A stretch of 64,000 bases of DNA from Chaenocephalus aceratus (Eukaryota; Chordata; Actinopteri; Perciformes; Channichthyidae): the NCBI GenBank assembly GCA_023974075.1, contig JAMFTG010000205.1:107001-171000 (forward strand). Direction: 5' to 3'. Shown piece by piece: positions 1 through 64,000 of the stretch. The first letter of the stretch is position 1. The number at the start of each line of letters is the position of its first letter. The notes under the pieces were generated by a model. That model was not told where the DNA came from. It made no database searches and saw nothing but the letters and a program-made list of their open reading frames with translations. The position numbers were made by a program, and so were the translations under genes.

Positions 1-123
1 CGCTCCACTCCTGAGTCCTTCAGAGCGTTGAATCCCAGGTCCAGAACTCTCAGATGGATGTTGGACTTCAGAGCTGAGGCCAGAGCAGAACAGCTGATCT
101 CTGACAAGCTGCAGCTCCACAGT
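1..123 (-). CDS. LRR exon of NLRC3-like gene, cut by window edge
   Basis: This is the 5' part of a leucine-rich-repeat exon of a fish NLRC3-like receptor. The acceptor AG lies just right of 123, after a pyrimidine-rich TTCTTTATTCAG. The reading frame gives the usual cysteine-containing LRR pattern ([18 protein letters not shown], then LKDSGVE). The exon continues past the left edge. Complete copies of the same exon at 3755-3925, 60207-60377 and 62574-62744 are each 171 nt, so each adds about two repeats without changing phase. LRRs of NLRs form the ligand-sensing or autoinhibitory C-terminal solenoid. No stop is visible in the part present. It is probably a 3' exon of the gene whose NACHT exon is at 5251-7077. 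Confidence 0.8.
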
Positions 124-615
124 CTGAATAAAGAAAACATGATGTAAGTTTAGAAAACAAAGTTCCTGTTAGAAATAACTCCAGGTTTAATAATGTGATC
201 AGAGTCAACAGGGTTTGAATTAGGGAAGGGAATGATCCATCGAATATTCTAAAGGATTCAGGTATTGGAATATGAGTTATGAACATCTGTATTGTAATGA
301 TTATTGTTTCTATGGGAGGGGTGCCTAAGTTGGTTTCATATTATCAAATGGATTAATTAAATGTTTACGACCGTGCCATTTTAAATATCTTAAGAAAAAT
401 ATCAACAACAAAAAAACACGTGTAACGTTGCCAGGGCTCAGCCCAGAGGACGATGCTCTGACGGCATCACCCTCGCACATTTCCCACATGTTTACAAAAA
501 ACTATTTATATGTTGAAACTTTTCTCGTTCTTAATATAGACTTTATTTAAGATCCATATGAGTTGACTTTCATTCACAATAGATCTCTGTGACCGGATAG
601 AGTTTTCGGCTTAGG

Positions 616-618
<3 letters not shown>

Positions 619-654
<36 letters not shown>
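619..654. repeat. (GT)n microsatellite in LRR intron
   Basis: About 18 GT units. The equivalent intron positions at 60886-61465 and 63255-63338 hold much longer tracts, so this is one locus that expanded differently in three duplicated units. Confidence 0.95.
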
Positions 655-655
<1 letters not shown>

Positions 656-1176
656 TGCAGTGAGTCATACTTCTGGCTCTACTCGTGCAGCTCTTCAAAT
701 GAACTGAGATCTCCACACAAATGATCTTCAGCAAGTGTGCAGAGCAACGTTGATTTAAAATAGTCATTTGAAGGTTGGATATTTGGAAACCTTTTGTTTA
801 TATATTAATAATTTAATATAAACCCTCGCACCTCCACGGAGAGCCCCCCCACATATCAAACACCAACTTAACCCCTGAACGATACTCTCTAACGGAGAGT
901 CCTACACCACAAACAAAGATGTGTTTATTATAAAAAAAGATATCTTTTTGTTTACAGCATCTCCTCTGACTCCTGGAGCTCAGAGGGAGTCTGTTATATC
1001 TCATCTCAGCTCTAAAGGTTGCCTTTCTGGTGGGTCAGGTACAACTGGCAGAAAGGGGAGGAGCACCAAGATTGGTCCATAACCAAAGGTGAATAACTTC
1101 AATACGCCATCACATCCCAGAGCACACCGTGGTAGGCTCTGTGGGAGGCATGGTTCCCTTACTCTGCCCTCTGACC

Positions 1177-3155
1177 CAGGCCCGGCTCCAGGATGAAATT
1201 ACTGAGGGGGCTGTTCAAAAATCCGATGGGGCGATTTTTTTTCACAACAACGAAAAATACTGGCAATGTAATGAATTGACACACCGAACCTTTTTCCTTC
1301 TCACTGCTCTACAATCTCTTTGCTTCTTTATTTTTATTCCGGATTTACCCCTCTCATTCTGTTCCTCTGATCTTTAATAATACAGTAGATAGTAGATAGA
1401 GAGATGGCTGCACTTTGGTTAACAGACTAACTTTGATTTCCTCAATTTGTAAATGGACAGGCTCTGTAATTATACCATAACCTTTTCTCATCTATCTCTT
1501 AACTCGTCTTCCGATACAGATTTACTTACCTCTAGTCAGGATTAAAGAAACATTAATCTGGTTGATTTTTTATTTTCAGGATTGAATGTTCAAATCAAGA
1601 CCTAAAACCTGGCATTTCATAAGAAAGTGACTAATATATAAACCAAGTGTAATATTGGATCAAATACTGCACCAAATGGACAGGACACAGATTACAATTA
1701 AAATAAAGTCCCCTGGCCGGGTCTGCTCTCTGTTCCGAGAATAACCACTAAACATGGAAAAGCAGCTTTGAGTTATTATGCCCCAACAATTTGGAACAAA
1801 CTGCCCAAATCGTGCACGTCCGCTGAAACAATTCCTATTTTTAAATCCAGATTAAAAACGCACCTATTTGCCGCTGCTTTTAATTGAGCTGCCCATACTC
1901 ACACTACAGTATGCCTTTTTAGTCGTGTATTCTGTACCTGCTGTGTTCATTTATTTCATTACCTTTGCTTATTATGCCTGTTTTTAAATGCCTTTTTAAT
2001 AATGTATTTGTGCTGTATTTGTTCTTAAATGTTGTTTGCTTTTAATCTGTAAAGCACTTTGAATCGCCACGTGCTGAAAAGTGCTATATAAATAAAATTG
2101 CCTTGCCTTGGTTTGTCTCTGGAGTCTAACTGCCGTGAGAAATATCAAATCAATGTTCCAAAATCCGTCACTAGATGTCGCTCATTGTACCAATACGGTT
2201 GATATAATACATAACATATTATTACTATAGTGAAAGGGCTCGCTTTGGCAAAAACCTGATCCATACAGGCAGCCCTAAATAATAACAAGTAACCATCATG
2301 TGTGGTGCTATCTGTAGTTGTCTGTCTTATCTTGTGTTGATGTCGTATTGTTTTCACCTGGGCCGGCCCTTGGCATAGGCAGTACAGGCGAATGCTAAGG
2401 GCTAAGGGCATCAACCCATCGGGGCGCCGGAAATTGGGGAGAAAAATTACATCATGTATTTTTTAGCTGCCCGGATTATAACAGACAAAGACTCATTCTG
2501 AAAACTGCACTGGAACAACATAACATCAAGGACATGGATTTCAAGTCAATACACGAAAGTAAATCAAGAAATGAAGTAAAAAAGCTGATCTTCAAGTTCC
2601 TCAAAAACACTGGTCTGAGGACAAGGACTTAATATAAACATTTAATAAATCAACAGTAGGTGGCGATATATGCTCCAAGTGGAAGCGATTCGCCATTAAA
2701 GAAAAAATAAGTAGTAGAAGAAGAAATAGCTAACGCTACCAACAGGCACAACACTGTTACTCTGTTTTACTGACATATAACATTTGATTTCACCTTGCTC
2801 TATTTTTTTAACGCACGTTCAAAAACGAGAACATTTTCGGGAGTTTCAACCGGGTACCAGCCACGGAAAACGGGGACGTTTTGGTCACCCACCCGACTGT
2901 GTTTACAGCTAGCACACACGCTAACATTAAGACTAAGCTCACTTGGGGTTGAGGCTTTTTTACACGTTGCTCGACCCACACATCTGATCTAAACATAGTA
3001 ACGTGTGTTGGGGCAAGTAATTATTTAAACTTATTTAATAATTGTGACATTAATTATTGTACTTTTTGATGGATGAACGATGCTCAAAGTGAGGGGGCAA
3101 GGAATACAACTGAGGGGGCAATGCCCCCTTTTGCCCCCTCGTGGCGCCGGGCCTG
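1177..3155. mobile_element. hAT-type DNA transposon with nested LINE fragment
   Basis: The left end begins CAGGCCCGGC and the right end finishes GCCGGGCCTG, an inverted match. Flanks are CTCTGACC (1169-1176) and CTCTGACT (3156-3163), an 8-bp duplication with one mismatch. The homologous intron at 61974-61981 has a single CTCTGACT and no element, which is an empty site. No transposase ORF is visible, so it is non-autonomous. A second copy starts at 63861 in the corresponding intron and runs off the right edge. An L2-type LINE 3' end lies inside at 1690-2110. Confidence 0.85.
1690..2110 (+). mobile_element. L2-type LINE 3' end, nested
   Basis: Plus-strand translation gives the terminal residues of an L2-clade reverse transcriptase protein (APTIWNKLP, then FKSRLKTHLFAAAFN and a stop), closely resembling the end of the LINE at 52640-53785. 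It is followed by a 3' UTR containing GTGCTATATAAATAAA, typical of fish L2 tails. It is 5'-truncated and dead. Confidence 0.75.
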
Positions 3156-3163
3156 CTCTGACT

Positions 3164-3754
3164 GCAGAGCAGAGGAAGTCCTTCTCTGGGGATGGACCCA
3201 TGCATTTGAGGAGAACATCATTTGACTAGATGTTATGTTTGCGTGATTATTCATACTGGATAGAAAGACATATGTCGGAGGAGAGTTAGCTCGTCTGTTT
3301 CTCTTGTGATCCTGATGTTCATATTTTTAAAGTCAGCATTGCTCAAATTAACAATTGTGTGAAAACTAAAGGATAAAGAACAAAAACCAGAGGAAGCCAG
3401 GCCAGCTGTTTCCCCATCTGTTTGCTGAGTCAAGCTAACCAGCTGCTCATGGTAGCATGATGACATCCAGATGTGATGACATACCAGCCATTAGTCTACA
3501 AACTAAAAACATCACATACAAAACATTAAAATAAAGAACAGACTGCCTTTCCCTCTCTTCAGTAAACCCCACATGTCTGTCAGAGAGGAGATACTAAAGT
3601 GAGGCTTTGCGTTTCCAGCTGGCCTTCTCTAGTTGATGGAAGAATGGAAGAGCCTGCAGGCAGTGGGTAACATCACTGATCTGTTCCCCAGTGAGAGAAA
3701 CTCCTCCCTGAGTTTCATACAATACTGCTGACCCAGCAGAGACCCCTCACTGAC
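3164..3754. other. Intron segment, duplicated at 61.98-62.57 kb
   Basis: Nearly identical to 61982-62573. It contains a 71-codon minus-strand ORF (3251-3466) that is preserved in the other copy only because the DNA is duplicated. No gene is supported. The stretch 3540-3720 next to the LRR donor may be 3' UTR if transcripts read through the donor. Confidence 0.5.
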
Positions 3755-3925
3755 CTGAGGGTCTGCAGTCTGCAGGCTGGACTCTCCAGAAGATCTCTCA
3801 GACGCTCCACTCCTGAGTCCTTCAGAGCGTTGAATCCCAGGTTCAGATCTCTCAGATGGATGTTGGACTTCAGAGCTGAGGCCAGAGCAGAACAGCTGAT
3901 CTCTGACAAGCTGCAGTTCATCAGA
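3755..3925 (-). CDS. LRR exon of NLRC3-like gene
   Basis: A 171-nt exon with an acceptor TTCTTTATTCAG to its right and a donor CTCAG/GTCAGTG to its left. It encodes about two LRRs: [20 protein letters not shown], then [19 protein letters not shown], then CRLQTLR at the border. It is open throughout and multiple-of-three in length, as is usual for fish NLRC3-like LRR exons. It sits downstream of the broken exon 4322-4496 in the same transcript. If the donor is skipped the frame runs 13 more codons to a stop at 3715, so it could also serve as a terminal exon. Confidence 0.85.
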
Positions 3926-4321
3926 CTGAATAAAGAAAACATGATGTAAGTTTAGAAAACAAAGTTCCTGTTAGAAATAACTCCAGGTTTAATAATGTGA
4001 TCAGAGTCAACAGGGTTTGAATGTCAGAGATGATGCAGAAACAATCCTCTGAGGATCTGGAACTCTACTTTGATCAGATGTCTCTCAGCTCCTTCCTCTC
4101 CCTCACAGCTCCTCAGGACTGACAGCATCTCCACTGACTCCTGGAGCTCAGAGCGAGTCTGTGGAAGCTGACTCTCTCCCTCACACGTTCACCTCTCTCT
4201 GTTACTCTGATCAATATGCAGTCATTAGCAAAGTGGACAAAAGAACAATAATATTCTATTTGTTCTTTCAGTAAATCCTAAACACAAACAGATCTGTATG
4301 AACTGCAGTCAGTGAGCTGAC

Positions 4322-4496
4322 CTGAGGGCCTCCAGTCTGCAGGCTGGACTCTTCAGTGCAGAACTCAGACGCTCCACTCCTGAGTCCTTCAGAGCGTTCT
4401 CATCTCAGGTCCAGATCTCTCAGGTGGGAGGGGTCAGACTTCAGAGCTAAGGCCACGACTTCACAGTCAGTCTCTGAGAGTCCACAGCGAGTGAGT
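4322..4496 (-). pseudogene. Frameshifted LRR exon of NLRC3-like gene
   Basis: The acceptor (TTATAG) and donor (CTCAG/GTCAGC) are good, and translation starts as a normal LRR ([20 protein letters not shown], then LRDLDLR). The exon is 175 nt, where a length divisible by three is expected. After DLR the frame meets TGA at about 4400; one base later the sequence resumes as [11 protein letters not shown]. The simplest reading is a 1-nt insertion next to the LxLxxN asparagine. Any mRNA that includes this exon would terminate here. Together with the NACHT-exon frameshift this argues that the gene copy is dead, unless the assembly is wrong at both sites. Confidence 0.8.
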
Positions 4497-5250
4497 CTAT
4501 AATAACACATAAATTACAACATGTGTTAAAAAGAGAAAACATTACATTAAACTCAAGCATTTGATGAAAACATGTTTGACATGTTCTGATAGACATTTGC
4601 TGTCAGTCCATTTCATGTGATGTGTGACAGTAGAGTGTAATGAGTGTGATCTGATCACACGGCTGTGCTCCTGCTGTCACTGGCTGTTACCAAAGCAACA
4701 GGAACATTAAATAAATCACAGTCAGAGATGTGCATGTGTAAATGTGGACGTGGAGGATGGAGGGTGCTTTGGCTTCTCTGAGCATCTGAACATGTACTGC
4801 GCACACAAACACAGTTAACAAAGCAATAGCGTTTCAACATGTTCCACTGAATCCCATCACATGTTCCCAGAACATCAGCACGAAGACGTGACTCTGGTAT
4901 CGGTGGGACACGATGTAGATCTTATTTTAAACTCCAACACATTGTGATAAAAGTCTTAATGATAAAGAAACTAGAAAGTAATGAGTGCTTTCTGTGGTAA
5001 CTGAGTCCTGTGTGTGGAGTGGTCACCGGCTGAGAAGCCTCCAGAGTCCTTCATGTGGTGACATGTCGCCTCCTTCACTCCACATGAAGAGAGGAACGCT
5101 TCAGTTTAACTAGTATTATAAATAAATGGAAGAACAGTGATGGTTTATTTTGCTCTCAGTATTTAAACAGCAGAAATGTTATCGTGTTCATTTGAATAAT
5201 GAAACTCCTGATCCTCATTAGTCTATAAAGTGAATCCCATCTGGACTCAC
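4497..5250. other. Intron between NACHT and LRR exons
   Basis: Unique-looking intronic sequence bounded by the donor at 5250 and the acceptor at 4497. I see no gene, repeat array or mobile-element end in it. Confidence 0.6.
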
Positions 5251-7077
5251 GTGGCCTTCCTGCAGTTCCTCACAGCTGGGAGCAGTCTCCGTCGTCCCTC
5301 CTCTGATGTGTTGTACTGACTCAGGTCCAACTCCTCCAGAACCTCCTCTGACATCTGCAGCATGTAGGCCAGAGCAGAGCAGTGGATCACAGAGAGTCTC
5401 TCCTCTGATCTGTCCCCTGACTTCAGGAACTCTGTGATCTCCTGATGTACTGAGTGGTCCTTCATCTCTGTCAGGCAGTGGAAGATGTTGATGCTCCTGT
5501 CCGGAGAGATTTCACCACTGCTCATCTCCTTCAGGTTCTTGATGGCTCTCCGGATGTCTGAGCGACCCAGCTGGCCTCTGAAGAGTCTCCGGATGGTTTC
5601 TGGTCTGTTGTCTGTGGGACCCAGCAGGCCTCCTAACAGACTCCGGTTGGACTCCAGAGAGAGGCCGTGGAGGAAGCGGACAAACAGGTCCAGGTGGCCA
5701 TTTTCACTTCTGAGGGATTCCTCCATGGCTCCCTTCAGGAAGACATCCAGGGATGGGTAATCCTGATCTCTCTTCAGGAAGTCCTTCAGTACCACTGTCT
5801 TCCTGTTGGAGTAACAGTGGAACACGTAGACTGCAGCCAGGAACTCCTGAATGCTCAGATGAACAAAGCAGTAGACTGTTTTCTGGAACCTCACACTCTC
5901 TCTTTTGAAGATCTCTGTACAAACTCCTGAGTGCACCAAGGCCTCGGTGACACCAAGACCACAGCGCTGCAGGTCTTCTTGGTAGAACATGATGTCTCCT
6001 TTCTCCAGATGTTCAAACGCCAGCCTCCCCAGCTTCAGAAGAAGCTCCCTGTCAGCTCCGTCAGCTGCTGGGGACTCGTCTCATGTCCCTCTTCATACTT
6101 CTGCTTCTTCCTCTTGGTCTGGACCAGCAGGAAGTGTGAGTACATGTCAGTGAGGGTCTTGGGCAGCTCCCCTCTCTGGTCTGTAGTCAGCATGTGGTCC
6201 AGAACTGCAGCAGTGATCCAGCAGAAGACTGGGATCATGCACATGATGTGGAGGCTCCTGCAGCTCTTGATGTGAGAGATGATTCTGCTGGACAGGCCTT
6301 CATCACTCGATCTCCTCCTGAAGTACTCCTCCTTCTGGGCGTCAGTGAAGCCTCGTACTTCTGTCACCCTGTCCACACACTCAGGAGGGATCTGATTGGC
6401 CGCTGCAGGTCTGGAAGTTATCCAGACGAGAGCCGAGGGAAGCAGCTTCCCCCTGATGAGGTTAGTCAGCAGCACGTTGACTGAGGACGGCCGAGAGACC
6501 TCAGACACAACCTCACTGTTTCTGAAGTCCAGAGAAAGTCTGCTTTCATCCAGGCCGTCAAAGATGAGCAGCACTTTGCAGACAGCCAGCTGCTCTGCTG
6601 TGACCTTCTGTAAGGTCGGATGGAAGACATGGAGCAGCCTGAGAAGACTGTACTGCTCAGCTTTGATCAGGTTCAGCTCCCTGAAGGAGAGCGGGATCAC
6701 CAGACTCACATCCTGGTTTCCCAAACCCTCGGCCCAGTCCAGAGTGAACTTCTGCACCGAGAAGGTTTTTCCAACGCCAGCGACTCCGTTGGTCAGGACC
6801 GCTCTGATGGGAGTCTGCTGGTCCGGTGAGGCTTTAAAGATGTCCCTGCACTTGATTGGAGTGTCATGGAGGGGCTTCTTCTTGGAAGCCGTCTCCAGCT
6901 GCCTCACCTCATGCTGGGTATTAACCTCTTCACTCTGGCCTCGTGTGATGTAGAGCTCAGTGTAGATGCTGTTGAGGAGGAGGGTTTCACTTTGACCAGT
7001 TCCTTCAGTCACACGTTCACATCTCCTCCTCAGACTGAGCCTGTGTTCATCTAGAACCTCCTGCAGACCACTCTCTG
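5251..7077 (-). pseudogene. FISNA-NACHT exon of NLRC3-like receptor, frameshifted
   Basis: This is the large central exon of a fish NLR. Reading leftward from the acceptor CTTCCAG at 7078, it opens with a FISNA segment ([24 protein letters not shown]). Next comes a NACHT ATPase domain: Walker A GVAGVGKT at about 6764-6787, Walker [11 protein letters not shown] at about 6545-6580, then the winged-helix part with [16 protein letters not shown] near 5850. It ends at donor GCCAC/GTGAGT (5250). NACHT binds ATP and drives oligomerisation in cytosolic immune sensing. The frame breaks near 6057: upstream it runs QQLTE then off-frame to a stop, and downstream it resumes [14 protein letters not shown]. 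The pattern fits loss of one G from GAGGCTGAC. No other break is seen over 1.8 kb, so the mutation is recent or is an assembly error. Confidence 0.88.
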
Positions 7078-7230
7078 CTGGAAGAGAAGGAGACAGGAGA
7101 GAATGAGGAACATGCTCTGATTAAAAACAGAGTTTGAATGTTTTATAAACAGCTGACTGTCTCTGCTCTACAACAGTATACAAATGAACCAGGAAGAGGA
7201 ATGAAGCGCTGCATGAGTTCGGCCTCTTAC

Positions 7231-7274
7231 CTCGTGCAGTTCCGGTCTGCCTGGCAGGACTCCTGCTCTTCCCT
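7231..7274 (-). CDS. Linker exon 3 of NLRC3-like gene
   Basis: A 44-nt exon between ATCTCCACAG and donor GAG/GTAAGAG. Its phase (2 in, 1 out) joins the start-codon exon to the FISNA-NACHT exon without a stop, giving EGKSRSPARQTGTAR. Fish NLRC3-like genes usually carry such a short basic linker exon before FISNA. A 47-nt exon at 59745-59791 has the same phases and looks like its homologue. Assignment rests on splice sites and phase, not on strong protein identity. Confidence 0.65.
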
Positions 7275-7541
7275 CTGTGGAGATGAACACATCCTTTATA
7301 GCACTCTACATTAGTGGAGCTGATCCTCACCAATGGGCAGAGCGTCACTTTACACTCAAGATGAAATGTTTCACGCTACACGAATACGCAGGTGACACGA
7401 ATTTCACATCTTCACTTCCTGTGTGTTGCATTGACTCTACATGTAATCTCACAAAACTCTGTTATATATATTTTTTTGTTTTGTTTAGTTTTTGTCTGTC
7501 CTTGTTTGTCTACCCTCCCTCACACTGTAAAGCGTCTTTGA

Positions 7542-7575
<34 letters not shown>

Positions 7576-7836
7576 CTGCTAATGCCAAACACAACCAGCT
7601 CACCAGGTTATCACTATTACTAATAAACATCTTAATAATACATAAACATGCCCAAGTAGTGAATAATGTTTTCAACTATTAGTTTTTAGTTAGTATTTCT
7701 CAATATTTGTTCCATTTAAAACCATGTTATGCCACAGATGCAATGATACTATGATTGCATATTGAAATATCCTTAATATATCAGGTTGTATAAAAGCTGA
7801 ATCCTCTTCAGGTCAGTTTACAGCAGAAACTCTTAC
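7275..7836. other. Intron 2 of NLRC3-like gene
   Basis: Contains a LINE/SINE-type 3' tail (about 7500-7535) ending in an (ATT)n run at 7540-7572. From about 7577 rightward it duplicates 8870 onward. No coding sequence. Confidence 0.55.
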
Positions 7837-7971
7837 TCTGTGTCTGAGGGTCCAGGGTCAGTTCTGAAGCTTAGAGGTTGCCCTCTAGACCGGTCACTCT
7901 TCAGAGACAGCCAGCTGGAGACTGAAGGTGTGTCCTCTTCCTCATCTTTTGAATCACTCATCTTCTCCAGT
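7837..7971 (-). CDS. Start-codon exon of NLRC3-like gene, proximal copy
   Basis: Contains the initiator ATG at 7961 and encodes MSDSKDEEEDTPSVSSWLSL, then KSDRSRGQP and GPSDTE. This acidic N-terminal exon is characteristic of fish NLRC3-like proteins, where a DxxxxxSxxSLKSDRS motif is recurrent. Acceptor CTCTCAG precedes 7971 and donor ACAGA/GTAAGAG follows 7837. It leaves phase 2, which matches exon 3. A near-identical exon lies at 9139-9273 in a direct duplication. Either could be used, or both could be included: 135 nt is divisible by three, but the acceptor side carries untranslated bases before the ATG. Confidence 0.8.
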
Positions 7972-7982
7972 CTGAGAGAGAT

Positions 7983-8017
7983 ACACACACACACACACAC
8001 ACACACCACACACACAC
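7983..8017. repeat. (CA)n microsatellite at the exon 2 acceptor
   Basis: A CA tract that reads as GT on the coding strand, immediately upstream of the acceptor. The duplicate exon has its own tract at 9288-9309. Confidence 0.9.
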
Positions 8018-8157
8018 ATTATAATAACATGCTTTTTTCAATCCAAACCATCATAGTAATAAACTTGGTTAAAGACATCAAATCAGTCAGACTTCAGACA
8101 GGCCTCCATTTTGACTGCGCTGTCACATGTTATCTAATTTATTATTATTATATCTGC

Positions 8158-8868
8158 TAGGGGGGGAAATCACCAGGCTCCCCACGATACGATACTATTG
8201 CAATACTACGATATGCTAAGTATTGCGATACGATATATTGCAAATCACATGGGTCGTATCCGTGTCCGTCTTCCCTTCCTGGTTAAAACATGTATTTGCA
8301 ATATGAATAGTTTATGTAAATAACTCAATGTGTGTTATTAGAACCTGAAAAGGAGATGGCTTTGTTTTTGTTACTTTCATTGCAATTGTATTAGGGCTGC
8401 TCAATTCATCGTAATTACGATTATGGCTGGCAACGATTACAAAAACTACGTAATCTAAATAAAACGATTATTTTTTTATTATTATTACCTTTTTTTTTTT
8501 TCAGATACATTTTTTTTTTAATTGGTTTTTCAGTTGAATTAAACTCAAAGTTCAGGGTATTCAACTGTTAAAAACATACAGTTCACTTTTTTTTTCTCCA
8601 ATAAATTGATGTTTTCAAAGTAAATCGTTTTTAATAATCTTGATATCAATTATTGACCCAAATAATCGAGATTATGATTTTTGCCATAATCGAGCAGTCC
8701 TAAATTGTAAACATTATTTAACGTAACTTCTTGTTATATATACGACCATCTGTTGGATATGCTACAGTTTATATATTTGTTTAAATACTTGGCATCTGTG
8801 TATCGATACAATATCGCCACGCAAAGTATGGCGATACTATGCTGTATGGATTATTTCCCCCACCCCTA
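8158..8868. mobile_element. hAT MITE with perfect 8-bp TSD
   Basis: Ends TAGGGGGGGAAAT and, at the right, TTTCCCCCACCCCTA are inverted relatives. Flanking ATATCTGC at 8150-8157 and 8869-8876 is a perfect 8-bp duplication. The interior is rich in GATAC/GTATC motifs and has no ORF. A second, oppositely oriented member lies at 54405-54887. It sits between the two copies of the start-codon exon, at the junction of the duplication. Confidence 0.9.
8392..8702. mobile_element. Second hAT MITE nested inside the first
   Basis: Begins TAGGGCTGCTC and ends GAGCAGTCCTA. Flanks are AATTGTAT (8384-8391) and AATTGTAA (8703-8710). The sister element at 54405-54887 reads straight through this point (TCAATTGCAATGAAAGC), which is an empty site and confirms nesting. 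Confidence 0.85.
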
Positions 8869-9138
8869 ATATCTGCTAATGCCAAACACAACCAGCTCAC
8901 CAGGTTATCACTATTACTAATAAACATCTTAATAATACATAAACATGCCCAAGTAGTGAATAATTTTTTAGACGATATATTTAGTTTTTAGTTAGTATTT
9001 CTCAATATTTGTGCCATTTAAAACCATGTTATGCCACAGATGCAATGATACTATGATTGCATATTGAAATATCCTTAATATATCAGGTTGTATAAAAGCT
9101 GAATCCTCTTCAGGTCAGTTTACAGCAGAAACTCTTAC

Positions 9139-9273
9139 TCTGTGTCTGAGGGTCCAGGTTCATTTCTGAAGTTTAGAGGTTGCCCTCTAGACCGGTCACT
9201 CTTCAGAGACAGACAGCTGGAGACTGAAGATGTGTCCTCTTCCTCATCTTTTGAATCACTCATCTTCTCCAGT
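9139..9273 (-). CDS. Start-codon exon of NLRC3-like gene, distal copy
   Basis: A duplicate of 7837-7971 with its own ATG at 9263, acceptor CTCTCAG and donor ACAGA/GTAAGAG. It encodes MSDSKDEEEDTSSVSSCLSL, then KSDRSRGQPLNF. It is intact, and the changes are amino-acid substitutions only. It lies between the noncoding exon (9579-9660) and the proximal copy, so it is the nearer one to the promoter. If both were spliced in, the second would be read with its short 5' leader as coding. Alternative use seems more likely. Confidence 0.75.
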
Positions 9274-9578
9274 CTGAGAGATATACACCACACACACACA
9301 CACACACATTATAATAACACGCTTTTTTCAATCCAAACCATCGTAGTAATAAACTTGGTTAACAACATCAACTCAGTCAGACTTCAGACAGGCCTCCATT
9401 TTGTCTGCGCTGTCACATGTTCTGTAACTCTGACGGATCAGCAAACAGGAAATACAAAGAGTTTGCAGAAGTCTCATTGGACTCTAGGACGCTGCTTTTT
9501 AACAAAGAAGTTATGTTATCAGTCTGACAGAGTAAACAATGAATCTGTTAGAAAGCAGATCTTGGTGTTTACACTCAC

Positions 9579-9660
9579 CCCGTTGTTCTCCTTCTGCTCC
9601 GTGAGCTGTAAAATGGCGTCTGGCTGTCTGACTTAATTCCTTCACTGTAACACCTTCACC
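9579..9660 (-). other. Candidate noncoding first exon of NLRC3-like gene
   Basis: Ends at a strong donor CAACGGG/GTGAGTG (9578) and lies about 300 bp upstream of the distal start-codon exon. The right boundary is uncertain. The surrounding block is copied at 12180-12960 (donor intact, exon end 12382) and at 51424-52060, where the donor GT has become TT. Confidence 0.5.
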
Positions 9661-10212
9661 TGTCTGCAGCTCCACCCTTTGTGTTATAACCAGCCTTACC
9701 AGCTGAACCAGTTCACATCCAGGGACTCTGATCAGTGAGATAGAGATAGAGATAAAACAAGCTCAACAGAGTTATTGAAAACATGAATACCAGTGTGGAA
9801 ATAACCCAGCAAACATCCTGCATTCAAAACCTCACTGAAGTTCAAGTGTTGAGGTATTTGAGTACTCTAGTGTTAACTGTGCATTCAATTGTTCCCTATT
9901 ATATACATGTGTTTCTGGATTATTAACCCTGCTGCATTTATTGCATCTATTACTGTATTCTCCCAGAATATGAATGGACTTTTTTGTTATTGGCAACAAA
10001 ACAAATGTATTTCATTGATTTATGATTTCAAAGTTGTAGCCCACCATTTTGTTTATCTTCCATCACATGATAAACTCAAACTCTATATGTTTTCATTTCA
10101 CTATGGATTGAGTTTGTCCTTAGCGGTCTCTTCCTCCACCGTCACTACAGTACATATACACATATTACCTTTAGTCTGTGTTTCCAGTTCTTTCATTATT
10201 AGTTTTAGCTAA
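9661..10212. other. Presumed NLR promoter region
   Basis: Sequence upstream of the candidate first exon, shared with 12483-12790 and 51600-52060. I see no convincing TATA box. It ends where the minisatellite starts. Confidence 0.4.
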
Positions 10213-11012
10213 CAAGTACAAGATCTGAGTACTTCTACTTTTACTCAAGTACAAGATCTGAGTACTTCTACTTTTACTCAAGTACAAGATCTGAGTACTT
10301 CTACTTTCACTCAAATACAAGATCTGAGTACTTCTACTTTCACTCAAGTACAAGATCTGAGTACTTCTACTTTTACTCAAGTACAAGATCTGAGTACTTC
10401 TACTTTTACTCAAGTACAAGATCTGAGTACTTCTACTTTCACTCAAATACAAGATCTGAGTACTTCTACTTTCACTCAAGTACAAGATCTGAGTACTTCT
10501 ACTTTTACTCAAGTACAAGATCTGAGTACTTCTACTTTCACTCAAGTACAAGATCTGAGTACTTCTACTTTCACTCAAGTACAAGATCTGAGTACTTCTA
10601 CTTTTACTCAAGTACAAGATCTGAGTACTTCTACTTTTACTCAAGTACAATATCTGAGTACTTCTACTTTTACTCAAGTACAATATCTGAGTACTTCTAC
10701 TTTTACTCAAGTACAAGATCTGAGTACTTCTACTTTTACTCAAGTACAAGATCTGAGTACTTCTCTTTTACTCAAGTACAAGATCTGAGTACTTCTACTT
10801 TCACTCAAGTACAAGATCTGAGTACTTCTACTTTTACTCAAGTACAAGATCTGAGTACTTCTACTTTTACTCAAGTACAAGATCTGAGTACTTCTACTTT
10901 ACTCAAGTACAAGATCTGAGTACTTCTACTTTCACTCAAGTACAAGATCTGAGTACTTCTACTTTTACTCAAGTACAAGATCTGAGTACTTCTACTTTCA
11001 CTCAAGTACAAG
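10213..11012. repeat. 33-bp minisatellite, about 24 copies
   Basis: The tandem unit is 33 bp, AAGTACAAGATCTGAGTACT then TCTACTTTTACTC, with T/C variation near its end. Single units and fragments recur at 11970-12020, 12790-12850, 19485-19520 and 21810-21905, so the array grew from a dispersed fish repeat. The unit length is divisible by three, which produces a long meaningless ORF on the minus strand. Confidence 0.95.
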
Positions 11013-11115
11013 TGTAACAGTTGTGAATATGCAGTGGTGTTTATGTGTAAATCATTTAGTATAATCAAACACATTCTGTGTTTTACATTGAATAATTCTG
11101 TATTCTTCATTTATT

Positions 11116-11352
11116 GAATATTCAAAACTTGACAAGGTCGGAGATCAGTGGGCGGAACCTCTGAAATGTAGTCCCTGTACTCAGAAGATTATTTTTGTGG
11201 GGACTTCCCCCTTCATATTGTGTCCCTCACGTTTCCTCTTGCCTTTTTGTTAACGTTCCACGTGAGAGGAGTCACTGTGAGGGATACCACATGTAACACT
11301 GATTCGTTATATTTGGTCAGATTGTCAGTGATTAAACGGATATCGTCTAAAC
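11116..11352. repeat. Segment duplicated at 19.19-19.41 kb
   Basis: Matches 19190-19415 almost base for base (GACAAGGTCGGAGATCAGTG onward), and continues at 11902-11990. The two parts are separated here by the hAT element at 11353-11893. Confidence 0.8.
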
Positions 11353-11893
11353 CACATGTCAAACTCAAGGCCCAGGGGCCAAATCAGGCCCTTGGTGGAT
11401 TTAATTTCGGCCTGCAGGATAATTTCTAATTGCTATTAGATCTGGCCCGCCGGTATATGCACCTTCCCTCCATCCTGAGGGTCTCCTCCGCTCAGAGCCT
11501 GAGCCCAAACATTGATGACCTTGCTCCCAAGATGAGATGCCAAGTATCTGAGAATGGATGCTTCCTTCTGCACTTTCTCTCTCACGACAACAGGGCATGT
11601 TTGGTTTCTCTTTGAGGGGAATAGTTTAGTTGAAGCTGTTGTCGGCCTGTGGGGAAATGTACTCATAAGAAGTGACTCTGGAGAAGCTGCAGATAGAGCC
11701 ATAAGAAATGAAAGCAACTGATTATTTAATGTTGTTTTTATAGGCAATAAGTTAAGCTTTGTTAGTTCCAGGTTTAATATGTGCAATGAGTTCATTTCAA
11801 TACGTTCTGCAATAAACATTGAACCTGTCCGGCCCTCGATTAGTACCCATTCTTTAATGTTGGCCCACTGTGTATTTGAGTTTGACCCCCCTG
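11353..11893. mobile_element. Non-autonomous hAT element
   Basis: Starts CACATGTCAAACTC and ends GAGTTTGACCCCCCTG. Flanks GTCTAAAC (11345-11352) and CTCTAAAC (11894-11901) form an 8-bp duplication with one mismatch. The duplicated segment at 19405-19420 reads through with a single GTCTAAAC, a clean empty site. Short ORFs inside are not recognisable as transposase. Confidence 0.88.
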
Positions 11894-12179
11894 CTCTAAA
11901 CTGTATGCTGGCTCAGGTCTCATCCATGAACAACGCAAAACACAACGCAGAGACCGCTTAACGACACCGGTTACACAAGATCTACTTCTACTTTTACTCA
12001 AGTACAAGATCTGAGTACTTCTTCCACCTCTGTTCATCGCTCAGGTGGAAATCACAGAAAAGACTTGAGGAGAAAACAGAGCTTGGACTACCATCTAGTG
12101 GACACACAGAAAACTACACCCACACACTTAGAGCCCAACAGCAGACTGTGAATTACTGGAAATGATCTGTGTTTCTGAC

Positions 12180-12960
12180 AGACGTCACACACACACACAC
12201 ACACACACTGCGCTGTCACATGTTCTGTAACTCTGACGGATCAGCAAACAGGAAATACAAAGAGTTTGCAGAAGTCTCATTGGACTCTAGGACGCTGGTT
12301 TTTAACAAAGAAGTTATGTTATCAGTCTGACAGAGTAAATAATGAATCTGTTAAAAAGCAGATCTTGTTGTTAACACTCACCCCGTTGTTCTCCTTCTGC
12401 TCCGTCGTGCTGTAAAATGGCGTCTGGCTGTCTGACTTCTTACTTTGACTTTAACACCCTCACCTGTCTGCAGCTCCTCCCTCTGTTTTATAACCAGCCT
12501 TACCAGCTGAACCAGTTCACCAGTAACAACAACAATGCCATCTCCTTTTCAGCTCAACAGAGTTATTGAAACATGAACACCAGTGTGGAAATAACCCAGT
12601 AAACATCCTGCATTCAAAACCTCACTGAAGTTAAAGTGTTGAGGTATTTAAGTACTCTAGTGTTAACTGTGCATTCAATTGTTCCCTATTATATATATAT
12701 ACATGTGTTTCTGGATTATTAACCCTGCTGCATTTATTGCATCTATTACTCTATTCTCCCAGAATATGAATGGACTTTTAAAAAAATTCTACTTTTACTC
12801 AAGTAGCCTACAAGATCTGAGTACTTCTACTTTTACTTAAGTAGCCTACAAGTGTAGCAACAGTTGTGAATATGCAGTGGTGTTTATGTGTAAATCATTT
12901 AGTATAATCACACATTCTGTGTTTTACATTGAATAATTCTGTATTCTTCATTTATTAATA
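12180..12960. repeat. Second copy of NLR promoter and first-exon block
   Basis: Duplicates about 9400-10000. The candidate noncoding exon keeps its donor (end at 12382). No start-codon exon follows to the left before the minisatellite; the next is at 9139-9273. It could act as an alternative distal promoter. Confidence 0.6.
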
Positions 12961-12961
12961 A

Positions 12962-13153
12962 TAATAATAATAATTCCTTACATTTATTATAGCGCTTTTC
13001 CAGATGCTCAAAGCGCTTTACAAATACACATTACACATATTTTGTATACATGCAATGGTCACTGTGGACAATACCCACAGGAGCAAGTTCAGGTGAAGTG
13101 TCTTGCCCAAGGACACACCGGCTTTACAGACGCAGCAGCGGCGGGTTTCGCCC
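12962..13153 (-). mobile_element. SINE, left part of a split copy
   Basis: Carries the body of a tRNA-derived SINE (GTGAAGTGTCTTGCCCAAGG), as in the complete copy at 18966-19173. It is interrupted at 13153; the head continues at 18901-18960. Confidence 0.75.
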
Positions 13154-13738
13154 ATAGACTGTATATAAATGGACGTAGGGTCCGTGACGTCACCCATAGG
13201 ATTCTGCAGAGTTGCCGTGAAGCCCTTAGTAGGCGGAGTCGGCCACTAACGGCTCGACAGTGACGTCAGAGTCTAAATCCCGCCTTCTCCAGCCTGCTCC
13301 AAATAAGGGCAAAGAGGCGGTGCTGAGGCGGAGCCGAGGTGGGACAGGGCGGGACCTGCTGCCACCGAGCGTGACGTTCCAGACCTAGCTCAGGCTAAGA
13401 AGCTAAGCTAACATGCTCTATTAAGTATTAAGCTAACAACCTATGCTAACAACCCAGCTTGCGGTCACTGCTCCTCGTTCCCGGCATATTCTGAAGGTAA
13501 GATACCCTGTAACTTTACAAAACTTGTCCTTTTGATTTAAATGTTCTTGAACCTACACTATACAATTGTTTTTTAAGTGCTTCACCGTTTTTCTAATATA
13601 AATGTCATTTGTAACTAAACTTTGTAAACTAGCAGAGATATGGCCAGTGTTGCGTGAATTAAATGTGATTAATGAAATATGACTGAAGAAAAAGAAAGGT
13701 GCTTTTATATTGATTAAACCATTTTTATTTCTTTCAGC

Positions 13739-13779
13739 ATTAAGAAAAAAGAAGATCCACGCCAAACTGCACAACCTGT
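13739..13779 (+). other. Candidate internal exon of the SGNH gene
   Basis: TTTCTTTCAG precedes CATTAAG and CCT/GTAAGTTG follows, and an upstream donor GAAG/GTAAGAT lies at about 13497. These suggest a three-exon transcript with the SGNH exon last. I could not establish the reading frame. Confidence 0.4.
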
Positions 13780-14083
13780 AAGTTGATGGTCCTGGCTTAC
13801 TTTACAGGACTTCAGATGGTTGACATTACACACAAACATACTATACATATACATGTATGCACAATTGTAGATAAACAGCACACAGTATATAAATATATAT
13901 ATATATAAACTGTGTGCTGTTAATCTGTTTTTTGAGGTTTTGCTCTCTTGTTACTTTTAACCATACAGGTGTGATTTCAGTTATTTTGTATGTTATTGTC
14001 AAAGGAACAAAATGAGCAACCCTTTATTTGATATTCCTCATGATCTGAAGCATTTGTTACTATCATTTATTTCCCTCCCATAG

Positions 14084-14602
14084 TGACTGTATGGATAATC
14101 GGGAGCTATGTCCGGCGTGGAGCCCAGAGAGCTACAGAGACCATCAGCAGCAACCTTGGCCTCGACCTGAGGGTTGTGCTGGTTCGGTTGGGGTGGACTG
14201 CGCTGGAGAGGTGTCCTCCCTTTCTTTTCCTACTCCCTGCGAGGAAGAGCAGTCCCGGATGTCCTCCTCATCCACTGTGGCGGCAATGACTTGGGGGATG
14301 TGCCCAGTGTTCAGTTGCTGAACCAGATGAAGGAGGACCTGGACCAGCTTCACCATCGGCACCCTGGCTTGAAGATCATGCTCTCCCAGAGGCGCCGGTG
14401 GAGGGCTGGTGCAAATCCTGTCAAAATTGACAAGGCCCGGAAGTTTGTTAACAGTGTTATGGCTACTTTTGTTCATAGCCTAAATGGTGCCATTGTTGAC
14501 CACTCCAACATTAGACATGACAGTCCTGGGCTGTTTTTGCGAGATGGAGTTCATTTCAAGTCACCAGCCAATTGCCTGAAAGACCACCTCCAAAGACTGT
14601 GA
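14084..14602 (+). pseudogene. SGNH/GDSL-like hydrolase exon, frameshifted
   Basis: The acceptor CCCATAG precedes it. The first frame reads VWIIGSYVRRGAQRATETI, containing the block-I serine in a G-S-Y context. The frame then shifts near 14172, and the second frame runs GWGGLRWRGVLPFF, then VLLIHCGGNDLGD (block III with GGND), and ends with RDGVHF (block V Asp-x-x-His) and a stop at 14600. All four catalytic-type positions (Ser, Asn, Asp, His) are present, but in two frames. SGNH hydrolases are esterases. Similar domains are known as passengers in fish DIRS/Ngaro and CR1-type retroelements; here the domain is inside a DNA insertion. It looks like a recently broken gene. Confidence 0.75.
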
Positions 14603-14876
14603 ACCGCTAAAATGTCAGTATCACTGTCTTTGGATTTGGCCTTTAGAGTATGTATTCTAAGGCCCTTGCTAAGCCCAGACTGTCATGGCTAATGTTGAGT
14701 TAGATATTACATCTGTAGCCATAACACTGTTAACATGGCTGCTCTTCCTCTTCCCCACATCCCACCCCCCCCCCCTCTTCCCCCAATGGACTGTCAAACC
14801 TTTTATTTTGTATTTGTTATGATGTTTTTTGTTATTTTATTTGTTAAAATAATTATGTATTTATGTAAATATTGAA

Positions 14877-14882
14877 AATAAA
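14877..14882 (+). terminator. Polyadenylation signal AATAAA after SGNH gene
   Basis: A canonical AATAAA lies 275 bp after the SGNH stop, followed by TG- and T-rich sequence. It supports a transcribed gene ending here. Confidence 0.55.
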
Positions 14883-16334
14883 TTACATTCATATTTTCAC
14901 TTCTTTTGTCTACTGCTTACTGAACATGTTAGCTATCACATCCAAATGGGACTATCAAATGAAAGGATAAGCTTACCATACAATACAGAAAACATTACAA
15001 ATTAAGGCTCAAATCTTTTCCCAAGCCGGAGCAGTCTGAAAAGAGTCCCAAGTTTAAAAACACAAATCTTGACAATGAATACTACGCTGTCATTTATCAG
15101 TGACAATGCAAACAACAAGAAGGTCTCCCCTAATCCCATGTATGTTGGCATCAAATATGTCATAAGCATACCATAGAATGTAATTATGAAGTGCAACACC
15201 CACAATCCCTACAGGGTCGTAACGTCACAGAAGATAATACCTTTGAGAGAGTTTTGTTCCGTATGCAGATAAATATTTGTTTTACAATAGAAACATTTTT
15301 CTCCATAAATGTTCACACATGTTGTGAGCATCAACTTTAAATCTTTTGTCAACAAATAAAAAACATCTTAATTTCCTTTAGGACAACATTTTGTTTATAA
15401 CACCACTACATTAACAATAAGCATAGGCAAATGATAACTGTCAACATTTAAGATTGTGCTTTTACTCTTTATTTAATCAGATCTATTTACATTGAAAATG
15501 TGATAAAGCCACATTGAAAGTTACATCTTGCATTTTATGAAAAGTAAAGGTTTCGAATCATTTTATGACTTAAGTACACTAGAGAATAAATTAAAGATGT
15601 GCAACACCTGTATCAGTAATTAAAATGATATAACTTATGTACAGGGTTGGGAGGGCTACTTGCCAAAAACACAACCAGTAACTTCATGTGAGTATCAAGA
15701 TATAAAAGTAACGTAACGTGATAACTTTATTTTTGTTTTGGATTACCTCAATATCAAATGCAATGCAAATAAACACAGGAGAGAAGAAATATTAATATGA
15801 TTTTTTTACTTAAAATGTATAATATAATACCATAAAGCAGATTCAGGCAGTAGGTGTATAGATTCACAATTAGTATTAGTATTAGCCTACAGAACAGTAC
15901 CGCTTCCAGAGAAGCGATACAATTTGATCATTTTACATATATATGCTCTTTTTAGGTTTTGAATAAGATTGTAATCCTGAGTTTCCCTATTATTAAAAAA
16001 AGTAAAACTAATCCGATTACATCTTTTCCTATGTAACTAAGGATTACACTTTCATTTTTTTCTATACGATCTTGATTCGTGTTAGATGTAATCCATTACC
16101 ATCTAAGCCAATACAAGTCATAACTTTTGGAAAATTGTCTTAAGTTATAAGTGATGCCTTCAATCTCTTTCACGTGGAGAAGACATCCCATTGGCCGAGG
16201 CGTTGCAACTTCCCTCAAGCGTCCTACATGAAAGAAAGATCACATGTTAGAAATGTGTGCACAAACTATTCAGTACTTGGTTTAAAGCCCAAGTGTGAGA
16301 GTGAACAGAGGCGGAGTCTGTTTGTTGGCTGCTG
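14883..16334. other. Space between the converging SGNH and THAP genes
   Basis: AT-rich. 15641-16130 resembles the dispersed fish repeat that starts CAGGGTTGGGAGGG and contains GTAATCC motifs, probably a MITE. Nothing coding is recognised. Confidence 0.5.
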
Positions 16335-16643
16335 CTACCCAAAACCAACATCCTCCTCACAAGCATTGGCTGTTGGAATGTCATTACGCTCCACATGTGG
16401 AACAACAAAGGCTTCTTCAGGTGTGCCTTGTATCATAATGATATTGCTCTGATCAGCAGCAAGACTGTTTTCACCACTACCATGGTCTCCATCTGCAACC
16501 TCCTCCTCCTTGCTATTAACAGTCGAACTAGGAGTGTCACTTACCTCGTCATTGCTACTCACTCTGCTTCTCCTTCCAGGCTGTTGTTCTTTGGTGAAAT
16601 AGAAAATGGTGGGCACTGCAGTGTTTTTCAGGCATCTCCTTCC
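16335..16643 (-). pseudogene. THAP gene exon 3: end of THAP domain and acidic tail
   Basis: The acceptor TTTTATTAG lies at 16644. The exon starts RRCLKNTAVPTIFYFTKEQQ; LKxxAVPTIF is the conserved C-terminal AVPTIF box of THAP zinc-coordinating DNA-binding domains. It continues into a Ser/Glu-rich tail (SNDEVSDTPSS) and stops at 16335. No transposase catalytic region follows, so either the protein is THAP plus tail only or further exons are lost. It is the 3' exon of the gene starting at 18450. Confidence 0.7.
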
Positions 16644-17473
16644 CTAATAAAAATAATAAACAAAAACACATAAAATTACTTTTTGAGGTCTGTAGATATT
16701 CAACTTTCTTTTGAATAATGTTGTTTTAAATGTAAGAGTGCATTATAAAAGACAATAGAGGGCCAACATGTTAACTATGCAGTTAATCCATTCAACAATT
16801 ACGTGTTTCCAAGATTCAGATTCAAAGGATTTATGTCATAGCACATAGGCTACAGTGTAGGAATGGCAATGCAAATCATCTGTCCCGAGCTCCTCCAACA
16901 ATGCAACATAGTTATATAAGACATAAAACAATAAAAGAAATTCAAAATTAAATTAAGAATAATAAATTAGTGCAGGCAGAAATCTATATACACGTAAATA
17001 TAATAAGACATATGCAAGAACAGAATGTAAAGATAAATATTGTATAGTAAAATTAACTTAAATCATTTTTTTTTTACAGTGATAGCTGTTAAGATAAATA
17101 AGTTATAAGATGACAACAGATGAATGAATGTTGCTATTAAAATAATGTAAAAAAAGGTAATATAATTCATCTGTTTTTAACATAGAGTATGTGGGGGGAA
17201 ATGGCAATTCTCTATCTATGATAAAGAGTCTTTGCATACATTGAAGAGAAATGTGATGGTTTGCAAAAAAAAATCGATTTCTATGTTTCTATACTTAACT
17301 GGCAAAATCTTAATTTGGCTTTTAATCAAAAGAACATTATTCATCACTGATGTGCAAGCTGTGCCATAACAATTATTTAGCATTGTATGATGTATAACAT
17401 GTATTTAATTAGTAACAACAATTTACACTCACAAATGGAACCAAGTTATTTTATTTTTTAAAAGGATCTGTAC
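16644..17473. other. THAP gene intron 2
   Basis: AT-rich sequence with no recognisable feature. Confidence 0.5.
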
Positions 17474-17602
17474 CCATGAGTCCGTGCTGAAGGGATGACT
17501 CTCAAAGTGTTGCACAGGCGAGAAGAAACGTTGGGGGTCCATGTATTCCTCCGGATGTTCAGCACCCACTGGTCCAGCCTGTCTGGATCACCTAAAGGAA
17601 AC
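17474..17602 (-). pseudogene. THAP gene exon 2, damaged
   Basis: Reads FPLGDPDRLDQWVLNIRRN then TWTPNVSSRLC, the core of a THAP domain with its invariant Trp and Pro. After RLC the frame is wrong; two forward frames later it reads QHFESHPFSTDSW, restoring the zinc-ligand His and the HF-F motif. Loss of 4 nt (about 17511-17514) explains this. The acceptor expected just before FPL is CG rather than AG. The only nearby AG lies inside FPL and would bring in an immediate stop. Both defects point to a dead gene. Confidence 0.7.
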
Positions 17603-18079
17603 CGTTATTCAAAAACACATGAAAACCGACCCAAAGACAACAGGAGGGTTAATGCCATGTTCACTTAATAACGCATGAACAACTTTTACAAATATTTCTA
17701 TATAGTCTGTGTTGGTAAATGTAATCTAGGTTGCACATTTCCTGCTGAAATACATGCATGGGCCTACCAAGTTACTGCGTGGCACTTTGGTTTTGATAAA
17801 ACAGTGTAGTTCCACTATATAAACGTTACATTCATAATCAAACGAGATAATATGCAAGATAAATAGCTATTTGTTGTTATTCTTAATGCTTGTCATTCAC
17901 ACGTTAAGAAAATAAAATAAGTACCGATACATAGCAGAACAATTATGGCGATGTTCAGCTTAATAAGCCTTGTTCAACATCATTTCTTTAGTTAATACTA
18001 TAGCGGGCTGCAGGCGAACCAATTCCGCTTTTCGCTGCATTCCTTGATCTCCAGTTATAACGCCGGGCTCCGCCGCTGG

Positions 18080-18130
18080 CCGAAGCTAACGGAGCCGCAA
18101 AGGGCTAGCTACGGCTCCGGTTAGCTTCGG
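18080..18130. repeat. Near-perfect hairpin in THAP gene intron 1
   Basis: CCGAAGCTAACGGAGCCG (18080-18097) and CGGCTCCGGTTAGCTTCGG (18112-18130) are inverted with one extra base, separated by a 14-bp loop. It is GC-rich in an AT-rich setting. Function unknown. Confidence 0.75.
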
Positions 18131-18385
18131 TTATCCCACCACTGGGATAATTGGGTCCCCTTTTAACATTTGCTCCCATTTAGCATTATGGGCGTCATAG
18201 CCATAGACTATAAAAGTCTTACCCAAGGCTGAATCATAAACTAAACTGTATATATATATATTATATACACATGTATAAAGGGTTACGTCCTTAGCTGGCT
18301 AATAAGCTACATAACAAGCTAAGCTAACAAGCACACAAACACCTGCTAACGGGGTTAACATGTATAATATTATCATTTTACTCAC

Positions 18386-18450
18386 CGAAAAAAGCTGAGA
18401 GTAGACTTCTTGGAAGTTCTGTTGGTACATTCAAGCGCACAGCACGACAT
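18386..18450 (-). pseudogene. THAP gene exon 1
   Basis: ATG at 18450. It encodes MSCCALECTNRTSKKSTLSF then FR, giving the paired zinc-binding cysteines and the N-R of a THAP N-terminus. It ends at donor CG/GTGAG, the conserved intron position just before the FPL motif in many THAP genes. The exon itself is intact, but exon 2 is damaged. Confidence 0.7.
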
Positions 18451-18900
18451 CTTAATTGTCTGGTATATCACCACGAACACGGCTAAAGCTAAAGTGTCAA
18501 GTACAGTAACTACGACTAACTAACGTTGTAGCCTCTATGGTTGTAGCCTAGCAGAGTGGACAAGTTGCTGTTAGCTGACAGTGAGGCATGTACGTGTCCA
18601 TCAACGTGACCACGCCCTAATTAATGCAAACACTTTAAGACCTAATATAAATAAAAGGGTCGTGTTAGAAAACAATTCACTCACAGATCCATAATCATGA
18701 AGGTGGAATCTAACTATATTGATGATAAAAATGTATGGAGCCAGGGATAGAAACATGTTTTTTTCTGCTGTAAAGTTGGGCATTTTAACATGGGGGTCTA
18801 TGGCTCCTTTCTGCAGCCATCGCCTATCGGCCAATATATGAACTGCAGTGTGTGGCACTTCCGTATTGGCTTCCTGGCTCTTCCCCAGAGTTTGCCGCTT

Positions 18901-18960
18901 GGTTTCGCCCCTTGATCTGATGATCATTGCACCGCGCACTGCGCCACACCGTCCATCTTC
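18901..18960 (-). mobile_element. SINE, right part of the split copy (tRNA-like head)
   Basis: Contains the head CTGCGCCACACCGTCC with a TGATCTGATGATCA segment, continuing the SINE broken at 13153. Confidence 0.7.
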
Positions 18961-18965
18961 ACACC

Positions 18966-19173
18966 TCGAAGTCATCGAGGCGCTTTTACAAGTACACATT
19001 GATATTATACATGTATTGTGGACAATACCCACAGGAGCAAATCCGGGTGAAGTGTCTTGCCCAAGGACACAACGGCCTGACGCAGTGGCGGCAGGATCGG
19101 GTTTCAAACTGGTGTTCCCCAGCACCACCCTTGATCTGATGATCAGATGCACAGACCACTGCGCCACCCGTCC
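18966..19173 (-). mobile_element. tRNA-derived SINE
   Basis: Read on the minus strand it starts GGACGGGTGGCGCAGTGGTC (A-box-like), then CAGTTTGAAACCCG (B-box-like), then a conserved body CTTGGGCAAGACACTTCACC. A promoter-bearing tRNA-like head with this body is a common fish SINE type. It is not a functional tRNA gene: no cloverleaf is formed. Confidence 0.75.
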
Positions 19174-19525
19174 AGTTTATTGAATGTTCAATACCTGACA
19201 AGGTCGGAGATCAGTGGGCGGAACCTCTGAAATGTAGTCACTGTACTCAGAAGATTATTTTTGTGGGGACTTCCCGCTTCATATTGTGTCCCTCACGTTT
19301 CCTCTTGTAAATGTTCCACGTGAGAGGAGTCACTGTGAGGGATACCACATGTAATACTGATTTGTTATCTTTGGTCAGATTGTCGTTGATTAAACGGATA
19401 TCGTCTAAACTGTATGCTGGCTCGGGTCTCACCCATGAACAACGCAAAACACAACGCAGAGACCGCTTAACGACACCGGGTACACAAGATCTGAGTACTT
19501 CTACTTTTACTCAAGTACAATATAT
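19174..19525. repeat. Segment duplicated from 11.12-11.99 kb (empty-site copy)
   Basis: Matches 11120-11352 joined to 11902-11990, ending in a single minisatellite-type unit. It lacks the hAT element present in the other copy. Confidence 0.8.
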
Positions 19526-20132
19526 GCAGGGTTGCACATAACTGGTACGCAGGTATGCATGCGCGGCACAAATCTGAATTGCGTAACGTCACTTGTGTCA
19601 CTACGCGCCTTTGCGTACCTCAACACATCAAAACAAAATACATATTTCGTCTACACGTGTTTCTTGTCAACACTCAATGGAGTAAACTGCGAGACATGTA
19701 AAAAAAAAACAATACATTAAGCAGCTACGTCGTCGTTTCGCTCCCTGCAAAAACTCTTCGGACTTTCTGTGACTGACTGAACTGGGTGCTGGCCGAGCCG
19801 CGCAGGACATAACCGACGGACCTGTGAAGCTTACAGGAGGCAGAGGCTTAGATCACCGGACAACAGAGTTGGTCGCCGTGTGCACAGACAGGGTTAAGTT
19901 CGGTATGAACAACAGAATTGTGCCAAAAACTGCGCCAACTGGCTGCAGTGGGAGACTCCCTGTGCACATTCTGTGCCCCGCGCGCACACACTGCGAACTG
20001 CGCAAAATCAGCTGATCACAACGTTCACGCTCTGTGGTCAAGCTGCTGCAGTTTTATTTACACCAAAGTGGAGTAAAACAGACAGTTGCAAACTTACTCA
20101 GGGTGTTATGGAAGAGTTTGAAATCAGACAGA
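19526..20132. other. Unidentified sequence, possibly a truncated hAT end
   Basis: Starts CAGGGTTGCACATAACTGG, which resembles a hAT terminus, but no matching right end or ORF with known similarity is visible. Confidence 0.35.
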
Positions 20133-20140
20133 GGTGGAAG

Positions 20141-21803
20141 CAGTGGCGGATCCAGGACATTTTCAGTGGGGTGGCCAGGATGGAACCAGTGATCATTTTG
20201 GGGTGGCATTGAAATCACTATTATATGAACATAAAAATACATCTCACTAGAAAATAAGGGGTTATTTAAGGCACCTACAACACACCTCTACATTATTTGG
20301 GATTAAGTGGTGGAATAGATCAAATAATGTTCAGTATATCTAACTATTTTTTTCGTATTCCCGCAGGCAAAGTATCAACGAAGCTTACATTATACAAATG
20401 TAATGCAATATACAGACTGTTTAGCTTATGGTGATCAGCAGCACTATGAGCTCATTCTCTCAGTGTATCATCAGGAATACAGACACACACATTTAAACAA
20501 GAGTTTTTAAATTAAATGATAGGTTAAGAATAAACATCTTAAAGTAAATAACAATAAGCAATAGCCCTTAACCCTGTAAGACCCCCGGTTGTAATTTTAC
20601 AACATTACTTGAAGCTATCCTAAAAAAGTCAGTAAATGTTTTGTTTTTTTAAAAAGACTACATTTACACAGTCAAAAGGTCCTTTTGTTCAGCCTCACGA
20701 TGCTATTGGGTAGTAAATGTGTTATAGGTCCTGCCCTCTGGCCATACACGCCAGGGATTTTGGGCCCCATGGAAATATATCACATTGGGCCCCACCACCA
20801 GGCCCAGGCCACGCCAACCAAGCACACTTGCTGTAACCACACCTCCAGAACCCAACCCACTCATTTATGCTTTAAATAACTCTATCTGTACAGGCTTGCA
20901 TCTTGTAGTCCAATACTAACTGCACAATATTTACTGACACTGAGCTGTGAAAATATAACACTTATGGGGGGACAGGGCTGCTAAGTCTAGAGATGGATCT
21001 GTTGGTCCTGGCACCAGGGGGAGGGACAACTCATTTAGTGAATAGCTGCTAAAAATGTACCTGCATTTGCTAAATGTCAGCTAAAAGAGGAGTGAAATTA
21101 AAAACCTGTATAGATATTAACAGTACTTAATGTCAGCTTAGTAAAAAAAAACATACAAATTATTATTTACAATGGACTACGCGTAGCTAACAGACACATG
21201 TCCACCACTCATAGACCACACCCACCTTTTCTTTGAAAAGCTGGGTGACATACTGTCGCCCTTTAGTCCCTCTCTCTTGTCTTTCTCTCCTTTATTTTCT
21301 CTTTTGAAAGCCTGACTTTGTGAGTCGTTGAGACATTGTGTCGTATTGTCATACTGATATTCTGTACAAACTGTGAAGTCCACTGAGACAAATGTAACAT
21401 TTATGATATTGGGCTATAAATAAACATTGATTGATTGATTCACACGTAAGTACTAGCATCCCTGCTCCTAACATGCTCTCACTCTCTGCTAGAAAGTGCT
21501 GGTGGTGCTGCACAGCGTTTGGAGGCAGGACCAAACCATTACATGTAAATAGAGGGGGGTGTTCAGAGGCTTTGGATAATTAACTTTTGGAAGAAAATAA
21601 GTTAAATGAATTGTAAGTTTAGTGAGTACATTATCAACATAACGTCCTATTAATGTTAATTCTTGATGAATGATGAAAGGTTACTTAACATTTTTTTTCT
21701 TAATGTTCTAAATTGGGCCCCCGTGGTGAGGGTGTTTGGGGTGGCCAGGATTCAGCTGGGGGGGGCCGTGGCCACTCCCAGCCACCCCCCAGCTCTGTCA
21801 CTG
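20141..21803. mobile_element. hAT element with perfect 8-bp TSD
   Basis: GGTGGAAG at 20133-20140 and 21804-21811 is a perfect 8-bp duplication. The left end is CAGTGGCGGATCC and the right end, read inverted, is CAGTGACAGAGCTG. Joining the flanks restores GAGGTGGAAGAAGTACTCAG, the dispersed repeat seen elsewhere in fish DNA. The interior holds nested fragments, including an L2-like tail near 21400-21440 (ATTGATTGATTG), and no transposase. Confidence 0.85.
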
Positions 21804-21811
21804 GGTGGAAG

Positions 21812-22522
21812 AAGTACTCAGATATTGTACTTGAGTAAAAGTACCAGAGTGTTACTCTGTTACAGTAAAAGTCCTGCATTCAAAATGTTACTCAAGTAAA
21901 AGTAGAAAAGTATTATCATCAAAATATAGTGAAAGTACCAGTGTGTGTTGTACAGTGTGTAGGTGTGTGTGGTACAGTGTGTGCGTAGATGCAGCGGACA
22001 GACAGGTCTCAGTTGGTGTGGTGTCCTCTGCTTACTTTCAATACTTGTAAATAAAACGTTTGGCCCGTAATTTATTTCGAGGGGGGGGGGATATATCCAG
22101 TTTCTGATAGTGTTACGTTATTATGAGAGTGCTCTGTTTGATTCTGAAATGGTATATATTTATATAAATGTATACATATATATATATTTGTGCGTGTGTC
22201 CGCATCTGTAGCCTGTTATTGCCTCATCATACCGCACTGTGAATGAATCAAAGTAAATATATAAGTCATCATGAACACGTTCATCAGACAGAGGGCTGCT
22301 GCCTCCTGTCATCATTAATGGACGTCTCTTTAAAATGACCGCTCAGAGGAGAGGAGTTCTCATTCCCCTCCTCTCTCCTCGGGTCCTCCGCTCGCATCTC
22401 CTGTGGGCGGGACTAAGTCTTGAGGATAGGAGTCGAGGAGGGGAGTTAGAGAAATGAGAAAGGCCCTGTGTATTACTGGAAATGGTCTGTGTTTCTGACA
22501 GACGTGGAAAAAATATATATAG

Positions 22523-22525
<3 letters not shown>
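21812..22525. other. Dispersed ACTCAAGTAAAAGTA repeat and AT-rich flank
   Basis: 21812-21960 is the repeat from which the 33-bp minisatellite derives. 22470-22510 matches 12150-12180 and 52270-52310 (ATTACTGGAAATGGTCTGTG). No gene. Confidence 0.5.
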
Positions 22526-22581
<56 letters not shown>

Positions 22582-22597
22582 CACACACACACACACT
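22526..22597. repeat. (CA)n microsatellite
   Basis: About 36 CA units with one interruption (CG). Confidence 0.95.
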
Positions 22598-23382
22598 TAC
22601 ATTATCTTTTTGTACATAGTTTTAAATTGGAGCAACTGTCACTGAACCCAATTTCAAATGTAAAAGTAACTAGTGTCAAATGAATACAGTGGACGTAAAT
22701 ATAAATATCCAAGCGAATTACAAGTACCTCAAAGTAATACAGGGTTCTTGATGTAATAGGGTTCTTGATGGACTCCAACTCTGCTTCAAAGTATGCTTTA
22801 CCATTTGTTTATTCAGTTTTAAAAGACACTAACTATCTCTGTCCGTGTCCACTGAGTATTATTTACAGTGATATGTCACATGCAGCCTCCCTCCGGTCAC
22901 AGTCTTTGTTTCTATTCTGTTTTATCTGCATTTACTTGCACTATTTTATCTGTTTTATGTCCTATATGTTGCACTGTTGGAGGAGCCTGGCTGTGACCTA
23001 TGATTTTAATTGACACATCTACACTGTAGCTATGTACAAATGACAAAAAGCCTTGAATCTTGTCCCCCTGCTTGATTCTTTGCGGTGAGAACAGCGTTAC
23101 AAATGTCCTCGAACAGGGCGGAGGTGAGGGTGCGGAGGCGTTTGAAGTCCTCCAGGTAAAAGTCACCGCTCAGGATCACACCTCATAACCTTATGGAACA
23201 AAATGTATGTGAGGCCAGTCGGGACTGTAGCTGTACGCCTCGGCCACCACCAACACCTGAGGGAGGAAAACACAGGAATAATGAGAGACGCTGGTTCAGG
23301 ACCAGAGGGGGGAAGTAATGGAGTACAAATACTTTGTTACTGTACTTAAGTACATTTTTCTGGTATCAGTACTTTACTCCAC
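22598..23382. other. LINE 3' tail and unidentified sequence
   Basis: 22840-23060 ends in ACAAAAAGCCTTGAATCTTG, like the 3' tails of fish CR1/Rex1-type LINEs. No gene recognised in the rest. Confidence 0.4.
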
Positions 23383-24596
23383 TACTTATTGTTCTACTTC
23401 TTACATGTTGAACACAAATACCTGTACTTTCTACTTCTTACATGTTGAACACTAATACCTGTACTTTCTACTTCTTACATGTTGAACACAAATACCTGTA
23501 CTTTCTACTTCTTACATGTTGAACTCAAATACCTGTACTTTCTACTTCTTACATGTTGAACTCAAATACCTGTACTTTCTACTTCTCTCAGGTTGAACAC
23601 AAATACCTGTACTTTCTACTTCTTACATGTTGAACACAAATACCTGTACTTTCTACTTCTTACATGTTGAACTCAAATACCTGTACTTTCTACTTATTAC
23701 ATTTTGAACACAAATACCTGTACTTTCTACTTCTTACATTTTGAACACAAATACCTGTACTTTCTACTTCTTACATGTTGAACACAAATACCTGTACTTT
23801 CTACTTCTCACATGTTGAACTCAAATACCTGTACTTTCTACTTCTCTCAGGTTGAACACAAATACCTGTACTTTCTACTTCTTACATGTTGAACACAAAT
23901 ACCTGTACTTTCTACTTCTCACATGTTGAACACAAATACCTGTACTTTCTACTTCTTACATGTTGAACTCAAATACCTGTACTTTCTACTTCTCTCAGGT
24001 TGAACACAAATACCTGTACTTTCTACTTCTTACATGTTGAACACAAATACCTGTACTTTCTACTTCTTACATGTTGAACTCAAATACCTGTACTTTCTAC
24101 TTATTACATTTTGAACACAAATACCTGTACTTTCTACTTCTTACATTTTGAACACAAATACCTGTACTTTCTACTTCTTACATTTTGAACACAAATACCT
24201 GTACTTTCTACTTCTTACATTTTGAACACAAATACCTGTACTTTCTACTTCTTACATTTTGAACACAAATACCTGTACTTTCTACTTCTTACATTTTGAA
24301 CACAAATACCTGTACTTTCTACTTCTTACATTTTGAACACAAATACCTGTACTTTCTACTTCTTACATTTTGAACACAAATACCTGTACTTTCTACTTCT
24401 TACATGTTGAACTCAAATACCTGTACTTTCTACTTCTTACATTTTGAACACAAATACCTGTACTTTCTACTTCTTACATGTTGAACTCAAATACCTGTAC
24501 TTTCTACTTCTCACATGTTGAACTCAAATACCTGTACTTTCTACTTCTCTCATGTTGAACTCAAATACCTGTACTTTCTACTTCTCTCATTCTCCA
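23383..24596. repeat. 37-bp minisatellite, about 33 copies
   Basis: The unit is TACCTGTACTTTCTACTTCT then TACATGTTGAACACAAA, with variants (CTCTCAGGTTG, TACATTTTG) that occur in blocks, a sign of higher-order duplication. A short array of the same unit with the same right flank (GGTTCCTTTAGT) lies at 52337-52507. Confidence 0.95.
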
Positions 24597-26164
24597 AACA
24601 GCTGGTTCCTTTAGTCTGAATGTGTGTTGGTGCGTGATCATTATTCTTTAGAGTCATTGCGTGCCTATTGGTTGGAACACGATCCGTGTATCCATCACTT
24701 CCTGGTCTTCTCTAAAGAAGAGGGACCAATGGAAACGTTGTCATGTTGCCGTTGTTCAGCATGGAAACATTCATTAGCTAACAATTACATTATTGTTCTA
24801 TTATGGCCTATAATTACAAAAACAACACTCCTTATAATACTTCTGATTATTATTACACTAGGACTCCTCAACCACCTCCTTTTTGCAGCAAGCTGTAATC
24901 TCTATTATTAATATGTAAGGTACATCTGTTCTGACTGGGTTAAAAACTTTGAAAGGAAAAATGTCCAGGTGAATTGATATAGGCTGTTGAGAGCTTCATA
25001 GTATGTTGAATACTTAAAACGAAAGTTAGTTATAATCAAATATAATCAATTATATTCTTGTATAACCCACAATGAAAATGCTTCATATTTTAAGTTTTTC
25101 TATATTTACAGCATAAACAAAACACAAGTGGTTTGTTAAGTTGAGTGTAAGGCCTATAATGATGTATGCCTTACTCTCTGATAAGAGAGTAGGCAGTTTC
25201 TTCCCTCTCCTCTCACAGCAGGGGGGGGCTCCGGACTTAAGGAGAAACACATTGAGGCCTCAAAAAGGTGGTTATGTCATAGCCAATAGAATATGTCCAG
25301 TCCTGTACATCAGTGGCCATGCCCAGTTTGTTTCACTGGTTGGGTATAGAGGATGTGTTTTTGGGGGGTTTCTATCAGGTTTTTTGAGCATAAAAAGACT
25401 ATTTTTTTGGGAGGGAGCGAGAGAGAGGGTGTTTCCCCTGGTATACTCTCTCCCAGTAGGCTCTGGCCCTCAGAGCTTGGTAAATAGCTCTCGGTAAGGT
25501 TCTCTCTGCCTGGAAGACGTTATTAAACGTACAGGATCTTAGAGTTAGTGATTTTAGTTAGCCCTGCCTGGAAGACATGATTAAATGTATCAGGATTTTA
25601 GATCTAATTAGAAAACCTACGCCATCACGAGGAAATTCCTTTTGAATTTCGTCGGAAGACTTTAATGGGAGAAATATGAATTAAGGTTTTAGATAAAAAT
25701 ATAAAACCAGCATGATATGTTTCGTATGACTATAATGTGTTAAAGAGAGAAGGTAAAAACACTATTAGTTTGGACGTATTTTTCTTCAAATAAACTGATC
25801 CCACCTCTTGGACTGGGACAACTTAAAAGACATCTGCGCTCTCCTCTCCTGCTTCAAAGGTAAGACTGCACCCTAACACACTCATGTTTAGGTAGGACCA
25901 CACCTCATTCACTGATACCAAAATCCTTTGGGATCGCTTAAACAGATTAAAAAGAGTTGTCTAAATTGAAACAGCAGTTAATTGAACCTGGTTCTTCGGG
26001 GAGTTACTAGAGATCTTGCTGACGGTGGTGGATCTGAGCCAAGCAGTAAACTCACATAGACTCAATAACTTCGGTCAGGTCAATTAGTAGGTCAGAATAA
26101 TTTACCAAAATAAATTATCAGGACCTCACCGACTCTAAACAAGGCTCTGTGCACAAGATGGCGT
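24597..26164. other. Possible solo LTR and flanks
   Basis: 25146-25878 begins TGTAAGGCC and ends CCCTAACA. These termini resemble those of the LTRs at 33287-33843. It also has a CATAAAAAG box near 25387 and AATAAA near 25791. No flanking duplication is visible, so the call is weak. The rest is unassigned. Confidence 0.3.
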
Positions 26165-26174
26165 CTATGAACTC

Positions 26175-26468
26175 CGGCGGGTGGGGGAGAGGTGCATCAG
26201 AAGGCTCAAAGAGAACACACTCTTTGACAAAGCCATGCCACTGTCTGTGTGTGGAAGCATTGAGGAGCTTTTCAACGTGGCTTGCCTTCCGGTCAACTAC
26301 CAGAACGGACCACTGGAGCCTGGGCAAGCCTGGGCAGCAACGATTAAAACATTTCCTGCTCCAAAACCAATTGTGTATTTCATTGTGGTCATTACAAAAA
26401 GCAGTTATACCATACTATGTTTAGGTACTAACGAATCATATCCTCAAAACAAACGCACACATAAATAA
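26175..26468 (+). pseudogene. C-terminal stump of DDE_Tnp_4 (PIF/Harbinger-ISL2EU) transposase
   Basis: Translation gives VGERCIRRLKENTLFDKAMP, then LSVCGSIEELFNVACLPVNY and QNGPL. This is the last alpha-helical block of DDE_Tnp_4 transposases, where the catalytic Glu region is followed by VERxIRRLKxxxL and a final VNxQGPL. Everything upstream, including the DDD/E core, is missing: at about 26165 the sequence changes to unrelated DNA. The stop is at 26468. It converges with the YqaJ gene whose stop is at 26984, the arrangement expected of an ISL2EU/IS4EU-type element with two ORFs. Confidence 0.65.
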
Positions 26469-26983
26469 CACATATTATACAAAATACATAATTTAATAAA
26501 TCCACAATATGATAACATTTTACAGATTAATTTAATACACTTTTATAAAACATAGGTTGATGTTATATCGGGGAGGGAATACATATTTAAACATTTCAAT
26601 TAGTCTCTGCATATTTAAGTAATGCTAGTTTATATAACTTATATAACAGAGGAACAGATGTACAATATCCAGAAAGTAGATGCAACAAATATATATAATG
26701 TGTGCATTTCCAACATTTCATCTAAAAGAGTGTTGTATCAACGCAAGATAAGTTAGTTAGCATCCACAACTTTTGTTAATGGATACCTATTGAGTAAGTT
26801 GAGTAGTGAGCCATTCGTTGTAGGTGAGTATACACTAAAGAGCAAACTCCATATGACATTACATGTCTGCCAATAAACACCCCTTTCTTCCTCACATCGG
26901 TCCTTTGAGTAAAGGATCTTTTTACTTATAGAACACACTTGGTTCTGGTTTTAGCTATTAAAGAACTATATACAGGAACATAT
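26469..26983. other. Space between converging transposase stump and YqaJ gene
   Basis: AT-rich and noncoding; expected to contain both 3' UTRs. Confidence 0.5.
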
Positions 26984-27983
26984 TCATGTTAGATCAGTAA
27001 TGTATAGTGTGATGTAGTGTGGTACACTAATGTACTGCATATCAGTCCATGTAAAAATAAAAATAATCTCCCTTCTCCCTAATGGTTGCAGCCAGTCTCT
27101 GCAGATACGTTGTATAAGGATATCCTCCTCTGCAACAACTACGAAATCGCACCACTCCATCCCTGTGAGTAGGAGCTGGCCTTGCACCTGCCAATAGTAG
27201 CTATGAGACTGCTTCAGTTTTAATGTGCCACTTTGCATTTTTAAGTAGCTACAGTCCACATAACTTTTCACATTTGGGCATTTTATTTCTACAAGTCCAA
27301 AAGGTGGGCTCTCAGTTGGGTCAAACACCAGACCGTCAGGAGATGACCCTAACCAGGGGGCATCTGGGTGAATGACAAACCCACACGGCCAGTAGTTGGT
27401 GTTTTTAATCCGGCAGTATTCCTGGATGGCAACCGGTTCCAGTGCCAGTCCCCTCTTCATTGACGCCGTTTGCGCCACTCCCTCCTGAATCCGTTGAGCC
27501 AGGTTTTCAGCCGAACTCTGACCTCGAACATGGCATACTTCCCTGAAACGGGAAGAAGTTACTCTTGGCCTCCTAACACGGTGCCATTCCACACTGTCGC
27601 TCTGCTCCCTTGTGGCCACCTCGATTTTCCTTGCCATGAGCAATGTTGTCGCAAGTGACAGTAGATGGAGGTGCTGTTGGTGACTGCCCACAAACTCACA
27701 GGTGGTAGGCTCCAGCCTATAGCCATCCACAGGTAGAGGTGGTGGTGGAGGGGCATCTGGGTGACGCGCTATAACCCGGCTAAGAGGTAGTGGGTGCTGG
27801 TATGAGATAGGGCTGCCTTCCTGAACTTTTCCAAAGGTGGAGTTAACCAGTGGCACGTCCACACTTATAGCCATGGTGGTGATCAGTGGTGCGATGTCTG
27901 CTGAGAAGTCCTTGTATGCCTCGCTGACTTTGAGGACATCTGGGTCTGGCAGCGCCCCCCGCACGGCCTTGTAACGTGTACTC
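26984..27983 (-). CDS. YqaJ-type nuclease exon (exon 4 of fused ZNF-N/YqaJ gene)
   Basis: This 1000-nt terminal exon starts after TTCAAAG at 27984 and ends with a stop at 26984. With the previous exon it reads GVR/STRYKAVRGALPDPDVL. The YqaJ viral-recombinase fold follows: MKRGLALEP with the first acidic residue, SSPDG with the Asp, VEIKCP with the E-x-K pair, and SYYWQVQGQLLLTG with the conserved Gln helix. All PD-(D/E)XK residues are present, so the enzyme could be active. YqaJ nucleases are lambda-exonuclease relatives that process DNA ends. In animals they are known as the second ORF of ISL2EU/IS4EU DNA transposons and as derived host genes. The full ORF over four exons (40809-40977, 29029-29462, 28095-28174, 26984-27983) is 560 codons with no stop. 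Confidence 0.82.
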
Positions 27984-28094
27984 CTTTGAACATGTTTATA
28001 TGATAATTAGGACTTTAAGAACAATTTTACACTCAGACAACAATCACAAAGTTGTAGCAGGCGACATACAATTACTTTGGACAATAGATATTAC

Positions 28095-28174
28095 CTTACA
28101 CCGTCAGCAACTGTAAACTGCTTTGGCTTCGTGGAAGTGAACACCTTGTCACTCACTCTGCCTGGTTTCACACC
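28095..28174 (-). CDS. Exon 3 of fused ZNF-N/YqaJ gene
   Basis: An 80-nt exon between TTAACAG and AAG/GTAATA. It reads GVKPGRVSDKVFTSTKPKQF, then TVADGVR, entering at phase 0 and leaving at phase 2, which fits exon 2 (ends phase 0) and exon 4 exactly. The segment KPGRVSDKVF...TVADG directly precedes the nuclease domain and belongs to the YqaJ protein rather than to the zinc-finger part. Confidence 0.8.
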
Positions 28175-29028
28175 CTGTTAATTACACAAAAGAATTGTCA
28201 AATTAATTGAAATGGTTTTTCCGAAATAAAGTCCCATGGGTCGGAAGTAGATGGGCGGGACTTCGCCTCTCTATCCATCCATGAGCAGAGCCGACAGGAA
28301 GACTCGAGCACACAGCTCGCGCTTCATTATAATATATAAAAAAAGAACACTATGCTGATGATGGCACATAACAGCTGGCGGCCGCAGATTACTCCGGGTC
28401 CCAGACCCCCCCATAATCCAAAAATATTTTTATTGCAGATCGACATGAATCACACAAACGACCTATTTTGGATTCAAAACGGCGAATTTCGCCGAAAGGT
28501 GACAAGTTTGCATCCCCGAATACTAACGAAGGACTGGCTTATCTAAAGCCAGTTGAGTAGCACTTTAAATGTTGTGGCTCTAAGAAACCTGATGTACTTA
28601 TATGATTCTGTTTTCTTCTAGTTTGTATCTTCCTGGTCGAATGCACTTATTGTAAGTCGCTTTGGATAAAAGCGTCAGCTAAATGCAATGTATTAAAGAA
28701 ACTACTATATATCCATCATGTCGTGGCAGTCTTATTTGTTGCAGTAAGAGTGTGGATGGTTTCGGCAGTCAATATTAGGAAAGAGATGGAAAATAAAAGT
28801 GTACTGAGTTAATAAGCTGGGCTTGATTGAGACAAATCTAAGGTTCGGGTTCAGGTTATTTTGTTGTACCCTAACGTAGATTTGTTTAGAATTAAAAGAC
28901 GGTAGCACTTTTGAAACACATTTTCAAATCTACACAAAAAGAATCTTCCAAAAAGTAACCCATGCTCAATCACATTGAAAAAACATTCGGACAATCATAA
29001 ACAATAACATCTAAGGCATCAAGCTTAC
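28175..29028. other. Intron 2 with MITE and SINE/LINE-tail fragments
   Basis: 28215-28260 carries a TTTTTCCGAAATAAAGTCCC end like that of the MITE at 29653-30243. 28620-28690 has AAGTCGCTTTGGATAAAAGC, a very common fish retroposon tail. No coding sequence. Confidence 0.55.
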
Positions 29029-29462
29029 CGTTACATTTTTAGTTGACAATTTGTCAGGTTTTTGAAGTTCCAGACTTTGACTTGTGCTTTGTTCACGTTC
29101 GTGTAGCTGTGGGTTATCTGTGATCGCACCTGAGACCGACGGGGAGCAGTTCTCCTCCTGTCCAGGCTCGAGAGCGCCTGATGAGTCCGGTCTGAACTCA
29201 ATCACCGTCATGTGGAATGAATCAGTGATACAGGGCATGCTTACGTCTTCTTCTTCTGTTTCATTCTTTACACAATCTGTGCTTATACAGTTATCCACTT
29301 CCCCCAGTCCTTCTTGTGGTTCCGATACCTGACTTATGTCATATTCAATTGGCTCTTCTTTAGGTTTTTTAGGCAACGGTTCTAGTATTTCCTGTTCCAG
29401 CCTGGATCTCAGCTCACAGGGCTGCTCTCTGCCCTGTGAGGCTCCAGAGTATTGGCCAACAT
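29029..29462 (-). CDS. Exon 2 (acidic linker) of fused ZNF-N/YqaJ gene
   Basis: A 434-nt exon, acceptor CCCACAATAG and donor AACG/GTAAGC. It enters in phase 1 and leaves in phase 0. It reads DVGQYSGASQGREQPCELRS, then LEQEILEPLPKKPKEEPIEY and a long Glu/Asp/Ser-rich stretch ending TKNVT. The layout (DV-Q..., then LxQExxEPxxxKxE) is that of the acidic second exon of fish C2H2 zinc-finger genes, which normally leads to a zinc-finger exon. Here the next exon is YqaJ instead. Confidence 0.78.
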
Positions 29463-29652
29463 CTATTGTGGGGGGAAAGGGGAAACACAATATTTAATAC
29501 TAATACATATTTTGCTTCAATTTGAGTATAAAACCTATATAGCCACAGTTCCCGCCTCCGGAAGCAGTCTTTATTTTTACACACCGGAAAAGTTACAAGA
29601 CTGATGAAAAATGTAGACCAATAGAGGCGAAGTCCCGCCCTTCTACTTCCGA

Positions 29653-30243
29653 CCCATGGGACCTTATTTCAGAAAAAGTATGCATTGAAGTCAATGGAGA
29701 GAGAAACATTATCTCTCGATCCCGTTTGAATTGTGCCATGAATTACACACATGATGTTTGTCAATCTTAAAAAACATTTCCATGTAAAAAAAGTCACAGT
29801 TTGTCGTAAAACTGTTGAAATATAAGACTATGAAAAATACGCAATTAGAAAGACTACAAATCCCAGAGTCCCGGTCCCGCATGCTGGCTCTCACAGAACC
29901 GACTAACTCCCCTGTGTGTGCACAGCTCTCAACGTGCCCAGACTTGGAGTGATTTCCACCTCTTTTAATACTTTCCGCCTCGTTCTGAAAGAAAGAAGTG
30001 AAATGTTCCAACGTGACGGCCGTCTCGGTGTGTGGTGCGAGACGGGAGATGTAGTTCATTGAGCGGCTTCACACAGAAAAAAGTGTTCCTTCACATTTTA
30101 AGTTTTTTGACTTGCAAAATTATCTTTTAAATTGACAAACATCATATGTGTAATTCGTGGCACAATTCAAACGGGATCGAAAGATAATCTCTGTCTCTCT
30201 CCATTGACTTCAATACATCATTTTCCGAAATAAGGTCCCATGG
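29653..30243. mobile_element. MITE with about 110-bp inverted arms
   Basis: The left arm from 29653 (CCATGGGACCTTATTTC) through TGATGTTTGTCAAT is the inverse of 30130-30243 (ATTGACAAACATCAT to GGTCCCATGG). The central part is unique and holds no ORF. It lies in intron 1 of the YqaJ gene. Confidence 0.75.
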
Positions 30244-31101
30244 AGGTCCGCCGGAAGGGGAGGGGCTTCACCTCTCTATTGGCTATAATCTCTATTCTTT
30301 GTCTAATCATGATCAGACGTTTACTACACCCAGGTTTGGATATTCCCTTGAGAGGATTTAGTTGTTTTTGTGACGTTTTGGTAGTTTTCATTTCCTGTGG
30401 GGTGTGCTCCTTTTCACTCCTGACATTGCCACGGTAACTGATGCCACACACCTTAACTCTGGAGGTTTTGCTTCAGCGGTTTGGGTTAAAGAGAAAGTCA
30501 AAGAGAAGCAAGCTCTCTTCTAATGCAGTGTTTTTAATAACAGTGTCACTGAATGTTGTATTTATATTCTTCATAACTCATGTGACCTAGTGTCTCCAAA
30601 TAATTACCAGATATGATTTAAAAACACACATCTCTTTTAATTGGATTGTAGTGCTTCTATAATTTAAGATTTTTTTAATAATTATTTTTATAAAACATGA
30701 CATTGACCCAATGACTCAAAATCAATGCAGCATTGTATTCATACACTGGACAAGAAGAACACACTTCTTTATGTTTGGTTTTAGTCCACCTTATATTGTT
30801 GCAAATTATGTAATGAAAATTAAGTATCTTTTGTTAAATAGTCAAATTAGCTTCCATGTCATGTGTCAGTGACTCCCAAATCTATACCAGATAACAACAC
30901 TGGACAAAACAGACACACCTCTTTTATTGGATTTGAGTGTTTCTTTTTAATTTGTATTAAGAAGTCTCTTTTCAATAGCTTCCATGTCATGGACACAAAA
31001 TAACAGTTGGATAACCAGGGGCTATATCAAACTTGCCTTGCAGTAGTGGTATAAGAAGAGTTTGGTTACATGTAGGGTAAAGTGCTTGAGTATAAGTATA
31101 A

Positions 31102-31104
<3 letters not shown>
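30244..31104. other. AT-rich intronic sequence
   Basis: Two related stretches (about 30590-30670 and 30840-30960) share CTTCCATGTCAT and CACCTCTTTTATTGGAT-like words, suggesting an old local duplication. Nothing coding. Confidence 0.45.
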
Positions 31105-31137
<33 letters not shown>

Positions 31138-31138
31138 C
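31105..31138. repeat. (AAC)n microsatellite
   Basis: About 11 AAC units. Confidence 0.9.
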
Positions 31139-31488
31139 TGTGGAGCACTCAGTAACATCAAATTAAGGTATGATCAGGGACGTGCACAGGTACGGGCTAA
31201 TGTTGCCCGGGCAATGGCCCTTTTGCCATTTTTGGCTGACCTGCCCCTCTGGAGAGAGTGAGAGGTTTATGTTTTTTCTGTTGTGGCCGAATAAACACGA
31301 TAAGCCCACAATTAGTACTGTAGCGTCTCCCTGCGATAAAACACACATTGTCGGCGCTGTAATCTGCCCCCAGTCACATGACTTTGTTTACCATCTGAGA
31401 GCTGGAAGCAAAGGACAGCCCTCCGGCCTCATATGGCTATGGTGATCATACCAAATGCCCACCTGGGCTTTGGTGGCAAATCCCCGGG

Positions 31489-33286
31489 CAGTGATGTAAC
31501 TGAACGCGTTCAATGAACGATCGTTCATGAACGCGTTCATATTTTGGGCGAACGTGAACTGAACGTACTGTATTTCCGCTAGATGAACGTAATTGAGAAC
31601 GCGTTCATTCTCAGCGCTGTATAACGGCGTTCAAAAGTGCGTTCAAAAGTGCGTTCATTCTCAGCACTGTATTATAATGGCGTTCAAAAGTGTACCAGAT
31701 TTCATATGCCTTTCAGCCGAAACCCCAGTTAAAACACACCGTAAACAGGCTTCAAAATAATGCGGAAAAACCACCCAATCTGGCAACAGCAAGCTGCCTG
31801 TGACGCGTACGCGCCTGTCACCCCTGGCTATCGCACTAAAATATAAATATACTAAACATATCAGACTCCTCACAACAAACAATGTGGAACCGCGGAACCG
31901 GCGAGCATTGAATGAATGAATGAATTAGTATGGACGAAGCCGAGAGCAGCTGCAGCAGCACTCGCGGCAGGGGTCGGCAACAGGCGGACCGCGGTCCGGA
32001 TCCGGACCCAGACGCCGACCTATACGGACCCGGAGCTATAATCAATACATTAATAGGGACGCTGATTTGGGTGACTTGTGTAATTCGTGGAGAACCGAAG
32101 AGTTTTCGTTTTGGTGGTGGGGGGGAGGGAGTCAGTCCGACAGACGGACAACTTCTCACTTCAAAAAAGAAGAAGAAATCTAGACCGCAAAAATAATTAA
32201 ACAAGCTAGTACCTGTTTTTCCTGGCCAAGGACAGGTTCATGAACACAACACGAGCGTAACGTGTCTTCACGGTATGTCTCGTCTGAAAGGAGTGCTGAG
32301 CACCGGAACGCCGCTCCAGCCCTTAAAATATTGCAGTACCCATAAGGAGCCGTATACATGCCGCAGTGTTTGCGTGGCTGTGTCTTTAGTTGTAAGCACA
32401 GTGGCGATCTGTTGTTATTAGCATCTGGTTAGCTAGTTATGCTAACGAATTTAAAGAGCTTTTCTACAACCAGGTGGAAGAGAGCTATCTCCTGAGAGGC
32501 TCAAATAACCTCAGCTCAGTGAGGTTAAGGCACACCTTGATATGATCATTATAGTTATTAATGAGACTAAATGAAAAACAGGTATAAAATACTATATGAC
32601 AGCAACAAAAAAGTTGTTAAAAATAACAAGGATAGAGTTTAAAAGGGGAGTGATTTGTAAAATATCCAAAAAGGAAAATATGCTACAGTTCTGTTTCATC
32701 TGGGTGTTGAGAGATGTATCCATAGATCTCTTAATGTTGCTCTCAAAGTGCACCACATTGATGCATTTAACTTCAATATTTAAACATTACACATATTCAC
32801 AGTATTTAAGTAATGTTAATTGACAATAAATATTGTTGTTTTTGAATTGTACTTTCTTTATTTGATTGGCAGTCAGTTGTTGATTACATGCAGACGTTGA
32901 TAAAGCTACAGGTCACTTCAATATATATCACACTAATTCATGAAGCAACTTAGACATTTTGATGTTTTCCGGACCTTTGCATGGGGAGATTTTCTCTAAC
33001 TGGACCTCGTTGAATTTTAGTTGAAGACCGCTCTTCTACGGCGTCGGCGTATGAGCATTTAAAAGAGTTTTACGTTAAAGTCAGTACTGACTCAGACGGA
33101 AAAAACTGTGTGTAAACTGTGTCCGCCCGGTTTGAAAAAGCAAGTCCGTACATCGACGACGTCAACAACAAACCTTAAACGGCACATTGAGAATAAGCAC
33201 ACGACTAGCCTTTCACGGTATGTGTGAGTGGCGAATAAAAAAGAGAGCCAAAACAGATCCACTACCACCCAAATCCCATTAACATC
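31489..33286 (+). mobile_element. Left part of a ZBED-type hAT transposon, truncated
   Basis: Starts CAGTGATGTAACTGAACGCG and includes a possible first coding exon at 31930 (MDEAESSCSS). That exon runs into a second element beginning CAGGGGTCGGCAAC. A BED zinc-finger exon lies at 33021-33217. The right end is missing where the LTR element begins at 33287. Confidence 0.55.
33021..33217 (+). pseudogene. BED zinc-finger exon of hAT transposase, frameshifted
   Basis: The acceptor TTTTAG and donor TCACG/GTATGT are present. The first frame reads [20 protein letters not shown]. After a run of six A at about 33101 the second frame reads VCKLCPPG, then [12 protein letters not shown] and SLSRY, the C-x2-C...H-x4-H pattern of BED fingers. 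One extra A in the run explains the break. Confidence 0.65.
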
Positions 33287-33843
33287 TGTTAGAAATTTAA
33301 AGGGATTACTAGTCCGCTTTTCAAATCTCCGCGCGTCCCTAACAAGCTGGTTATCATACAGGAAGGAATCCAGAACATACAATTAACCGTTTAACAATAA
33401 TCTACTTTAATGGTAATATGACAATGCAATACAATCAATACAGTACAAATTCAATACAGTTATCTTTGGGATCCCCTATTTACCTGATACTCACGTGAGC
33501 CAGCCAGAGGAAAGAGACTGAACACAGCGTGGTTCCTGTCTAATACATCGCTTACAATGGGAGGAGTTATCTGATCCTCCCTTCCAGACCTCCGTGATTG
33601 GCTGCCCAAATATCACCAACACCTCACTTCTTAAGTTTCCCCAATCACAGTAGCTTAGCTTCATTATCTCCTAGATCTGAGTTGACTGTAAGTCAAACCC
33701 TCACCTTCCCCCATCTTCCTTTGTTCTCAAAAACCACATGTCAACAGGCCCCAAATCCAGCTCACAGTTTTTACACAAATCATTTCCCATTTTAAGCTTA
33801 TTCATAGTTTGCTAACATGAATACATACAAATATTTCCTTACA
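33287..33843 (-). repeat. 3' LTR (complete)
   Basis: Read on the minus strand it begins TGTAAGG directly after the polypurine tract and ends TTTCTAACA. It contains a CCAAT box (GCCAATCACGG on the minus strand, about 33594-33604). Length 557 bp. Confidence 0.75.
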
Positions 33844-33844
33844 A

Positions 33845-33857
33845 TTCCCCCTTTTTA
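33845..33857 (-). promoter_or_regulatory. Polypurine tract
   Basis: The minus strand reads ATAAAAAGGGGGAA immediately before TGTAAGG. This is the standard plus-strand primer site next to a retroviral 3' LTR, and it fixes the LTR boundary. Confidence 0.75.
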
Positions 33858-34138
33858 TCTCCTTCTCAAGAGATAAACTTACACAAGGCATTTTGAAACA
33901 TAACTATTGTCACTCCTCTCCACTGTGTTCATCTCTCAACATTATATTTAGAGCCCTTTAAACATTTGGAAACAGCCCTTCATAGCAATTTCTTATGGCA
34001 GAATGAGAGAGAGACCAAAACATGTCAAAAAACTGCGTCCTTGTCTGCTGAGTCTCCATACTCGTCCTCTCCCTCCGAGACACAGGCCAACAGTGGCAGG
34101 AGGGGAAGAAGCAGCTTTTCCCTCAATGGTGGAACTGA

Positions 34139-35185
34139 TTAGTCTGACACATAATGAGCGGATGCACGGCACACAACAACACCCACATGATAGTCTTTGT
34201 CCATGGATACAACTCGAATGGTTTCATCAGACCCCTCTGAGGGCAGGATGGGCTGGTTACACGCAGCACATTTAGGCGCCAGGACCCTGTGGTAGTCTTT
34301 CAGACAGTAGATTTTATTCTCAGTGTCCACAGTGAAGGGCACTCCGTCCAGGCTCTCGTTGCAGATGACGCAGCGGAAACAACCGGGGCGGTAGGACTTC
34401 CCCAGGGCCTGCAGGATCATGTCCATGATCAGATGTCCACATGCGTTGCACTTGTCTGCAGACTGCTGGAACCCAGAGTACAGAAAGTCCTCTTCACAGA
34501 AAACCCTTCCTCCGACATAGTAGAACGCCTTCCCTCTCAGCCTTCGACTACAGGCGCTGCAGGTGAAGCAGCTGTCATGGTAGAGGCTGCCCATAGCTTG
34601 GCAGGCCTGGCTGGCTCCATACACCGTCTTGTTGTACTTAACACACACTCCTGTTTCAGCGGAGAGTGGAGTCCCCTGTGCCGTCCTGGCTTGCCGTGTC
34701 TTTGTCCCCCCTGATCCGCTGACGGTGGCTTCTGGGTTGCCTGCTAGAGAGATGTCTTCCTTCTCCTCCGGCTCGCCGATGGCGGCTTCCGATTCGATGC
34801 TGAATAGATGTCCTCCCGATCTTCCTTCTCCGGTCCGATGATGATGCCTCCCGGGACGACTGCTGGATGGATGTCCTCGAGGTCCTTCTCCTCCAGTCCG
34901 CTGATGACAGCATCCGAGTCGACCTCCATGACGAGAGCCAGATCCGTCCTGATGTCGTCTAGGGTCCTCGCAGGTGTTTTCCCGACCGCACACTGGCTCC
35001 AGTTGTCCCAGTTGTCCCCCTTTCCTTGTAGGCGGACGGCATGGGATGTCCTCTGGGTCACTCGGTAGGGGCCGGAAAACCTGGGGTTGAGCCACTTTGT
35101 TCTGATGACAGTCCGCCTCCTGCGTCTCGGGTCCCCCTTTTGGCGTCAACAACCTGTGTGGACAAATCTGATACAAATCCCTCAA
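34139..35185 (-). CDS. ORF with Ajuba/LIMD1/WTIP-family LIM domains in LTR element
   Basis: A 348-codon ORF. Residues 181-240 match LIM1 ([19 protein letters not shown], then [11 protein letters not shown]). Residues 246-300 match LIM2 ([39 protein letters not shown]). Residues 306-334 match the first part of LIM3 ([29 protein letters not shown]). The match is to the zyxin-related Ajuba/LIMD1/WTIP scaffold family, which acts at adhesions, in P-bodies and in Hippo signalling. One LIM1 zinc ligand is changed (CVKY for the usual CVKC). LIM3 stops at DYHV, followed by GTG-rich sequence and 13 unrelated residues. The 154-residue LIM part is uninterrupted, although I expect several introns in the host gene. 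Residues 1-180 are retroviral and acidic-repeat DNA, partly in a wrong frame, so the natural start is unknown. Confidence 0.75.
34990..35160 (-). pseudogene. Integrase C-terminal domain remnant
   Basis: Another minus-strand frame reads [20 protein letters not shown], then AVRLQGK and [10 protein letters not shown], then [11 protein letters not shown]. This is the small beta-barrel C-terminal domain of retroviral/LTR integrases, recognised by the W...GPY-V...T..A...G...W...S-C spacing. It is open into an acidic region ([22 protein letters not shown]) until a stop near 34745. No catalytic core is found upstream. Confidence 0.65.
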
Positions 35186-38100
35186 GCCTACGCTAATTGT
35201 GCAGCTTCAGAATCTTAATACTTGGACTGTGCCAACTAAATAAGAACCCCAACATCTTTAGGTAAACTAAATAACATATTTCAATAGCTCTGAATTTCTG
35301 ACAAGCATCTGTGTTTATTTTTAAATGAAATCCTTGAGATCCCATTAAAAATCTAAATATGATTTGAACTGCTAATGTTTCTAGTAAAGAAACACCCTAA
35401 TGTTATGGATTCAAAAACAACCAAAATCACAATACTAACAAAGTGAATGGCTTCCTGGTGATACTGCTTTTACCCGTCAGTGCTTAGATATTATCCCGCT
35501 GAAAAAATGAATACAGAATTCCAACAAACTGTCCTCAAATGTCTTTCTATTATAAATGTGGTGAAATGTATATCCCCATAATGACCTAAACAATAAAGTC
35601 TATGGCTTTTACTTCTTTACCAGACTAGTTACATGATATTGTCTAAATTACATTTTGTCTCATTACATTACTATGTTTTAGCTTAACTGTAAATATGTTC
35701 TTTCTACATTTCAAACCTCAGTTACTTTAATACCTGTTGAAACATTAGTTGAAACATTACTCACAGGTCCGCTTCTTCAGTATTCCATTCTGGACTTACA
35801 TCTCTCTGGCAGCCCCTTGGCCACTGATTATTTATCTGTGTTACCTGCTATAACTCAATCAATATTAGAGACATGTCAACATTCATCAAACAGCATCTTA
35901 TCCCCAGATATGGAGCAGGTCAATTCTAAAACTGTCAATCAATGATCAGATTGAACAATTGAGTTTGGGCAGCCGGTTCCTTTCAGTCCCTAAATGAAAA
36001 ATGTACATTGTGAAGTTTACACTCCCCCTTTTTACACATTAATTCATGTGTAACCAAAATCCTGTATGGGAAGAAAACCTTGGTCATAATGGATTATAAG
36101 ACAATACCAAACATTTTTCCCAAATGTACATCCATCATTTCCACAGTAAACACTTCAGTGAAATGAAGTGTTTCTCTCCATCGTCCAATCCTAAAAGAAA
36201 CAGAATCCTCAAATGTCATAGTTTGAGTTTCACATTCTGCAAACTGCCACCTCCTGTGGGAGTGAAATATCATCAAGCAGATTAGAAACGGTTTCCCCTT
36301 TTGTGCAATGTTAGGAAACCTCTCATTTCACACATTATTATCACACAAAAATAATGTGTTAGTCCAAAAACATGCTTGATTAGTCATTGTTTTAAATCAT
36401 GCAGTTGCACTGATCAGATGCAGACATACACTCACTCACACTCACACTGTCAGGTTGTTAAGTCAAGTTTGGTCAGGTACACCTCAGAGTCAGTCATTGA
36501 CAGTGCCTTCCCAAGTTACCCTGTCGGTCAGGGTCAAAGGTCAGTTGGTCTTAGTCTTTTTGGCCATGTGTCGTGCCCTGCAGAGATGTTCCAGCACAGG
36601 CCAGCATCCTCCGTCTATAAAAATCTGTATATATGGAGCGCCATCATTTATTAATTCACAATTACAACTATAATGTTCAAGATATCTCCAACCCCTCATT
36701 GCCGTTTCCCACATTCCCTGAAAAGTGTCTAGCCAAAAAAATGTCACCTCCTTAGAGTACTACTACTATTACTGCAATTCATTTACACCTAATTAGTATT
36801 AAAATGACTAATAGATCTATTTCAGAAACTTGTGTACATCACTATTATCTTGTGTCAAAACATTACTAGGATCTGTAAAGCTCTGCTATGTATTCCATAA
36901 CTCATTCTATTAATGTATCTTCAATTCTGGTGCACTTAAAGAACAATGTTACCCTCTTTAACAGTGCGTGGAACCCTGGGTGTCCGAACATGCAACAATT
37001 ACTCCCTATTTCATCAAGGATTTAAAAACAGAAGTCATTTCGTATGTCCATCCGAAAGCCCTCCTATGGTAATAACTATGCCACAATGGTGGAACCAGTA
37101 CCTCAAATTGAAATACTATATTTTGTTTAGAACCAGCTTTCCCTTCAACATGACCTATATAAATAAATATTTGTCTGATCTTATAGAGCTGTTACTAAAA
37201 CTCTCCCTTTGAACTGATCAATACTGTAACAAATTAAAACACTACCAAATTCACACATGAATAAAAAGTCTAGTGCATACTTCCTTCATGCCCCCCCCCT
37301 TTTCTATCAGTGTGTTTTAGAATGATTTTTCACTTCACTTTAATAGTTCTCCTCTTTTCCGCTATTTTTTATTTACCAATTGACTAATTTATGGTCAATA
37401 CATCTTCTTATCTTCACTTATTTATCAAGTCAATTCAAGTTCTTTACAATACATTAGTAGATACCTTGTGAAGTATTCACAATAACTAATCCCCTCTAGG
37501 ATATGAAATCCATTCATCTTTAAGCAGATTCTATTTCCTTATTTATCTTTTGTTCATGATAACAATGGTATAACAACCACACGTTTTACCCATAGCTAGT
37601 TTCTATAACAAGATTATTATGTGTGACATAATAATCAGATGTCTTGTTTGCTAACCAAGAATATTAAACTTTAATCTTTTCAGCATTCCAGACCATCATA
37701 TAAACAAGCAGCCTCCTATCTAAACACTAAGCATTAAGGTTTCTACACCACCAACTGGGAAACTCTTGCACAATTATGCTGTACAATCATTGCATCATTC
37801 CTCCAGAACAATCTGAGACAAGCATGTCTCAAGATCTTGTCATAATGAGCACAGTCAGTGATGCAGCTGTAGTCAGTGGCAGGGTCCCCAAAAAAGCTAG
37901 GACCGGCCCTGGTCAGTGGGCTCCAAGGAAACTCTCCCTGGCTTTGAGATGAGGGAAGGAATCACTTGGCAGACACACGTTGTCCTCTGTACGGCAGAAA
38001 TCCCCCAAAACCGCAGTACCTCTTCACACCACTGTTGCCTTGACAACGAGGCACAAGCATAATGTCAATATCTCCTCAGAGATGCATTCTTTGCACACTT

Positions 38101-40100
38101 CTTCTGTTCGCAGTGAGCAACTCTTCACCAACACACTGATTCAGAGAACCCAAAAGGTGGTGCAGAACTATCCAATGCTGCTGTAATCACATTCAGCTAC
38201 TGAGAAAAACTCAATTTAAATCTCTCTCCCAACGGGTTACAAAATAAAACGGCTGAGTGTCTATATGGTCAGGAATGCTGAAACATGTGAATGTTAAAAC
38301 AAATCAATGGCAGTAGTCTACCCAGATTCTTTACTCCATTAAAAGTAGTAAAACCACATTGTAAAATCTCTGTTGTCTAGTTGAAGTCCTGCTTACTTCA
38401 TCTTTAAAATCTTCTTTAATTTGAAACCAAAAAAGGTCTTCCTTCTCCACCATGATCCTATCTCTACATCAAAGTCCATACAAACTGATGATTTATCTTT
38501 AGAAACCATGAGGAATGACAGTTCTCATAAAACACTATCCTTCCTTACTTCAGTTCTAAACCAAATGAGCCAAACAGGAAACCCCCTTTACCACTTGCTT
38601 ATTCTATCTACTTGGTTAATTCTATTCATTTTCAAATTGTTTATCTAAGTTGTGTTACAAGCATGGTGAGGTTACAGAATACACAAATAACTGTATTCAA
38701 TCCGCGCCGTATTTGAAAACTGTAATGAATTAAAATATTTAAGGACGTAATATAAGTTAAATATATTGTTAAGCTAATTACTGTTTTATTGTGAAGGCAT
38801 CTCTGGCGAACAGCGGCCTTTGGCTTTTATTGTGAAAGGCCGTTCCGGAAATATACACCGTAATGTGAATAGTGAGTTCGACTTCTAGAAACACGGCAAG
38901 TTACGATAACAATCGTTCTAATGCATTAACTAAAGTCATGAAAGAGACAAGGAGGGGGAAAGGCGTGTGGAAGCAAGCAATGAACTGAAAATGCCACCAA
39001 TCCTCTGTTTTAACGTGATGGCGCACATTGAAAACCGAAGCGGGCATAAACACCCCTGTCATATAAACATTAATAGATTCCTTCTGACTGACAAGCGTTC
39101 AAAAACCCTTTTCTTTAGCCCCCTGTTTGATTCCACTTAAAATCAATCTCTTAATCTGTTCCCATTGCTCCCGGTAACTCCCTGGAATTTCAGAATTGTC
39201 TTAACCATTCTGACGTTCCATATTCACTTCGCTTTTATTTATCTGACTTAATTAATATGTGTTCACTTGTATTAATATACTTGGCTATTGTCGTTGTTAA
39301 CGTGCTTCCCCCCCCTTTCAGCCACTAGATGGCAGCAGCAGAGCACAAATGAGCTTCACTCTTCTGAGTGCATTGTCTGAGTTCCACAGACAATCGCTCA
39401 CACAGGTATTTTAGGTAAAAATCACACAGATTTATTCCCCGTACAGTTTGTCCAGCTTGATAATGTGATGTTTATTTCAACAGACAAACAAGACCCCGCT
39501 TCGACACCCATAAAGAATGTGACCATTCCATGGGGCATCTTAGCGAGCCCTTTATCACACGTTAGCTTTTCAAATTAAGTTTACAGACAAAGGGAAACGA
39601 GAGCCGGTCCCGTCACAATTTCGGTGAGGTTTGCGTTCTCTTTCCCCTCGATTGAACATATAACAGACCGCTGGCTTTAGCTTTTAGCCTTGGTCTGCTA
39701 TTTAACCCCAGTTTTAAACGGCGACCCGATCTAAAATATCGAGTTTCCAGGTTTTGTCGTGCAGGAATATAACCTCGCAACCCACAAACTGCACCGTTTC
39801 CACGCCACTCAGGAATAAGTATACCTGAGGTCCACGCCAAACTGCTCTATTTTACGTTACGCCGGACTTTCTGTCTACCTTGCGATCAACGTTCACGTGT
39901 TGTATATAACTTTCCTAACATAGTAAAATATGCATTGTATATTCCATTTAAACTTCAAAAACACTGTGAAACGCCTACAGACAATCCTAAAGTTTTACCT
40001 TATTTGTAGTTGCAGGGCCCTGCTGATTGTCTGAGATGTTTAAAAGCGTTTGTTCCCGACCCATTCCGGTCGTCCGAATTCTTCCACAGCTCTGTTTACC
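35186..40100. other. Interior of LTR element without recognisable genes
   Basis: About 4.9 kb, AT-rich, with no ORF above about 92 codons and no visible gag, protease or RT motifs in any frame. Because the LTRs are nearly identical, this is unlikely to be decay after insertion. The element was probably already defective, or this part is captured non-viral DNA. Confidence 0.6.
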
Positions 40101-40118
40101 AGGCACGTCGGGTCACCA
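40101..40118 (-). promoter_or_regulatory. Primer binding site, tRNA-Trp type
   Basis: The minus strand reads TGGTGACCCGACGTGCC two bases after the LTR end. This matches the complement of the tRNA-Trp 3' end (ending ACGTCGGGGTCACCA) with one C missing. Confidence 0.65.
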
Positions 40119-40120
40119 TT

Positions 40121-40589
40121 TGTTAGAAATTTAAAGGGATTACTAGTCCGCTTTTCAAATCTCTGCGCGTCCCTAACAAGCTGGTTATCATACAGGAAGG
40201 AATCCAGAACATACAATTAACCGTTTAACAATAATCTACTTTAATGGTAATATGACAATGCAATACAATCAATACAGTACAAATTCAATACAGTTATCTT
40301 TGGGATCCCCTATTTACCTGATACTCACGTGAGCCAGCCAGAGGAAAGAGACTGAACACAGCATGGTTCCTGTCTAATACATCGCTTACAATGGGAGGAG
40401 TTATCTGATCCTCCCTTCCAGACCTCCGTGATTGGCTGCCCAAATATCACCAACACCTCACTTCTTAAGTTTCCCCAATCACAGTAGCTTAGCTTCATTA
40501 TCTCCTAGATCTGAGTTGACTGTAAGTCAAACCCTCACCTTCCCCCATCTTCCTTTGTTCTCAAAAACCACATGTCAACAGGCCCCAAA
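40121..40589 (-). repeat. 5' LTR, outer end missing
   Basis: Matches 33287-33755 with two substitutions seen. After GGCCCCAAA the two copies diverge, so the outermost 88 bp are absent here. Confidence 0.8.
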
Positions 40590-40808
40590 GAGCAATAGCC
40601 CCTCCAAATGTCTGTGCACGTCCCTGGGTATGATAGCTACAGACTGCTGTGGAGGAATCACTTTCACATATATAAAATGTCCCTATGATTGTTTACATCA
40701 CGTGCTATAGTTAACCAGCCTTATCTCATATTCAGGCCGCTCATGCAGACACATTCACTTCACATATCTAGGCAGTTAAAATGTTTGCGGTAACCAAAAT
40801 TGACAAAC

Positions 40809-40977
40809 CTATTTTCGACAGCTTTATCTCTGGGTTGAGCACCACATTCCGCAGGCGCTTGTTTTCCTCGTAGTAAGCCTCCACAGTAGTTTCTATTTCT
40901 CCAAATATCTCCGCGGCCGCGGTGGTTAAGCGTTCAGTTAAAAAACTCCGTAAACGCAGCAGTTTGGTGTTGGACAT
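40809..40977 (-). CDS. Exon 1 of fused ZNF-N/YqaJ gene (fish zinc-finger N-terminal module)
   Basis: ATG at 40977, 169 nt, donor AATAG/GTTTGTC. It reads MSNTKLLRLRSFLTERLTTA, then AAEIFGEIETTVEAYYEEN and NPEIKLSKI. This is the helical module that opens a large family of fish C2H2 zinc-finger proteins (L-x2-F-x3-RLT-x-AA-x-EIF ... NPE-x-KL). It leaves in phase 1 and exon 2 begins in phase 1, recreating the Asp codon at the join. The module is likely a protein-interaction segment; its role in zinc-finger proteins is not well defined. Intron 1 is 11.3 kb long because of the LTR element and MITEs. Confidence 0.78.
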
Positions 40978-41107
40978 CTTGAGGACGAACGTAATGTTAG
41001 ATCAAGATATGTTGAATGTAACTTCTCCTCGACGTCGTACAAAGCGCGTTTCACTCAAACACACAGAAACCGGCTGGAAAATTGAAGATGACTTCGGTTT
41101 ACATTAG

Positions 41108-42293
41108 CGCCCTCCTGAGGACGATAGGCAAGTAGCATCAAATAAATCAATCAATAGATGAGAGTAACACGTGCGTCACTTCCGGGCAAAAATGACTTTT
41201 TGGGGAAAACGAAGTGCAACTAGCCTATTAAGATACATGTATATTGTCCAAATGTCATTAAAGGAGGATCTTTGTTCAACCTATAAAATACAAAAACACT
41301 TGAATCTGATGTAGTCGATGAAAATCTGTGTGTGTGTTTGTCTTTAGTGTACATGCACCCAGGTTAAAGTGTGTGTCCCGTTCATTCGTGGATTAAAACA
41401 CGCACAACGTACACAGAACAACCAAACAGACACATTCAAATAATTGGAACAATAATGCAGAGCCAAGAGAATATAAAAATGTCATTTAATAGTAAAAAAG
41501 TTCTCTGTGCTTTTCATAGAGCCCTGTGGTTTACAGCATATATTACAGTTGTAACAGCAGTGTAGACAACTAACATTCAAATCCAGCTTAGTGATCAAAT
41601 TCAAAACAAAGACGGAGTTAAAACAGATGATGCATTTTGTAAAATACCAAATATATTAATTTAAAAAGGAAGGAAGCAACACATCAGTTTTGGCACAATA
41701 AATAGAAGTGCAGTGTTTGACACGTCCACGTCCTGTAACATCAATTTCGTTTTCCTTCGATATGAAAAATGCATAATAACAAAAACCAGTGGACTTTGTG
41801 TCGGAGAGAAGAAGACATGGACTTTGGATCAATGTTGGTAAAGAAATATCTAACATATGTATGAAATTAAAGAATAACAAATGTGACAATGCAACCGTTA
41901 AGACGCCGAAAAGCATTTTACGTCAAATAAAAAAAGGCAAGGAAAATAAATCAAACTTTCTGTATGAAGGGGAAAACATGCACTTCTGGGGAATGTTAAC
42001 AAATAAATAACAACTAAAACCACTAAAAATATGTCGATGCAAAATGTTGACTTATCTAAAAAAACAAGCATAATGAAATCTAAACTAGGGATGGGAAATG
42101 TCTCGATGCAAATTGTCCAAAACAATATTCCTCGAATATAAAAATACAAGAGTGAACGTTCTGTCTGACGGTCCACAACATGTCATCATGTCCCTTGGTA
42201 CCGTGTACTAAATGTCTATTTAAAAGTTATTGTTTAAAATGAGGGATAATGAATGTGTCGATGCAACCGTTGAGATGTCTTTTTCTGTGATAT
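41108..42293. other. Intergenic between YqaJ gene start and slc35f2-like 3' end
   Basis: AT-rich. The word CGATGCAACCGTT followed by GA or AGA recurs at about 41889 and 42258, suggesting an old duplication. No gene seen. Confidence 0.5.
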
Positions 42294-42693
42294 TCAAAAT
42301 GCACAAATTAACTTTCTGTCTGACGGGAGGAAACCCGGAGTTAGGAATGAAGATAACGCGGCGATAGAAGCATCTTCCTTCGATATATAAATAATGACTT
42401 TTCTGCCTTTGGAGTCCCTTAGTAACAGGGTGGGAGCAGCTGTATGAACACGACCTGCAGCTGTCTCTCTCGTACTACCACCTCTTCCTCCTCCTCGTCT
42501 TCCTCGTCTTCCTCTCTCACTCACCGAGCGTCTGCAGGGTGGGGGTCTCTGAGGGTCTCTGGGTAAAATAGAGTGAATTTTCTGTCTTTGGAGTCCCTTT
42601 GTAACAGGGTGAGAGCAGGCAGTCCTCTTCACAGAGACCTGCTGTATGAACACACATAATGCAGTGTCTCCTCCTCCTCCTCCTCTTCCTCCC
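42294..42693 (-). other. Putative 3' UTR of slc35f2-like gene
   Basis: Follows the stop at 42694. Contains a local duplication: GGAGTCCCTT-GTAACAGGGTG occurs near 42412 and 42590, with shared CTC-rich sequence. Confidence 0.5.
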
Positions 42694-42948
42694 TCACTCA
42701 CAGAGCGTCTCCAGGGTGGGGGTCTCCGAGGGTCTCTGGGTCTCGCCCCTCTTAGTGTCTCTTCTCTCTGGCTCTCTCTGAGCCTCTGGTCCTGCAGAAA
42801 GCAGCCGATCTGAGGAGCTCTCCTCCTCCTCGGGGGGGTTCTCCTCGTTGGACCCGGACCCCGGCAGAGCTGTGTACGTTGGGATGGCGTTAAACATGAC
42901 GAAGCCCACCATGATGACCACGAAGGAGATGATGTAGAGCGTGGAGAA
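42694..42948 (-). CDS. slc35f2: Last coding exon of SLC35F2-like transporter
   Basis: The acceptor CTCTCAG precedes it. It reads FSTLYIISFVVIMVGFVMFN, then AIPTYTALPGS, the final transmembrane helix of the SLC35F1/F2 subfamily. A hydrophilic Glu/Arg-rich C-terminal tail follows (NPPEEEESSSDRLL ... TPTLETLCE) with a stop at 42694. SFxVIMVGF is closer to SLC35F2 than to SLC35F1 as I know them. It joins the upstream exon in phase 0 (FHYS/FSTLY). SLC35F2 is a multipass solute carrier at the plasma membrane. The tail is cytoplasmic by family topology. It is intact. Confidence 0.82.
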   Translation of the reverse strand, partial: FSTLYIISFVVIMVGFVMFNAIPTYTALPGSGSNEENPPEEEESSSDRLLSAGPEAQREPERRDTKRGETQRPSETPTLETLCE

Positions 42949-43574
42949 CTGAGAGAGGAAGAGATGTTACTGAGAGACGCCATGTTTACATGTTTTATCT
43001 AACTGCGTTTTAAAAGAATCAGAATCAGGTAGGTTGACACGTACGAGCAAGTTGACGGAAATGTAATTAGATAGACTTATTCACACTCTTTCTACCACAT
43101 TCAGCTGTTTATACATAGTCCATACAGGGAAGGACGAGAGGAAAGCAAATGGGAATCAATCAAAAACAAACTAGTTTAGTTTAGCACCACTAGCATTTAG
43201 CATCCTAACAAAAACAGTCGAGGAGGCAGCTTTCATTTCCTTTTGCATAATATTAAAAAAGGGAAAGTCATGTTGATGTAAGACAACAGCCTGATACATA
43301 TCACCTTAAAAGCACATTCTAAAACAGCTAAAGTCTCCCTGACATACATGGAAGGAAAAGTGGAATACAAATGGGAATATACACAAGTTTAGTTTAGCAC
43401 TAAACCACAGCCTCCTAACAAAAACAGTCGATGGCTAATTTCCAGCTGTTCTCTGCCTTTTGCATCAAATAAGGGAAAATCATGTTGATGTAAGACAACA
43501 GCCTGATGCATATCAGCTTGAATACACGTTTGAAACAGCTAAAGTCTCCCTGACTGGTTATCAAAGTGCCTCAC
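42949..43574. other. Last intron of slc35f2-like gene
   Basis: Contains two similar halves (TTTAGTTTAGCAC, AACAAAAACAGTCGA, CATGTTGATGTAAGACAACAG at about 43175-43290 and 43385-43505), a tandem duplication of about 210 bp. Confidence 0.65.
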
Positions 43575-43729
43575 GCTGTAGTGGAAGAGGAAGAGTCCAC
43601 AGAAGAGGCTGAACAGGTCGGCGGTGAGCAGAGACAGATTCACCGCCGTGGCACTCGTCATCTTCACCACCACCGGCATGAAGCTGTACAGAGAGTACAT
43701 ACACAGAGCATACACTGCAAACCACAGGG
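43575..43729 (-). CDS. slc35f2: Penultimate coding exon of SLC35F2-like transporter
   Basis: A 155-nt exon with acceptor GTGTGTAG, directly abutting a CA/GT microsatellite, and donor TACAGC/GTGAGG. It reads [20 protein letters not shown], then [20 protein letters not shown] and [27 protein letters not shown] is the signature loop and helix of SLC35F1/F2. Earlier exons are not found anywhere to the right in this window. They either lie beyond 64 kb or are lost, so whether the gene is whole is unknown. Confidence 0.82.

Positions 43730-43730
<1 letters not shown>

Positions 43731-43787
<57 letters not shown>
43731..43787. repeat. (CA)n at slc35f2-like acceptor
   Basis: It forms the GT-rich polypyrimidine-poor tract directly upstream of the exon on the coding strand, so length changes may affect splicing. 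Confidence 0.9.
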
Positions 43788-43791
<4 letters not shown>

Positions 43792-44026
43792 CATGGATAC
43801 ATCAAATCAAATCAAATTTTATTTCTATAACACATTTAAAAACGATTTTCGGTCGAGCCAAAGTGCTGATAATAAATAACACATTACTACCGATGTAAAC
43901 AGAAGACAATCAATTACAACAGAAAATATAAAAATCAAACACAGGGAAGCGTCATGAGTCGTGCTCTGCTATGATTAGAAGGCCAGGGTGAAGAAGTGAG
44001 TTTTTAGTTTTAATTTAAAAACCACC

Positions 44027-44104
44027 ACCACCGGTATGAAGCTGTACAGAGAGTACATACACAGAGCATACACTGCAAACCACAGGGCTACACACACACA
44101 CACA

Positions 44105-44148
<44 letters not shown>
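44027..44148 (-). pseudogene. Partial duplicate of slc35f2 exon and its CA repeat
   Basis: 44031-44090 repeats the first 60 or so bases of the exon at 43670-43729 with one change (CCGGTATGAAG for CCGGCATGAAG), followed by its own CA tract (44091-44148). It lacks the rest of the exon and its donor. The intervening 43800-43990 is a LINE-type 3' tail (AAATCAAATTTTATTTCTAT). Confidence 0.8.
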
Positions 44149-44152
<4 letters not shown>

Positions 44153-46520
44153 CCATGTATACATCACTTCAGGGGACATTGACTTACATGCATTTCCTTG
44201 AGACTTATCCTAACCTTAACCATAACCCACACGTGCCTAACCCTAACCCTAAACCTTACCAAGTCTTCACCCTAAAATAAATGAGACAATGGACGTCCAC
44301 TCTCGGGAGATGTCTGACAGTCGTGCGGTTACCCAAAGTAACAGACCTAATTTTACCTTTATTTAGAGGAAATGGACCTCCAGCATGTGTCCCTGAAATG
44401 GAGGACTCAGGTTATTTCACACATCCAGGACAGATACTGGGGAAATCACCTTTCTGTGGCCCCTCCAAGACCCCCAAAGGACGGACTAATGACTTACATT
44501 ATGTCTCCCTCACATGCGCACTTCCATAACCTTGCTCACCGTGAGTCCCCGGGCCCCCGGACTTAAGCACTCCCCCACGGACTAAACCCAGATGATCACA
44601 CCCTAAAGAAACTCATGCCCCTAGTAACCCTAAAAGGGGGGTGGATTTTGCGGTGCTTTACCGTCCGCCCATCGGCATCCATATTCGGCCTTCTTCACGG
44701 CACCACCCTATATCATGTGAAGCCACCAAGCCGTGGTCCCCGAGGGAACTGGTGCCCGGAGTAAGGTCAATTGCTGAATGCCGCAGCTGACTAAGGCCGC
44801 TATGCAACAGTGGAGGATTAGGGAAACTGATATTTGCCTGGCACTCCGCGGCGAAGTGGGGAGGTGGAACTTCCACCCCGCTGCGGAACCCGTGGTGGGA
44901 CCCCTGAGTCAGACGGTTCGTCTTGGAAACGCTTCATATCGGTTCAGCCCGGGAGGTAAGAGACATGCAGGGTTACCCCCACGCAACACACCCTCCCGGC
45001 CATCAGAGTCGACCCGCAGTTCGGAGGAACCGACAGCCAGAGCACCGGCACGTGGACCTGGGGTGAGGGAATGCTCCGGTTTTGGGACAAAATTAACATG
45101 GGATCACTCCGGTCATTGTACGTACTTCGTCTCACTGGAATATTAACGGTCAGATTGAATACAACATCGAGCCAATTTCTCCGGTCAATGACGGGAGAGT
45201 TTTAAAAGTGACAAAACACTGTGTCACACATTTAAAAACACTTTACAATGTTTACCCAGGATTCAGGCACCTTCCCTGGCTTGTAAAATGTGGTGATGCG
45301 CCCTGGAGGTATCAGACTATTTAAAACATGTATACCCAGGATTCAATAACTTTTCCTGGCTTGTAAAGTGCTGTGAAGCAGCCTGTTCTCTGGGTGCAGT
45401 ATGGGTGCAAGAGCCATGCACTGCAAGGAGATCTCTGGGTGTGCTCTGTGGCTCTCACAGCCTGCTTCTCTCTGGCTGCTCTCTCCCTGTATTCACAGCA
45501 CTTTCCCCCAGCTTTCAAACACTTATTGCTGGGTATGAAAGCCTTGTGCATTACCCTGGAGCTCTGCCTAGGTGCCTTTGAGTGTGTGAGCCTGCTAACA
45601 TATTAATCAGGCGTTTTAACACTTTTTTCATGAAAATTATTTGTATTCACTATCATGGGGCTATATAAATCAAATTTCGGGTAATTAGGAGCACAATTGT
45701 AGCTTTTACTATTTAAATGTATTTGTATTATATATATTTGGGCTATTAAAGTGACATTTCTGGGTGACTTTGTCAGTTTATGGAGCTTAGCCCACAATTC
45801 CCGGAGGTTCCAGGCCGAATTTGGGAGCTCATAGGCGGCCTGCCATGCGCCCCCACCCGTGAAAAGCAGAACAAAGTCAAGAAAACGGTCAATTATATCT
45901 TAAAATAATCAAAAATGAAGTTTAAAAAATTCTCCGAGTGCCAACGGAGGAGGGGCTCCAAAAAGCTCAAGTCCTCTGCGCTTCGGGCGGAAGCCCTGGA
46001 CACATTTCCACTCCCCCGTTGCATTTTACAACGGAGAGGGGAATCGAGACCTCCCTTCCTCCGTCAAAAAAATGCATTCATGTTTTTCAAGCTACATTCC
46101 GCACGAAATCGGAAACCCAGTTTTTGAGAGGACTCAGAAAAAAAAACGACTGTGTGATTTCCTGGATGAATTCATCCGCTACATGTGCACTCTGGCTCGG
46201 ATACATGTGTTGCCTGGAGACCCCCAATCATGGTTCTTACCAAACTTTAAGTGTTTGAACTGGTCTCTGGAGGAATGTAAGGGGAGTTTGATGGGACTCT
46301 ACCTGCATTATGATGCACTATTTTCGGATACATTTTACCACTTTTGGCCCGTTTTCATGGTTCTCCAAAAAGTTAACTCAGACTTTTTCTGACTCTGGAG
46401 GAATGTGAGGGGAGTTGTCAGGGGACTCTACCCGCATTATGATGCACTATTTTTCGGATACTTTTGGCCCGTTTTCATGGTTCTCCAAAAAGTTAACTTA
46501 GACTTTTTCTGACTCTAGAG
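44149..46520. repeat. Unidentified complex repeat, left part
   Basis: 44560-44960 is inverted relative to 49455-50460. 45780-46130 is a direct copy of 51000-51330. 46262-46512 holds two tandem copies of a unit of about 125 bp (TCTGGAGGAATG to CTTTTTCTGAC) whose further copies lie at 48900-49150. A three-unit (CCCTAA) run is at about 44233-44256. I recognise no gene or RNA; the ORFs present are shared only because the DNA is repeated. Confidence 0.6.
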
Positions 46521-47889
46521 CAGGGGTTCTCAAAGTTTTGATGAGTGAGGGCCAATTTAGGTACCCAATATTGGATTGAGGGCCGCCCAAAAAAAAACGG
46601 AACACAAAATAATTCCAAAACAAATCCTTTCTTTATTGTACTAACCAATTACCGCAACTCGCGAGATGCCTAGTTGCCATGCAACCAGTAGTCTAGCAAA
46701 CTTTCCACAAGCTGTCATTCATAATTTAGGAATGACAACCCAGGGGGCGCAGTTTTACCATTCTTAACCCTCTGGAGTCTAAGGGTATTTTCTCGATTTT
46801 TAGATGTTTTCTTAAATCACCTTTTAAATGTATTTCTTCTAACATGGCACCCCATGTGTCACATATCAAAATGTTCAGGACAATCTCTGGTCTTGCTATA
46901 TATGCAGATTACTCACCTTAGAGCACTGTTTGATGAGATAAGTAGCTCAAAAGCTTAAAATGTGACATCCGATTTTTGGAAAATCTTCAAAACTCTTGTG
47001 AAAACACACATTTACTCATGTGATCGAATTGTTTTGGTGTTTTAGATTTGGTTAACAAAGTCCTAGGATCACCAAAGCAGTGAAATATTTGAATTACACT
47101 GTATATAAATGTGTTATTCATGTCTAAAATGAAAAACATTAAATTCGAATTTTGAGTAAAACAGGTGTTTATCACTCTATTTTCACCACAGCAGGGACTG
47201 AGATACATCAGGACTGAATAATGACTTCATATTACATACCAAGGTTCATGTGATGTGTACAAATACAAATTGAGCATTCAACCTTTTTTTCAACCAACAA
47301 TTTATTATAAATATGTTTTTTTCAACCAACTATTTATATAAATATAAGAAACTGGAAAATCTCACTATTTACAATATTGAACATCAGAACTTTCAACCAA
47401 CTATTCATTATAAATGTCAAGACAGTGTCAAGCTCTTTGTCTGTCTTCCAAGACAGTGGGTCTGGCTGCCGTGAAGATGGGGGTGATGGTGCATGGGCTG
47501 CTATGTAGGTGGGGGTGATGGTGCATGGGCTGCTGTGTAGGTGGGGTGTACAAGTGCTATACGAGACCTCCACGAGACCTCCTTGCTGGCTGTGGTGGAG
47601 CCTTTGTGCTGAGGTGTATCTTGACCTGGTGGCAGCCGCAGACGGAGGTGGAGGCAGCTGTAGTGATGATGGTCTGCTCGTCCTTGGTGGGGATGGCTCT
47701 GGGCCACAGTAGATCTTGACCTGGGGGCCGGCACAGATGGATGTTCTGGCTGCTGGATAAACGCCGCCTGTGTAGGACAATAATTACAACTAATTTCATT
47801 GAAATAAAGTTCAAGTAAAATGTTGCTCAAGCACAAATAACAATGCACACATAAAAATAAAGTTTGGGAGGTTGCAGAAGGAGTCACAG

Positions 47890-47971
<82 letters not shown>

Positions 47972-48899
47972 ATTTCCAGTTACTTTACATTCAGTATAAA
48001 ATCACAGACACACATAAAAGCTACATCTGATTACAAAGTCTTATCTGTACAGGACAGTATGATAAAATAATCGATGGCAAAAACTTGTCACTGTAAATGT
48101 CTCCGTTGTGGGACGAATAAATTATTCATTTAATCATCAATCAATCAATCTCACTTTTACACACCAACATAACGTTAACACAGAGTAAACGTTTGCTAAT
48201 GGAGAGTCTATTTTGTCCCAATAAAAAGTTCATGAATATCGATAACAAATATATATCAATAAACCTGTTGTTCATTTTCGCGGTATTCCCCACACATTGC
48301 GAGTACACTATTACTGTAATATTTACACTTACCCATGTCCAAATGGATCCTTGTTGTTGTCTTTGTGTTCTTCTTCTTCTTCTTCTTCTTCAGAAGAGTC
48401 GAAGACTTCAGGTTCTGAGGCTCTATCTTCACTGCTACTAGCGAAAATAATCTCTAGCGAAGTCGGCAACTGTAAAGGTTTTTTTAGCCATTTTCTCTGT
48501 CTCTCTCTCTCTCCTCACAGACGTAAACTGATGGGAGACACGTGGTTTATGTTTTTTTTTACTTGGTGGGTAGGCCCTTAGTGATTTCTCGATGTCCATT
48601 GGTCATTTCAGACGATGATGGCTGCCGGCCGAGATTTCCTTGACGGACACACGAATCCACCAATCCCACACAGTGTAAAGTCAAGCTGCTTTGAGCGGCC
48701 ATATTGGCTGCTGTGCCCTGGTTACAGTCTCACAGGAGATACCGCTGGAAAGCTACTCATTCTAATTCTTACTAGATACAACCACGGAGGATTAAAATAT
48801 AACGCATGCATTTCAGCGTGTCACATTAACTATCGCGGGCCGCCAGAAACATTTACGAGGGCCGCCATTGGCCCGCGGGCCGCACTTTGAGAACCCCTG
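46521..48899. mobile_element. 2.4-kb hAT element with perfect TSD, carrying nested sequence
   Basis: Ends CAGGGGTTCTCAAAGT and ACTTTGAGAACCCCTG are perfect inverted repeats. CTCTAGAG at 46513-46520 and 48900-48907 is a perfect 8-bp duplication. Inside, TTAACCCTCTGGAGTC at 46764 resembles a piggyBac end, possibly paired with TTAA at 48792. A (CA)n tract lies at 47893-47968. Confidence 0.88.
48345..48490 (-). pseudogene. Possible piggyBac transposase N-terminal exon
   Basis: The minus strand reads LEIIFASSSEDRASEPEVFD, then SSEEEEEEEHKDNNKDP, before a donor CATGG/GTAAGT. An acidic N-terminus of this sort is usual in fish piggyBac-derived transposases, but low-complexity acidity alone is weak evidence. 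No DDD domain is found. Confidence 0.3.
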
Positions 48900-48907
48900 C
48901 TCTAGAG

Positions 48908-51410
48908 GAATGTAAGGGGAGTTGTCAGGGGACTCTACCCGCCTTAAGAGACACTATTTTCGGATACAATTTATCCATACTTTTTTCCATTTTCACCCAT
49001 TTTCCCTGGTTCTCCTAAAACTTGAATCTGACTATTTTGCCTGTGGAGGAATGACATGGGAGTTGACAGGGGACTCTACCCGGGTTATGAGGCACTATTT
49101 TCGGATACTTTTTTACATTTTCACCCCTTTTGTCTGGTTCTTTTTATTTTTATTTCTGTTTTGTCCCGTTTCACCCGGTTCCTTCTACCGGGGGCACTGC
49201 CCGGTCCTGGGTGCCCCCCACCGGCCTTTGTCCAACCGTCCCCCGTCCCCCCAACTCAACCGTATTAAGGGATTTTGTCCATTTTTGCTGCATTCTTCTC
49301 CTCTGACCTCACTGATTGAATGGCAAACGCAACCCGCCATCGGAGGGTCTTCTCCCCCAGTCCACGTGCCGGTGCTCTGGCTGTTGGTTCCTCCTAACTG
49401 CGGGTTCGACTCTGATGGCCGGGAGGGTGTGCTGCGTGTGAGTAACCCTGCATGTATCTTACCTCCCGGGCCGACCGATATGAAGCATTTCCAAGACGAA
49501 CCGTCTGACTCAGGGGTCCCACCACAGGTTCCGCAGCAGGGTGGAAGTTCCACCTCCCCACTTCGCCGCAGAGTATCAGGCAAACATCAGTTTCTCTAAT
49601 CCTCCACTGTTGCATAGCGGCCTTAGTCGGCTGCGGCATTCAGCAATTGGCCTTGCTCTGGGCACCAGTTCCCTCGGGGACCACGGCTCGGTGGCTTCAC
49701 ATGATATAGGGTGGACCCTATTTCATCACAGGCTACCTGTTTGATCCTGCATAACAACCACATATGCTTGTCTGCAAAGAGGGAACTGCCTGGTCCTTCC
49801 CTGGTGTTCCTCTACGGCTATTGTCCAGCCGTCAGCTGTGTCAGCAAATTTGACCCGCCATCGGAGGGCCTCCTCCCCGGGTCCACGTGCCGGTGCTTGG
49901 CGGTCAGAAGAATGATATTTTGCAGGACATGACGGAGCTCAGGAGTCTGCACTTTGAAGCTCCTGGAGCAGACACAAATATGTGTATTTGCCTGAATTAT
50001 AGAAATAAACAAAGAATGATATTTTACAGGACATGACGGAGATAGGTGTATTTTCACAGCTTTTTGGAAATACACAAATGTGATATTGCAGGGCAATACG
50101 GAGCTCATTTACCCATGTGATGTTGTGCAGTACATTACTGAGCTCATTTAACGACATGGAGTACCAGGGGCACTAAGGTCTTACCCGGATGTTCTTATGT
50201 GTTTAGTCAGAGTGAGAGTGCTTGAGTTTGGGTACACAGCTTTGCCAGGCGCACCCTCCCGTGGAAAGACAAAATATGACAAAACAGTTAAAGTGTGAAT
50301 CTCCAGCACAGGGGGGTGCTGTGAAGAAGGCCGAATATGGATGCTGATGGGTGGACGGTAAAGCACCGCAAAATCAACCCCCCTTTTAGGGTTTCCAGGG
50401 GCATGAGGTTCTGTAGGGTGTGAACATCTGGGTTTAGTCCGTGGGGGAGTGCTTAAGTCCGACAGTTTATCACTCTTCCTCCTGTACATTAGCAGATAAA
50501 AGGCATAACATACTTGAAAGAATGTTAAATAAAGAATGCTGGAAATAACTGCATCTCCATTAGCATATATGCTATGCTGAGATTGCCTTCTTCATGTCGT
50601 GAATTGCAGCTGATGTTTTAATATGGCAATTGGCAATTTGACTTATACAACATTCGCAAGTTGTACATTTGACTCATACAATAACCCACCTTCAAGTGAT
50701 GCTCTAGTTTCTTCATGTTTTGTTTTTTGCGCGCGACTGAAACTGTCTTTTCACCGACATCTCTTCACCTGCACTAGTGGCCGTATCAAAGCCATGATTG
50801 GTCAGATGTCGATTCATTGCAATGGTGTCGGGTTACAGAAGTGCTCCCCTTGTCACCTCTCACTCTTGTGGGGGGGGTGCGGAGAACTGAGCGGAGAACT
50901 GCGCACAGCAGCTGAGGCCCTCTGGGCTGGGCCCCCTGCGCAAGGCGGGGCCCCATGCAGCCTGCGTGATTGGTCTGTAGGGAGGGGCGGCCCTGACTAT
51001 AGCCCACAATTCCTGGAGGTTCCAGGCCGATTTTGGGAGCTCATAGGCGGCCTGCCATGCGCCCCCACCCGTGGAAAGCAGAAAAAAGTAAAGAAAACGG
51101 TCAATTATATCCTAAAATAATCAAAAATGAAGTTTTAAAAAATTCTCGAAAAAACTACAGAGTGCCAACGGAGGAGGGGCTCCAAAAAGCTCAAGTCTTC
51201 GGCGCTTCGGGCGGAAGTCCCGGACACTTTTCCACTCCCCCGTTGCATTTTACAACGGAGAGGGGAATCGAGACCTCCCCTCCTCCGTCAAAAAAATTCA
51301 TTCATGTTTTTCAAGCTACCATCTGCACGAAATAGGAAACTCATGGAGGAATGCATCCGCTACATGAGTGCTTTGGCTCGGATACAATTGTTCCATGGAG
51401 ACCCCCCAAC
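48908..51410. repeat. Unidentified complex repeat, right part
   Basis: Continues the repeat interrupted by the hAT element: two more copies of the 125-bp unit (48900-49150), inverted copies of 44.56-44.96 kb, and a direct copy of 45.78-46.13 kb at 51.00-51.33 kb. Near 49900-50150 the phrase ATTTTxCAGGACATxACGGAG recurs at intervals of about 60-110 bp, another degenerate tandem array. Confidence 0.6.
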
Positions 51411-51423
51411 ATGGTTCTTACCA

Positions 51424-52060
51424 TGAGTTTTCAGAAGTCTCATTGGACTCTAGGACGCTGGTTTTTAACAGAGAAGTTATGTTATCAGTCTAAGAGAGTA
51501 AATAATGAATCTGGTAAAAAGCAGATCTTAGTGTTTACACTCAACCTGTTGTTCTCCTTCTGCTCCGTCGAGCTGTAAAATGGCATCTGGCTGTCTGGCA
51601 GTCTGACTACTTTCCTTCACTTTAACACCTTCACCTGTCTGCAGCTCCACCCTTTGTGTTATAACCAGCCTTCTCAGCTGAACCAGTTCACATCCAGGGA
51701 CTCTGTTCAGTGAGATAGAGATGGAGCTAAAAACAAGCTCAAAGTTATTGAAAACATGAACACCAGTGTGGAAATAACCCAGTAAACATCCTGCATTCAA
51801 AACCTCACTGAAGTTCAAGTGTTGAGGTATTTGAGTACTCTAGTGTTAACTGTGCCTTCAATTGTTCCCTATTATATATATATATATATACATGTGTTTC
51901 TGGATTATTAACCCTGCTGCATTTATTGCATCTATTACTCTATTCTTCCAGAATATGAATCGACCTTTTTGTTATTGGCACCAAAACAAATGTATTTCAT
52001 TGATTTATGATTTCAAAGTTGTAGCCCACCATTGAACAAATAAAACATTAAATAAAAAGT
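51424..52060. repeat. Third copy of NLR promoter and first-exon block
   Basis: Matches 9470-10030 and 12270-12790 (AGAAGTCTCATTGGACTCTA onward). Here the donor after the noncoding exon reads CAGG/TTGAGT, so GT is lost, and no start-codon exon is nearby. It begins directly after the complex repeat. Confidence 0.7.
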
Positions 52061-52336
52061 GAACCATTGATGCCTGAGCTGGACCGATGTTATCCTCACC
52101 ATTTTGTTTATCTTCCTGCACATGATAGACTCTGGCCTTCTTCTTCCACCTCTGTTCATCGCTCAGGTGGAAATCACAGAAAAGACTTGAGGAGAAAACA
52201 GAGCTTGCACTACCATCTAGTGGACAAACAGAAAACTACACCCACACACTTTGAGCCCAACAGCATACTGTGAATTACTGGAAATGGTCTGTGTTTCTGA
52301 CAGACGTGGAAAATATATGTAAAAGTACACCCAAAT

Positions 52337-52507
52337 ACCTGTACTACTTCTTACATGTTGAACACAAATACCTGTACTTTCTACTTCTTACATTTTGAAC
52401 ACAAATACCTGTACTTTCTACTTCTTACACTTTGAACTCAAATACCTGTACTTTCTACTTCTTACATGTTGAACTCAAATACCTGTACTTTCTACTTCTT
52501 ACATTTT
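52337..52507. repeat. Short 37-bp minisatellite, about 4.5 copies
   Basis: Same unit and same flanks as 23383-24596, with far fewer copies. Confidence 0.9.
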
Positions 52508-52639
52508 CCAAACAGGCTGGTTCCTTTAGTTTGAATGTGTGTTAGGTGGCGTGATCATCATGATTTGCATGTCAGAGTTTTTTCAGACAGGATTTCATTC
52601 ATTAGTTCATTTATTTTATGAGTTTGATGTTAGCTTCAA

Positions 52640-53785
52640 TCTGCTGATCAAGAAGGTGGTGTTGCATAAACGGAGCTCAGAAACAAAGTGTCAGAATTTA
52701 AAAAGCACAACATTTCTTACCATTGCTTTGCAGATGATCTGCAGGTATACCTGCCTATAACAGCAAATAAGGAATCGAGGAGTGCCTTGCTTAGCTGTCT
52801 GAAAGACATAAAATCATGGATGGAAATCAACTTCTTGACTCTTAATGAAAAGAAGACAGAGATTATAATATTTGGACAGTCTGAACTCCTGGATGGCTTT
52901 AATAGTGTACTCGGCCCCTTAGCCTCCTACAGCCGTCCCTCTGTCAGAAATCTTGGAGTCATCTTTGACAACTGTTTTAAATTTGACAAACAGATAAGCT
53001 CAGTTGTCAAGACAAGCTTCTTCCAGCTGCGGCTTCTGGGGAAGGTAAAAGCCTATCTTCCTAGTAAGGAATTTGAACAGCTAATCCACTTATTTATCAC
53101 GTCTCGTTTAGACTACTGTAACTCCCTCTATATTGTTGTTGACAAGTGCTTGATCCGTCGCCTGCAGCTGGTCCAAAATGCGGCTGCCCGCCTTCTTACT
53201 GGGAAGAGACGTTATGACCACATCACACCCGTTCTGGCAGACCTTCATTGGCTTCCTGTCAGTTACAGGATCCAGTTCAAGTACTTGTTGTTTTTAAATC
53301 ATTGCATGGACTGGCACCACATTACCTGTCTGAGTTGTTGCACCGCCATGCTCCTGCTAGAGCATTGCGCTCAGCTCAGCAGAATATGTTGGTGGTTCCT
53401 CGGAGCAGGAAAAAAACCAGAGGTGACAGGGCCTTCAGTGTTGCAGCTCCCAGACTGTGGAACAGCCTCCCAGCACATATCCGGACTGTTGAGTCTATTG
53501 AACTTTTTAAATCCCAGCTAAAAACTCACCTCTTTGCAATGGCTTTTAATACTAGTTGAGCATTACATTTTTATATTTGTATGTGTTTTTTTATTTTTTT
53601 ATTTTTTTATATGTTTCTAGTTATTGTGCTTTTTATTATGTTTTTAATTATTGTTTTTATTATCGTACTCCCATTGGGCTATTCACTATTGTAGTTACTG
53701 CCTGCCCTGTACAGCACTTTGGTCAGCCGAAGGTTGTTTTAAATGTGCTATATAAATAAATAAAGATTGAGATTGAGATTGAGAA
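52640..53785 (+). mobile_element. L2-clade LINE, 5'-truncated and frameshifted
   Basis: Reads SYHCFADDLQVYLPI (the catalytic FADD box), NFLTLNEKKTEIIIFG, NLGVIFDN, then SRLDYCNSLY and ADLHWLPVSYRIQFK. It shifts frame near 53300 and ends APRLWNSLPAHIR, FKSQLKTHLFAMAFN and a stop. These are the C-terminal half of an L2-type reverse transcriptase. The element ends in a 3' UTR and (ATTGAG)n. The endonuclease domain and start of RT are missing. Confidence 0.88.
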
Positions 53786-54337
53786 TTTACTGTATGTATT
53801 TTTTTATTTAGTTATATTACATTTGTATGGATTATTTATTATTATTAATTTAATTGTATTGTTTTATCCATAACTCCATATATATCCATAACAAAGATTA
53901 TTAATTTGATTACATATTTTTTACATGTGTATGGGTTCTTTATACATGGACACAGACCCCCGTCAATAAACTGAACCCACTCTGCTCAGCTGCTCATGCA
54001 TTTCATTTTAAAGACATCACAGAATCAGAGTCAGAAAACCTTTATTAGTCCCACAGAGGGTACATGTACATGTGTTCCAGCAGAAGGAGCCAAATACAGC
54101 TTAACGTTAACTAAGAAGCATAACAACAAATATTAAAGATACTTTTTTTGTTTTTTTTTTTAAATGGCACAATTTACAAAATCCACATCCTGTAGCAGTT
54201 CTGAAGAGAACACATCTTATAGGCTTCAACAATATCTGATCACATGTCATAAAGACTACATGCACACAAAGCTTTAGCACAGTTTCAATGACACCAGGCA
54301 TGATACAAATCAACGGGAACATTTGATTGGATATTAA
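53786..54337. other. AT-rich sequence with a retroposon tail
   Basis: 54020-54110 contains CTTTATTAGTCCCACAGAGG, a common fish retroposon tail in reverse. No gene seen. Confidence 0.45.
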
Positions 54338-55297
54338 AGGTCTCCTATTATACTATTTTTAGGCATATATTATGGGTCTCAGATATATAAAAAAACATGT
54401 CTATTAGGGGTGGGGGAAATAATGGATACAGCATAGTATCGCGATACTTTGCGTGGCGATATTGTATCGATACACGGATGCCAAGTATCGATATTTTATT
54501 ATATAAACAGTAGCATATCCGAAATATGGTCGTATATAAAACAGGAAGTTACGTTAAGACATGAATTCAATTGCAATGAAAGCAACAAAAACAATGCCAT
54601 CTCCTTTTCAGGTTCTAAGAACACACATTGGGTTATTTACATAAACTATTCATATTGCAAATACATGTTTTAACCAGGAAGGGAAGACGGACACGGATAT
54701 GACCCATGTGATTTGCAATATCGCAATATATCGTATCGTGGCTTAAGTATCGCGATAGTCTCGTATCGTGGGGCAACCCAGTCTCACGGCATTTCGTGTT
54801 CACCAACACGATTTTTAATCTATTGATTCGTGTTCACCATCACGATTTGCCCCTCTTTTTTTTTCGTGTTGTACATTCCCACCCCTAATGTCTATGAAGT
54901 GTTTTTCTCAAAATACCAAACAGATCATGCATTTTAGAATCCCTCATATCCCTCTGTTCCAGCTGTTAGAGAAACACTGATTCTGAGTCCTTAGCTTTAT
55001 AAAAAAAGGAGGGGAAGCTTTTGCCTGCTCAGAATTCCATATTACTTCCAAAACACATCACGCATTGTTTCCGATAGCAACGTTTCTGACAGGGCCGTAG
55101 ATCCGCATTTCAGATATGACGTCATATCGGACGCAAATCTGGATCAGCTCCGTTGTAGCCCCGTTTTTAGAGATGTGGGTACGGAGGAAAAGAGAGAGGG
55201 GTTTATTTTCTGACACTTTGTGAGTTTCCTGACACACCGGTAACACATGTTTATGTATAAAAGACATCAACAAGTGCATTTGGCATGATAGGAGACC
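54338..55297. mobile_element. MITE with GGTCTCCTAT termini
   Basis: The left end AGGTCTCCTATTATAC and the inverse of the right end GCATGATAGGAGACC match. TTAA precedes the left end, consistent with a piggyBac-type site, but the right flank lacks it. It hosts the hAT MITE at 54405-54887. Confidence 0.65.
54405..54887. mobile_element. hAT MITE, sister of 8158-8868
   Basis: Perfect 8-bp duplication ATGTCTAT at 54397-54404 and 54888-54895. Ends TAGGGGTGGGGGAAAT and CCACCCCTA. It is in opposite orientation to its sister and lacks the nested element. Confidence 0.9.
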
Positions 55298-55734
55298 AAC
55301 CTGTTAGGCCTCAAGCCTGTTTTTCAGGTTTCGGGCTCGAAAATGACATTTCCAGAACAAATGACCATAACTACACTTCTAAAAGGGTTAAATTAATAAT
55401 CTTTGTTCTCAAAGTAATGATAAACCTGTGAGTTGGAAGTAGAAAAGTCAAAATCAATAGAGAAGTTTTTTATTTTAAAGAAAATTCAGATTGAACATAG
55501 TAAAAAACTGTAAATTATAGTGTCCGTCCAAAAAGTATTTTTTACTTATAGTGAAAACCACCCTTGGATGATGGGTTAGTAGACTAAAAGCTTTAGGAAT
55601 CCAAAGTACAACATATAATATGTCCCCTGTATCAAGATTGATGCAAAACAAGTGATATTTGACCTTTTTAGAGAGGTTTAGCAAAAAAGACTCTACCTCT
55701 GAGGTGATTTGGGTGGAAATGGGCGTTTTTGCAG
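55298..55734. other. Unassigned sequence left of Rex3
   Basis: Noncoding. Continuous with 57177 onward if the Rex3 insertion is removed. Confidence 0.5.
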
Positions 55735-55750
55735 TTTCTCTGGAATCCAT

Positions 55751-57160
55751 CCATCCATCTTCTCCCGCTTATCCGTGGTCGGGTCTCGGGGGTAGCAGTT
55801 CCAGCAGAGAGCCCCAAACTTTCTTTTCCCTGGCGACATCAACCAGCTCTGACTGGGGGATCCCAAGGCGCTCTCAGGCCAGCGAAGAGATATAATCCCT
55901 CCACCTGGTCCTAGGTCTACCCCTTGGTCTCTTCCCAGCTGGACGTGCCTGGAACACCTCCCTAGGGAGGCGCCCAGGTGGCATCCTAACTAGGTGCCCG
56001 AACCACCTCAACTGGCTTCTTTCGACGCGAAGGAGGAGCGGCTCAACTCCGAGTCCCTCCCTGATGACCGAACTTCTCACCTTATCTCTAAGGGAGACAC
56101 CAGCCACCCGGCGGAGGAAACCCATCTCGGCCGCTTGTATCCGCAATCTCGTTCTTTCGGTCATGACCCATCCTTCATGACCGTAGGTGAGGGTAGGAAC
56201 GAAAATGGCCCGGTAGACAGAGAGCTTTGCCTTCTGGCTCAGCTCCCTTTTCGTCACAACGGTGCGGTAAAGCGACTGCAGTACCGCTCCCGCTGCTCCG
56301 ATTCTCCGGCCCATCTCACGCTCCATTGTTCCCTCACTCGAGAACAAGACCCCGAGATACTTGAACTCCTTCACTTGGGGTAAGGACTCATTCCCTACTT
56401 GGAGTGGACAGTCCATCGGTTTCCTGCTGAGAACCATGGCCTCAGATTTGGAGGTGCTGATCCTCATCCCAGCCGCTTCACACTCGGTTGCGAACCGATC
56501 CAGTGAGTGCTGAAGGTCGCAGACCGATGAAGCCATCAGAACCACATCATCTGCAAAAAGCAGTGGTGCAATCCTTAGTCCACCGAACTGCAGACCCCCC
56601 CCCCCACGACTACGCCTCGAAATCCGATCCATGTATATTACAAACAGGATTGGTGACAAAGCGCAGCCCTGGCGGAGGCCAACCCTCACCGGAAATGGGT
56701 CCGACTTACTGCCGAGGACCCGGACACAGCTCTCGCTTTGGGAGTACAGAGATTGGATGGCCCTGAGTAGAGACCCCCTCACCCCATACTCCCGCAGCAC
56801 CTCCCACAGTAACTCCCTGGGAACCCGGTCATACGCCTTCTCCAAGTCTACAAAACACATGTAGACCGGATAAGCGTACTCCCAGGCCCCCTCCAGGATC
56901 CTTGCGAGAGTAAAAAGCTGATCCGTCGTTCCACGACCAGGACGGAATCCGCATTGTTCCTCCTCAATCTGAGGTTCGACAATCGGCCTGACCCTCCTTT
57001 CAAGTACCTTGGAGTAAACTTTCCCGGGGAGGCTGAGTAGTGTGATGCCTCTGTAATTGGCACACACCCTCTGATCCCCCTTTTTGAACAGGGGGACCAC
57101 CACCCCGGTCTGCCACTCCTTCGGTACTGTTTCCGACTTCCACGCAACGTTGATGAGACG
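55751..57160 (-). mobile_element. Rex3 (RTE-clade) retrotransposon, 5'-truncated
   Basis: A perfect 16-bp target duplication, TTTCTCTGGAATCCAT, lies at 55735-55750 and 57161-57176. The minus-strand ORF is an RTE reverse transcriptase: GVVVPLFKKGD, NYRGITLLSLPGKVYSKVLE, CGFRPGRGTTDQLFTL, FVDLEKAYDRVP, GLRQGCALSPILF, the catalytic LLFADDVVLM, and the C-terminal HLVRMPPGRLPREVF. It is open from the truncation point to a TGA at 55874. There a conserved Trp codon of SLAWERLG is mutated; the frame then continues to the end. The 3' end is a (GGAT)n tail. The endonuclease part is missing. This is a recent, inactive copy. Confidence 0.93.
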
Positions 57161-57176
57161 TTTCTCTGGAATCCAT

Positions 57177-59399
57177 TGGTCGATTTTGGTGATTGACATC
57201 TCTTTTTAACCGTTAGAGCCAATAGAATCGAAGGGGACTTTCCACATACTCACCAACGTTACCAAAATAAAATGGGGGCTTTGCGCATGCAGGTTTGCAT
57301 TAGAGTGAACCAATCTCTCGCTCTGACATCTGGAAACGGAAAAGTGGGTTTATTGCTTATGGATTATCAGAAATCATTTCAAAGGGACACAGACACATTG
57401 GATTAACCTATGGATTAACCTTCAGCAGCGTCTTTATCGTTTTAATGCCATTGAAGACCACTTTTGATCAGACAACGACAAAGGTAAGCCGTTTTGCCGT
57501 TTTAGCTACCGAGCGACAAGAGTTTTGATGTCTGTTTTTGTTTATAAAGTCGCGAGTTCTTATCATGGAGTGATAATGTAGGCACCGATCGATTCTGTGT
57601 CTTCTCACGATGCTAGTCGATATGTTGGACATGCAGCTACGATAAGGAATAAGGGTCTTATGAGTGAGTTTCTGTACAGTAATGCGTTAGCATTTTTTCG
57701 CTCGCGGCTAATTTAGAGGCTCAGCACTAGCTTTGTGGGTTTAAAAAAAAAAAAAGATCAGTTATCTGAGTTTCTTCCTGTTACATGGATATAAAACATT
57801 CATAGTTTATTACATCTTAAGAAGCCCTCAGACACTTTTGCTTGCAGATTTTGTGGTTTCAGCCCCGTCGGCGGGTCCGTGGGGCTTAATGAACCCGGGG
57901 TGATGAACACAAAGAAGAGCTCAAATCTTTTCTTCTTCTTGGCTTTTTCTGACTTTGTCCTCAAAGACTTTGAGAGCGTCTCCAAGAGAACCAGTGCTTT
58001 GATCACAGGGAGAACGTCTCCCCCCCAAACGCAGGATTATGGGATGCCTGTGGACCATTTTGAGATGGACACGGGTCAACAGGTAGCCCTCTGGGACCTG
58101 GAAGAGAAACAGGGAAATACTTTGGTTATAAAACAAGCAGTCGATTGTAGACGGGCTTCTTCAACTGATAGAGGAGAGTATTTGTTCTCACTGGATCAAT
58201 ACTATCTGATCTGCTCTCACCTCTCTGTACTGTATATACAGACAGTGGTGTGAAGGAACCAAGTATACATACTCATGTACTGTACTAAAGTACCATTTTG
58301 ATGTACTTGTGCTCTACCTGAGTATTTAAAGGCCTCTGGTTCAGAATCCCTGCTGGTTGAACCTGTTATCTGAACGTTTGAATGTTTATGTTGGGCTGAC
58401 CCCATCCTAGGTTAGTTTACTGTATAGCAGAGGTTCTTCTGAATGCAGTCCCTCATCAGAACCACCTTATTAACAGGTACGTTTACACACACAAGGAAGT
58501 AGATTCAGTGTCTGGAGGTGCGAACATAAACAACATGAGAAAATAAGTTGCAATAGAAGGTCAAGAATAATAAAAATAAGTATTTTGAAGAAACTATTTA
58601 CCATTAAAAAAGAATTAGACAAGTATTTATACGAAATGTAAATGTAAATACAGAAAGAACCTTAAAAGCTACAACACATAGCAGAATGAAAATATGACAA
58701 TATATGTAAAACTACAGAGAGTTAAAGTGGAGGGCTGTGCAGACGTGTGCAAACATGGCATGAAATGAAAGAAGGATGGTTATATAAAGATATTGTTAAA
58801 GTAGTGTTTGGTCGTGTTAGAGGATCAGCTGTATGAAGATCCAGGTGTGTGTTCAGGTGAGAAGAACACTGGAGCCTGGAGTTATGAAACAGAGTTAGTG
58901 AAGCTCAACTCCAGCTCAACGAACACAAACTACAATAACAGAACATCCAAAGACCAAAGCTAAGTATTCAGATTAGTGGGAGCCTCTGAGGTCGTTGTTG
59001 ATGTCCAATGGGTTATTAACGAGTTAACATGTGACAGCAGGACCAGCCAATCACAGCAGAGCGTGAGACATTGATCACAGCAGATGAACTGATATAAAAT
59101 TACATATATTTATTCATTTAAAAAATGTATGTTCAGGTTATGGTGACACATCTTTGTTCTTAAGAACAGCTTTAAGTATAATTTATTGTTGTTGTTCATT
59201 TAATGTTGAGCACAGCCAACAGGAAGTCTCAGCTGCAGCCTTCTTTCAAACTTTCCTAAATGCCTCCACGCTCCTCTGTACGTCTCAAACTCGCCCGTGA
59301 TAAATAAACTGTGAACAAATAAAACCTGAGCTGCAGATTTCTCTTGAATCCCAGAAAACACTGACCAGTAACTACAATTTATTCTGGAGTGAAACCTCA
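57177..59399. other. Unassigned region right of Rex3
   Basis: A possible noncoding exon ends at GACAAAG/GTAAGCC (57484) on the plus strand. An ORF at 57879-58253 has no recognisable domain. 59100-59400 may be untranslated NLR sequence. No confident gene. Confidence 0.4.
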
Positions 59400-59487
59400 A
59401 TAAATAAACTTCACTTGGAACGACCTCTCACCTTTCTGTGTGTCTTCACTTCCTGTCACCTGAGAGGAGAAGGAGGGAGAGAGAGAA

Positions 59488-59553
59488 TGATGATGATGAT
59501 GATGATAGTGATGATGATGATGGAGATGATGATGATGATGATGATGATGATAG

Positions 59554-59634
<81 letters not shown>
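59488..59634. repeat. (ATG)n microsatellite
   Basis: About 48 triplets with ATAG and GGAG interruptions. It gives runs of Met, Asp, His or Ser in the various frames. Confidence 0.95.
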
Positions 59635-59635
<1 letters not shown>

Positions 59636-59744
59636 GAGAAACAGACAAGATGAGGAAGAGAGAAACCAGAGTGTTGTTTTCCTCTGAGCTCATGCTCCAT
59701 TAAAGAGTCTCATATCTTGATGAATGAGGACATTCAGTACTCAC

Positions 59745-59791
59745 AGGTCTTCTGGATCGTGGCTCTGAACGGCTCTTCCTTATATCTGATC
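59745..59791 (-). CDS. Candidate linker exon of a second NLRC3-like gene
   Basis: 47 nt between CCCTACAG and ACCT/GTGAGTA. Entering in phase 2 and leaving in phase 1, like 7231-7274, it reads IRYKEEPFRATIQKT. The corresponding FISNA-NACHT exon should lie to the left but is absent, so this would be an orphan remnant. Confidence 0.4.
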
Positions 59792-60206
59792 CTGTAGGGA
59801 TGAACACAATCCAACAGCTTTAGATCCAGTTTAAAATAAGTGTTTGCTCTTTGAGTCAGCTTCAGAGTCCTGACCTCATGCTTTACATCCCATCATATCT
59901 TCTCTGCAAACACTACGACTGCCTGCCTCCGCTCTCAGCTGCATGACAGGAAGTAACCAGTCATTAGAAACTAAAAACATCCCATAAGAACAGACTGCCT
60001 TTCCCTCTCTTCTGTAAACCCCACATGTCTGTCAGAGAGTAGATACTAAAGTGAGGCTTTGCGTTTCCAGCTGGCCTTCTCTAGTTGATGGAAGAATGGA
60101 AGAGCCTGCAGGCAGTGGGTAACATCACTGATCTGTTCCCCAGTGAGAGAAACTCCTCCCTGAGTTTCATACAATACTGCTGACCCAGCAGAGACCCCTC
60201 ACTGAC

Positions 60207-60377
60207 CTGAGGGTCTGCAGTCTGCAGGCTGGACTCTCCAGAAGATCTCTCAGACGCTTCACTCCTGAGTCCTTCAGATCGTTGAGTCTCAGATCCAGAT
60301 CTCTCAGATGGATGTTGGACTTCAGAGCTGAGGCCAGAGCAGAACAGCTGATCTCTGACAAGCTGCAGCCCCTCAGA
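60207..60377 (-). CDS. LRR exon of NLRC3-like gene
   Basis: A 171-nt exon, intact: [20 protein letters not shown], then [19 protein letters not shown] and CRLQTLR, with the standard acceptor and donor CTCAG/GTCAGTG. It is a paralogue of 3755-3925. It belongs to a tandem array of exon-plus-intron units with 62574-62744. The NACHT exon of this array is not in the window and should lie to the right. Confidence 0.85.
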
Positions 60378-60884
60378 CTGAATAAAGAAAACATGATGTA
60401 AGTTTAGAAAACAAAGTTCCTGTTAGAAATAACTCCAGGTTTAATAATGTGATCAGAGTCAACAGGGTTTGAATTAGGGAAGGGAATGATCCATCGAATA
60501 TTCTAAAGGATTCAGGTATTGGAATATGAGTTATGAACATCTGTATTGTAATGATTATTGTTTCTATGGGAGGGGTGCCTAAGTTGATTTCATATTATCA
60601 AATGGATTAATTAAATGTTGACGACCGTGCCATTTTAAATATCTTAAGAAAAATATCAACAACAAAATAAACACGTGTAACGTTGCCAGGGCTCAGCCCA
60701 GAGGACGATGCTCTGACGGCATCACCCTCGCACATTTCTCACATGTTTACAAACAACTATTTATATGTTGAAACTTTTCTCGTTCTTAATATAGACTTTA
60801 TTTAAGATCCATATGAGTTGACTTTCATTCACAATAGATCTCTGTGACCGGATAGAGTTTTTCTTAGGAACGTGTCTCTGCTGC

Positions 60885-60885
<1 letters not shown>

Positions 60886-60983
<98 letters not shown>

Positions 60984-61287
60984 GTGTGTGTGTGTGTGTG
61001 TGCGTGTGTGTGTGTGTGTGTACATGTGTGAGTGCGTGCGTGTGTGTGTGTGTATATGTGTGAGTGCGTGCGTGTGTGTGTGTGTGTGTGTGTATATGAG
61101 TGTATGTGTGAGTGTGAGTGTATGTGTGAGTGTGTGTGTGTGTGCACGTGTGTGTGTGTATGTGTGAGTGTGTGTGTGTGTGTGTGTGCGCGTGTGTGTG
61201 TGTATGTGTGAGTGTGTGAGTGAGTGTGTGTGTGTGTATATGTGTGAGTGCGCGCGCGTGTGTGTGCGTGTGTATATGTGTGAGTGC

Positions 61288-61338
<51 letters not shown>

Positions 61339-61395
61339 AGTGTATGTGTGAGTGTATGTGTGAGTGTGTGTGTGTGTGTGTGCGCGTGTGTGTAT

Positions 61396-61465
<70 letters not shown>
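60886..61465. repeat. Long (GT)n tract, about 580 bp
   Basis: GT repeats with scattered GTGAGT, GTATAT and GCGC variants, which form a higher-order pattern repeated every 50-110 bp. It lies in the LRR intron between two duplicated exons. Confidence 0.95.
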
Positions 61466-61466
<1 letters not shown>

Positions 61467-62573
61467 TCATACTTCTGGCTCTACTCGTGCAGCTCTACAA
61501 ATGAACTGAGATCTCCACACAAATGATCTTCAGCAAGTGTGCAGAGCAACGTTGATTTAAAATAGTCATTTGAAGGTTGGATATTTGGAAACCTTTTGTT
61601 TATATATTAATAATTTAATATAAACCCTCGCACCTCCACGGAGAGCCCCCCCCCCACATATCAAACACCAACTTAACCCCTGAACGATACTCTCTAACGG
61701 AGAGTCCTACACCACAAACAAAGATGTGTTTATTATTAAAAATATATATATTATTTTTTTACAGCATCTCCACTGACTCCTGGAGCTCAGAGGGAGTCTG
61801 TTATATCTCTTCTCAGCTCTTCAGGTTGCCTTTCTGGTGGGTCAGGTACAACTGGCAGAAAGGGGAGGAGCACCAACATTGGTCCATAACCAAAGGTGAA
61901 TAACTTCAACACGCCATCACATCCCAGAGCACACCGTGGTAGGCTCTGTGGGAGCCATGGTTCCCTTCCTCTGCTCTGACTGCAGAGCTGCTGGAAGTCC
62001 TTCTCTGGGGATGGACCCATGCATTTGAGGAGAACATCATTTGACTAGATGTTATGTTTGCGTGATTATTCATACTGGATAGAAAGACATATGTTGGAGG
62101 AGAGTTAGCTCGTCTGTTTCTCTTGTGATCCTGATGTTCATATTTTTAAAGTCAGCATTGCTCAAATTAACAATTGTGTGAAAATTAAAGGATAAAGAAC
62201 AAAAACCAGAGGAAGCCAGGCCAGCTGTTTCCCCATCTGTTTGCCGAGTCAAGCTAACTAGCTGCTCATGGTAGCATGATGACATCCAGATGTGATGACA
62301 TACCAGCCATTAGTCTACAAACTAAAAACATCACATACAAAACATTAAAATGAAGAACAGACTGCCTTTCCCTCTCTTCAGTAAACCCCACATGTCTGTC
62401 AGAGAGTAGATACTAAAGTGAGGCTTTGCGTTTCCAGCTGGCCTTCTCTAGTTGATGGAAGAATGGAAGAGCCTGCAGGCAGTGGGTAACATCACTGATC
62501 TGTTCCCCAGTGAGAGAAACTCCTCCCTGAGTTTCATACAATACTGCTGAACCAGCAGAGACCCCTCACTGAC

Positions 62574-62744
62574 CTGAGGGTCTGCAGTCTGCAGGCTGGA
62601 CTCTCCAGAAGATCTCTCAGACGCTCCACTCCTGAGTCCTGCAGAGCGTTCCCTCTCAGGTCCAGATCTCTCAGATGGATGTTGGACTTCAGAGCTGAGG
62701 CCAGAGCAGAACAGCTGATCTCTGACAAGCTGCAGCCCATCAGA
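62574..62744 (-). CDS. LRR exon of NLRC3-like gene
   Basis: 171 nt, intact: [20 protein letters not shown], then [19 protein letters not shown] and CRLQTLR. Same splice sites as 60207-60377. Its right intron (62745-64000) is the closest match to 124-1318, including the hAT insertion. Confidence 0.85.
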
Positions 62745-63250
62745 CTGAATAAAGAAAACATGATGTAAGTTTAGAAAACAAAGTTCCTGTTAGAAATAAC
62801 TCCAGGTTTAATAATGTGATCAGAGTCAACAGGGTTTGAATTAGGGAAGGGAATGATCCATCGAATATTCTAAAGGATTCAGGTATTGGAATATGAGTTA
62901 TGAACATCTGTATTGTAATGATTATTGTTTCTATGGGAGGGGTGCCTAAGTTGATTTCATATTATCAAATGGATTAATTAAATGTTTACGACCGTGCCAT
63001 TTTAAATATCTTAAGAAAAATATCAACAACAAAAAAACACGTGTAACGTTGCCAGGGCTCAGCCCAGAGGACGATGCTCTGACGGCATCACCCTCGCACA
63101 TTTCTCACATGTTTACAAAAAACTATTTATATGTTGAAACTTTTCTCGTTCTTAAAATAGACTTTATTTAAGATCCATATGAGTTGACTTTCATTCACAA
63201 TAGATCTCTGTGACCGGATAGAGTTTTTAGGCTCAGTGAACGTGTCTCTG

Positions 63251-63254
<4 letters not shown>

Positions 63255-63338
<84 letters not shown>
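63255..63338. repeat. (GT)n microsatellite in LRR intron
   Basis: About 42 units at the same intron position as 619-654 and 60886-61465. Confidence 0.95.
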
Positions 63339-63341
<3 letters not shown>

Positions 63342-63860
63342 ATGTACTCTCATACTTCTGGCTCTACTCGTGCAGCTCTACAAATGAACTGAGATCTCCA
63401 CACAAATGATCTTCAGCAAGTGTGCAGAGCAACGTTGATTTAAAATAGTCATTTGAAGGTTGGATATTTGGAAACCTTTTGTTTATATATTAATAATTTA
63501 ATATAAACCCTCGCACCTCCACGGAGAGCCCCCCACATATCAAACACCAACTTAACCCCTGAAGGATACTCTCTAACGGAGAGTCCTACACCACAAACAA
63601 AGATGTGTTTATTATTAAAAATATTTTAAAAAGATTGACAGCATCTCCTCTGACTCCTGGAGCTCAGAGGGAGTCTGTTATATCTCATCTCAGCTCTTCA
63701 GGTTGCCTTTCTGGTGGGTCAGGTACAACTGGCAGAAAGGGGAGGAGCACCAAGATTGGTCCATAACCAAAGGTGAATGACTTCAACACGCCATCACATC
63801 CCAGAGCACACCGTGGTAGGCTCTGTGGGAGGCATGGTTCCCTTCCTCTGCTCTCTGACC

Positions 63861-64000
63861 CAGGCCCGGCTCCAGGATGAAATTACTGAGGGGGCTGTTC
63901 AAAAATCCGATTGGGCGATTTTTTTTCACAACAACGAAAAATACTGTCAATGTAATGAATTGACACACCGAACCTTTTTCCTTCTCACTGCTCTACAATC
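63861..64000. mobile_element. hAT element, second copy, cut by window edge
   Basis: Begins CAGGCCCGGCTCCAGG after CTCTGACC (63853-63860). Nearly identical to 1177-1318. Confidence 0.85.

Follow-up and report, generated by a model that had tools for sequence, protein, structure and literature searches.

Spliced limd1a exons in a multi-copy retroviral-type LTR element of the icefish Chaenocephalus aceratus

The capture of host genes by retroviruses is best known from tumour viruses, and acutely transforming retroviruses carry spliced host exons between their LTRs in a defective genome. Among endogenous retroviruses (ERVs), crocodilian groups have captured KIT-ligand and nectin3 mRNA; purifying selection was reported for their ORFs, and nectin3 was gained at the expense of env (PMC4299795). 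Cellular genes, namely CNPase and a macro domain, have also been described in teleost ERVs (Basta et al. 2009, as cited in the review PMC4977317). Mouse VL30 elements are retrovirus-like, have a length of 5-6 kb, lack intact ORFs, are flanked by 4-bp target duplications and are moved in trans (PMC4859993). In notothenioids, the Antarctic clade in which we place the genome studied here, a two-fold variation in genome size has been attributed to the expansion of mobile elements (PMC10256766). Among the titles and abstract openings surveyed in openly licensed literature the capture of a LIM or limd1 sequence by a retroelement is unreported, which is weak evidence of absence, and it is unmentioned in the passages drawn on here from PMC13131655, PMC10256766, PMC7307600, PMC6431247 and PMC8672886.

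The window analysed in this study is a stretch of 64,000 nt from the genome of C. aceratus, and its minus strand holds at positions 33287-40589 two LTRs, a primer binding site (PBS), a polypurine tract, an integrase C-terminal remnant and a LIM sequence. A first-pass annotation made from the letters alone had described this locus as a retrovirus-like element with a host LIM cDNA and had likened it to oncogene transduction. Both statements are supported: spliced host exons lie between LTRs and are connected by virus-host joints, and the LIM-bearing element went through reverse transcription and integration of its own. With the acutely transforming retroviruses it shares a defective genome in which spliced host exons lie between LTRs; unlike these, the LIM element is a many-copy germline family and its LIM fragment is probably inactive. 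As in the crocodilian ERVs, host mRNA is carried by a group of endogenous retroelements, whereas the LIM piece is without a signal of purifying selection and seems to lie inside the pol tail (PMC4299795). The teleost ERVs with CNPase or a macro domain are likewise fish ERVs with extra host-like ORFs, but other genes were captured there (PMC4977317). With VL30 the element has in common the 4-bp target duplications and an apparent lack of intact viral ORFs, and movement in trans would be a further likeness, but it has captured host exons, of which the part of the VL30 source drawn on makes no mention (PMC4859993). The features of the window copy are as follows.

33287..33843, minus strand: 3' LTR, about 557 nt by comparison with other copies
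33844..33862, minus strand: polypurine tract, adjoining the 3' LTR
34028..34148, minus strand: viral tail (LISSTIEGK...DKDAVF), matching residues 235-276 of P0131
34149..34182, minus strand: 34 nt between viral tail and host homology, unassigned; matches to the limd1a stretches compared do not exceed 10 nt
34183..34650, minus strand: captured limd1a exons 2-7, spliced, 468 nt, with LIM1 (C5Y), LIM2 (H87R) and the first half of LIM3
34774..35192, minus strand: integrase C-terminal remnant and acidic pol tail, gapped relative to P0131
34139..35206, minus strand: open frame through the LIM piece, 355 aa from stop to stop, its first ATG within LIM1
35193..40101, minus strand: A+T-rich interior, about 4.9 kb, partly common to other copies
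40102..40118, minus strand: PBS, which we take to be of the tRNA-Trp type
40121..40589, minus strand: 5' LTR without its first approximately 88 nt

The PBS following the 5' LTR and the polypurine tract preceding the 3' LTR were both found as first annotated. The near-identity of the LTRs was confirmed as well, with two transitions in the 469 sites compared between 33287-33755 and 40121-40589, while the LTR extent given at first had been too short. Across 12 measurable LTR pairs of the family the K2P distance was 0-0.0097, and a 4-bp target duplication was present in nine of the ten testable copies, the LTR starts for both measurements having been fixed after inspection of the flanks. The exception among the ten was L010. 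The window copy, truncated at its 5' end, is also without a target duplication. Paired, young LTRs and target duplications are those of a retroviral-type LTR element (ERV class I-like).

The donor of the LIM piece is the genome's own limd1a, located on contig C16. LIMD1 had been among the candidates named at first, together with Ajuba and WTIP, and the choice could be narrowed to limd1a specifically, as 464 of 468 nt are identical to its spliced exons 2-7, a match far beyond chance. Intron loss relative to the donor, proposed at first pass, was verified: limd1a has five introns in this region (about 5.6, 1.0, 0.7, 0.9 and 1.5 kb), all precisely missing from the window copy. The sequence shows GT and AG borders for each of the four introns lying between exons 3 and 7, and for the exon 2-3 intron a donor GTAAGT together with an acceptor CAG. 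Capture of unspliced genomic DNA was ruled out because the five introns are missing. The left joint falls on the first base of exon 2 and is common to the aligned copies, and the 100 nt of the element that precede it match the limd1a stretches compared over no more than 10 nt at a time. Since CAG stands before exon 2 in both the element and host intron 1, a joint formed by 3-nt microhomology is possible. The right joint falls inside exon 7; a retained intron at this joint was ruled out, as the host homology stops within the exon. Both joint positions are as expected if a virus-host RNA was spliced and reverse transcription then switched template.

The integrase C-terminal remnant reported at first pass proved to be real. 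It is 72% identical over 123 aa to the Gymnodraco protein P0121, and a profile built from P0121 with four relatives led to the C-terminal domain of MLV integrase (2m9u, E=0.005). Two P0121 homologues exceed Pfam cut-offs, P0142 for MLVIN_C (narrowly under that for rve) and P0139 for rve (under that for MLVIN_C). The window piece by itself stays under these cut-offs, and a retroviral pol with an MLV-type integrase is recognised via the relatives and as a C-terminal remnant only. In P0131 the earlier part is integrase and residues 235-276 are the tail that follows LIM in the window element; the gene predictions P0131 and P0127 are continuous from integrase to this tail, and together with P0130, likewise a predicted protein of another fish, they look LIM-less. 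No env was recognised in the window element, nor between integrase and tail in P0131 and P0127, predicted proteins whose underlying DNA may hide one. The placement of LIM where env would be is doubtful because these two gene predictions pass from integrase to the tail; judging by predicted proteins from related fish, the LIM piece seems to lie inside the 3' tail of pol and not to replace env. No gag or pol domain was recognised by Pfam in eight interior pieces, a comparison that an old, decayed gag-pol could escape, and the plus-strand frames of at least 130 aa in 17 loci included no gag-pol-like frame within the element. Two frames of this size at L014 are of uncertain place.

The element is not a lone copy. 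All 17 element-pattern loci examined, each chosen by LIM matches, bear the element, and the ORF search returned at least 150 matches at E 1e-5 or better, with 114 of 1827 candidates scored; the pattern was counted by eye in about 97 of the best 150 scored LIM matches, and all copy numbers are lower bounds. Apart from L021 and L022, copies differ from host limd1a at 4 to 29 positions over 375-468 aligned nt, the highest values including misaligned tails. This spread is uneven for a single capture.

The LIM frame had been regarded as intact. It is indeed open and gives a Pfam LIM match at E=5.7e-24, but the encoded domains are damaged: in the window copy zinc ligands are lost in LIM1 (C5Y) and LIM2 (H87R), and LIM3 halts half way. 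Among the sampled copies the LIM2 zinc-ligand histidine H87 is gone in 19 of the 19 sequences covering the position, while the LIM1 ligands are retained in 19 of 21 sequences from loci found by LIM matches, which could hint at use. By its zinc ligands the product does not qualify as a functional Ajuba-family LIM protein. Changes relative to the majority sequence are spread over the codon positions as 27/25/24, counts that include misaligned tails of some copies, and comprise 58 nonsynonymous, 16 synonymous and 2 stop changes, with 28% synonymous expected. A class of truncated LIM sequences, which stop at residue 222, accounts for 36 of the best 150 ORF matches. Retention of intron 2 as the origin of this class was ruled out: the two copies read lack 11 nt where exons 2 and 3 meet and carry other deletions besides. 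Because H87 is lost throughout, LIM3 is cut, codon bias is missing and the truncated class is frequent, the LIM piece looks like mostly a passenger, and a decaying one, and we infer that LIM function is absent.

The window locus is best read as a provirus truncated at its 5' end, one of many copies in an LTR-retroelement family that was active recently and whose ancestor captured limd1a RNA, in the simplest case a single time. Transcription of a provirus located in or close to limd1a would have yielded a chimeric RNA in which viral pol-tail sequence was spliced, from a putative viral donor, onto the acceptor of exon 2. The cell would then have spliced exons 2 to 7 in the normal fashion, the RNA would have been packaged, and reverse transcriptase may have jumped from inside exon 7 to a viral template, by which the viral tail, polypurine tract and LTR would have been restored. 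The product, with no recognisable gag and with almost all of pol missing, would have been copied by helper proteins in trans and have spread; the LIM2 histidine would have been lost early, and frameshifted and deleted copies would have gone on spreading. For this whole account, comprising the status of the locus, spliced capture, template switch, helper-driven spread and a passenger LIM, our confidence is roughly 0.8.

Had LINE activity made a retrocopy (processed pseudogene) of limd1a that inserted into the element and was carried along, it would equally be intron-less. The LIM piece, however, begins precisely with the first base of exon 2, ends within exon 7 and not in a 3' UTR, and has neither poly(A) nor a flanking duplication of its own; this origin, already named as a refuting alternative at first pass, is unlikely. 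Several captures, or conversion of the element's LIM sequence by host limd1a, would accommodate the uneven host differences, with the window copy and L010 closer to the host; both are at odds with the common left joint and with the non-histidine residue at position 87 in every sequence covering it, and we consider them very unlikely.

Selective maintenance of LIM as a functional accessory gene, comparable to what has been proposed for KIT-ligand and nectin3 in crocodilian ERVs, would agree with a frame that stays open along almost the entire ORF both in the window copy and at C21:5983895, with an ATG in the LIM frame of some copies, with the retained LIM1 ligands and with the existence of protein annotations for two icefish copies. 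The missing codon-position bias, the ligand losses in LIM2 and in LIM1 of the window copy, and the frequent truncated classes make it highly improbable. Little credence is likewise given to the idea that a LIM1-only protein of the family, or its limd1a-matching RNA, acts on the Limd1 pathway or on limd1a expression and thereby affects the success of the element or the evolution of the fish.

Under the preferred reading of spliced capture and template switching, the family offers a natural germline capture of which both joints survive in many copies and the donor gene in the same genome. The model can be tested stepwise, as joints and donor are kept and other species seem to have relatives without LIM. 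The same fusion, with arginine at position 87, occurs in P0001 and P0002 of other icefish, and these protein annotations are probably mobile-element products.

The element lies on the minus strand of the window (33287-40589) and is organized as follows.

40121-40589, minus strand: 5′ LTR, its first ~88 nt missing by comparison with other copies
about 40118-40102, minus strand: primer binding site (PBS)
PBS to integrase remnant, minus strand: A+T-rich interior, ~4.9 kb
35192-34774, minus strand: integrase C-terminal remnant
34650-34183, minus strand: LIM sequence
34148-34028, minus strand: short viral tail
between viral tail and 3′ LTR, minus strand: polypurine tract
33287-33843, minus strand: 3′ LTR, about 557 nt

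Since the LTR start adjoins the polypurine tract in other copies, the 3′ LTR was set at about 557 nt and the 5′ LTR is short by ~88 nt. The near-identical LTR pair described in the first-pass annotation was recovered, with 2 differences in 469 compared sites. The remnant was identified as integrase from three observations: it is 72% identical to the related fish protein P0121; a profile search gave a specific, though weak, match to the MLV integrase C-terminal domain (E=0.005); and one homologue lies above the Pfam cut-off for MLVIN_C, another above that for rve. The window piece and P0121, each taken alone, fell below the Pfam cut-offs.

The LIM piece corresponds to exons 2 to 7 of limd1a (468 nt, 4 differences), where exon 1 is the pre-LIM exon adjoining the LIM region and the numbering takes in no exon upstream of it. 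The last exon of the host gene was located on contig C16 and the gene was then read in pieces (L033-L035); the exons read so far match P0003 of Pagothenia borchgrevinki, which like P0053 of Eleginops maclovinus is limd1a itself, at 94-100%, except for one exon hit that extended into intron at its ends. Five limd1a introns are precisely absent from the window piece, with GT/AG ends read at four of them and a GTAAGT donor and CAG acceptor at the fifth, which bears out the proposed cDNA origin. The donor is the genome's own limd1a. Insertion as an independent retrocopy was also considered, and neither a poly(A) nor a flanking duplication was seen at the ends of the LIM piece. At the left joint, host homology begins at exon 2 base 1, and the preceding CAG is common to the element and limd1a intron 1; in the 100 nt beyond that CAG no match longer than 10 nt was found in the fetched limd1a stretches, among which the gene start is not included. 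At the right joint, host homology stops within exon 7. One splice-type and one non-splice-type joint are expected under the classical model of retroviral transduction, and the left and right joints, respectively, fit this expectation.

The placement of the LIM sequence at the env position is doubtful, because in two predicted proteins, P0131 of Gymnodraco and P0127 of Pseudochaenichthys, the integrase continues through an acidic tail into the sequence found 3′ of LIM in the window. On that evidence the LIM piece would lie in the 3′ tail of pol, without env between, although gene models could skip sequence.

The search for further copies was made with the Pfam LIM model over the species' own assembly (1.06 Gb), with 150 of 887 candidates scored; among these, at least about 97 rows, counted by eye, share the element's narrow score and span. 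Twenty loci were fetched (17 of the element pattern and 3 odd rows), chosen by LIM match and thus representing LIM-bearing members only. All 17 element-pattern loci contained the element with LIM, and the 3 odd-row loci lacked the element. A perfect 4-bp duplication was found in 9 of 10 non-window copies having both flanks at hand, with LTR starts set by hand once the flanks had been inspected; none was present at L010, where both flanks were examined. LTR-pair K2P ranged from 0 to 0.0097 in 12 of 18 loci (the 17 and the window), and three pairs were free of substitutions. From the duplications and the low LTR divergence it follows that the family integrated in the retroviral manner and was active recently. 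In three of the 17 loci (L009, L017, L023), two units lie about 6.8-7.0 kb apart with repeats 99.6-99.9% identical, representing either tandem proviruses or assembly duplication. The copies L021 and L022, on separate contigs, have identical LIM pieces with the same large LIM deletion and unlike 4-bp duplications.

Two LTR types were distinguished, group A of about 540-565 nt (window, L011, L013, L015, L018, L026, L028 and others) and group B of up to about 1.1 kb (L010, L014, L016, L023, L024, and L012 solely for want of a window-type LTR). Interior and LIM cargo are common to both. As the groups are intermixed in the LIM-piece tree, in which several nodes are weakly supported, LTR exchange is probable. 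Among plus-strand frames of at least 130 aa no gag-pol-like frame was found inside the elements, two L014 frames being of uncertain place, and eight interior pieces gave no credible Pfam match; the family looks non-autonomous. Mobilization of non-autonomous elements in trans is known (PMC4859993, PMC6431247).

The first-pass annotation had described the LIM frame as intact. The frame is open in the window, but the LIM2 zinc-ligand histidine and one LIM1 cysteine are lost. In an alignment of 21 LIM sequences from 18 loci, the histidine was replaced in all 19 sequences covering it (18 arginine, 1 leucine; two lack that segment), and the LIM1 ligands were retained in 19 of 21, the loci having been chosen with LIM bias. 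Changes against the majority are evenly distributed over codon positions (27/25/24) and comprise 58 nonsynonymous, 16 synonymous and 2 stop changes, with 28% synonymous expected without selection; some of these changes stem from misaligned tails. The first ATG of the window frame lies inside LIM1, and some copies have an earlier one. Comparison of the 355-aa stop-to-stop frame through the LIM piece (34139-35206, minus strand) with the genome gave 1827 candidates (114 scored) and at least 150 rows with E-values of 1e-5 or lower. Among the rows listed, only the window (1-355) and C21:5983895-5984929 (5-355, 94%) show a near-full frame in a single piece, stop-free to the last residue. By hand count, 36 of the 150 rows listed end at residue 222; in the two such copies read, the frame is broken by a deletion where exons 2 and 3 meet, and further deletions are present. 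The simplest reading of these sequences is that the LIM piece is a passenger.

The best protein matches to the 355-aa frame were annotated icefish proteins, P0001 (Champsocephalus gunnari) and P0002 (Pseudochaenichthys georgianus), which contain the same viral-LIM fusion. Both look like products of the LIM-carrying element and are probably misannotated as host LIM proteins. Both also have the arginine at position 87, the site of the lost LIM2 histidine, so capture predates the Champsocephalus/Pseudochaenichthys split, unless the element crossed lineages. At LIM1 position 21, the element, Pagothenia, Eleginops and Zoarces have serine and the genome's limd1a has asparagine, indicating that the host changed there. 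Position 8 of LIM1 is threonine in the element, Pagothenia and the genome's limd1a and alanine in Eleginops and Zoarces; this one site would assign the capture to the Antarctic lineage.

Among the matches listed in our search of openly licensed papers, none reported limd1a cargo that, with a splice-type joint and beside its donor, has multiplied in a fish genome while decaying. Host mRNA capture is known from crocodilian ERVs (PMC4299795), and teleost ERVs carrying host-like ORFs are cited in PMC4977317.

Other features of the window are the following.

5247-7120, minus strand: fish NLR gene fragment with FISNA, NACHT, NOD2 winged helix and NLRC4 HD2 domains
26984-28006: open frame, 340 aa, YqaJ-like viral recombinase domain
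55874-57205: reverse transcriptase frame, RVT_1
52670-53521: reverse transcriptase frame, RVT_1 just under the cut-off
10213-11012, 23392-24585, 52344-52507: tandem arrays, with 33-bp units (24 copies) and 37-bp units (32 copies)

Both reverse transcriptase frames are probably LINE-type, and the YqaJ-like frame is perhaps derived from another mobile element. A unit similar to that of the 37-bp array occurs in a 4-copy array about 28 kb away.
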